Position numbers and translations under genes: made by a program
The notes under the pieces: model-generated
Databases searched by the model: none
What the model was told of the DNA's origin: nothing
Seen by the model: the letters and a program-made list of their open reading frames with translations, nothing else
Shown here: positions 1 through 38,630 of the stretch, piece by piece
Position numbering within the stretch: position 1 is the stretch's first letter
How the letters are laid out: every line of letters starts with the position of its first letter
DNA from: an uncultured Clostridia bacterium
GTDB lineage: Bacteria; Bacillota; Clostridia; Christensenellales; Borkfalkiaceae
Length of the DNA stretch: 38,630 nucleotides
Assembly (NCBI GenBank): GCA_944362555.1
Contig: CALVTL010000016.1
Coordinates: 1-38,630 of the forward strand
Reading direction: 5' to 3'

Positions 1-300
1 CTTCGCGGCAAATCATCCCAAAATCTTGCCGCAAAAAGTGCAAAGCAATCAAAAGCTGTATATTTTGCGGTCAGGCGAGGGTGAGGGACGCGTTATGCGC
101 ATCGGCACAGTGTGCCGTGCGCGCGCCCCGAACTGAGGTTTTTGCTTTATCAGCGCAAAAACCGTGCCCGAGGCGGCGCTTTCCATTGGCGCCGCCGAGA
201 AAAGGCGCAGCGCGTGCCGTGTGGCACGGGCAAGCCTTTCAACAATGCATCACCGCAAAATGGGCGCTTTTGATCGGGTTCGTATTACTCCCTTACAGTA
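1..300 (+). mobile_element. MITE-like repeat, copy A (left end outside window)
   Basis: This is the longer form of a non-coding repeat found four times in the window. It runs from the window edge to the terminal sequence CCTTACAGTA at 291-300 and is inverted relative to copies B, C and D. It shares with them the AAAATCTTGCCGC segment, the GCACGGGC segment and the TTTTGATCGGGTTCG end. It also holds a hairpin-rich module at about 88-225 that B carries but C and D lack. There is no transposase gene. The last codons and stop of the neighbouring minus-strand gene lie inside this end. A non-autonomous element moved by a transposase encoded elsewhere is inferred. Confidence 0.75.
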
Positions 301-3300
301 GACAAAACGATGACGCGCAGCGACACAGTCGTCCCCGGGGAGACGGGATAGATGCGCAGGGAGTACAAGTCCCCCGCATGGTGCTCGTTCTCCTGCCCCG
401 TATAGAGCTGCTGCGTTCCCTCCCCGCGCAGGCGCAGCAGGCGCGAGCCGCGGAAATCCCCCGTAAAGGAGAAGACGATGCGCGCGCTCGACGCAAGTCC
501 GAGCGTGAAATAGAAGGGCGCGCCGTCTTCAAGGGAGAGCTCGGCAGCCACCCCTTCTTGGAGGCAGAATGCGCTCTCCGCCGTCCGCCCGTCGCCATCG
601 AAGTGCGCCTCGTAGGCGGCGTACAGCGTCACGCCGTCCCCGTCGCAGCAGGGGATGTAGCATTCGGGCACGCGCTCCCCCGCCGCGGTGCGCCAGCCGA
701 GGAAGGTATACCCCTCCTTCTGCGGACGGGGCAGGGAGATGGCGCAGCCGTAGAGCGTGTTCTCCGTCCCGCCGTCGCACAACGTGACACTGCCCGCCGT
801 GACGTTCCAGACGTCTGCGGAGATGCCCGCCGCCCTTCCCGACGCCTCGGAATGGGAGGTGTAGACCTGCCCCGAGAGGGCGGAAAATCCGACATATTCC
901 ACCGATGCGGGCAGGAAGATGCGCCGGATATAGCCGTTGGGCGAATAGAACGCCTGGTCCATGATCGTTGTGACGGTATCGGGCAGGATGAGGGCGACCG
1001 CCTTGACGTTGTGGAAGGAATACACCTCCGCAACGCGCAGGGAGGGCAGCACGAGCGCCCCTTCAAACGTGACGCCGTCGAAGGCATATTCCCCGACGGA
1101 CGTCAGACGGCTGCCGTCCGCAAAGCGGATGGTGCCGCCGAAGCAGCGGAACGCGCCCCTCCCGACCCTCACAAGGGTGGAGGGCAGGACGACGGGCTCC
1201 TCCGCCGAACACCATGCGAACGCCTCCGCGCCGATCTCCGTCACCCCCTCGGGGATGGTGACGGAGCGCACCGCCGCCGTCTGCGACGACGTGCCGCCGA
1301 AGATGGATCCGCCCTTCTCCCCCGACGCGTCGCCTCCGATGCGGGTGACGGGCAGCCCGTCGATGACGGAGGGGATGACGACGTCCACATATTTCCCGAC
1401 GGCGCCCGTATAGGACGTGACCGTTATAAACTCCTCCGTCCTGCGATAATCGAAGTCCTCGGCGCTGCCGCTCTCAAAGATCTGCTGCCAGACGGCATAG
1501 AGGGTGAGTGTGTCCGCGCGCTCCGCGGGCAGGGTGTAGTAACGCTCCCCCACGCCCTGCGCGTTGTCGTACCAGCCGAGAAAGACATACCCCTCGCGCA
1601 CGGGGTCGGCGAGCGGCAGGCACTGCCCGTACACCGCAAGGGCGGGATTGGGCGCCTCGAGCGTTCCGCCGCCCAAAACGTACTCCACGCGGTAGCCGTC
1701 GGTATTCGCGCGCCACTGCGCCGTGAGGCGCATCTCGCACACGTTGAGGACGTTGACCTCCTTCACCGTCTCCCCCGCCTCGTTCTGCCACCCGAGGAAG
1801 GTATATCCCGCGCGCTCGGGGACGGGCAAAACGAGCTCCTCGCCATAGACAAGGGGGTATGTGTAGCATGAACATTCGCCCTCGGGGGAGGAAAAGCTCC
1901 CTTCGCCCGCGTCCAGCGTGACGGGATAGACAAGCGGAGCAAAGCGCGCGTACAGCGTGGTGAGCGAGAAAATGTTGCTCTCGTCGATGACCGTCACCCG
2001 TTCGCCCTCCGTCTCCGCGTCGTACCAGCCCAGAAACTCGTGCCCCGCAAGGCAGACGGGGAAGAGCGTCACCCGCTCGCCGTACAAAATGTGATTGGGA
2101 TTGACCTGCCCGTTCTCGTACACCCCCTCGTAGACATAGCGGATGACGAACTGTCTGGGAGAATAGACGGCATACAGGTGCATATCCTCCCCGATGCCGC
2201 GAAGATAGGTAACGTACTCCCCGCCGCCGTCCTCCTGCGTGTTCCAGCCCACAAAATCATAGCCCGTCTTGTACGCGGGAGAGAGCGCGTGCACCGCGCC
2301 CGCGCCGACGGAGACGGGGTTGCCCTCCGCGCTCCCGCCGTTCAGATGATAACAGACGGTGTACTGCGCGTCCGTCTGCTGCCAGAGCGCGTAGAGGGTG
2401 AGGTTGCGGGCGTTCTCCCCGCCCACCGTCTCATAGCGCTGCCCGCCCGACGGCCCATCATACCAGCCGAGGAACAAATACCCCTCGCGCACGGGCTCCG
2501 CAAGGACGGTTTCCTCCTGCGCTGTGACGGAGGAGGGATTTTCGCCGTAGAGCGTGCCGCCCGAGAGCTCGTAGCGGACGGTGTACACCGCGTCGCTCCA
2601 CTTTGCATAGACGCTGACGTCCGCCCCCTTGCAGGAGACGCTCTCCACCGCGCTGCCCGCATAGTCGGGCGCGAGGTACCAGCCTTCAAACGTCTGACCG
2701 TCCTTTTGGGGAACGGGCAGGCGGAGCGCGCCGCTCTCCACCGTGAAGGCGTGTTCGGCGCGTTCCGTAAAGTACCCGCCGTTGAGCCAATAGTCCACGG
2801 TGTACTCGGTGGGCGAGAACTGCGCGTAGCAGGTGATGTCCCCCTCCACCCTGCACGGGAAGTCGACGCGCTCCCCCGCCTCGTCCGTCCAGCCGACAAA
2901 ATCATACCCGTCGCGCTGCGGAACGTCCGGGGAATACCACTCCTGCGCGGGGACTTCGGCGGCGTAGCCGTCCACCGTGACGGTGAACATCTGCTGCGCG
3001 GGGCGCAAAAAGAGGACGAGGAGCGCCGCAAGCAGGAGCAGCGCGCACGTCCCGACCGCCGCCCAACGGAGCGGCGCGTGCGGGCGGCGGCGCAGCGCGA
3101 CGGGCGCCGCCGACGGGGCGGGCTCCTCCGCCTCCCCGCACCAGAGGCGGGAGAGGGGCATCTGAAAGTGCCCCGCAAGGGCGCACAGACGGGCGATGTC
3201 GGGACAGGTGACGCCGCGTTCCCAGCGGGAGACGGCGTCCTTCGACGTGTTCATCGCGTCCGCAAGCTGTTCCTGGCTCTCCCCGCGCAGGACGCGCTGT

Positions 3301-3560
3301 TTGGAGAGCAGCTCCCCGAACGCCTCCGCACGGAAGCTCCCCGTGAACGTCTGCTCCCCCTCGGGCGCGCCGCACAGCTTTTCCAGCGACACGCCGAGCG
3401 CCTCCGAGAGCGCGCCGAGCTGCGAGATGTCCGGCTCGGACAGCCCGCGCTCCCACTTGGAGACCGTCTGCGGATGCAGCTCAAGCCGCTCCGCAAGCTG
3501 CGACTGCGTGAGGGCGCTTGCCCTGCGCAGTTCCTTCAATCGCTCTGCAAATGCGTCCAT
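285..3560 (-). CDS. Double XRE-HTH, single-TM protein with InlB-type repeats and BspA-like LRRs
   Basis: Protein of 1091 aa starting at 3560, where GGGAGG sits about 5 bases before the ATG; an in-frame ATG 20 codons upstream lacks this support. Two Cro/C1-type helix-turn-helix domains (about residues 5-60 and 80-140; WERG in each) precede an Arg-rich stretch and one membrane helix (about 166-186). The charges predict the HTH part inside and the rest outside. The exterior has seven InlB B / Listeria-Bacteroides repeats (GYxFxGW signature), a BspA-like leucine-rich block (IPEGVTEIGAEAF type), an eighth InlB repeat (EGYTFLGW), and a beta-rich tail. The LRR and InlB parts usually bind ligands or surfaces. 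A membrane-tethered regulator sensing the outside is an inference. The last five codons and the TAA lie in mobile repeat A, so the native C-terminus has probably been replaced. Confidence 0.85.
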   Translation of the reverse strand: MDAFAERLKELRRASALTQSQLAERLELHPQTVSKWERGLSEPDISQLGALSEALGVSLEKLCGAPEGEQTFTGSFRAEAFGELLSKQRVLRGESQEQLADAMNTSKDAVSRWERGVTCPDIARLCALAGHFQMPLSRLWCGEAEEPAPSAAPVALRRRPHAPLRWAAVGTCALLLLAALLVLFLRPAQQMFTVTVDGYAAEVPAQEWYSPDVPQRDGYDFVGWTDEAGERVDFPCRVEGDITCYAQFSPTEYTVDYWLNGGYFTERAEHAFTVESGALRLPVPQKDGQTFEGWYLAPDYAGSAVESVSCKGADVSVYAKWSDAVYTVRYELSGGTLYGENPSSVTAQEETVLAEPVREGYLFLGWYDGPSGGQRYETVGGENARNLTLYALWQQTDAQYTVCYHLNGGSAEGNPVSVGAGAVHALSPAYKTGYDFVGWNTQEDGGGEYVTYLRGIGEDMHLYAVYSPRQFVIRYVYEGVYENGQVNPNHILYGERVTLFPVCLAGHEFLGWYDAETEGERVTVIDESNIFSLTTLYARFAPLVYPVTLDAGEGSFSSPEGECSCYTYPLVYGEELVLPVPERAGYTFLGWQNEAGETVKEVNVLNVCEMRLTAQWRANTDGYRVEYVLGGGTLEAPNPALAVYGQCLPLADPVREGYVFLGWYDNAQGVGERYYTLPAERADTLTLYAVWQQIFESGSAEDFDYRRTEEFITVTSYTGAVGKYVDVVIPSVIDGLPVTRIGGDASGEKGGSIFGGTSSQTAAVRSVTIPEGVTEIGAEAFAWCSAEEPVVLPSTLVRVGRGAFRCFGGTIRFADGSRLTSVGEYAFDGVTFEGALVLPSLRVAEVYSFHNVKAVALILPDTVTTIMDQAFYSPNGYIRRIFLPASVEYVGFSALSGQVYTSHSEASGRAAGISADVWNVTAGSVTLCDGGTENTLYGCAISLPRPQKEGYTFLGWRTAAGERVPECYIPCCDGDGVTLYAAYEAHFDGDGRTAESAFCLQEGVAAELSLEDGAPFYFTLGLASSARIVFSFTGDFRGSRLLRLRGEGTQQLYTGQENEHHAGDLYSLRIYPVSPGTTVSLRVIVLSTVRE

Positions 3561-3685
3561 ACGCGCCTCCCGTTTTTCCGCCCCGCGCCCTTTCCGCGCC
3601 TCTCGCGCGCCGCGGAGCATCTTTCAAGTAATATTCCAAGCGTTGTCATTTCCCTGCCGCTTCCCCGGTCTCAACAAGGGATGCG

Positions 3686-5062
3686 TCAGAGGTATTTTTC
3701 AAATATCACGCAGGCACAGTGGCAGGGATTCCCGCATTGCGGGCAGGAGAACCCCTTCTGCACGCTGTCCTCGTACCAATAATCGGGGATCTCCAGCACA
3801 AAGTGATAGCCGCTGCGCTCGAGCACGTTCCCGATGTTGATCTTGCCCGCGTGCTTCCATGCGGTGGAGATAATGTAGTTGATATTCTCATGCGCGAACC
3901 GCTCGTGCACCTCGCCGATGAGGCGGGAGGCGATCCCGTTGCCGCGGTATTTTTCGCTGACGGCGATGGTCGCAAGATAGCCGATCTTGTTCCCGAATGC
4001 GGAAAACGTCGTCTTTTTTCCGCGACACAGCTCCTCCGCCTTTTCGGGCGTGATGACTTTATAGATGCAGAAGGCGATGACCGCGCCCGTCGCCGCATGG
4101 CGCGCGACGAGGCAATGGTCGGCGCTCTCGCTGTCGTGGATGCGCCGCAGCGTTTCGATGGACACATACCCCGCTCCCAACTGCTGGTCGGCGAGCGAGC
4201 ACACGGCGGGATAGTCCTTCTGACGGATCTCGGAGACGGCGTATTCGGTGAAGATGCGCGTGAAGGTGTACGAGCCGTACGTCAGCCTCTGATTGACGCT
4301 GTCGTACCCCGCCCAGTACCCTTCCATGCGGTTGGAATTTTTGATCTCCAAAAAGAACGTCCCGATCCCGTTGTCGTAGCGATCGGTCGCGGTGTAGATG
4401 CCCGCGATGCGCGTCTTGTCGAAGATGCGCGCTTTGAGCGCCCATTCGCGTTCGTCGCCGAACGTCGTGGTGCCCGTGATTTTGGAACGGGTCTGTCTGA
4501 TGACGGCGGGCGCGCTGCGCAGCACGATCTCGCCGTTGTCGTAATCCTCATAGACGGTCATGAACTTTCCCGTCAGTTTGCGGTAATTTTTGCCGTAATC
4601 GGCGTCGGAGAGGCGCGCGGGCTCCTGCCGCGGGAAATGCAGCATCCGCTCGAGCAGACCGATGCGCTCGTTGAAGTTTGCCTGATTGAAGCGCACCGCC
4701 TCGAAATTGAGGATGCAGCGGATATTCTCGGGCAGCACGTCGTCGGACGGGATGAGGAAGTTGTCCTCCATGGCGAGGACGATATTGGAATTGGAGGACA
4801 GCGCAAGCGCGATCTCCTGCGCGATCCAGTCCTCCGGCTGCGAACAGCGGTCGAGCGCCCCCTCGGAGAGGACGAGCACAAAGTTGACCGCGCTGCGGAC
4901 GCGGTGCCGGAGCTGCGTATCGAACCTGCCGCCGTTCATCTCGGCAATGTCCAGAAAGGGCTTCTTCCCCTTGGAGAGCAGATAGTCGTAGATCCTGCTC
5001 GCAAGCTGGGAACCCGTATTCCTTCTGTAACTGATAAAGGTATCAAACTGCTGAACTGCCAT
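3686..5062 (-). CDS. TIR domain - beta domain - GNAT acetyltransferase fusion with Cys-rich tail
   Basis: Protein of 458 aa; start chosen at 5062, five bases after GGAGG. Residues 5-145 form a TIR-like domain: FDTFISYRR start, FVLVLSEGAL strand, then DWIAQEIAL, where E83 matches the catalytic Glu of NADase-type TIRs. Residues 165-272 form an unassigned beta-rich domain (GTFFLEI, GYWAGYD, YGSYTF). Residues 277-430 are a GNAT N-acetyltransferase with the acetyl-CoA loop KYRGNGIASRL. The C-terminus (440-451) has five Cys and may bind zinc. Bacterial TIR domains commonly signal or cleave NAD in anti-phage defence; linkage to an acetyltransferase suggests a self-contained sensor/effector, but that is inference. 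It lies 125 bp upstream of the XRE/InlB gene, and mobile repeat B ends only 22 bp before its start, so native upstream sequence is essentially absent. Confidence 0.85.
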   Translation of the reverse strand: MAVQQFDTFISYRRNTGSQLASRIYDYLLSKGKKPFLDIAEMNGGRFDTQLRHRVRSAVNFVLVLSEGALDRCSQPEDWIAQEIALALSSNSNIVLAMEDNFLIPSDDVLPENIRCILNFEAVRFNQANFNERIGLLERMLHFPRQEPARLSDADYGKNYRKLTGKFMTVYEDYDNGEIVLRSAPAVIRQTRSKITGTTTFGDEREWALKARIFDKTRIAGIYTATDRYDNGIGTFFLEIKNSNRMEGYWAGYDSVNQRLTYGSYTFTRIFTEYAVSEIRQKDYPAVCSLADQQLGAGYVSIETLRRIHDSESADHCLVARHAATGAVIAFCIYKVITPEKAEELCRGKKTTFSAFGNKIGYLATIAVSEKYRGNGIASRLIGEVHERFAHENINYIISTAWKHAGKINIGNVLERSGYHFVLEIPDYWYEDSVQKGFSCPQCGNPCHCACVIFEKYL

Positions 5063-5084
5063 AACTTCCTCCGTCCTTCCTTTG

Positions 5085-5593
5085 TACTGTAAGGGAGTAA
5101 TACGAACCCGATCAAAAGCGTCGATTTTGCGGTGATGCATTGTTGAAAGGCTTGCCCGTGCCACACGGCACGCGCTGCGCCTTTTTCTCGGCGGCGCCGA
5201 TGGAAAGCGCCGCCTCGGACACGGTTTTTGCGCTGATAAAGCAAAAACCTCAGTTCGGGGCGCGCGCACGGCACACTGTGCCGATGCGCATAACGCGTCC
5301 CTCACCGCGCCTGACCGCAAAATATACAGCTTTTGATTGCTTTGCACCTTTTGCGGCAAGATTTTGGGATGATTTGCCGCGAAGAGGATGCAGCAATACC
5401 CAAGTATTGCAAAGACGATGAACGGCAAGGCGCCTTACATCATACCGCAGCCTCGCCAAAATATTTTCTTTGAAAAGATTTTGGCGAAGAGGAGCGGCAG
5501 ACGGAAAAGGCGCGGCGTTCGGCTTTGCCGAATGCCTGCAAAACGCGTCTTGCCGCGACGAAAAAGGCGCGTTCGTATTGTTCCCTTACAGTA
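5085..5593 (-). mobile_element. MITE-like repeat, copy B (long form with two extra modules)
   Basis: Bounded by TACTGTAAGG (5085-5094) and CCTTACAGTA (5584-5593). The terminal inverted repeats match over about 22 positions with two differences. Against the 277-bp copies C and D it carries a hairpin-rich insert at about 5180-5310, shared with copy A, and a second at about 5430-5570 found only here. It lies 22 bp upstream of the TIR-GNAT start codon. The end facing that gene carries TTGATC-18 bp-TACAGT read on the minus strand, a weak candidate promoter. It is directly followed by copy C. Confidence 0.85.
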
Positions 5594-5870
5594 TACTGTA
5601 AGGGAGTAATACGAACCCGATCAAAAGCGCCCATTTTGCGGTGATCCATTGTTGAAGCCCTTGCCCGTGCCACACGGCACGCGCTGCGGACTTCGCCTTG
5701 TCTGACCGCAAAATATACAGCTTTTGATTGCTTTGCACCTTTTGCGGCAAGATTTTGGGATGAATTGCCGCGAAGAGGATGCGGCAATACCCGCGTATTG
5801 CAAAGACGATGAACGGCAAGGCGCCCAAAAGATGCCGCAAAAGGCTGGTTCGTATTTTTCCCTTACAGTA
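5594..5870 (-). mobile_element. MITE-like repeat, copy C (277 bp)
   Basis: Compact form with TACTGTAAGGGAGTAATACG at the left end and CCTTACAGTA at the right, followed by TA at 5871-5872. It has exactly the length of copy D. It abuts copy B, so the two facing ends form the palindrome TTACAGTATACTGTAA at 5586-5601. The right end is 22 bp from the stop codon of the metallophosphatase gene, so that gene may be transcribed into the element. Confidence 0.85.
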
Positions 5871-5892
5871 TAAGATGCAGGGATTTCGCGCG

Positions 5893-6576
5893 TCAATCGT
5901 CGGTGACATAGATGAGGCGGAAGGGCTCGACGCACACGCAGCCCAGCACGCCGCTCCTGTCCGTCATCATGTCAAGGTGGATCTTGCAGCAGTCCGAGAT
6001 GCTCCTAACAAGCTGCCGCACGCCCGCGCGCGGATAGCAGACGATCTCGTCCCGCCCCGTTAAATACCGCACGGGCGTATGCCCGAACGCGACGCACTTC
6101 CCCCCGACGGGCAGAACGTCCGCGTCTTTGAAGCGGCGGTCGTAGACGAGCTGCTCGCACGTCGCCTCCGCAGGCGGAAGGCAGACGCCTGCGCGCACGG
6201 GAAGCCCCGCGTGCACGCCCACCCATTGGGGCTGCTCCACATAAAAGGGCAGAAGGTCCAGCCTGTCCACCGTGTCCCAATCGAGGAGCCGCCCGTCGGA
6301 AAAGTACCCGCGCAGCTTTTCGAGCACGAAGTCGTAATCCTGTTCGGTGCGCATGAGCCCGCGATAGTACTTCAAAAAATCATATTCGTGATTGCCCGCA
6401 ATGCACACCGCATTGGGCATGGAGAAGAGAAGCTGCATGAGCCGCACGCTCTCGGGTCCCTTGTCGATGAGGTCGCCCAGCACGAAAAGCCTGTCCTGCG
6501 GGCTTATTTTGACGGCGTCGAGCAGACGGCACACGAGCGGATAGCACCCGTGCGGGTCGGAAAGGATATAATCCAT
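5893..6576 (-). CDS. Calcineurin-like metallophosphatase (PPP/ApaH-like, symmetrical Ap4A-hydrolase type)
   Basis: Protein of 227 aa with the full metallophosphoesterase signature: DPHG at 7-10, GDLIDKGPES from 34, GNHE at 61-64, HAGLP, and FGHTP before the C-terminus. These His/Asp/Asn residues bind two metal ions. The family includes bacterial serine/threonine protein phosphatases and dinucleoside tetraphosphate hydrolases; sequence alone does not choose between them. No signal peptide is seen, so it is probably cytosolic. The start at 6576 is the only good Met near the phosphatase motif. There is no strong Shine-Dalgarno, and a near-consensus promoter lies six bases upstream. The gene appears to be its own transcription unit, with mobile repeat C after its stop. 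Confidence 0.88.
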   Translation of the reverse strand: MDYILSDPHGCYPLVCRLLDAVKISPQDRLFVLGDLIDKGPESVRLMQLLFSMPNAVCIAGNHEYDFLKYYRGLMRTEQDYDFVLEKLRGYFSDGRLLDWDTVDRLDLLPFYVEQPQWVGVHAGLPVRAGVCLPPAEATCEQLVYDRRFKDADVLPVGGKCVAFGHTPVRYLTGRDEIVCYPRAGVRQLVRSISDCCKIHLDMMTDRSGVLGCVCVEPFRLIYVTDD

Positions 6577-6582
6577 ATACCT

Positions 6583-6611
6583 ATCATACCACGCCTGAAA
6601 ACAGAAGTCAA
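6583..6611 (-). promoter_or_regulatory. SigA-type promoter, possibly giving a leaderless mRNA
   Basis: On the minus strand TTGACT (6606-6611), a 17-base spacer and TATGAT (6583-6588) each match consensus at five of six positions. The ATG at 6576-6574 follows the -10 by only six bases, so transcription should begin at or next to the start codon. Confidence 0.7.
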
Positions 6612-6706
6612 CCCGACGGCGGAAAAATTGCCCTACCGCCGCGCCTTTCCGCGCAAAGGAGCGCCTTCCGAAGGCTTGTTCCGAAGCCACCCTCCGCACG
6701 GCGCGC

Positions 6707-6738
6707 AAAGGGGCGGCGCGATCCCGCGCCGCCCCAAA
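6707..6738 (-). terminator. Hairpin after the rhamnosidase gene
   Basis: A perfect 11-bp stem (GGGGCGGCGCG at 6710-6720 with its complement at 6725-6735, loop ATCC) lies about 20 bases past the stop of the GH78 gene. Read on the minus strand it is followed by only three T residues, so it is a weak intrinsic terminator or an mRNA-stabilising hairpin. Confidence 0.5.
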
Positions 6739-6758
6739 CGTTCGGTTTTTTCTTCCGC

Positions 6759-9314
6759 TCAAAAGGTATATTCTCCCGCGGCGAGTGTTTCGCGCCTTCC
6801 GTCGGGGAGCACAAGTTCCACCGTCGTGTTGGCGGGAACGGTGACGAAGTAGCGATACCCCTTCTCCCCCTTCTCCCAGCCGCAGGCAACGGTGCCATAG
6901 ATGCTCTTGTACTCCGCTTTGGCATGGGTGAGCGTGCCGCCCGGCAGAGGTGCAAGGCGGAAGGCGTTCTCCCCCGCCACGTGGATGCCGCACATCCCGC
7001 GCAGGAACCACTCGCACACGGCGCCCTTGGAATAGTGATTCAGCGAAGCGATGCCCTTATCCTTGGTGACGGGCCCCTCCCAGCTCTCCCAGATGGTCGT
7101 CGCGCCGTTCTTGGGCATGAACAGCCAGCCGGGCATCTCCTCGTTTTCCAAAAGCCGATAGGCGTATTCCGTGTCCATCTCTGCAAGGACGTCGAGGATG
7201 AACGGGGTGGACAAAAATCCCGTGCCCAGCCGCCATTTGTAATTGTCGAGCGCCTTTATGAGGCGCTTTTTGGCAAATTCTTTCTGCTCCGCAGTGAGAA
7301 GCCCCATGTAGAGCGGGCGCACGAGCTTTGCCTGACGGTCGGTATCCAGCGTAAATTTGGGCTTGGTGACCAATTCCTGATAAGCGCGCTTTGCACCCTC
7401 GCTGTATTCTTTGATGCGGGCGAGCCGCTTATCCTCTTTTTTTCCTAAAATTTCGGCGACTTCGAGCACCCGTTTTAACGTAAAATAGGTATACGCCGTC
7501 GACTCCTCGGGATGGGGCGCGGCGAAGTCATACCACTGAAACGCCATGACGTCGTTGGGTTCCGCCCACTCGCCGTACGACTGCCCGCAGTTGACCGCAT
7601 ACTTCCTGTTTTTGCGCGAGAGATGCATGGGCCGTGCATACGGCCCGCCCCACTTGCCCGCGCGTCCTATCATAAAGTCCGCATAGTTGAGCATCCCCTC
7701 GAAGTGCTCCTCCAGCACGCGGCGGTCGCCGTATTTTTGATAGAGATATAGCGGGATGTACACGCCCGCGCACGCCCAGCCGACCGAGCCGTTCATCACC
7801 CACATGAACCAATCCTCGTTGGCGAACGGCGCGATCTGCGGCAGACGCCCGCTCCTCCACTGCCTGTCGAAGATGTCGCTAACGTGCTTGCGCGCGAACG
7901 CCGCGTAGTCCACCATATAGGACGCCGTGTTGAAGAACACCTCGCTGTCGCCCGTCCAGCCCATGCGCTCGCGCGTCGGGCAGTCGGTGGGGATGTCGGT
8001 GGAATTGCTCTTCAGCGACCAGAGCGTGATGTTGTAAAAGCGCTCGATGAGCGGGTGCGAGCAGGAAAATTTTGCCGTCTCCTCGAAGGCGCTGTACACG
8101 GCGACGGCTGTAAAATCCTCCGCCGCAAAGGGCACGTCCGTCTCCACTTGCGCATACTGAAAGCCGCCGAAAAAGAACTTGGGCGCATATTCGTTGACAC
8201 CGTCGCGGCAGATGTAGTCGATCTCCTGCAAAGGCGTGCGCTTGCCCTTGTGGATGCACTGGATATTTTTCAGGGTGAGTTCGCCGTCCGCGTCCATCAT
8301 CTCCCCGAGGGTGATGTGCACGCGCTGTCCCGCCCTTGCCGTGAGGCGGAACGCGACATATCCCGAAAGATTCTGCGGGAATTTGAGCACCGTTTTGCCC
8401 TTGGGCGTGACGATGCGCTCTGCGGGGGCAAAGCGCTCCATCTCCTTGACGGGCACGTTGTTCGGCGCAGTGAGCGGCGCCGTGCACGCCGCAAGGCGCG
8501 CCCTGCCCCGATAGGAGGGCGTCATGCGGGCGTCCACCTGTTCGCCGTCTTTGAGGTCGGCAAAGCGGATGGCGCCGTCGTTGCTCCACGCCCAGCTCCC
8601 GTCCGAGCACACGCGCACAATATGCCCCGCGCCGTCGGTGAGTTCGAGCTGCACGAGGAGCTTGGTCTGCGTGCCGAACGTGTTCGTTCTGCCCTTGGCG
8701 CCGTTGGAACCGCGGTACCAGCCGTCGGCAAGCTCGCACGAGAGGACGTTCTCCCCCTCGCGGATGAGCGCCGTGACGTCGCACGTTTCATATTGGATTC
8801 GCCTCCGGTAATCGGTCGAACCGGGCGCAAAGCGCGCATCCCCCGCCCGCACGCCGTTGATGCGCACCTCATACAGCCCGCACGCCGTCACGTACAGGCG
8901 CGCTTTTTTTACACCCGTCGCCGAAAACTTCTTCTGAAAACAGTCGACGGGATAGCGCACCTTTCTTTTGGGGCGGTAGTCCCCCGCGATCCACTTCGCC
9001 TTCCAGTCGTCGGGAGAGAGCAGTCCCGTTTCAAAGAACGCCTCCGCCTTCTCCCCCGCCCTGTCCGCCTCGTCCCAGAGCTGCACCGTCCAGACGACGC
9101 GCTCGCGCGAGGAGAGCGCCTTGGGGTAGACCGCGGACATGGTATCGCCCGACACCTTCCCGCTGTCCCACACCCCACCCATGTCCGAGGCCGCGACGAT
9201 GCGGTACGCCGTCTGTTTTTTGCCGCCCTCGCAGTTCCAGAAAAGGCGGGGATTTTTTATATCGATGCCCATGGGGTCTTTCAAATATTCCGTTTTCAGA
9301 TTTACGGCTCTCAT
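6759..9314 (-). CDS. Alpha-L-rhamnosidase, GH78 family
   Basis: Protein of 851 aa, a normal length for bacterial GH78. The N-terminal third has the beta-sandwich domains of the family (NPRLFWNCEG near residue 21, then the RLYVTACGLYEVRINGVRAG region at about 139-158). The (alpha/alpha)6 catalytic barrel carries DIPTDCPTRERMGWTGD at about 440-456, close to the family pattern DCPTREKNGWTGDA. It should release terminal alpha-L-rhamnose from plant or microbial glycosides. No signal peptide is seen, so it acts on imported substrate. The ATG overlaps the TGA of the preceding short reading frame (ATGA at 9314-9311), indicating translational coupling. It is the last gene of the five-gene glycoside operon. 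Confidence 0.93.
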   Translation of the reverse strand: MRAVNLKTEYLKDPMGIDIKNPRLFWNCEGGKKQTAYRIVAASDMGGVWDSGKVSGDTMSAVYPKALSSRERVVWTVQLWDEADRAGEKAEAFFETGLLSPDDWKAKWIAGDYRPKRKVRYPVDCFQKKFSATGVKKARLYVTACGLYEVRINGVRAGDARFAPGSTDYRRRIQYETCDVTALIREGENVLSCELADGWYRGSNGAKGRTNTFGTQTKLLVQLELTDGAGHIVRVCSDGSWAWSNDGAIRFADLKDGEQVDARMTPSYRGRARLAACTAPLTAPNNVPVKEMERFAPAERIVTPKGKTVLKFPQNLSGYVAFRLTARAGQRVHITLGEMMDADGELTLKNIQCIHKGKRTPLQEIDYICRDGVNEYAPKFFFGGFQYAQVETDVPFAAEDFTAVAVYSAFEETAKFSCSHPLIERFYNITLWSLKSNSTDIPTDCPTRERMGWTGDSEVFFNTASYMVDYAAFARKHVSDIFDRQWRSGRLPQIAPFANEDWFMWVMNGSVGWACAGVYIPLYLYQKYGDRRVLEEHFEGMLNYADFMIGRAGKWGGPYARPMHLSRKNRKYAVNCGQSYGEWAEPNDVMAFQWYDFAAPHPEESTAYTYFTLKRVLEVAEILGKKEDKRLARIKEYSEGAKRAYQELVTKPKFTLDTDRQAKLVRPLYMGLLTAEQKEFAKKRLIKALDNYKWRLGTGFLSTPFILDVLAEMDTEYAYRLLENEEMPGWLFMPKNGATTIWESWEGPVTKDKGIASLNHYSKGAVCEWFLRGMCGIHVAGENAFRLAPLPGGTLTHAKAEYKSIYGTVACGWEKGEKGYRYFVTVPANTTVELVLPDGRRETLAAGEYTF

Positions 9315-9514
9315 ATCCTTCCTCCATCATTTGATTTCAAAAATGCTTCTATTTCCTTGACGGCTGCCTCGAAGCAGGCGAGCTGCGTCTCGGCAGCCCT
9401 TCCGAAACAGAACCCGCCGCCATGGATGTCGATGAGCAGGGGCGCGCCCGCCTCACCTGCAAAGCACTCCGCGTGCAGTTCACGCCCTTCGGCAACATAG
9501 ATAAATTCCCGCAT
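9311..9514 (-). pseudogene. Gutted alpha/beta-hydrolase remnant, still open and coupled
   Basis: A 67-aa reading frame with a good GGGAGG five bases before the ATG at 9514. Residues 25-40 (PLLIDIHGGGFCFGRA) are the strand plus HGGG oxyanion motif of acetyl-esterase-type alpha/beta hydrolases. This is followed almost at once by FEAAVKEIEAFLKS, which resembles the last helix of the same fold. The roughly 200 residues that should carry GxSxG and the catalytic Asp/His are missing, so the gene looks like an in-frame internal deletion. It begins 11 bp after the SGNH gene and overlaps the rhamnosidase start by four bases. It may persist only to couple translation. A real small protein cannot be excluded. 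Confidence 0.7.
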
Positions 9515-9525
9515 ACACCCTCCCG

Positions 9526-10329
9526 TCAGCGCACGAATGCGTACAGATATTCTTCCATTTTGGGCGTCCACCATAAAAGATAGCCTGCCTTTGTCGGGTG
9601 GATGCTGTCCGCCATGTACAGCGAGCGCTGCTCGTCCGTGATGGCGTTGAACGCCTCGTCCGTGTACAGATCGATCACCCCGATGCCGTATTCCGCCGCG
9701 ATCCGCCCGAGTACCGCGACCATGGCGGCGTAATTTTCGCTCTCGTAATATGCGTTCGTATAGAACACGACGGGGCAGTTCCACGCCTTACGCACATAGC
9801 CGATGATGTACTCGATGGCGCCGCAGACGGTGGACGTATCGTAATTTTCGGCATCCTTCCCCGCCATTTCGCCCAAAGGCTCGTGCTTTGTCGCGTCGTT
9901 GGTGGAGAGCTGCACGACAAAGAGGTCGAACTCCTCCGCGCGGTCCATCCGCTTCATGCGGGCGATATAGGAATTTTCGCCGTTATCGACGAGCGTCGTG
10001 CCGCTGACCGCCTCTTTGCGATAGATGAAGTCATTGCGCGCGGCGAGATATTCCACAAAGGACGTGCCGAGCGAGGACGCGCCGTAAGTGACGGAGGAAC
10101 CCAAAAAGGCGATACGTTTCCCCTTCAACGGGCTCCCGTCAAGCGGCAGAACGTGCTCGGCGGCGTATTCTTCCCCATTTCCCGCAAGGCGGGAGAGACG
10201 TTTTTCCATAAGACCTCCGAACGGGGGGATGCCCCATAAGCTGCCCGCAACGAGCAGCCCTGCAAGGACGGCGGCGAGGAGAACGGCGGCAAGGACGGAA
10301 AGGATGACTGCCCTTTTTTGCCCCGTCAT
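9526..10329 (-). CDS. Membrane-anchored SGNH/GDSL hydrolase (probable sugar esterase)
   Basis: Protein of 267 aa. Residues 7-32 form a hydrophobic helix after a short Lys/Arg stretch, a signal anchor or signal peptide, so the catalytic part should be outside the membrane. Block I is GSSVT with nucleophile S79, block III is LSTND (N144), and block V is DSIHP (D241, H244), giving a complete SGNH catalytic set. The family deacylates acetyl- or acyl-decorated sugars and lipids; in a glycoside operon, removal of acyl groups from plant glycosides is plausible. The start overlaps the stop of the transporter gene as ATGA (10329-10326), indicating coupled translation. Confidence 0.88.
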
Positions 10330-12212
10330 GCCTGCTCCTTCCTCCTTTCGTAAGCGGCGAGAGAGCTTTGGAATTTTTTGTAGAGCGCCTCCCCCTTTTC
10401 TTCCTCAATGCGCCATGCGGCGTCGTCCTTTGCTGCGCGCTCTGCCTGTCGTTTTTCCATGGCGGCGCGCTCCTCCCCGGTCATCGCGGCAAGTTTTGCG
10501 GCGCGCTTTTCTTCGGCGCGCTTCGCCTTTTTCTCTTCCTTCACCTTGGCAAGGCGCTCCTTTTCGGCAAGTTTTTCCGCCTTCGCGCGGACGGCGTCCT
10601 CGTGCTTTTTGAGCTCCGCCTCATAATCCGTCCCCTTCTCTATGCAGCGCTCTTTGAGCTCCTTGCGGTAAATTTCCTCCGCCTCCTCGTCCTGCTTTTT
10701 CTGCTCCTCGGCGGCGCGCACTTCGGGCTCTATCCACACTTCGCCCTTTGCCTCACACGCAGCCTTCTGACGGGCGCGGATGACTTTCTGCTTGCGGGAG
10801 ATGGTCTTTTCTACGGTGAGGAAGATGAGGACGACGGCGAGCACGGCGCTCGTGATGGTCTCCAATCCCACGAAGGAGAAGGTGATGACGTCCTTGACCG
10901 CCTGCGACTGCTCGTAGGCGACCGTCGCGCCGTCGATGATCTCGGGCGCCATGTAACCGCTGCCTGCGAGCATGGCGTTAAAGACGGCGGTCGCAACGCC
11001 GACGATGGCGACGGCGATGGTGTTATACACGGACATGGCGGTGCCGTCGCAGCGGACGCCGCTCTTCCACTCGAGGTTGTCCAGCCCGTCGGCGAAGAGC
11101 GCCATGAAGATATACGACCCGGGAAGTCCGCCCATGTTCTTGATGAACTGTCCGATGAGGACGATGACGAGATTTTCGGGCGCCATCCAGCAGATGGCGG
11201 AACCCACCACGATGAGGAGGCACCCCGCCACCGTCACGTTCTTTTTGCCGAACTTTTTGGCGAGCGGCCACACGGCAAAGATGCCGATGCCCATGGGGAT
11301 GCCGCCGATGACGGAGACGAGCATCTGCGTGATGCCGTCGTTGTACGTTCCCAACACGTTGTCGCAGTAGTAGACGAGCCCGAGATTTTTCAAAGAGGCC
11401 GCAAACGTCGAGATGAAGAAATAGACATACATTAAGATCATGTACTTATCGGTGAACACGAGCTTGAGCTGCATGAGGAAGGGAATTTTACGTTCCGCCG
11501 CCCCGCTCAACGTCTGCTCCTCGGTGACGCGCTCCTTGGTAAAATAGTATTCAAGCAACGTGAGCGGAAGCGCGAGGATGGACAAAATGCCCATGACGAG
11601 GATCCACCGCGACTGATAGACGTCCATCAGCGGACGGATGACCATGGGGAAGACGAGCGCCACCAGAATGCCGCTCATCATGATGGTCGCGATCTGGTTG
11701 AAGACGGACAGCCCGCCCCGCTGCGTGGTGTTGCGCGTGGAGAGCGGCACCATCAGATTGTGGCTCATGTTGTAGATGGTGTAGGCGAAGGAGTAGAACA
11801 AATTGTAGGACAGCATCACCCAGATGACCTGCACCGTAAGGCTCGCCTGCGGCACCACAAAGAGCAGAATGCCCGTGATGCACATGAGGGGCGCCGACAA
11901 TAAGAGCCACGGGCGCGCCTTGCCCTGCTTTGTCTTGGTGCGGTCGATGATGTACCCCATGATGATGTTGGTGATGGCGTCGATGATCTTGGAGATGAGC
12001 GGGAACACCACCAGGAACGCCCCGCCCCACACCATGGTGAGGTGCAGAACGTCGGTATAAAAGACGTTGAGGTAGGTGGCGAGCACCGCATTGAGAAGGA
12101 GCGCGCCGCACGGGCCCAACAAATACCCCAGCCAGCGCTCCTGCCCCGTCACGTTCTGCGAACGCACTCTGCTGTTCCACACTCTTCCCGAGAGTGTTTT
12201 CACGTTACTCAT
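10326..12212 (-). CDS. GPH-family sugar:cation symporter (MelB-like) with long charged C-terminal tail
   Basis: Protein of 628 aa; start at 12212, eight bases after GGAGG and overlapping the GH3 stop by eight bases. Residues 25-470 have the twelve-helix pattern of MFS_2/GPH carriers, including [27 protein letters not shown] (about 76-102), equivalent to the MelB region that binds the coupling cation. Such proteins import melibiose, xylosides, glucuronides and similar glycosides with Na+ or H+. Residues 475-628 form a highly charged Lys/Glu/Ala-rich tail, probably a long helix or coiled coil in the cytoplasm; most GPH carriers end near 450-500 aa. Its place between glycosidase genes argues for uptake of the glycoside they cleave. 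Confidence 0.93.
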
Positions 12213-14661
12213 CTGTTGTTCCTCCCTTTGTTTTATCGTTGTCCTTGGGCAGGGGCGGCACAGACAGTCCGTGCAGAAAGCACCCGATGCCCTTGAAAAT
12301 GTGCCCGTTTGCAAGTTCCATGAAGCCGCAGGCGAAGTTGTAGGGCATCCCGCCGCCTGCCGACATCGACATGGAGATCAACGAATTGCTCTCCAAAATG
12401 CGCCTTAAAAAGTACGCGCCCTTTATTTTGTTGTCCCGTTCCTTGCCCTCGGGGAGCTTCTTCGCCGCCTTCATCTGCTTTTTGGCAACATTCAGCACGG
12501 CGGAATGCAAGATCCTCCCCATCAGCCCCGCGCGGGCGAGATAGGAAAAGCGGCTCTCGAGCGTGATGGGCTTTTTGGCGGGCAGCGGCGGGATTTTTAC
12601 GCCGCTCATCTGTTCAAACAATTTGTCGGAGACGTCAAAAGCCGCACCCGCGTACGCTTTTAAGGCCTCGGGCGAATAGGGCGCGCGTTGCTCCCCTTTG
12701 AGGGTGAGCGCCTGTCCGAGGAGGACGGTCTCCGCATCCGAGCACAGCCGCAGCACATATTCCCCGTCCGCGAGCGTCCATTCCCCTTTGGAAACGTCAA
12801 AATAGCGCAGATCGCTTTTGGAAAGCGTGAGGGTAACGCGCCGCGCCTCCCCTGCGCGAAGGCGCACCTTCCGGAAGGCTTTGAGCTCATGCTCCGGCAT
12901 AAAAACCGCACCCGCAGGCGCTTTTACATAGAGTTGGACGACTTCCGCGCCGTCGCGCGCACCCGTGTTTTTCACAAGACAGGAGACGGAGATGTTCTCC
13001 CCTTCCGTTTGCACCTGCATATCCGACCAAACGAAGTTCGTGTACGAGAGCCCGTAGCCGAAGGGATAGCGCACCCGCTTTTTCGCCGTTGTATAATAGC
13101 GGTAGCCGACAAAGACGCTCTCCTTATACACCTCGTTCTCGCTCTTTCCGAACGTCTCGCCGAAGGGGACGTCCTCATAGCGGAGCGGCCACGTCTCCGC
13201 GAGCCTGCCCGCGGGGTTTGCTTTGCCGAACAGGAGGTTTGCGCAAGCCGTTCCGCCATTCTGTCCGGGCAGATACATATTGAGGATGGCGTTCACCCTG
13301 TCCGCAAACGGCAGCTCCACAGGCGAGCCGCCGAACAGCACGACGACGACATTTTTGCCCGCATTGACGAGGGCGTCGATGAGTGCGAGCTGGTTTTCGG
13401 GCAGGCGCATAGTTTCCCTGTCGCAGCCCTCGCTCTCCACATAGTCGGTGAGCCCCGCAAAGACGAGTACTTTTTGATACTTCTTCGCCATTCCAAGCGC
13501 CTCACGAAGGAGTGCGCCGTCCGTCGCGGTGGCAGTTTCCGCATAGCCGCGCGAAAAGGCATAAGGGATGCCCATCGCATCGAATGCATCTTTGGGCGTC
13601 GTCAGTTTCGTGGGGTTGATCATCGAGCTGCCCGCGCCCTGATAGCGCATCCTCTCAAACAGATCGCCGCAGACGAAGAGCTTTTCTTTTTCGTCCAACG
13701 GAAGAATGCCGTCGTTTTCCAACAGCACGGCGCTGTCCTCGGCGATGGCGCAAGCGAGCGCATCGTTTGCCTCAAAGTCGCAGTCATCGGACTGCCGCCG
13801 CGCATACTTCCCGACAAGGGTCAGCACGTTCTTGACGGCTTCATCGAGGACTTCAACGGGGAGCGTGCCGTTCTTCACCCCGTCTAATATCCACTTGCGG
13901 CAGATGGCGGTATCGCCCGGCATCTCTAAATCGAGCCCCGCCCGCAGCGATTTTATGCGGTCGTGCATCGCGCCCCAGTCCGTCATCACAAGCCCGTCAA
14001 AGCCCCATTCTTTGCGGAGAACGTCCGTTAAAAGCCACTTGTTCTGGCTGCAATATTCCCCGTTGATGGCGTTATAGGCGCACATCATCGTGGCGGGATG
14101 CGCCTCTTTGACGACCATCTCAAAGACTTTGAGATAAATTTCGCGGATGGCGCGCTCGTCGGCGACGGAATTGCCCATGAAGCGGAAATTTTCCGCATTG
14201 TTGAGGGCGAAGTGCTTGACGGAGACGCCCACGCCCTCGTTTTGTATCCCCCTGACTTCGGCAGCCGCCATCTTTCCCGCGAGATAGGGGTCCTCGGAAA
14301 AATACTCGAAGTTGCGCCCCGCCAAGGGGTTGCGCTTGATATTCGCCCCGGGGCCCAACACGACATGGATGCCGTATTTATGCGCCTCTTTGCCGATGGC
14401 GACGCCCATCCTATAGGAATTTACCGGGTTCCAGCTTGAAGCGACGGTCGCCGCCGTGGGGAAGGACGTGGCGGGCTCGCTCCCCGTCACGCCGTTGTCG
14501 CCGCCCTCCGTCTGCACTCTGAGCCCGTGCGGCCCGTCCGACATCCGCAGCGACGGAACGCCCAGCCTCGGCACGGGGTTGGTGAACATAAAGTCCGTTC
14601 CCGCGACGAGCGCCGCCTTTTCCTCCACAGTCAGCTCGCCGAGCAGTTTCAAAATCTCCAT
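12205..14661 (-). CDS. GH3 family beta-glycosidase (beta-glucosidase type)
   Basis: Protein of 818 aa from the ATG at 14661 (AAGGGGGAAAAGG just upstream; upstream in-frame ATGs lie across the divergent promoter region and are rejected). The GH3 N-terminal barrel has MSDGPHGLR (40-48), [19 protein letters not shown] (111-129), KHFALNN (149-155) and [10 protein letters not shown] (223-232) with nucleophile D228. The GH3 C-terminal domain and a fibronectin III-like domain follow. The last about 130 residues are a helical extension beginning near [20 protein letters not shown], seen in some gut Clostridia GH3 enzymes as far as I recall. There is no signal peptide, so it hydrolyses imported beta-glycosides. 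It is the first gene of the operon. Confidence 0.93.
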
Positions 14662-14691
14662 CCTTTTCCCCCTTTTTGTTTTTCCGCCATC

Positions 14692-14715
14692 ATTATACGC
14701 AAATTGTTTCCCGAA
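14692..14715 (-). promoter_or_regulatory. Promoter of the glycoside operon
   Basis: On the minus strand TATAAT (14697-14692) lies 31 bases before the GH3 start codon. A weak -35 AAGACA stands 18 bases upstream of it. A weak -35 with a perfect -10 is typical of promoters that need an activator, here plausibly the divergent AraC-type protein. Confidence 0.6.
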
Positions 14716-14719
14716 TGTC

Positions 14720-14748
14720 TTGCATATTTGTTTTATTTTGGTTATAAT
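14720..14748 (+). promoter_or_regulatory. Promoter of the AraC-type regulator
   Basis: TTGCAT (14720-14725), 17-base spacer, TATAAT (14743-14748). The -10 is perfect and the -35 poor. The start codon follows 24 bases later. Confidence 0.6.
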
Positions 14749-14762
14749 TGTTTTATCTTCGG
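14728..14762 (+). promoter_or_regulatory. 20-bp spaced direct repeat, candidate AraC-family operator
   Basis: TTGTTTTATTTTGG at 14728-14741 and TTGTTTTATCTTCGG at 14748-14762 begin exactly 20 bases apart, about two helical turns. AraC-family dimers often bind such direct repeats. They overlap the regulator's own -10 and lie about 30-70 bases upstream of the operon's -10, so they could serve both autoregulation and activation. The binding is inferred. Confidence 0.45.
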
Positions 14763-14772
14763 AGAAATTCTT

Positions 14773-15981
14773 ATGGAAAATATCGATTATTCCTATCTTT
14801 GTTCCATCATCGCCAACCTGTTGGGCGCGCCCGTGCGCGTGTTTGAAGGGGAGAAGGAAGTATTCTACCGCGCCGTCGTGCGCCTTCCGAAAGACCCCAT
14901 GACCCCCTACCGGCGCGACATCCTCGCCATTCCCGCGCACATCGGCTACTTCATCACGCCCGACTTCCACTATTACGGCATCGCGCGCTGTGAAGAGACC
15001 GCCGTCGTCATCGGCCCCTCCATGCAGATACGGAGCGACGAGAAGGCGTTAAAGGACCTCGCCTTCCGCTGCGACGTCGCGCCCGACGAGATGGAGGAAT
15101 TTCTCACGGGGATGAAGAGCATCCTGCCCATGCCGCTCGACAGCATCCTGCAGATTTTGTGCGCCGTCAACTATATCATGAACGGGGAGAAGCTGGGGCT
15201 GGAGGATCTGCGCATCTACGACGCCGAGCAGGCGATGCTCAAAGACCGCGCCGAGGAGACACGCGCCGAGAAGGGATTCGGCGAGGAGCTCGCCATCGAA
15301 CCGCAGGAGATGCACAACACGCTTGCGACCGAGCAGACCATCCTCACCTTTGTGCGGCGCGGCGACACCGCCGCCCTCAAAGAGTGGATCGCGGGGATGC
15401 CCGCCGTGCGCTCGGGCGTGCTCGCCGACAACGCGCTGCGGCAGATGAAGAACACCTTCATCGTCACGGCGACGCTCGCCTCCCGCGCCGCCATCCGCGG
15501 CGGCATGGACACCGAGGACGCCCTCTCTTTGAGCGACGCCTACATCCAGAAGTGCGAACTCCTCGGCAGCATCGAACGCATCACCAATCTGCAATACCGC
15601 ATGATCTTCGACTACACCGAACGTGTGGAGCAACTGCGCGCGGGCGGGAAGGCGCCCTCCCGCCTCGTCGCCGACGTCGCCAACTACATCCGCCGCCACC
15701 TGTCCGAACCCATCACGACGCAGGAGATGGCGAAGGCGCTCTTTTTGAGCCGCTCCCGCCTCTCCACCCGCTTCCGCGCGGAGACGGGCGTCACCCTCAC
15801 CGACTTTATCCTGCAGGAAAAGACGGAGGAGGCGAAGCGGCTCCTGCAATACACCGACAAGCCCGCCGTCGCCATCAGCGCCTATCTCGGCTTTTCCTCG
15901 CAGAGCCACTTCTCCCGCGTGTTCAAAAAGTACGCAGGCTGCCTGCCACACGAATACCGAAAGCGCCACGAGAAGGGATAA
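14773..15981 (+). CDS. AraC/XylS-family transcriptional regulator
   Basis: Protein of 402 aa from the ATG at 14773, preceded by GGAG eight bases upstream. The C-terminal 100 residues are a double helix-turn-helix of the AraC type: ITTQEMAKALFLSRSRLSTRF then AVAISAYLGFSSQSHFSRVFKKY and the conserved P-HEYR end. The N-terminal 300 residues have no motif I can name; the start (YSYLCSIIANLLGAPVRVFEGEKEVFY) looks like a PAS/GAF-like sensing fold. It is transcribed away from the GH3 gene, with about 110 bp between the two start codons. It is probably the substrate-responsive activator of the glycoside operon. It is the only clearly supported plus-strand gene in the window. Confidence 0.92.
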   Translation: MENIDYSYLCSIIANLLGAPVRVFEGEKEVFYRAVVRLPKDPMTPYRRDILAIPAHIGYFITPDFHYYGIARCEETAVVIGPSMQIRSDEKALKDLAFRCDVAPDEMEEFLTGMKSILPMPLDSILQILCAVNYIMNGEKLGLEDLRIYDAEQAMLKDRAEETRAEKGFGEELAIEPQEMHNTLATEQTILTFVRRGDTAALKEWIAGMPAVRSGVLADNALRQMKNTFIVTATLASRAAIRGGMDTEDALSLSDAYIQKCELLGSIERITNLQYRMIFDYTERVEQLRAGGKAPSRLVADVANYIRRHLSEPITTQEMAKALFLSRSRLSTRFRAETGVTLTDFILQEKTEEAKRLLQYTDKPAVAISAYLGFSSQSHFSRVFKKYAGCLPHEYRKRHEKG

Positions 15982-16013
15982 ACCCTGTCCCGCAGATATA
16001 TTTGTAGATTTCC

Positions 16014-16037
16014 AAGCCCCGCACCGCGGGGCTTTTT
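16014..16037 (+). terminator. Intrinsic terminator of the AraC-type gene
   Basis: AGCCCCGC, loop ACC, GCGGGGCT, then TTTTT (16033-16037) on the plus strand, 33 bases past the stop codon. Confidence 0.85.
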
Positions 16038-16039
16038 AT

Positions 16040-16080
16040 AAAAACCGCGCGGCGGCGCATCTTCCGATGCGCCGCCGCGC
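16040..16080 (-). terminator. Intrinsic terminator of the fbp-CoA-disulfide reductase unit
   Basis: Perfect 15-bp stem (GCGCGGCGGCGCATC at 16047-16061 with 16066-16080, loop TTCC). Read on the minus strand it is followed by GG and TTTTT. It stands back to back with the plus-strand terminator at 16014-16037. Confidence 0.85.
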
Positions 16081-16096
16081 GAAACCATCTTCTAAT

Positions 16097-17788
16097 TTAC
16101 TCCCCGCGCCGCTCCATGCCGCAGGGATAGGCGGAGAGCGCCTGCGCGCTCCCGCGCCGCACCGCGTCGTAAAAGCGGTATCCGCCCGAAAAATTGTAGC
16201 ACTCGTACCCGTTCTGCGCGAGGATGCGGCAGGCGAGGTAGCTCCTGAGCCCGCTCTGGCACATCACATAGACGGGCTTCCCCCGCTCCACCTCCGCAAG
16301 GCGGCTGCGCAGTTCGTCGAGAGGGAGATTGTCAAACCCCTCCGCGTGTCCGCGCGCATACTCGCGCGGGGTGCGCGCGTCGAGCAGCGTCACGCTGCCG
16401 TCGCGCGGGAGGGCATCCATATCCTCGACGTGGAACTGTTTCACCTTGCCCGTGACGAGATTTTCAATGAGATACCCCGCCATGTTGACGGGATCTTTCG
16501 CCGACGAAAAGGGCGGCGCATACGCGAGGTCGAGGTCTGTCAGCGCAGGCGCAGGCAGACCCGCGCGGATGGCGGTGGCGAGCACGTCGATGCGCTTATC
16601 CACCCCCTCGCCGCCCACGATCTGCGCGCCGAGCAGGCGGAGGGTGTCCTTTTTGTAGAGCACCTTCATCGTCATCACCTGCGCGCCCGGGTAGTAAGAT
16701 GCGTGGCTGTTGGGGGAGAGCACCACCTTTTCATAGGCGATGCCCTGCGCGCGGGCAGTCTTTTCGTTGATGCCCGTGGCGGCGGCAGTCAGGGAGAACA
16801 CGCGCACGACGGAGGAACCCTGCGAGCCGCGGTATTCGCTCTCTATCCCGCAGATGTTGTCCGCCGCGATGCGCCCCTGTTTGTTGGCGGGGCCCGCGAG
16901 CGCGATGAGCGTCTTTTCGTTCGTGACGAACTGCCGCACTTCGACGGCGTCCCCCACCGCGTAAATGTCGGGGTCGGAGGTGCGCATCCGCGCGTCCACC
17001 GCAATGCTCCCCTTTACGCCGAGCGCAAGCCCCGCCTCACGGGCGAGCTCGCTCTCGGGCGCAACGCCCACGGCGATGACGGCAAAGTCCGCCTCATAAC
17101 GTCCCTTGTCCGTGACGACGCAAAAGGGCTGCGTCTCCACCCGCTCGAAGCTCTCGCCGAGGCGAAGTTCCACCCCGCAGCGGAGCAGTTCGGCGTGCAG
17201 GAAGGCAGCCATGTCCTTATCGAGCGGGGTGAGCACCTGCTCTCCGCGCTGGACGAGGGTGACGCGCACCCCCTTGCGCATGAGGTTTTCGGCGACTTCC
17301 AGCCCGATGAACCCGCCGCCCACGACGACGGCGCGGCGGGGCGCGCGTTCCTCCACAAAGCGATGGATGGCGAAGGTGTCCTCCACCGTGCGCAGCGTAA
17401 AGACGCGCCCGTCCTCCGTGTGCGCGCCGCGCGGCACGACCGCCTTCGCGCCCGGGGAGAGGAGGAGCTTGTCGTATTTTTCCGTATACGTCTGCCCCGT
17501 TTTGAGATCTTTGACGAGCACTTCCCTGCGCCCGCGGTCAATGGAGAGCGCCTCGTGCAGAACACGCACGTCCACGCGGTAGCGCGCGAAAAAGGAGGCG
17601 GGCGTCTGCAGCGTGAGCTCGCTCTCCTCCTCGATCTCCCCGCCGATGAAGTACGGCAGCCCGCAGTTGGCGTAGGAGACATATCCCGTGCGTTCGAGCA
17701 TGACGATCTCGGCGCGCTCGTCCAGCCGACGGATGCGCGCCGCAGCCGTGGCGCCGCCCGCCACGCCGCCGATGATGACAACTTTCAT
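16097..17788 (-). CDS. CoA-disulfide reductase with C-terminal rhodanese domain
   Basis: Protein of 563 aa. The FAD/NAD(P)H-binding part begins VVIIGGVAGGATAAARIRRL; SYANCGLPY places the single redox Cys at C42, the position used by CoA-disulfide reductases. A second dinucleotide-binding loop follows (VVVGGGFIGLEVAENL). The last about 100 residues are a rhodanese domain with loop CQSGLRS (C510). Fusions of this kind (CoADR-Rhd, NADH-dependent persulfide reductases) reduce CoA disulfide or CoA persulfide and take part in thiol balance and sulfur transfer. The start at 17788 follows AAGGAA by seven bases. It lies 38 bp downstream of the FBPase gene and is probably cotranscribed with it. Confidence 0.93.
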   Translation of the reverse strand: MKVVIIGGVAGGATAAARIRRLDERAEIVMLERTGYVSYANCGLPYFIGGEIEEESELTLQTPASFFARYRVDVRVLHEALSIDRGRREVLVKDLKTGQTYTEKYDKLLLSPGAKAVVPRGAHTEDGRVFTLRTVEDTFAIHRFVEERAPRRAVVVGGGFIGLEVAENLMRKGVRVTLVQRGEQVLTPLDKDMAAFLHAELLRCGVELRLGESFERVETQPFCVVTDKGRYEADFAVIAVGVAPESELAREAGLALGVKGSIAVDARMRTSDPDIYAVGDAVEVRQFVTNEKTLIALAGPANKQGRIAADNICGIESEYRGSQGSSVVRVFSLTAAATGINEKTARAQGIAYEKVVLSPNSHASYYPGAQVMTMKVLYKKDTLRLLGAQIVGGEGVDKRIDVLATAIRAGLPAPALTDLDLAYAPPFSSAKDPVNMAGYLIENLVTGKVKQFHVEDMDALPRDGSVTLLDARTPREYARGHAEGFDNLPLDELRSRLAEVERGKPVYVMCQSGLRSYLACRILAQNGYECYNFSGGYRFYDAVRRGSAQALSAYPCGMERRGE

Positions 17789-17826
17789 GGAATTTTCCTT
17801 ATTAAATTATTATATAGATCGCAGCG

Positions 17827-19788
17827 TCACAGCCGCATATTCTTCTCGCGAATGGTGCCCAGACGATACGCCTCCAAAAGGTCGGTGAGCTCGGAGATGG
17901 TCTCCTGCATCCGCTTGCCCTCGTCGGTGTCGCGGATGGAGAGGCGGTAGTTGGTCTTTTGCACCACTTCGGTAACGGAGTGGATGTCGCTCTCGCTGCG
18001 GATGGCGTCCTCCGCCGAGCGGAAGGGCTCGTAGGCGACGAGGCGCATCCCGTACGAATTGCCGATGAGCGTATAGCCCGCGATGCCCGTCTCCCGCTGA
18101 TAGGGACGGGACATCCCCCCGTCGATCATCAGCAGCCTGCCGCCGCACTTGATGGGCGTCTCGCCGCTCTTCAGGTGCACGGGCATGTGCCCGTTGATGA
18201 TGTGCGAGGCGGGCGAGGCGGGATCGAGCCCGAATTCCGCCATGATGCGCGAGATGACTTTGTCGTTGTTGAGATAGCTGTAATAGGAGTTCTTCGCCTC
18301 GAAGTAACAGCTCTGATCTTTGACAAAGTAGCGCTCGAAGGTAGTCATGCGCTCCTTGCCGTAGAGCGGGGAATTTTCGTTCGCCCACAAGAACCACATG
18401 GTGTCCTGCCCGAACTGCTTCTCCTCGCCGTCGGGAAGGTAATACCCCTTCCGCGCCCAGCTCTCCAGCTCCTCAAAGAGCGCCCTTCCCGAATAGTACT
18501 TGTCCCCCACGCGCACCTTTTTGAACGACCCGTCCTCCTCCAGCGGAACGCAGCCGTGGTACAAAAGATTGCCGTTGCACACGCGGTACATACTCCCGCG
18601 CGTGAAGAGATAGGCGACGTGACGGCGCAGCTTTTCGCTGTTGACGAAGGCGTAGCGCAGCTTCTCCATCACGAGCTTTTCCCCCGCCGAGAGCGCGTAC
18701 GGGTCTTTGGGATCGATGGTCGGGAAGGAGGTATCCTCGAGCGGGTACGCCTTTCCGTCGATGGTGACGGTGCCCTTTTCGCGGTCGATCTTGTCGAGCA
18801 GGCGCCTGCCCTCCATGTTGTATTCGGGGTGGCGCGCGATGAGCTGCCCCTCGAGCTTGAACAAAATGATGGTGATCGCCTTGTGGATCTTGCGGTCCAT
18901 GTCGGGGTCGTACGGTTCATAACTCTGCGACCCGTTGATGGCAAAACAGGTACATGGATCCCCCGCGTAGGTATCGAGGGCAAACTTGGCGAGCGGCAGA
19001 AGGTTGATGCCGTACCCGTTCTCGATGGTGGAGAAGTTCCCGTACTTCGCCGAAATGCGCACGACGGAGGCGATGCACGCAAGGCTGCCGCTCGCCGCAC
19101 CCATCCAGCAGATGTCGTGGTTCCCCCATTGGAAATCCACGTTGTCAAACCCCAGCAGCGTATCGAGGATGATGTGCGCGCCGGGACCGCGGTCGAAGAG
19201 GTCGCCCAAAATGTGGATGCGGTCGACGGCGAGCCGCTGGATGAGATTGCAGAAGGCGATGACGAAGTGGCGCGCCCGCTTGGTAGAGATGATGGCGGAG
19301 ATGATGCCGTTGTAGTACGCCTCCTTGTCCTCCACCTCCTCCTTCTCGCCGAGCAACTCCTCGATGACATAGGCGTAGTCGTGCGGGAGCTCCTTGCGCA
19401 CGCGCGCGCTCGTATACTTGGAGGCGATGCGGCGGTTGACACGCACCAGGCGGTAGATGGTCGTCTTGTACCAGTCGTCGAGGTCCTCCTCCGTCGCCTC
19501 GATCTGGGCGAGCTTCTCCGAAGGATAGTAGATGAGCGTCGCCAACGACTTCTTCTCCTTCATGGAGAGCGACCCCTTGAACTCCTCCTCGATTTTCTTG
19601 CGGATAGAACCCGAGCCGTTCTTTAAGATGTGCAAAAAGGGCTCGTATTCGCCGTGGATGTCCGTGATGAAGTGCTCCGTCCCCTTGGGAAGGTTGAGCA
19701 CGGAGGAGAGGTTGATGATCTCCGTCGCCGCCTCCGCCGCCGTCGGAAACTGAACGGAGAGCCGTTCGAGATATTTTTGTTCCTGCAT
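17827..19788 (-). CDS. fbp: Fructose-1,6-bisphosphatase, class III
   Basis: Protein of 653 aa, the usual size of the Bacillus-type class III enzyme. It hydrolyses fructose-1,6-bisphosphate in gluconeogenesis. The metallophosphatase core is visible: ITDIHGEYEPF (D43, H45), LGDLFDRGPG, GNHDICWMG, and INGHMPVHLKSGE with MIDGGMS near the C-terminus. Start chosen at 19788 because AGGGGA is six bases upstream; the ATG at 19794 would leave no spacing. A promoter with a perfect -10 lies about 55 bases upstream. It heads a two-gene unit with the CoA-disulfide reductase. Confidence 0.96.
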   Translation of the reverse strand: MQEQKYLERLSVQFPTAAEAATEIINLSSVLNLPKGTEHFITDIHGEYEPFLHILKNGSGSIRKKIEEEFKGSLSMKEKKSLATLIYYPSEKLAQIEATEEDLDDWYKTTIYRLVRVNRRIASKYTSARVRKELPHDYAYVIEELLGEKEEVEDKEAYYNGIISAIISTKRARHFVIAFCNLIQRLAVDRIHILGDLFDRGPGAHIILDTLLGFDNVDFQWGNHDICWMGAASGSLACIASVVRISAKYGNFSTIENGYGINLLPLAKFALDTYAGDPCTCFAINGSQSYEPYDPDMDRKIHKAITIILFKLEGQLIARHPEYNMEGRRLLDKIDREKGTVTIDGKAYPLEDTSFPTIDPKDPYALSAGEKLVMEKLRYAFVNSEKLRRHVAYLFTRGSMYRVCNGNLLYHGCVPLEEDGSFKKVRVGDKYYSGRALFEELESWARKGYYLPDGEEKQFGQDTMWFLWANENSPLYGKERMTTFERYFVKDQSCYFEAKNSYYSYLNNDKVISRIMAEFGLDPASPASHIINGHMPVHLKSGETPIKCGGRLLMIDGGMSRPYQRETGIAGYTLIGNSYGMRLVAYEPFRSAEDAIRSESDIHSVTEVVQKTNYRLSIRDTDEGKRMQETISELTDLLEAYRLGTIREKNMRL

Positions 19789-19822
19789 ATTCATTCCCCT
19801 TGCGTTCCGCACGCCCGCTGCG

Positions 19823-19836
19823 GCGGAATATTCCGC
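19823..19836 (-). promoter_or_regulatory. Perfect 14-bp palindrome at the fbp transcription start
   Basis: GCGGAATATTCCGC lies five bases downstream of the -10 box, covering the expected start of transcription. A dyad there is a good position for a repressor operator. No known binding site is recognised. Confidence 0.5.
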
Positions 19837-19841
19837 TATCC

Positions 19842-19870
19842 ATTATAACGCAAAAACGGACGGATTGCAA
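19842..19870 (-). promoter_or_regulatory. Promoter of fbp
   Basis: On the minus strand TTGCAA (19865-19870), 17-base spacer, TATAAT (19842-19847). The -10 is perfect; the -35 matches at four of six. Confidence 0.75.
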
Positions 19871-20091
19871 TACCCGTCCGAAAAAATACCCGCATTTTTT
19901 GCATTTTGAGGAAATTCCCGCCAACGCGCTTCCTTCTTGCCCCCGCCCCTCGCCACTTGCAGGGAGTTCCCTCCACTTCACTGCGTTCCGTGTTCGGGAT
20001 GACATAAGGGAAGCCCCCTCCCTCTTTTCCCTCTTGCCTCCCCTGTGCAAGGGGGTGAGCCGCGCATAACGCGCGACCCCTCCCATACAAA

Positions 20092-20126
20092 CGTCCCGCA
20101 AAGGCACGATGTGCCTTTGCGGGACG
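20092..20126. terminator. Perfect 16-bp hairpin
   Basis: CGTCCCGCAAAGGCAC (20092-20107), loop GAT, and its exact complement (20111-20126). On the minus strand TTTGTAT follows, so it could end a transcript arriving from spo0A. On the plus strand an AAAGGAG and an ATG follow. Direction and role are uncertain. Confidence 0.45.
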
Positions 20127-20139
20127 AAATACAAAGGAG

Positions 20140-20439
20140 ATGAGTATGTACCGATTTTTCCGTCACGTTGCCAAAAATAGGCAACCATTCCAATGCAGCG
20201 CGCTCCGCTGCGTTCCAAAAACAACACTTCAATGCCGCGTTTCGGCTATCACGCCATGCCGTCACAGTCCTGCAACGTCACCACCCCGCAGCAGCTTTTC
20301 AGCAATCAAGCCACACCGCCGCAGTTCGTCAATCACACGCCGCCACGTTCCGTCAACCATGCCGCGCCACACAGTCCTGCACCTTCGCCGACCCGCAGCA
20401 GCATTTCAGCAATCGCACTCTGCCGCGTTCCGTCTATGA
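20140..20439 (+). CDS. Doubtful small reading frame, 99 aa
   Basis: An ATG at 20140 is preceded by AAAGGAG close upstream. The translation (MSMYRFFRHVAKNRQPF...) becomes a low-complexity Ser/Arg/His/Pro-rich sequence that follows the degenerate DNA repeats beneath it. No family is recognised. It is recorded because of the ribosome binding site; a repeat artefact is at least as likely. Confidence 0.2.
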   Translation: MSMYRFFRHVAKNRQPFQCSALRCVPKTTLQCRVSAITPCRHSPATSPPRSSFSAIKPHRRSSSITRRHVPSTMPRHTVLHLRRPAAAFQQSHSAAFRL

Positions 20440-20490
20440 TACTATGCCGCCGCGGAAGTCACCCCGCAGCAGCCCTTTCTTTCAAAAAGG

Positions 20491-21243
20491 TCAGACCATG
20501 TTCTCTAAAATGAGCTTGTCCGCAACGAGGGCGATAAATTCGCTGTTCGTCGGTTTCTCCGTGCCGATGTACACCCGCGCGCCGAAGATGGCGTTCACCG
20601 CGTCCACCCGTCCCCTGTTCCATGCCACTTCGATGGCGTGGCGGATGGCGCGCTCCACCTTGCTCGCCGTCGTCCCGTACTTCTCCCCGATGACGGGATA
20701 CAGCCCCTTCGTCACATTCCCCATCACCCGCTGATCGGCGACCGCCATCTTGATCCCCTCCCGCAGGTAGGTATACCCCTTGATGTTGGGCGGGATGCCG
20801 ATGGAGATGAAAATGTTGCTGATGCGCTCGTCCAGCGAGCCCGCCCTGCGCCGTTCCAGCCGCTCCCGCGCGGGAACGCCCTCCTCCGACCACAGCTCGG
20901 CGGCACGCTCCTCCACCACCTGCGCCGAAACGGGCTTCATGAGGTAGTACCGCGCGCCCAACGCGATGGCGCGCCCGATGATCTTGTCATCCGCAAAGTT
21001 CCCGAGCACGATAAAATCCGCCTTCACGCCCTCCTTCCGCGCACGCTCCATCACCGTAAACCCGTCCACGCCCGTCAGCAGGAGACTGACGACGACAAGG
21101 TCGGGCGCGCCCTTTTCCAGGAGCGCGAGCCCCTCGGTGCCGTCCCCGCTCACCCCGCACACGACGTGCCCCGCCTGCGAGAAGCAGTCGGAGAGCTCGG
21201 CGGCAAACGCCTCGTTGCTCTCCAGGATCAAAACTCTTTTCAT
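20491..21243 (-). CDS. spo0A: Spo0A-family response regulator with degenerate receiver domain
   Basis: Protein of 250 aa; start at 21243 after GGAGGT. The C-terminal DNA-binding domain (about 140-250) is strongly conserved with Spo0A: GYTYLREGIKM, TASKVERAIRHAIEVAWNRG, KPTNSEFIALVADKL. The receiver (1-120) keeps the fold and the Lys of MKP (K103), but the phosphoacceptor segment reads DLVVVSLLLTGVDG, with S53 where Spo0A has the phosphorylated Asp. The acidic pocket is ES (8-9) rather than DD, and the conserved Thr is G81. It should not be activated by an ordinary phosphorelay. Whether this is the only Spo0A of the organism or a paralogue cannot be told here. Mobile repeat D ends 37 bases upstream of the start codon. 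Confidence 0.92.
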   Translation of the reverse strand: MKRVLILESNEAFAAELSDCFSQAGHVVCGVSGDGTEGLALLEKGAPDLVVVSLLLTGVDGFTVMERARKEGVKADFIVLGNFADDKIIGRAIALGARYYLMKPVSAQVVEERAAELWSEEGVPARERLERRRAGSLDERISNIFISIGIPPNIKGYTYLREGIKMAVADQRVMGNVTKGLYPVIGEKYGTTASKVERAIRHAIEVAWNRGRVDAVNAIFGARVYIGTEKPTNSEFIALVADKLILENMV

Positions 21244-21280
21244 GATCGACCTCCGTTAAAAGACATTGTACAGGGATTTA

Positions 21281-21557
21281 TACTGTAAGGAAAGGATACG
21301 AACCCGATCAAAAGCGTCCATTTTGCGGTGATCCATTGTTGAAAGGCTTGCCCGTGCCACACGGCACGCGCTGCGCCTTTCGCCTCGCCTGACCGCAAAA
21401 TTAACTGCTTTTGATTGCTTTGCACTTTTTGCGGCAAGATTTTGGGATGATTTGCCGCGAAGAGGATGCAGCAATACCCAAGTATTGCAAAGACGATGAA
21501 CGGCAAGGCGCCCAAAAGATGCCGCAAAAAGCGTGTTCGTATTTTTCCCTTACAGTA
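21281..21557 (-). mobile_element. MITE-like repeat, copy D, in the spo0A upstream region (277 bp)
   Basis: Bounded by TACTGTAAGG and CCTTACAGTA, with TA on both outer sides (21279-21280 and 21558-21559), consistent with a TA target duplication. It has the same length as copy C and the same orientation as B and C. It separates the spo0A coding region from a -35 box and an array of 0A-box-like sites. Confidence 0.88.
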
Positions 21558-21582
21558 TACAACATAAAATGCGATTTGTAAA
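21554..21582 (-). promoter_or_regulatory. Candidate spo0A promoter spanning the edge of repeat D
   Basis: On the minus strand TTTACA (21577-21582), 17-base spacer, TATACT (21554-21559); both hexamers match consensus at five of six. The -10 is made of the flanking TA plus TACT from the repeat end. Transcription would start inside the repeat, placing the whole element in a leader of about 300 bases. Confidence 0.65.
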
Positions 21583-21620
21583 GTCATTTTTGTACATATT
21601 CCAAGATTTTATTTACGAAC

Positions 21621-21659
21621 TTTGTCTAATTTTGTACATATTTGTCGAACTTTGTCGAA
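21621..21659 (+). promoter_or_regulatory. Phased 0A-box array upstream of spo0A
   Basis: TTTGTCTAA (21621), TTTGTACAT (21631), TTTGTCGAA (21641) and TTTGTCGAA (21651) start exactly 10 bases apart. The core TGTCGAA is the known Spo0A recognition sequence. They lie about 40-80 bases upstream of the candidate -35, so they are probably sites of spo0A autoregulation. Confidence 0.7.
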
Positions 21660-21718
21660 ACCCTCTTTTTCGCCCCGTTCACCCTTCTTGCTTACTATAA
21701 AAATCCCTCTTGACGCAC

Positions 21719-21750
21719 GCAGCGGGGGCTTTTCCCAAAGCCCCCGCTGC
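21719..21750. terminator. Perfect 14-bp hairpin between the unknown membrane gene and spo0A control region
   Basis: GCAGCGGGGGCTTT (21719-21732), loop TCCC, AAAGCCCCCGCTGC (21737-21750). It stands 47 bases past the stop of the minus-strand gene at 21797. No clean T-run follows on either strand, so termination is likely but not certain. Confidence 0.55.
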
Positions 21751-21796
21751 GCTTAAAATCCTGCCCGCACGCGCGCCGTTTATAGATCACGACGTA

Positions 21797-22150
21797 CTAC
21801 GATGATATAAGAACAAAAACCAACAAAACGATAAGTAAAATATTACTTATTACCGCAAAAACTCTGCTGATGATGTAGAATGTCTTATACCCCTTCCTTG
21901 TCTCCATACTCATTTCGTCATAATAAGCTGACCAGGTTAATATTTTATTCCCAAATCTCATAAAAAGATGATAAATTGTTTTGGGAAAAAGTGTTCCAAT
22001 CAAGCTTATTAAAAATAAAAATGAAGCAAGACAGAAAATAAAAATAAATTCAGTGTTGTAATTCCCCCTTGCAAAAACAAAAGAAATTGCACTTAATGTG
22101 CCAAAAATTATAAGTGATGCCGACGTAAATACAATATTTTTTAGTTTCAT
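21797..22150 (-). CDS. Small membrane protein of unknown function
   Basis: Protein of 117 aa with three hydrophobic segments (about 4-27, 36-56 and 93-115) and a short polar loop (YYDEMSMETRKGYKTF) between the second and third. No family is recognised. The DNA is much richer in A+T than all neighbouring genes, with many Ile, Phe, Asn and Lys codons ending in A or T, which suggests recent acquisition. No strong Shine-Dalgarno precedes the ATG at 22150. It lies 46 bp downstream of the 114-aa gene and may be cotranscribed with it. Confidence 0.7.
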   Translation of the reverse strand: MKLKNIVFTSASLIIFGTLSAISFVFARGNYNTEFIFIFCLASFLFLISLIGTLFPKTIYHLFMRFGNKILTWSAYYDEMSMETRKGYKTFYIISRVFAVISNILLIVLLVFVLISS

Positions 22151-22196
22151 GATAGCCCGCACCCGCCCGTTGCAAACGAACAGAGCAAAAGAGCGC

Positions 22197-22541
22197 TCAG
22201 GCGAGGCGGAAGGTGAGGGTCGCCTTATTTCCCTCGGTGTCGGCGTCGTCGGTGAAGCGGATGAGATCGCCCTCTGCGACGCACGCCTTGGGAAACTTGG
22301 GCACATTGACCTCGGCGCCCGTTTCCGTGCAGGTATACGTCCCTTTGAGGTCCGCGCCGATCCCGCCGCCCTGCGCGGTGAGCGTGCCGTCCTCGCAAAA
22401 GCACAGTGTGACATCCTTCCAGATCTCCTGCGCCATCATGACGAAGAACGTCAGCATCTGCTTTGACTTCTCGCTTGCATCGGGCGCTAAAACTGGCTCG
22501 ACCGACTCAAACACAAATTTCTTTCCTGTAAGCTGCATCAT
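22197..22541 (-). CDS. Unknown 114-aa protein
   Basis: No signal peptide or membrane segment. The first half is probably helical (SEKSKQMLTFFVMMAQEIWKDV) and the second half strand-rich with Gly/Thr turns (GTLTAQGGGIGADLKGTYTC, ending KATLTFRLA), which looks like a small beta-barrel or lipocalin-like fold. I do not recognise a family. Two adjacent ATGs (22541 and 22538) follow GGGGGAAGGA; the first is used. A promoter with a perfect -35 lies just upstream. Codon use is GC-rich like the rest of the window, unlike the gene after it. Confidence 0.75.
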   Translation of the reverse strand: MMQLTGKKFVFESVEPVLAPDASEKSKQMLTFFVMMAQEIWKDVTLCFCEDGTLTAQGGGIGADLKGTYTCTETGAEVNVPKFPKACVAEGDLIRFTDDADTEGNKATLTFRLA

Positions 22542-22573
22542 TCCTTCCCCCTTTCGGCAAAATTGTCAAATAT

Positions 22574-22602
22574 ATAGTACCATACTTCCCGCTTATTGTC
22601 AA
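22574..22602 (-). promoter_or_regulatory. Promoter of the 114-aa gene
   Basis: On the minus strand TTGACA (22597-22602), 17-base spacer, TACTAT (22574-22579). The ATG follows 32 bases later. Confidence 0.65.
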
Positions 22603-22822
22603 TACCGACGGGAAAATTCGGGAAAAACGCGCCTGTTATTTAGAATAATATCGAAATATCGAACAAAAAATCAACATTTTGAATTTAGAAAAATATCGAA
22701 AAGCACGCGTGTGAACGGGCGCGCCGCCAAAGAAGAACGGGAAAAGGGTCATGCCGTGCGCACTTTTCGCTCTCAGACAACGCAGGACGGTTTTTTCTGA
22801 TCCCGATCGATCCCCCCTTTAT

Positions 22823-22843
22823 CCCTCCTTTACACAAGGGGGG
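22823..22843. repeat. Short dispersed palindrome (CCCTCCTT-TACAC-AAGGGGGG)
   Basis: One of four related palindromes of the form CCCTCCCTTGCACAGGGAGGG; the others are at 20037-20056, 23470-23490 and 23575-23595. All are in non-coding DNA, resembling REP-type repeats. Confidence 0.6.
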
Positions 22844-22867
22844 CAAGAAATAAGAAGGCTCACTTGC

Positions 22868-22906
22868 AAAATCCCACAAAAATGCGCAGCATTTTTGTGG
22901 GATTTT
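22868..22906. terminator. Perfect 18-bp hairpin
   Basis: AAAATCCCACAAAAATGC (22868-22885), loop GCA, and its exact complement (22889-22906) ending in TTTT. It has terminator shape on both strands. No gene ends immediately before it, so its role is unclear. Confidence 0.5.
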
Positions 22907-22953
22907 CACAGGGAATACAGAGAATGAAATGATAGGGCACTCCCATGTCGATC

Positions 22954-23042
22954 CTGCTCATCGGCAATGCCTCTCTTATACCCTCTGACAAACCGCGGGT
23001 TTTATCATACAAAAAAAGAGTCCCCTTTTTTCGGGACATGAA
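22954..23042. repeat. 88-bp direct repeat, copy 1
   Basis: Runs from CTGCTCATCGGCAATGCC to GGGACATGAA and matches copy 2 at 23633-23720 with only a few differences. In this copy the CCCGCGG-ACAAA-CCGCGGG hairpin is broken to CCCTCTG. Confidence 0.8.
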
Positions 23043-23231
23043 TTTTCGGAACATGAATAAATATCCACCGGTGGTTTTTCATTTTACTTCGCCTGCGGCT
23101 CGTGCCGCCATAGGCGGGGCGGGCTGTAAGCCCTCATATTATCGGCAGCGCGCAAGTCGCGCCTGTGACGACCTGGCAGTCACGCATTTGTTACTTGTTA
23201 CCCGTAAACGGGTCCTCATGCCTTCCCCCTC

Positions 23232-23355
23232 GGGGTGAGCCGCGCGTTATGCGCATCACCACGGTGTGGTGTGCGCGCGCGGCGAACTGAGGTTTTTGCC
23301 ATTGTGGGCAAAAACCGTGACCGCTGACGGCGTCGCTCCTTGCGCCGCCGAGACA
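23232..23355. repeat. Hairpin module also present in mobile repeats A and B
   Basis: Contains GCGCATCACCAC-GGT-GTGGTGTGCGC and GGTTTTTGCC...GGCAAAAACC, in the same order as the insert of repeats A and B, followed by a diverged GC-rich part ending GCGCCGCCGAG. The first stem differs from those copies by paired changes. Confidence 0.65.
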
Positions 23356-23469
23356 GGTGTCACGAAGTGACGGATGAGGGGTCAAGCAGAGCGACTGCTC
23401 CTTTGCCGTCCCCCTCATCACCGCCTTTGGCGGAGCTTCCCCCCAAGGGGAAGCCTTCCTCTTCTCTCG

Positions 23470-23490
23470 CCTCCCCTGTGCAAGGGGAGG
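23470..23490. repeat. Short dispersed palindrome (CCTCCCC-TGTGCAA-GGGGAGG)
   Basis: A 7-bp perfect stem of the same family as those at 22823 and 23575. Upstream wording (AAGCC...CTCTTCTCTCGCC) also resembles that before 20037. Confidence 0.65.
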
Positions 23491-23574
23491 TGGATTGCCG
23501 AAGGCAAGACGGAAGGGTTGTCGTGCCCGCGCGACACCAACCTTTACAACCCTCCCGCCTCGCTCCGCTCGGCA

Positions 23575-23595
23575 CCCTCCCTTGCACAGGGAGGG
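23575..23595. repeat. Short dispersed palindrome (CCCTCCC-TTGCACA-GGGAGGG)
   Basis: A 7-bp perfect stem, extendable by pairing inside the loop; fourth member of the family. Confidence 0.65.
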
Positions 23596-23632
23596 CAAGG
23601 GGTAGATATTATAACGCGCTCCTGATTCAGTT

Positions 23633-23720
23633 CTGCTCATCGGCAAAGCCTCTCTTATACCCGCGGACAAACCGCGGGTTTTATCATACAAAAAAAGAGT
23701 CCCCTTTTTCAGGACATGAA
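23633..23720. repeat. 88-bp direct repeat, copy 2
   Basis: Near-identical to 22954-23042, with an intact hairpin CCCGCGG-ACAAA-CCGCGGG followed by TTTT on the plus strand. Its right end touches the terminator of the ribosomal operon. Confidence 0.8.
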
Positions 23721-23744
23721 AAAAGGGAGCCGAAGCTCCCTTTT
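23719..23744 (-). terminator. Intrinsic terminator of the S10-spc-alpha operon
   Basis: On the minus strand GGGAGC-TTCG-GCTCCC followed by TTTTTT, 13 bases past the rplQ stop. A tetraloop stem with a T-run is a classic strong terminator. Confidence 0.95.
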
Positions 23745-23756
23745 ACTGCGGGTGAA

Positions 23757-24263
23757 TTACACCAATTCGATGACGGCAACTTCCGCACCGTCGCCGCGGC
23801 GCTGACCGAGCAGGTAGATGCGGGTGTACCCGCCGCCCTGGCCGATCTCCTCTTTGCGCTGCGCGTACTTGGGCGCGAGCTCGTTGAACAGCTTCTCCAT
23901 GAGGGGATGCTGCACCTTGCCCGTGCGCTTTTTGAAGTCGCTCTTCTTCTCGTTGAAGGGCTTGACCTCCTGCAGGTCGTACGTCTTTGCCATGATGGCG
24001 CGGCGTGCCGCAAGGCGCTTGGGACCGTCTTTGACGGCGGTCGCCTTGACTTCCTTGCCCTTCTTGTCCTTGGCGACGACTTCATACTCCACGACGTCGT
24101 CGTAGGTGTTCACCGCCTTGGTGATGAGCTTTTCGACATAGGGACGAAGCTCCTTTGCGCGGGCAGCCGTCGTCTCGAGTCTTCCGTACCAAAGGAGCTG
24201 GGACGCCTGGTTGCGCAGGATGGCGAGGCGCTGCTCCGTCGTTTTACCCAATTTGCCGGGCAT
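23757..24263 (-). CDS. rplQ: 50S ribosomal protein L17
   Basis: Protein of 168 aa, last gene of the operon, three bases after rpoA. The ends match L17 (LGKTTEQRLAILRNQASQLLWYGRLETTAARAKELRPYVEKLIT; YTRIYLLGQRRGDGAEVAVIELV). Most L17 proteins are about 115-130 aa; here an insert of about 40-50 residues follows the first helix pair (around residues 52-115, containing YEVVAKDKKGKEVKATAVKD). L17 lies near the peptide exit tunnel. A longer L17 occurs in some Clostridia, so this is lineage-typical rather than a fusion artefact. Confidence 0.96.
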   Translation of the reverse strand: MPGKLGKTTEQRLAILRNQASQLLWYGRLETTAARAKELRPYVEKLITKAVNTYDDVVEYEVVAKDKKGKEVKATAVKDGPKRLAARRAIMAKTYDLQEVKPFNEKKSDFKKRTGKVQHPLMEKLFNELAPKYAQRKEEIGQGGGYTRIYLLGQRRGDGAEVAVIELV

Positions 24264-24266
24264 AAT

Positions 24267-25220
24267 TTAATCCTCCTTTTTTGCGAGCGAAAGACCGTAT
24301 GCTTCCAATTTCTGCATGACTTCGTCGAGCGACTTCTTGCCCAAGTTGCGGACTTTGAGCATCTCGTCCTCCGTCTTGCTGATGAGGTCTTCCACGGTAT
24401 GAATGTTGGCTCTCTTCAGGCAGTTGTAGGAACGGACGGAGAAGTCCATATCCTCGATCTTCATGGAGAGGATCTGCTGCTGCTTGTCGTCGTCCGTCTT
24501 GACAAGGATGTCCATATCCTTGATGGTGTCGGACAGGTTGACGAACAGGTTGATGTGATCCTGCATGATCTTCGCCGCAAGCGAAACGATCTCTCTGCCG
24601 GAGAATGTGCCGTCCGTCCAGACTTCGAGCGTGAGCTTGTCGTAGTCGATATTCTGACCGACGCGCGCGGGCTCGACGCTGTAATTGACCTTCTGAACGG
24701 GGGTATAGATGGAATCGATGGGGATGTAATCGATGACGGGCTGCTTGTTTTCCCTGGCGGGCTTATACCCTCTGCCGCGCCCGATCGTGATCTCCATGTC
24801 GATCTTTCCGCCCTCGTCCACCGTGCAGATGTACTGGTCGGAATTGATGATCTCGACTTCCGCGTCCTGCGAGATGTCCGCTGCCGTGATGACGGCGGGA
24901 CCCTCTTTGGTGAGGCGGAGCGTCTTGGTGTAATCCTTGTCGGTGACTCTCGTCTTGATCGCGAGGAGCTTCAAATTGAGGATGATCTCGGTGACGTCCT
25001 CTTTGACGCCCGGAATGGCGGTGAATTCGTGCTTCACCGAACCGTCCATGAACTTGATCCCCTGTGCCGCTGCCCCGGGGAGCGCGGAGAGAAGGATCCT
25101 TCTCAAACAGTTTCCGATCGTCAGTCCGAAGCCCTTTTCAAGCGGTTCGACGACGATCTTCGCATAAGACTTCGCGTCGTTCTCCACGACATCGATTTTG
25201 GGCATGTCCATTTCGATCAT
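24267..25220 (-). CDS. rpoA: RNA polymerase alpha subunit
   Basis: Protein of 317 aa, the normal length. The N-terminal domain (about 1-230) has GFGLTIGNCLRRILLSALPGAA, the dimerisation and assembly region. A linker is followed by the C-terminal domain (about 250-310: VRSYNCLKRANIHTVEDLI, LGKKSLDEVMQKL), which contacts activators and UP elements. AAGGAGG precedes the ATG at 25220. It follows rpsD and precedes rplQ, the usual alpha-operon order. Confidence 0.98.
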   Translation of the reverse strand: MIEMDMPKIDVVENDAKSYAKIVVEPLEKGFGLTIGNCLRRILLSALPGAAAQGIKFMDGSVKHEFTAIPGVKEDVTEIILNLKLLAIKTRVTDKDYTKTLRLTKEGPAVITAADISQDAEVEIINSDQYICTVDEGGKIDMEITIGRGRGYKPARENKQPVIDYIPIDSIYTPVQKVNYSVEPARVGQNIDYDKLTLEVWTDGTFSGREIVSLAAKIMQDHINLFVNLSDTIKDMDILVKTDDDKQQQILSMKIEDMDFSVRSYNCLKRANIHTVEDLISKTEDEMLKVRNLGKKSLDEVMQKLEAYGLSLAKKED

Positions 25221-25241
25221 AAAGCACCTCCTTGGGGTGTG

Positions 25242-25832
25242 TTACTTGGAGTACAACTCGACGATCATGTGCTCCGCGATCTGGGTATCGATGTCCTCCC
25301 GCTTGGGAAGCTCGAGAACTTTTCCTTCCAACTTTTCAAGGTCGCCCTCCAGCCACTTGGGAAGGTTGCCCGCCTTGGCGGTCTTGACCTGCTCGAAATA
25401 CTTGTTCTTTGCCCTGTTCTCACGCACGGCGATGACGTCGCCCGCCTTGACGATATAGGAGGGGATGTCCACCTTTCTGCCGTTGACGCTGAAGTGCGCA
25501 TGGCTGACGAGCTGGCGCGCCTGCAATCTGGTCGCCGCGAACCCGAGGCGGTACACCACGTTGTCAAGACGGCGCTCGAGAAGGGAGAGCATATTTTCGC
25601 CCGTGACGCCCTTCATGCGGTCTGCCATCTCATAGTAGCGGTGGAACTGCTTCTCGCTGACGCAATAGATGAACTTGGCTCTCTGCTTCTCGCGGAGCTG
25701 GACGCCGTATTCGGAGACCTTTCTCGACTTTCTGCCCGAGGTGCGGATGGACTTTTTGTAGCATCCGACGACGGCGGGATCGAGCTCAAGGAATCTGCAT
25801 CTCTTCATTTTATGATACTTGTTGATTGCCAT
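25242..25832 (-). CDS. rpsD: 30S ribosomal protein S4
   Basis: Protein of 196 aa. The S4 RNA-binding fold is at about 88-150 ([46 protein letters not shown]). The N-terminus ([27 protein letters not shown]) lacks the zinc-binding Cys cluster of C+ S4 proteins. S4 nucleates 30S assembly and in many bacteria represses its own operon by binding the mRNA leader. A long leader with its own promoter lies upstream of rpsM. Confidence 0.97.
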
Positions 25833-25849
25833 AGCTTACTCCTTAAACC

Positions 25850-26248
25850 TTACACTCTTCTGCGCTTGGGCGGACGGCACCCGTTGTGAGGGATGGGCGA
25901 AACGTCGGAGATGAGCGTCACCTCGAGCTCGCAGTTGGCGAGCGCGCGGATGGCGGACTCTCTGCCTGCGCCGGGGCCCTTCACATACACTTCGACGGAA
26001 CGGAGCCCGTGCTCCTTTGCCGCCTTTGCCGCCGTCTCCGCAGCCATCTGCGCTGCGAAGGGCGTGCCCTTACGCGAGCCGCGGAACCCGAGGGATCCTG
26101 CGCTCGACCAGGAGATCGCGTTGCCGTTCATGTCCGTGATGGTCACGAGCGTGTTGTTGAACGTGGACTGGATGTGCACCTGCCCCTTGTCCACCTTTTT
26201 GAGTTCCCTCTTCTTACGGGAAACAACTCTTCTCTTATCTGCTGCCAT
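25850..26248 (-). CDS. rpsK: 30S ribosomal protein S11
   Basis: Protein of 132 aa, normal length, with [20 protein letters not shown], the [15 protein letters not shown] loop and the conserved C-terminus [13 protein letters not shown]11 forms part of the 30S platform near the mRNA exit. Located between rpsM and rpsD in standard order. Confidence 0.98.
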
Positions 26249-26260
26249 TGCGATAGCTCC

Positions 26261-26629
26261 TTACTTCTTCTTGTTCGCAACCGTGCGGCGCGGTCCCTTG
26301 CGGGTGCGCGCGTTGCGCTTGGTGCTCTGTCCGCGGACGGGAAGCCCCTTTCTGTGGCGCACGCCGCGATAGCACCCGATCTCCATCAGGCGCTTGATGT
26401 TGAGGCTGACCGCCCCGCGAAGTTCACCTTCCACCGTATAGTTGTGGTCGATGTATTCTCTCAACTTGGAAACGTCGTTCTCGTCGAGATCCTTGACGCG
26501 CGTGTCGGGATCGATGCCCGTGGCTGCAAGGATCTTCCTGGACGTGGTGAGACCGATGCCGTAGATGTACGTCAAACCGATCTCTACCCGCTTTTCTCTG
26601 GGTAAATCCACACCGGCAATACGTGCCAT
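26261..26629 (-). CDS. rpsM: 30S ribosomal protein S13
   Basis: Protein of 122 aa; start at 26629 ([19 protein letters not shown]) with GGAGGA upstream. Upstream in-frame ATGs lie in the leader and are rejected. Contains the helix-turn-helix region and the C-terminal tail [24 protein letters not shown] that contacts P-site tRNA. First gene downstream of a strong internal promoter and about 205 bases of leader. Confidence 0.98.
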
Positions 26630-26840
26630 TGAAATTCCTCCGTTTTTTTCGGTAATAAAATGATGTATGAAAGACAGCCCCGCATGGAAACAGTGGAAAA
26701 TATTTCCGCTGCAAAGCCGTGTTGTTTTCCCTTTTAACGCGCAAAACAAGCAGACCTATGCACAGATTTGTGCCAGGATCCGCTTCTTTTGCTGCGTTTG
26801 AATGGATTGCTCCAAGGTTTTATTCCAAACCGTGGAAAAT
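26630..26840 (-). promoter_or_regulatory. Long leader of rpsM-rpsK-rpsD-rpoA-rplQ
   Basis: About 205 untranslated, AT-richer bases between the internal promoter and rpsM. It contains a small hairpin GGTTT-GGAATA-AAACC (minus strand, about 26816-26831) and the 11-mer ATATTTTCCAC twice on the minus strand (26832-26842 and 26693-26703). Autogenous control by S4 acts on leaders in this position in other bacteria; no known S4-leader fold could be confirmed by eye. Confidence 0.45.
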
Positions 26841-26870
26841 ATTATAGCATACTTTCCCGCAGTCTGTCAA
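26841..26870 (-). promoter_or_regulatory. Internal promoter with perfect consensus hexamers
   Basis: On the minus strand TTGACA (26865-26870), 18-base spacer, TATAAT (26841-26846). It lies between rpmJ and rpsM and should drive the alpha-operon part independently of the upstream genes. Confidence 0.85.
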
Positions 26871-26888
26871 CTGTTTTACGGGCAGAAC

Positions 26889-27005
26889 TTAACCCTGTCT
26901 CTGCTTGTGGCTCTTGTCCTTCGAGCAGATGACCATAACTTTTCCGTTTCTCTTGATGACCTTGCACTTGTCGCACATGGGCTTGACGGAAGGACGTACT
27001 TTCAT
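26889..27005 (-). CDS. rpmJ: 50S ribosomal protein L36
   Basis: Protein of 38 aa: [20 protein letters not shown]...HKQRQG. C11, C14, C27 and H33 form the zinc site of the zinc-binding L36 type. GGAG lies seven bases before the ATG at 27005. It is separated from infA by an unusual 379-bp stretch, although the two genes normally lie close together. Confidence 0.97.
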
Positions 27006-27029
27006 GATGATGTTCTCCTTATTTGCATT

Positions 27030-27384
27030 TTTAAGGTGATTTGGCGCCGCCGACAGAGCGGTTCCCGCGTGGGTCGCAACGATGCGCACTGAACGCGGCA
27101 ATGAATTGCGACGGAAATTTCCCCCGAGGGATTTTCGTCGTAGTTTCGAGCAAGACGAGGAGTGCGAGCAGTTCCCGACGGGAGTTTACTCTAACGTAAA
27201 TGACCGAGGGAACGCGCAAGCACGACAACGTATTGCGAAGAAAATGCGGCGAAAATAGGATACGGGACAAAAGTTCCGCGTCAGACAAGGAGCGGGCGCA
27301 AACGACGACGGGAGCGTACACAGACGTACGTGACCGAGGAGTGCGTAACCGCGACGCAGTATCACGCGAGAAATATTTTCCGGA
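27030..27384 (-). repeat. Tandem pair of structured elements between infA and rpmJ
   Basis: Two related units, about 27140-27260 and 27271-27384, share GACGGGAG, TGACCGAGG and many further positions. Each has a 5-bp stem with a 6-base loop at the same place: TTTAC/GTAAA (27185-27200) and CGTAC/GTACG (27315-27330). A further hairpin (CGACGGAAAT...ATTTTCGTCG) lies near 27108-27140. No reading frame with a plausible protein is present. The element starts immediately after the infA stop. Confidence 0.6.
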
Positions 27385-27606
27385 TCAGGATTTGCTGCGC
27401 CAAGTGATCCTGCCCTTCGTCAAATCATAAGGGCTCATCTCCAGCTTGACGGCGTCGCCTTCGATGATACGGATGTAGTTCATGCGGAGCTTGCCGGAAA
27501 TGTACGCCGTGATGACGTGGCCGTTGGTAAGCCGCACTTTGAAAGTTGCATTGGGAAGGGCTTCGATGACTCTGCCCTCTGTTTCGATAACGTCGTCCTT
27601 GGACAT
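27385..27606 (-). CDS. infA: Translation initiation factor IF-1
   Basis: Protein of 73 aa; start at 27606 ([24 protein letters not shown]) with GGAGGAG upstream. The OB-fold motif [23 protein letters not shown] and the end [11 protein letters not shown] are typical. IF-1 binds the 30S A site during initiation. It lies 17 bp after map and directly before the structured repeat pair. Confidence 0.98.
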
Positions 27607-27623
27607 TCTCTCCTCCGGGATGA

Positions 27624-28367
27624 TCACAAAGTCAGGATCTCGACACCGCTTTCACGGATGACGATGGTGTTCTCGTAGTGCGCCGCGGGCTTTTTGTCGA
27701 GCGTGACGGCGGTCCAGCCGTCCTCTTCGACCTTCACCCTCCAGCCGCCCGCCGCGATCATCGGCTCGACGCAGATGACGGCGTTTTCGGGAAGGCGGGG
27801 GCCGGTGCCCCTGCGCCCGAAATTGGGGACGGCGGGGTCCTCGTGCATCTCATGCCCGATGCCGTGCCCCGTATAGGAACGGATGACGGAGAAGCCGTTG
27901 CTCTCGGCATGACGCTGCACTTTGTAGCCGATGTCGTAGAGCGGCGTGCCCGCCTTCAACCCCTCCACCGCCTCAAAGAAGCACTCGCGCGTGACGCGGA
28001 CGAGCTTTTTCTTCTCGTCGCTCACCTCGCCGATGCAGAAGGTGCGGGCGCCGTCGCCGTGGAAGCCGTTCTTATAGGCGCACAGATCGACGCTGACGAT
28101 GTCCCCCTCTTCGAGCACGCGTTCGTCGGGAATGCCGTGGACGACCACTTCATTGACGGAAACGCACGCCGACGCGGGGTAGCCGCAGTAGCCGAGACAA
28201 CTCGGCTCTGCGCCGCTCGCCGTGATGAATTTGTAGACCATCTCGTCCACTTCCCGCGTCGTCATGCCCGCCCGGATGCGCTCTTCAACGAACGCAAGGC
28301 AGTCACGCACGATGCGGCAGGGTTCGCGCAGGAGCGCGATCTCCTCCTCCGTTTTGGAAGCGATCAT
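27624..28367 (-). CDS. map: Methionine aminopeptidase type I
   Basis: Protein of 247 aa, single catalytic domain without the N-terminal zinc-finger extension. Metal ligands are visible: D94 (VDLCAY), D105 (GDGAR), H168 ([13 protein letters not shown]), E201 (VEPMI) and E232 (YENTIV). It removes the initiator Met from nascent proteins. Its ATG overlaps the adk stop (ATGA at 28367-28364), so the two are translationally coupled. Confidence 0.98.
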
Positions 28368-29011
28368 GCCCTTTTCGCGAGGTCGTCAAGGAGAGCCTTG
28401 ACCTGCTCGAACAGCACTTCCGCGGGAGCCTCGGTGCCCGTGACGTTCAGGATGATGCCCTTCTTCGTGTAATAGTCGATGAGGGGCGCCGTCTGTTCCT
28501 CGTACACCTTGAGACGGCTGCCCACCGTCTCGGGGTTGTCGTCCTTCCTCTGATAGAGCTCGCCGCCGCAGCGCGCGCACGTCGTGGCGCCGTTTAAGGT
28601 GGAGACGTGATAGCTCTCGCCGCACTCCTTGCAGACGCGGCGGCCGCAGAGGCGGTCCATGAGGAGCTTGAAGTCGATGTTGATGTTCACCACGCCGTCG
28701 AGCTTGGCGAACTTATCGAGCTCCTCTGCCTGGAAGAGGTTGCGGGGGAAGCCGTCCAGAAGGTAGCCGTTCGACTTCGCCACGTCCTCCCAGGTGAGGC
28801 GGTCTTTGACGATCGCACAGGTCACCTCGTCGGGAACGAGCTCGCCCTTGTCGATGTACGACTTGGCAAGTTTGCCGATCTCGGTGCCGTTTTTGATGTT
28901 GGCGCGGAAGATGTCGCCCGTCGAAATGTGGATGAGCCCGTATCTCTCCGCGATCTTGGTTGCCTGCGTGCCTTTGCCTGCGCCGGGGGCGCCGAGCAGA
29001 ATAAGGTTCAT
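28364..29011 (-). CDS. adk: Adenylate kinase, zinc-binding long-lid form
   Basis: Protein of 215 aa; start at 29011 with AGGGGAGG upstream. P-loop GAPGAGKGT at 7-15, DGFPR at 86-90, and a lid with C127-x2-C130 and C145-x2-C148 that should hold zinc, as in Gram-positive enzymes. It interconverts ATP + AMP and 2 ADP. Conserved place between secY and map. Confidence 0.98.
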   Translation of the reverse strand: MNLILLGAPGAGKGTQATKIAERYGLIHISTGDIFRANIKNGTEIGKLAKSYIDKGELVPDEVTCAIVKDRLTWEDVAKSNGYLLDGFPRNLFQAEELDKFAKLDGVVNINIDFKLLMDRLCGRRVCKECGESYHVSTLNGATTCARCGGELYQRKDDNPETVGSRLKVYEEQTAPLIDYYTKKGIILNVTGTEAPAEVLFEQVKALLDDLAKRA

Positions 29012-29034
29012 AAACTTGCCTCCCCTTTTAATTT

Positions 29035-30375
29035 TTACTTCAAGAAGCCCTTGTAGTTCTTCATGAGGATCTGCGACTGGAGCTGCTTGTCGAACTCGAG
29101 CGCCACGGACACGACGATGAGGATACCCGTCGTCGAGAACACGTTGACGAGGTCGTCGCCCGCCCACGAGAATGCAACGGAGGGAACGAATGCGACCAGC
29201 GTCAGGAAGATGGCGCCGAACAGCGTGATGCGCTTATTGATGCGCGAAAGGTACTCCGCCGTGGGCTTGCCGGGGCGGATGCCCTGGATGAAGCCGCCGT
29301 TCTGCTGGATATTGCGCGAGACGTCGTCCGGGTTGAACTGGATCTGCGCATAGAAGAACGAGAAGATGAAGATGAACACGCACAGCACGAGGATATAGTA
29401 GATGCCCGTGCCCGCGGGTCCCTGCTGGAACTCTGCCGTCCACCACTCGAGCGCGTTCGCGCAGGAGGGAATGAGGCTCATGATCATGGACGGGAAGGAG
29501 ATGATGGCGTATGCGAAGATGAGGGGCATGACGCCGCTTCCCGTGATCTTCATGGGGATGACGGAGGACTGGCCGCCGTACATCTTGGTGCCGCGCACCT
29601 GCTTTGCATACTGCACGGGGATCTTGCGCTCGGCAAGGTCGACGTAGACGATGGCAAAGAAGATGAGCACGGCAAGCACCACGAAGAGCAGGATGCTCCA
29701 GAGCTCCGTGAGGCTGTTGGGAACGTTCGAGAACGCGCTCTCGAACTTGCCGACGATGGTCGTGCCCGCCGTGGAGAGGATACCGATGAAGATGATCATG
29801 GAGATGCCGTTGCCCACGCCGTACTCGGTGATGCGCTCACCGATCCACATGACGAGGCAGGCGCCCGCCGTATACACGACGGTCATGAACACCCCCGCGA
29901 CCCACATGGCGCCCGTCTCGCCGATGCCGCCCGGGACGTTGCCGAAGTACGCCGTGTTGATGGCGCCCTCGTTCTGACCGAACAGCACGATGATGCCGAT
30001 GGACTGCACGATGGCGAGGATGATGGTGACAAGACGCGTGATGTTGGTGATCTTCTTCCTGCCCTCTTCACCCTGTTTGGAGAGACGTTCGAGGGCGGGG
30101 ATGCCCACCGTCAGAAGCTGCATGATGATGGACGCGTTGATGTACGGTCCGATACCCAGCGCGAAGAGCGTGCCGTTTGCGAGCGCGCTGCCCGTGATGC
30201 CGCTCATGAGCGCGAGGAAATCGTTGCCCGTCACCGCGCTTGCAAAGGTGTCGCGCGTCAGTCCGGGAATGGGGATATAGCAGCCCACGCGGAACAGGAG
30301 AAGGAGGAGAAGCGTAAAGATGATCTTCTTTCTGATGTCCTTGTTCCGGAAGGCGTTTTTCAATGTTTCGATCAT
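29035..30375 (-). CDS. secY: Protein translocase subunit SecY
   Basis: Protein of 446 aa with ten membrane helices. Signatures include the first helix (KKIIFTLLLLLLFRVGCYIPIPG), the plug region following it, and the C-terminal cytoplasmic loop GFIQGIRPGKPTAEYLSRI. It forms the channel of the Sec translocon with SecE and SecG. It follows rplO after 54 bp; a small hairpin (CCGAGACA/TGTCTCGG, 30421-30443) spans the rplO stop. Confidence 0.98.
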   Translation of the reverse strand: MIETLKNAFRNKDIRKKIIFTLLLLLLFRVGCYIPIPGLTRDTFASAVTGNDFLALMSGITGSALANGTLFALGIGPYINASIIMQLLTVGIPALERLSKQGEEGRKKITNITRLVTIILAIVQSIGIIVLFGQNEGAINTAYFGNVPGGIGETGAMWVAGVFMTVVYTAGACLVMWIGERITEYGVGNGISMIIFIGILSTAGTTIVGKFESAFSNVPNSLTELWSILLFVVLAVLIFFAIVYVDLAERKIPVQYAKQVRGTKMYGGQSSVIPMKITGSGVMPLIFAYAIISFPSMIMSLIPSCANALEWWTAEFQQGPAGTGIYYILVLCVFIFIFSFFYAQIQFNPDDVSRNIQQNGGFIQGIRPGKPTAEYLSRINKRITLFGAIFLTLVAFVPSVAFSWAGDDLVNVFSTTGILIVVSVALEFDKQLQSQILMKNYKGFLK

Positions 30376-30429
30376 TTTGTCCGCTCCTTACCGAAGTACG
30401 CCGTCCTTAACGGACGAATGCCGAGACAT

Positions 30430-30876
30430 TCAGACTGTCTCGGCGGTGCCGCCTGCCTTCTCGATGCTCTCTTTTGCCGCTGCGGAGAACTTGGCAGCGC
30501 GCACGGTAAGTGCGACTGCAAGCTCGCCGTCGCCGAGGACCTTGAGACCTGCATTGTTCTTGACGTCCTTTGCAAGTCCGTTGGACAGCACGAAGCCGTA
30601 GTCAACGACGGTGCCCGCAGGAAGATCTGCAAGCGAGGAAAGATTGACGATGACGTACTCCTTACGGAAGCGGTTGTTGAAGCCGCGCTTGGGGATGCGG
30701 CGCGCGAGCGGCATCTGACCGCCCTCGAACCCAGGACGGACCCCGCCGCCCGAGCGCGCCCACTGACCCTTGTGGCCCTTGCCCGACGTCTTGCCGAGCC
30801 CCGAGCCGATGCCGCGGCCGAGACGCTTCTCGGTTGTTCTTGCCCCCTCTGCGGGAGCGATGGTATCGATTCTCAT
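30430..30876 (-). CDS. rplO: 50S ribosomal protein L15
   Basis: Protein of 148 aa, normal length. The Gly/Arg-rich N-terminus ([49 protein letters not shown]) threads into 23S rRNA; the C-terminal part carries the usual small fold. Between rpmD and secY in standard order. Confidence 0.98.
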
Positions 30877-30888
30877 AAGATGCTCCTG

Positions 30889-31062
30889 TTATACGGTCTC
30901 CACCTTGACAAGGTGCGCGACCTTTTTCAGCTGACCCTGCAGGGCGGGCGTGTCCTCAAACGTCTTTTCCGTGCGGATCTTGGTGAGACCCAGCGCCGCA
31001 ACGGTCTCCTTGACGGACTTCACTTCGCCGATCGTGCTCTTGACGAGCGTCACTTTCACCAT
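30889..31062 (-). CDS. rpmD: 50S ribosomal protein L30
   Basis: Protein of 57 aa beginning MVKVTLVKSTIGEVKSVKET and ending HLVKVETV, found by translating the gap between rpsE and rplO. The length and the GLTKI...TPALQGQLKKVAHLV pattern match bacterial L30. GGAGGG lies eight bases before the ATG. The stop is 12 bases before the rplO start. Confidence 0.96.
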   Translation of the reverse strand: MVKVTLVKSTIGEVKSVKETVAALGLTKIRTEKTFEDTPALQGQLKKVAHLVKVETV

Positions 31063-31075
31063 AATGTCGCCCTCC

Positions 31076-31594
31076 TCAGCCTACGATCTCCTCCACGGAC
31101 TTGCCGCGGAGTGCCGCGATCTCCTCCGCCGTCTTGAGCGAAGAAAGACCTGCGATGGTCGCCTTGATGCAGTTGCCCGCGTTCTGCGTGCCGTGCGACT
31201 TGGTGCGGATGTTCTTGATGCCCGCAGCCTCCATGACCGCACGCACGGGACCGCCCGCGATGACGCCGGTACCGGCTTCGGCGGGGAGCATGAGCACCGC
31301 GCCCTTGCCGAACACACCGAGCACTTCGTGCGGGATGGTCGTCTCAACGATGGGAACATTGATCATGTTCTTCTTGGCAGCCTGCGTCGCCTTTTCGATG
31401 GCTTCGGGCACTTCCTTGGACTTGCCCTGACCGTAGCCGACCTTGCCGTTGCCGTCGCCGACGACGACGAGCGCTGCGAACCGCATATTCTTGCCGCCCT
31501 TGACGGTCTTGCTCACGCGGTTGATCTCGATGGTCTTTTTGATGAGACCGTCGTTTTCTTCCTGTCTCCTCTGAGGTCTGTTTTCTCTTGCCAT
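31076..31594 (-). CDS. rpsE: 30S ribosomal protein S5
   Basis: Protein of 172 aa. Start placed at 31594 (MARENRP) because GAGGAGG then has a proper spacing; an ATG two codons upstream is too close. The N-terminal double-stranded RNA-binding domain ([36 protein letters not shown]) and the C-terminal [23 protein letters not shown] region are intact. S5 takes part in decoding fidelity and mRNA entry. Confidence 0.97.
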
Positions 31595-31607
31595 TGTCAT
31601 CTCCTCC

Positions 31608-31976
<369 letters not shown>

Positions 31977-31989
31977 GGTTCACGCTCCT

Positions 31990-32538
31990 TTACTTCTTGC
32001 CCTTACCGGAAGTCTTGCCTTCCTTGTGCTCGACGTGCTCGCCCTTGTAGCGGATCCCGTAGCCGTGGTAAGGTTCGGGCTTGCGGATGGCGCGCAGATC
32101 TGCCGCGACCTGCCCGACAAGCACTTTGTCCACGCCCGAAACGGTGATCTCCGTTGCGGAGGGGCACTCGATCTTGATGCCCTCGGGGGCGGGGAACTCG
32201 ATGGGGTGCGAGAAGCCGACGTTGAGGACGAGCTTGTTGCCCTGCATCGCCACCTTCCAGCCGACGCCCTTGACTTCCAGCCCCTTCGTGTAGCCCTCCG
32301 AGACGCCCTTCACCATGTTGGCGATGAGCGCGCGGTAGAGCCCGTGGAGCGCGTTGGTCTGCTGCAATTCGTCGAGGGCGATGACGTGAACGTGACCGTC
32401 CTCGTTTTTGACATCGATGGCGCCCGTCACTTTCTGCGTGAGCGTCCCCTTCGCACCCTTGACGGTGACGACGGAGTCCTTGAACTCGACGCTGACGCCG
32501 GCGGGAACCGCGATACTCATTTTACCGATTCTCGACAT
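31990..32538 (-). CDS. rplF: 50S ribosomal protein L6
   Basis: Protein of 182 aa with two repeated L6 domains; MSRIGKMSIAVPAGVSVEF at the start and the signature KPEPYHGYGIRYKGE near the end. Binds near the factor-binding site of the 50S subunit. Normal length. Confidence 0.98.
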   Translation of the reverse strand: MSRIGKMSIAVPAGVSVEFKDSVVTVKGAKGTLTQKVTGAIDVKNEDGHVHVIALDELQQTNALHGLYRALIANMVKGVSEGYTKGLEVKGVGWKVAMQGNKLVLNVGFSHPIEFPAPEGIKIECPSATEITVSGVDKVLVGQVAADLRAIRKPEPYHGYGIRYKGEHVEHKEGKTSGKGKK

Positions 32539-32548
32539 AATTCCCTCC

Positions 32549-32941
32549 TTAATAGACGTAGCAGAGCACTTCGCCGCCCACGTTTGCGGCCTTTGCCTGC
32601 TTATCCGTCATGATGCCCTTGCTGGTGGAGATGACGGCGATGCCGAACCCGCCCAGCACCTTGGGCATATTCTGCGCGCCCTTGTAGGTGCGCAGACCGG
32701 GCTTGGAGACGCGCTCGAGCCCCGAGATGACGGACTTGCCGTCCTCCGTGTATTTGAGCGTGACGACGAGGTTTGCTTTGTAGCCCTCGCCCGTCTCCTT
32801 GACGTCCTTCACATAGCCTTCTTCCAGGAGGATGCGGGCGATCTCGCGCTTCATGTTGGAAGCGGGGATCTCCACGGTCTCCTTTCTGACCATGAGGGCG
32901 TTCCTGATTCTGGTGAGCATATCTGCGATGGGATCTGTCAT
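32549..32941 (-). CDS. rpsH: 30S ribosomal protein S8
   Basis: Protein of 130 aa: [20 protein letters not shown] at the start and [33 protein letters not shown] at the end. It binds the central domain of 16S rRNA; in E. coli it also represses the spc operon. Normal length. Confidence 0.98.
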
Positions 32942-32953
32942 TTCTCTATCTCC

Positions 32954-33139
32954 TTACCAGCTCGACTTCTTCACGCCGGGGATCTGTCCCTTGTAGGCGA
33001 GTTCACGGAAGCAGATACGGCAGATCCCGTACTTGCGCAGCACCGCGTGCGGACGTCCGCAGATGGAGCAGCGGGTGTACGCTCTCGTCGAGAACTTGGG
33101 CGTTCTCTGCTGTTTATTGATCATTGACTTCTTTGCCAT
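32954..33139 (-). CDS. rpsN: 30S ribosomal protein S14, zinc-binding (type Z)
   Basis: Protein of 61 aa with C24-x2-C27 and C40-x2-C43 ([22 protein letters not shown]), the zinc-dependent short form typical of Bacillota. Ends PGVKKSSW, the conserved C-terminus. Between rplE and rpsH as expected. Confidence 0.98.
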
Positions 33140-33149
33140 AACCGTATCC

Positions 33150-33749
33150 TCACTTCTTGAAGGGCATTCCGAGCGCCCTCAAAAGCTCTCTCGCTTCTTC
33201 GTCCGTCTGCGCCGTCGTGACGATGCACACGTCCATGCCTCTGATCTTCTCCACCTGATCGTAGGTGATCTCGGGGAAGATGAGCTGCTCCTTAAGGCCC
33301 AGGGCATAGTTGCCTCTGCCGTCGAACGCCTTGTCCGACACGCCGCGGAAGTCGCGCACGCGGGGAAGGGCGATGGAGACGAGCTTATCGAAGAAGTCGT
33401 ACATCCTTGCGCCGCGCAGCGTCACCTTAAGGCCGATGTTCATGCCCTCGCGGACCTTGAAGTTTGCGACCGATTTGGTGGCTTTGCGGTAGATGGGCTT
33501 CTGACCCGTGATCTGCTTGAGTTCGTTCTCGATGATCTGCATGGACTTCTGGTTGTCCTTGATGTCGCCGAGACCGGTGTTGATGACGATCTTCTCGATG
33601 CGGGGCACCTGCATGACCGACTTATAGCCGAACTTCTTCATGAGGGCGGGGACAACTTCCTTGTCGTAAAACGCCTTGACGCGGTTTGCGCTCATCGTTG
33701 CGGGCGCTTCGGTCTTTGCAGCCTTGGCTGCCGATTTCTTTTCTGCCAT
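33150..33749 (-). CDS. rplE: 50S ribosomal protein L5 with N-terminal extension
   Basis: Protein of 199 aa. The core (from about residue 22, [22 protein letters not shown]) is a normal L5 of about 179 aa that binds 5S rRNA and P-site tRNA. About 20 extra residues rich in Ala and Lys precede it ([20 protein letters not shown]). An internal Met at 19 could give a near-normal length, but the Shine-Dalgarno GGAGG stands before the first Met, so the extension is probably real. Confidence 0.97.
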
Positions 33750-33766
33750 GACTTAACCTCCGCTCC

Positions 33767-34198
33767 TCACTTCTCTTCGCCCTCGGGGGCGGTCTCTTCT
33801 GCCTTCTTGGCACTGCGCTTTCTGGTGCGCTTTTTGGGCGCTTCCTCTTCCGCAGCAGCCTGCTGTGCCTTTACCTTCTTGACGTAAGCCTTGTCGAGCG
33901 AGGCGCCGCACTTCTTGCAGACGCGCACCTTCTTGCCGTCGATGACGGTGTGCGCGACGCGCGTCGCCTTGCCGCACTTGTCGCAGACGACTTCCACGTT
34001 GGAGACGTCGATGGGCGCCTCCTCGGTGACGATGCGGCTCGTCTCGTTGGCTTTTCTCGCCTTCTCGTGCTTGTGGACGAGGTTGACGCCCTCCACGACG
34101 ACCTTGTTCGCGTCGGGATAGGTCTTTAACACCTTGCCCTGCTTACCCTTGTATTTGCCCGTGAGAACGAGCACGTTATCATTGACTTTGACTTTCAT
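33767..34198 (-). CDS. rplX: 50S ribosomal protein L24, zinc-ribbon type with charged tail
   Basis: Protein of 143 aa; L24 is usually about 100-110. The KOW motif is at about 3-35. C72, C75, C94 and C97 form a zinc ribbon in the C-terminal part. From about residue 108 there is an extra tail of about 35 residues rich in Lys, Arg, Glu and Ala (PKKRTRKRSAKKAEE). L24 starts 50S assembly. The tail probably reaches rRNA or solvent; its role is unknown. Confidence 0.97.
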   Translation of the reverse strand: MKVKVNDNVLVLTGKYKGKQGKVLKTYPDANKVVVEGVNLVHKHEKARKANETSRIVTEEAPIDVSNVEVVCDKCGKATRVAHTVIDGKKVRVCKKCGASLDKAYVKKVKAQQAAAEEEAPKKRTRKRSAKKAEETAPEGEEK

Positions 34199-34210
34199 GG
34201 GTGCTCCTCC

Positions 34211-34579
34211 TTACAGGACCTCGGGCGCGAGAGAGATGATCCTCATATAATCCTTCTCTCTGAGCTCTCTTGCGATGGGGCCGAAGATACGCGTCCCCTT
34301 GGGCTGCTTCTGGTTATCGATGATGACTGCGGCGTTGTCGTCGAAACGGATGTAGGTGCCGTCCGGACGGCGGATGCCCTTGGAGCTTCTGACGATGACG
34401 GCTTTGACGACGTCGCCCTTCTTGACGGCGCCGCCGGGGGTCGCCGTCTTGACGGATGCGACGATGACGTCGCCGATGTTGCCGCTCCTGCGGAAGGAAC
34501 CGCCGAGCACGCGGATGCACATGAGCTCCTTGGCGCCCGAATTGTCCGCCGCTTTGAGTCTGGTCTGAGGTTGTATCAT
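34211..34579 (-). CDS. rplN: 50S ribosomal protein L14
   Basis: Protein of 122 aa: [27 protein letters not shown] start, [28 protein letters not shown] end. Normal length; forms an intersubunit bridge. Confidence 0.98.
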
Positions 34580-34597
34580 ATTCGTTCTCCTCCCGCG

Positions 34598-34852
34598 TTA
34601 CTTCGCCCTTTCGACGATCTCGGCAACGCGCCAGTTCTTGTCTTTGCTGAGCTTGCGCGTCTCGACGATGCGCACCGTGTCGCCGACGCCGCACTCATTG
34701 TTCTCGTCGTGCGCCTTGAAGCGGCGGGTGTAGGTGATGGTCTTTTTATAGAGGGGGTGGGGACGCTTCTCGGACACGGCGACCACGACGGTCTTATCCA
34801 TCTTGTCGGAGACAACGATACCCACGATCTCTTTTCTCAGATTTCTATCCAT
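34598..34852 (-). CDS. rpsQ: 30S ribosomal protein S17
   Basis: Protein of 84 aa from the ATG at 34852 ([21 protein letters not shown]); longer in-frame starts lie inside rpmC and are rejected. OB-fold with [19 protein letters not shown]. Binds the 5-prime domain of 16S rRNA. Confidence 0.97.
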
Positions 34853-34863
34853 GTCTGTCCTCC

Positions 34864-35055
34864 TCACTTCGCCTGACGCGCGCGAAGCTCGGTGTTCACG
34901 CGGGCGATGTCCCTCTTGCACGTTCTGATCGAGACGGGGTTTTCGAGCTGTCCCGATGCGTGACGGAAGCGGAGGTTGAAGAGCTCGCTCTTCAAATCCT
35001 GCAGCTTCTGCGTCAGCTCAACGTCGGTCATATTGTGAAATTCGTTTGCTTTCAT
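34864..35055 (-). CDS. rpmC: 50S ribosomal protein L29
   Basis: Protein of 63 aa ([40 protein letters not shown]...[13 protein letters not shown]), a two-helix hairpin near the exit tunnel. The ATG shares one base with the rplP stop. Confidence 0.97.
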
Positions 35056-35501
35056 CAGGATTCACCGCCTTCTGCCGTTTTCTCGGCTTGAACGTCCGCC
35101 TTCTTCACGAACTTGCACTTGACGGGCAGCTTGTGTGCCGCCAGACGCATCGCTTCGCGGGCGACGTCCTCGCTCACTCCCGCCATCTCGAACATCACTC
35201 TGCCGGGCTTGACGGGTGCGATCCAGTACTCGACATTGCCCTTGCCCGAACCCATACGGGCTTCGGCGGGGTGACGGGTAATGGGTTTATGAGGGAAAAT
35301 GTCGATCCAGACCTGACCGCCGCGCTTGATGAAACGCGTCATGGCGATACGGGCTGCCTCGATCTGGTTGGACTTGATCCAGCCCTGCTCTTCGGCGACG
35401 AGGCCGTACTCGCCGTATGCGACGATATTTCCCTTCTGCGCACTGCCCTTCATGTTGGGGCGGTGCTGCTTTCTTCTCTTGACTCTCTTGGGGATTAACA
35501 T
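35055..35501 (-). CDS. rplP: 50S ribosomal protein L16
   Basis: Protein of 148 aa beginning [19 protein letters not shown], with [45 protein letters not shown]. Organises the A-site tRNA region. Its ATG shares one base with the rpsC stop (TAATG). Confidence 0.98.
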
Positions 35502-36160
35502 TATCTGCCTCCTTCCGCCTTCTTTGCGGCTTTCAGGACTTCACCCTTGTAGATCCAGCACTTGACGCCGATCATGCCGAACGTCGTGTGCGCCTCTGCA
35601 AAGCCGTAGTCGATGTCTGCACGCAGCGTCTGAAGGGGAATGCTGCCCTCGTGATAGTGCTCGCATCCCGCGATTTCGCGCCCGTCGAGACGGCCGCTGA
35701 CCTGCATCTTGACGCCCTTGACGCCCGCGCGCATCGTCCTGCCGATCGCCTGCTTCAACGCACGGCGGAAGCCGACGCGCTTTTCAAGCTGGGCGGCGAC
35801 GCCCTCGGCAACGAGCTGCGCGTCCGCGTCGGGCTTTCTCACTTCGGTGATGTTGACGCTGACGGGCTTGCCCTTGGTGATCTTGGCGAGCTCCTTTTTG
35901 ATGACTTCGATCTCGGAGCCTGCCTTGCCGATGAGCACGCCGGGACGGCCCGTGTAGACCGTAACGACGATCCTGCCCGCCGCGCGCTCGATGAGGATGC
36001 GCGACACGGCAGCGGCGTAGTACTTCTTCTTTAAGAACGTGCGGATGGAATGGTCCTCTTTGAGGAACGCGGAGAACTCCTTTTTATCGGCGTACCACTG
36101 CGTGTCCCAGCCCTTGATGATGCCTACTCTCAGACCGTTCGGATTGACTTTCTGACCCAT
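35501..36160 (-). CDS. rpsC: 30S ribosomal protein S3
   Basis: Protein of 219 aa from the ATG at 36160 ([23 protein letters not shown]), one base after the rplV stop region. The KH domain has the [15 protein letters not shown] loop; the C-terminal S3 domain follows ([32 protein letters not shown]). It lines the mRNA entry channel. Confidence 0.98.
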
Positions 36161-36161
36161 G

Positions 36162-36563
36162 TTAGATTTCTCCCTCCGCTTTCTTGACGTCCAGAATGAC
36201 CGTGATGTGGCTCGTTCTCTTGAGGATGGCGTGCCCTCTGCCCTTGGAGACGGGCTGCATCCGCTTGAGCATCGTGCCGCCGTCTGCATAGCAGGCAGCG
36301 ACGTACAAATCGCCCCTGTCCATGCCCTGGTTGTGCTCCGCGTTGGCAACCGCGCTCATGAGCACCTTCTTGGTGGGAGCGGCGCCGCCGTTCACGCAGT
36401 TCTCGAGGATGGCCTGCGCCTCGCGCACGCTCTTGCCGCGGATGAGGTCGAGCACCGTGCGCACCTTGTAGGGAGAGACGCGGACGTATTTTGCGACGGC
36501 ATAGGGACGCGTTTCTTTCTTCTCTTCGACGCGGGCCGTCTTCTTCTTCATATTCGTCGCCAT
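36162..36563 (-). CDS. rplV: 50S ribosomal protein L22 with short N-terminal extension
   Basis: Protein of 133 aa, about 20 longer than most L22 at the N-terminus ([20 protein letters not shown], Lys/Glu-rich). The core has [23 protein letters not shown] and ends in the long hairpin with [17 protein letters not shown], which lines the exit tunnel. GGAG stands eight bases before the first ATG. Confidence 0.97.
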
Positions 36564-36574
36564 GGCTTATCTCC

Positions 36575-36859
36575 TTACTTCTTCCCGGGCGCGCTCGTCT
36601 TGGCGGACGTATGCCCTTTGAATGTTCTCGTGGGAGCGAACTCGCCGAGCTTGCAGCCCACCATGTCCTCCGTCACATACACGGGGACGTGCTTTCTCCC
36701 GTCGTAGACGGCGATCGTGTGTCCGACCATCTGGGGGAAGATCGTCGATGCTCTCGACCAGGTCTTTAATACCTTCTTTTCGTTTGCCTCGTTCATCGCC
36801 TCGATGCGTGCAAGCAACTTGGCTTCGACGTAAGGCCCTTTCTTAACGCTTCTCGACAT
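36575..36859 (-). CDS. rpsS: 30S ribosomal protein S19
   Basis: Protein of 94 aa: [19 protein letters not shown] start, [21 protein letters not shown] end. Normal length; 30S head, next to S13. Confidence 0.98.
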
Positions 36860-36873
36860 GGTATCTTCCTCCC

Positions 36874-37701
36874 TTAATTGATCCTCTTCAGGATGAACTT
36901 GCTTGTCGGGTTCTTCTTCTTTCTCGTCTTATAGCCGAGAGCGGGCTTGCCCCAAGGCGTCTCGGGACCGGCATGACCCACGGGCGATTTGCCTTCGCCG
37001 CCGCCGTGAGGGTGGTCGTTGGGGTTCATGACCGAACCGCGCACGGTGGGACGGATGCCGAGGTGTCTCGTCTTGCCCGCCTTGCCGATGCGGATGATCT
37101 CGTGCTCGACGTTGCCGACCTGACCGATGGTCGCGCGGCAGACGGCGGGGATGAGGCGCATCTCGCCCGAAGGCATCTTGATGGTCGCATACGCGCCCTC
37201 GCGCGCCATGACCTGTGCGGAGATGCCCGCGCTTCTGGCGATCTGGCCGCCGCGGCCGGGCTTCATTTCGATGTTGTGCACCGTGGTGCCGACGGGGATG
37301 TCGGCGAGCGGAAGCGCATTGCCGACCTTGATGTCCGCACCCGAACCGCTCATCACCGTGTCGCCCACGTTGAGCCCGACGGGCGCGAGGATGTAGCGCT
37401 TTTCGCCGTCCGCATAGACGAGGAGCGCGATGTACGCGCTGCGGTTGGGATCGTACTGGATGCTGGCGACCTTGGCGGGGATGCCGTCTTTATTGCGCTT
37501 GAAATCGATGATGCGGTACTTTCTCTTGTTGCCGCCGCCGATGTGGCGGACGGTGATCTTGCCCGCGTGGTTCCTGCCGCCCGACTTGCGCTGATCTTCC
37601 AGAAGGGAGCGCTCGGGCTTTGCCTTGGCGATCTCGCCGTAGGCAGGGACCGTCATGAGACGGCGCGCGGGAGAGGTGGGTTTATATCTCTTGACTGCCA
37701 T
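36874..37701 (-). CDS. rplB: 50S ribosomal protein L2
   Basis: Protein of 275 aa, normal length. [21 protein letters not shown] at the start; [31 protein letters not shown] near the end contains the conserved His important for peptidyl-transferase centre structure. GGAGGT precedes the ATG. Confidence 0.98.
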
Positions 37702-37716
37702 GATTGACCTCCGCTG

Positions 37717-38007
37717 TTACGATAACGAGTTGAAGTGCTCGATGGGCTTGCTGTTCTCGGCAAGCTGCACGATCGCCTTCTTCGTCTTGGGCGTATAACC
37801 GCTGTTGCGGCCCATTCTCTTGAGCTTGCCGGGGCAAGTCACCGTGTTGACGCTTGCAACGCGCACGCCGAACATCTGCTCGACCGCGATCTTGATTTGC
37901 GTCTTGTTCGCCGACTTTGCGACCGTGAACGTGTAGCGCTTGTCGGCGATCCCGTCGTAGCCCTTCTCGGTGAGGACGGGCTTTAAGATGATGTCTTCGG
38001 GTACCAT
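37717..38007 (-). CDS. rplW: 50S ribosomal protein L23
   Basis: Protein of 96 aa: MVPEDIILKPVLTEKGYDGIADKRYTFTVAKSANKTQIKIAVEQMFGVRVASVNTV. Docking site for trigger factor and SRP at the tunnel exit. The ATG shares one base with the rplD stop (TAATG). Confidence 0.98.
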   Translation of the reverse strand: MVPEDIILKPVLTEKGYDGIADKRYTFTVAKSANKTQIKIAVEQMFGVRVASVNTVTCPGKLKRMGRNSGYTPKTKKAIVQLAENSKPIEHFNSLS

Positions 38008-38630
38008 TATGCGTACACCTCCTCGAGTTTCTTCACAGAGCCCTTGGTGAGCACCACGACGGCGTTCGCAACGATCTCGTAGGTGTTGATCTCGTTGACG
38101 GAAATGGTCGTGAGCGTGGGCAGGTTGCGCGCCGCGAGGATGACGTTCTCGTCATTTTCGTCCATAACGACGACGGTGCGCTTATCCAGCTTCATCGCCT
38201 TGCGGAAGGCTTCCATCTCCTTCGTCTTGGGAGCGCCGACCTTGAGTTCGTCCACGACGAACAGTTCGCCGTCGGCGACCTTCTTGGAGAGCGCCGAGCA
38301 GAGCGCGCCGCGCTTTGCCGTGAGGTTCATCTTCTTGGAGAAGTCGCGGCTCTTGGGCGCGAACACCACGCCGCCCTTCGTCCACTGGGGTGCGCGGATG
38401 GAACCCTGGCGCGCACGGCCCGTGCCCTTCTGTCTCCACGGCTTGGCGCCGCCCCCTCTGACTTCCGTGCGGGTGAGCGTGGACTTCGTGCCCTGCCTCT
38501 GGTTGCAGAGATAGGTGACGACCGCCTGGTGGATGAGGGGCTCGTTGTAATCGGCGCCGAACACCTTCTCGGAAAGTTCGATGTCGCCGACTTCCTCTCC
38601 CTTCATGTTGTATACTTTCACGTTTGCCAT
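38007..38630 (-). CDS. rplD: 50S ribosomal protein L4
   Basis: Protein of 207 aa whose ATG is the last codon on the right edge of the window, so it appears complete while its ribosome binding site is outside. The loop GGGAKPWRQKGTGRARQGSIRAPQWTKGGVVF reaches the exit tunnel. In E. coli L4 also represses the S10 operon. rpsJ and rplC are expected just beyond the edge. Confidence 0.97.
   Translation of the reverse strand: MANVKVYNMKGEEVGDIELSEKVFGADYNEPLIHQAVVTYLCNQRQGTKSTLTRTEVRGGGAKPWRQKGTGRARQGSIRAPQWTKGGVVFAPKSRDFSKKMNLTAKRGALCSALSKKVADGELFVVDELKVGAPKTKEMEAFRKAMKLDKRTVVVMDENDENVILAARNLPTLTTISVNEINTYEIVANAVVVLTKGSVKKLEEVYA

What the first reader, a model, noticed from the sequence alone, without database searches (positions are those of the whole stretch)
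20491..21243. Spo0A homologue without a phosphorylatable aspartate
The receiver motif is DLVVVSLLLTGVDG: Ser53 replaces the Asp that the phosphorelay modifies in Spo0A. The acidic pocket DD is ES and the switch Thr is Gly, while the DNA-binding domain is very well conserved. The protein should be constitutively active, controlled by abundance, or regulated by another signal. This agrees with unusual transcriptional control of the gene.
Basis: partly seen in the sequence, partly recalled or inferred. Interest (0 to 1): 0.8.

Follow-up and report, generated by a model that had tools for sequence, protein, structure and literature searches.

The report
Spo0A without its phosphorylation site
A group of uncultured gut bacteria carries a version of Spo0A, the master switch for making spores, whose phosphorylation site has been replaced while its DNA-binding half and a distinctive control region in front of the gene are preserved, so the switch is probably thrown by how much of the protein is made.

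Summary
Window 20491-21243 (-) encodes a Spo0A (over NCBI's equivalog cut-off) with S53, E8/S9 and G81 at the phospho-Asp, acidic pair and switch Thr/Ser. It is no sequencing error: of 84 distinct genus proteins (Candidatus Gallimonas by named relatives) 81 have Ser53 and 84 Gly81. The catalytic quintet is intact in 0 of 84 genus proteins, 0 of 57 from 17 other genera of the family, and 20 of 28 from other families of the order. The receiver fold and other pocket residues are kept. No canonical Spo0A was found in this 92%-complete genome; a second, near-identical copy split over contig ends also has Ser53. Early sporulation genes are mostly retained in the genus; the spore protease GPR gave no match in 91 genus genomes. 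In 71 of 81 genus promoters TTTTGTACAAAA-like operators stand about 21 or 42 bp apart; no such pair was seen elsewhere in the genus sequence fetched. I propose a phosphorylation-independent Spo0A controlled by synthesis: inferred, not shown. Consensus 0A boxes are missing before spoIIE in the window's own clade, so a changed or reduced regulon is a serious rival.

The parts
20491..21243 (-). spo0A coding sequence, 250 aa plus stop
   Evidence: TIGR02875 225.6 bits over cut-off 200
20908..21234 (-). pseudo-receiver domain (residues 4-112), receiver fold predicted
   Evidence: Response_reg 52.6 bits; AlphaFold2, 10-residue means of 88-97 in this part; one search match to 1qmp
21085..21087 (-). 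codon 53, AGT = Ser at the phospho-Asp position
   Evidence: Ser in 81 of 84 distinct genus proteins
21217..21222 (-). codons 8-9, Glu-Ser at the acidic pair (DD)
   Evidence: Glu8 in 84 of 84, Ser9 in 78 of 84
21001..21003 (-). codon 81, Gly at the switch Thr/Ser
   Evidence: Gly in 84 of 84 genus, Ser/Thr in 28 of 28 order outgroups
20512..20823 (-). Spo0A_C DNA-binding domain, including VERAIRHAIEVAWNRG
   Evidence: 132.6 bits; one search match to 1fc3 and 1lq1; invariant columns
21250..21254 (-). ribosome-binding site GGAGG
   Evidence: read from the sequence
21279..21559 (.). MITE-like element inserted in the 5' leader of this copy; 28-bp inverted ends (86% complementary); the leader folds as one long hairpin
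   Evidence: (35 BLAST hits in the genome, itself included, 4 near full length); (-132 kcal/mol, z -8.57, 0 of 100 shuffles as stable)
21554..21559 (-). -10 TATACT, part of the end of the MITE-like element
21577..21582 (-). -35 TTTACA
21589..21598 (-). operator 1, TATGTACAAA, next to the -35
21610..21619 (-). operator 2 position, TTCGTAAATA, 21 bp further upstream (weak match)
   Evidence: consensus; read from the sequence
21631..21640 (-). operator 3, TATGTACAAA, 42 bp from operator 1
21641..21649 (-). 0A box TTCGACAAA
21651..21659 (-). 0A box TTCGACAAA
21621..21629 (-). near-0A box TTAGACAAA

Best explanation
This is an orthologue of Spo0A whose receiver has become a pseudo-receiver. Shown: the phospho-Asp, the second acidic residue and the switch Thr/Ser are replaced here and in the genus, and no protein collected from the family has the full quintet. 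Inferred: histidine-kinase input was given up; the unphosphorylated protein can reach a DNA-binding state, the receiver being kept as a folded, constrained module (perhaps for dimerisation); and activity is set by how much Spo0A is made, through a dedicated operator array and 0A boxes in its own promoter. The factor that reads the array is unknown; it could be Spo0A itself or another regulator.
For: Quintet intact in 0 of 84 genus, 0 of 57 other-genera and 20 of 28 order proteins. In the genus E8, N10, D60, G61, G81, Y100, K103 and P104 are invariant in 84 of 84 and S53 is kept in 81 of 84, so the site is constrained, not decaying. Secondary pseudo-receiver signs from PMC12632262 (sections 7 and 18 read) are met: no Pro at D+4 (0 of 84, order 24 of 28 Pro), Asn at T+1 in 81 of 84; Val/Ile at K+2 in 84 of 84. 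DNA-binding domain mean top-residue frequency 0.93. Phased operators in 71 of 81 genus, 10 of 52 family, 0 of 27 order promoters; means of 10 shuffles 0.00, 0.00, 0.10; 0 phased pairs elsewhere in 1.76 Mb of fetched, partly overlapping genus sequence. 0A box before spo0A, exact: 13 of 81 genus and 21 of 62 other promoters, reached by none of 200 permuted words; 0A box (<=1 mismatch) before spoIIE in 24 of 30 promoters, 22 of them at -58 to -87, reached by none of 200. HisKA counts are low: median 2 in 91 genus genomes, 31 with 0 or 1, against median 4 in 25 order genomes whose Spo0A keeps Asp.
Against: No experiment. In the window's own genome no 0A box with <=1 mismatch lies in the 350 bases before spoIIE, spoIIAA or spoIIGA, and in its clade only 1 of 12 spoIIE promoters has one. 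spoIIAA 11 of 30 (2 of 200 permuted words reach it) and spoIIGA 5 of 30 (6 of 200 reach it) are weak; the one-mismatch spo0A genus count, 43 of 81, is reached by 2 of 200. K+2 of the activating class also occurs in 12 of 28 order proteins, while 31 of 57 sister-genus proteins have Phe. Control by abundance is read from promoter anatomy alone. Low HisKA counts also go with small genomes. GPR gave no match in 91 genus genomes, so the downstream programme may not be ordinary sporulation.
Confidence: 0.52

Rival explanations
1. The pseudo-receiver is a sensor: it binds a small molecule or partner protein in the remodelled pocket (E8, N10, S53, G81, N82, Y100, K103), which switches DNA binding; Ser/Thr phosphorylation of Ser53 is a variant of this.
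For: Pocket residues are among the most constrained of the genus receiver: N10 and G81 84 of 84, N82 and S53 81 of 84. PMC12632262 passages give precedents of ligand-, redox- or partner-controlled pseudo-receivers.
Against: In 57 sister-genus proteins residue 53 is Gly 19, Asp 11, Ser 10, Asn 8, Glu 8, Ala 1, and the quick tree needs at least 26 changes there, so one ligand or kinase site is not conserved family-wide. No ligand or kinase was identified.
Confidence: 0.22
2. Spo0A is repurposed or under relaxed constraint in a lineage that no longer makes ordinary spores; its altered receiver reflects loss of sporulation control, and the DNA-binding domain serves other genes.
For: GPR: match in 0 of 91 genus genomes, 45 of 60 other-family genomes. 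0A boxes missing before spoIIE in the own genome and in 11 of 12 of its clade. SpoMAG classed Borkfalkiaceae MAGs as non-sporulating (PMC12536801, passages). Residue 53 varies across the family.
Against: The receiver is conserved in the genus. Genus genomes keep SpoIIAB (70 of 90 over the cut-off), SpoIIE (86 of 90 at E below 1e-30, none over the cut-off), SigE (81 of 90 at E below 1e-90, 29 over the cut-off) and SpoIVA (86 of 91); a SigK-like factor is in the own genome. spoIIE keeps a positioned 0A box in much of the genus. Another paper lists Borkfalkiaceae MAGs with sporulation potential (PMC11536998, abstract and passages).
Confidence: 0.2
3. Phosphorylation persists at another residue, such as invariant D60, or from an atypical donor.
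For: D60 and K103 are invariant in the genus.
Against: D60 is just as invariant (28 of 28) in the order set, where 25 of 28 keep D53, so it is probably structural; the second acidic residue and the switch residue are gone.
Confidence: 0.04

Closest known systems
Spo0A (TIGR02875; solved domains 1fc3, 1lq1, 1qmp)
   Same: Two-domain architecture, receiver fold, DNA-binding domain 55-58% identical to solved Spo0A domains in structure alignments, VERAIRHAIEVAW helix unchanged, 0A boxes before its own gene.
   Different: Phospho-Asp, second acidic residue and switch Thr/Ser replaced; phosphorylation leading to dimerisation is described as the key switch of Spo0A (PMC3533761, passage).
Pseudo-receivers / aspartate-less receivers (atypical response regulators), PMC12632262 and PMC4395418
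   Same: Receiver fold lacking catalytic residues; the same secondary changes at D+4 and T+1.
   Different: Spo0A does not occur in the main text of PMC12632262; in PMC4395418 it occurs twice, for an engineered Asp-to-Glu change and in a reference title. Here the family's orthologue of a developmental master regulator has changed.
Clostridioides difficile CmrRST
   Same: A clostridial pseudo-receiver regulator (CmrT) controlled through transcription (PMC12632262 passages; abstract starts in the listings).
   Different: OmpR-family regulators with a kinase in the operon and phase variation; no phase variation was shown here.

Membership tests
Spo0A orthologue | Receiver plus Spo0A_C domain over curated cut-offs | tested here: met
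Spo0A orthologue | Recognition helix conserved and 0A boxes at target promoters | tested here: inconclusive
   Helix met. Boxes: both own spo0A promoters met; spoIIE 24 of 30 in one set, 6 of 20 in another, none in the own genome
Spo0A orthologue | Phosphorylatable Asp with acidic pair, Thr/Ser and Lys | tested here: not met
   only Lys and the first acidic residue remain
Spo0A orthologue | Controls entry into sporulation | not testable with these tools
   uncultured genome; pathway genes present, GPR not found
Pseudo-receiver (PsR/ALR) | Receiver fold by sequence and predicted structure | tested here: met
Pseudo-receiver (PsR/ALR) | Lacks one or more of the five catalytic residues | tested here: met
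   D, DD2 and T replaced
Pseudo-receiver (PsR/ALR) | Active without Asp phosphorylation | not testable with these tools
   needs protein work

The most novel reading that the evidence does not exclude
A whole family of gut Clostridia has replaced the phosphorylation switch at the top of sporulation by a synthesis switch: a Spo0A that works unphosphorylated, whose gene (in the genus) is read through a dedicated, helically phased operator array bound by an unidentified factor, feeding a modified, GPR-less developmental programme.
Probability: 0.4. Interest if true: 0.88.

Novelty: new variant of a known kind. Interest (0 to 1): 0.76.

Why it matters
Spo0A is a standard example of a phosphorylation-gated developmental switch, and its presence is used as a marker of sporulation potential (PMC11536998, passage). 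A family whose sampled Spo0As all lack the intact site suggests that the decision can be rewired. It offers about 140 natural variants, spanning loss and apparent regain of the Asp, for asking how pseudo-receivers are turned on and off, which a 2025 review calls a mystery (PMC12632262, abstract). It also warns against inferring sporulation control from gene presence.

Tried and rejected
Spo0A as a mobile gene: pairs of genus loci share a flanking ORF in 0.24 (upstream) and 0.39 (downstream) for spo0A, 0.11 and 0.16 for spoIIE, 0.65 and 0.56 for sigE, so hypermobility is not supported genus-wide. In the window's genome the gene does lie away from an FtsK/SpoIIIE-like gene that follows it in 3 of 6 relatives looked at (in the other 3 the listing shows antisense ORFs, not resolved). 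That gene's upstream flank on C21 holds an atpC-like ORF instead (names by eye).

Invertible promoter in the leader: the insert is a repeated MITE-like element absent from the second copy; inversion itself was not tested. A CodY-like identity of the operator was considered from memory and dropped for mismatch. Single operator sites were not relied on: with one mismatch the permuted-word controls reached up to 13 of 13, 48 of 68, 20 of 54 and 3 of 8 promoters in the four sets against 13, 53, 25 and 3 observed; the phasing carries the argument. A text search for TTGTACAA with operator or sporulation listed 12 of 1,133 papers, titles and abstract starts seen only, none read. Searches for a Spo0A lacking its Asp listed none by title or abstract start; the library lacks most subscription journals.

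Loss of Asp against kinase number in the order: 3 genomes with Glu have 0, 0 and 2 HisKA, 25 with Asp have median 4, Mann-Whitney p 0.019; too few, and related, to lean on.

Full report
What was checked. The finding names a Spo0A homologue at 20491-21243 on the minus strand. The ORF is there, 250 aa, over NCBI's Spo0A equivalog cut-off (225.6 against 200 bits) and Pfam's cut-offs for both domains. Its DNA-binding half is 55-58% identical to the solved Spo0A domains in structure alignments (sequence match). E8-S9, S53 and G81 stand where order-level proteins have the acidic pair, the phospho-Asp and the switch Thr/Ser; K103 is kept.

Where the genome belongs. The window is a whole contig (C16) of a 1.8-Mb, 60-contig, 92%-complete genome. 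Its nearest named relatives are Candidatus Gallimonas species, 83-85% identical in this protein; NCBI places that genus in Clostridia incertae sedis. That GTDB puts it in Borkfalkiaceae, Christensenellales, is recalled. Genus, family and order below are the groups given by the genome search (f1, g1 and so on); loci were put in the genus at 65% identity or more.

How widespread. I collected 169 distinct Spo0A proteins: 84 from the genus, 57 from 17 further genera of the family (the 30 best matches and 30 genomes chosen to cover the genera; 301 family genomes were searched), and 28 from 28 of the 60 order genomes, those with good matches. With the five catalytic positions scored (acidic, acidic, Asp, Thr/Ser, Lys) the quintet is intact in 0 of 84, 0 of 57 and 20 of 28; Asp53 itself is present in 1, 11 and 25. 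In the other genera the site is Gly 19, Asp 11, Ser 10, Asn 8, Glu 8, Ala 1; in the order Glu 3. A quick likelihood tree of 116 rows, genus rows thinned to about a third with the non-Ser rows kept and columns 8, 9, 53 and 81 left out, needs at least 26 changes of residue and at least 9 between Asp and not-Asp. It has 45 open forks of 113, so these counts are rough.

Constraint. Within the genus E8, N10, D60, G61, G81, Y100, K103 and P104 are invariant in 84 of 84; S53 and N82 are kept in 81 of 84. S53 ranks 30th of 115 receiver positions. Mean top-residue frequency is 0.74 in the receiver and 0.93 in the DNA-binding domain, against 0.47 and 0.78 in the more divergent order set. Signs that a 2025 review gives for pseudo-receivers are met: non-acidic DD2, no Pro at D+4, Asn at T+1 (PMC12632262 section 7; counts). 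Val/Ile at K+2, a class its section 18 links with active conformations, is in 84 of 84, but the class is also in 12 of 28 order proteins and Phe is in 31 of 57 of the other genera, so that point is weak. AlphaFold2 gives an ordinary receiver and DNA-binding domain (mean pLDDT 86.7; pTM 0.51, so the domain arrangement is unknown), and Foldseek finds the Spo0A domains and the phosphorylated receiver 1qmp.

A second copy. The genome holds another spo0A split over contig ends: aa 1-57 at C45:8210-8380 (56 of 57 identical, Ser53 included) and aa 214-250 at C21:29601-29711 (identical). The outer flanks differ from the window's, so it is probably a second locus whose middle collapsed in assembly; strain mixture in the MAG is not excluded. 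Two full-length genes also occur on one contig of G068. Five genus genomes at 93-97% completeness gave no Spo0A_C match (G004, G076, G089, G319, G069), which collapsed repeats might explain. No canonical Spo0A was found in the own genome.

Sporulation context. Genus genomes: SpoIIAB over the cut-off in 70 of 90 (85 of 90 at E <= 0.001, the extra ones being weak or partial matches); SpoIIE at E below 1e-30 in 86 of 90, none over the cut-off; SigE at E below 1e-90 in 81 of 90, 29 over the cut-off; SpoIVA in 86 of 91. The own genome has spoIIAB and spoIVA over cut-offs, sigE over cut-off, a SigK-like factor over the NF004471 but under the TIGR02846 cut-off, sigF, spoIIE and spoIIGA under cut-offs, and spoIIAA by position. 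GPR gave a match in 0 of 91 genus genomes and 45 of 60 others of the order. SpoMAG classed Borkfalkiaceae MAGs as non-sporulating (PMC12536801, passages), while PMC11536998 (abstract and passages) lists such MAGs with sporulation potential. Whether Gallimonas makes spores is unknown. HisKA matches: own genome 2, genus median 2 (0-8), 31 of 91 with at most one.

Target sites. 0A boxes (TTCGACAAA, sense strand) before spo0A, promoters split at 65% identity: exact in 13 of 81 and 21 of 62, with <=1 mismatch in 43 of 81 and 47 of 62. Of 200 permuted words none reached the exact counts or the 47, and two reached the 43. Before spoIIE a box is found in 24 of 30 genus promoters, 22 at -58 to -87, reached by no permuted word; spoIIAA 11 of 30 and spoIIGA 5 of 30 were reached by 2 and 6 of 200. 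A second set of 20 spoIIE promoters gave 6: 5 of 8 from elsewhere in the genus and 1 of 12 from the window's clade (11 by Spo0A identity, G004 by SpoIIE similarity). The own genome has two exact boxes and one near-box before each spo0A copy but none with <=1 mismatch in the 350 bases before spoIIE, spoIIAA, spoIIGA or spoIVA. So the link to spoIIE looks real in much of the genus and lost or changed in the window's clade.

The promoter array. The clade's spo0A promoters show repeated TTTTGTACAAAA-like palindromes at about -77, -98 and -119. Anchoring 78 of 81 genus promoters on the copy next to the -35 (the anchor itself is conserved by construction) gives a consensus of three 21-bp repeats followed by CTTTACA and TATAAT. 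Two sites with <=2 of 12 mismatches spaced 20-22 or 41-43 bp occur in 71 of 81 genus, 10 of 52 family and 0 of 27 order promoters; 10 dinucleotide shuffles give means of 0.00, 0.00 and 0.10. At least one site is in 79, 40 and 11, shuffled 9.4, 7.4 and 2.2. In 1.76 Mb of fetched genus sequence, overlapping loci counted more than once, phased pairs occur 242 times before spo0A and 0 times elsewhere; single sites with <=2 mismatches 362 and 99 times, and with <=1 mismatch at 10 non-redundant places elsewhere. In the 38.6-kb window the only TTTGTACAAA sites with <=1 mismatch are the two in this promoter. So spo0A appears to have its own operator array, most developed in the genus. What binds it is not known; whole genomes were not searched for it.

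The leader insert. In the window copy a 281-bp MITE-like element (28-bp inverted ends; 35 BLAST hits in the genome, itself included, 4 near full length) lies between the -35/operator region and the ribosome-binding site; its end supplies the -10 TATACT, and the leader folds as one long hairpin (-132 kcal/mol, z -8.57). The second copy lacks it and reads TTTACA-17-TATAAT.

Conclusion. It is a Spo0A orthologue with a pseudo-receiver. The phosphorylation feature was tested and is not met, so it should be filed as an atypical, aspartate-less Spo0A. The most likely working is phosphorylation-independent binding with control at synthesis (0.52); a ligand-sensing receiver (0.22) and a repurposed or released regulator in a lineage with reduced sporulation (0.20) remain open.

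Noticed in passing
91 genus genomes: The GPR spore protease model gave no match in 91 Gallimonas genomes although early sporulation genes and SpoIVA are mostly retained; 45 of 60 other-family genomes have a match.
   Followed up: partly
window 21279-21559, 5592-5872 and other contigs: A MITE-like element of about 281 bp with 28-bp inverted ends beginning TATACTG; 35 full or partial BLAST hits in this genome.
   Followed up: partly
C45:8210-8381 and C21:29601-29711 of the own genome (L033, L034): Second spo0A copy split over contig ends, near sugar-hydrolase-like genes and an aminopeptidase-like gene (names by eye).
   Followed up: partly
G212:C34:8604-8948 and C4:84701-85045: Two matches of equal score, 62% identical to residues 135-249, in 130-aa open frames with no receiver, beside a full-length spo0A elsewhere in the genome.
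   Followed up: no
L063 (G075), residue 53: One genus member has Asp53 with the ES pair and Gly81, nested among Ser53 proteins: an apparent regain of Asp.
   Followed up: no
L035 and L133 (G068), two spo0A genes 4.1 kb apart: Diverged paralogues on one contig, one with Asn53 and one with Ser53.
   Followed up: no
spoIIAB matches, 30 loci: In 11 of the 30 loci spoIIAB begins within 900 bases of the start of its contig on the same strand, suggesting an assembly-breaking repeat beside the operon.
   Followed up: no
order genomes G099, G117, G118: Three outgroup proteins have Glu at the Asp position; two of these genomes have no HisKA match.
   Followed up: partly
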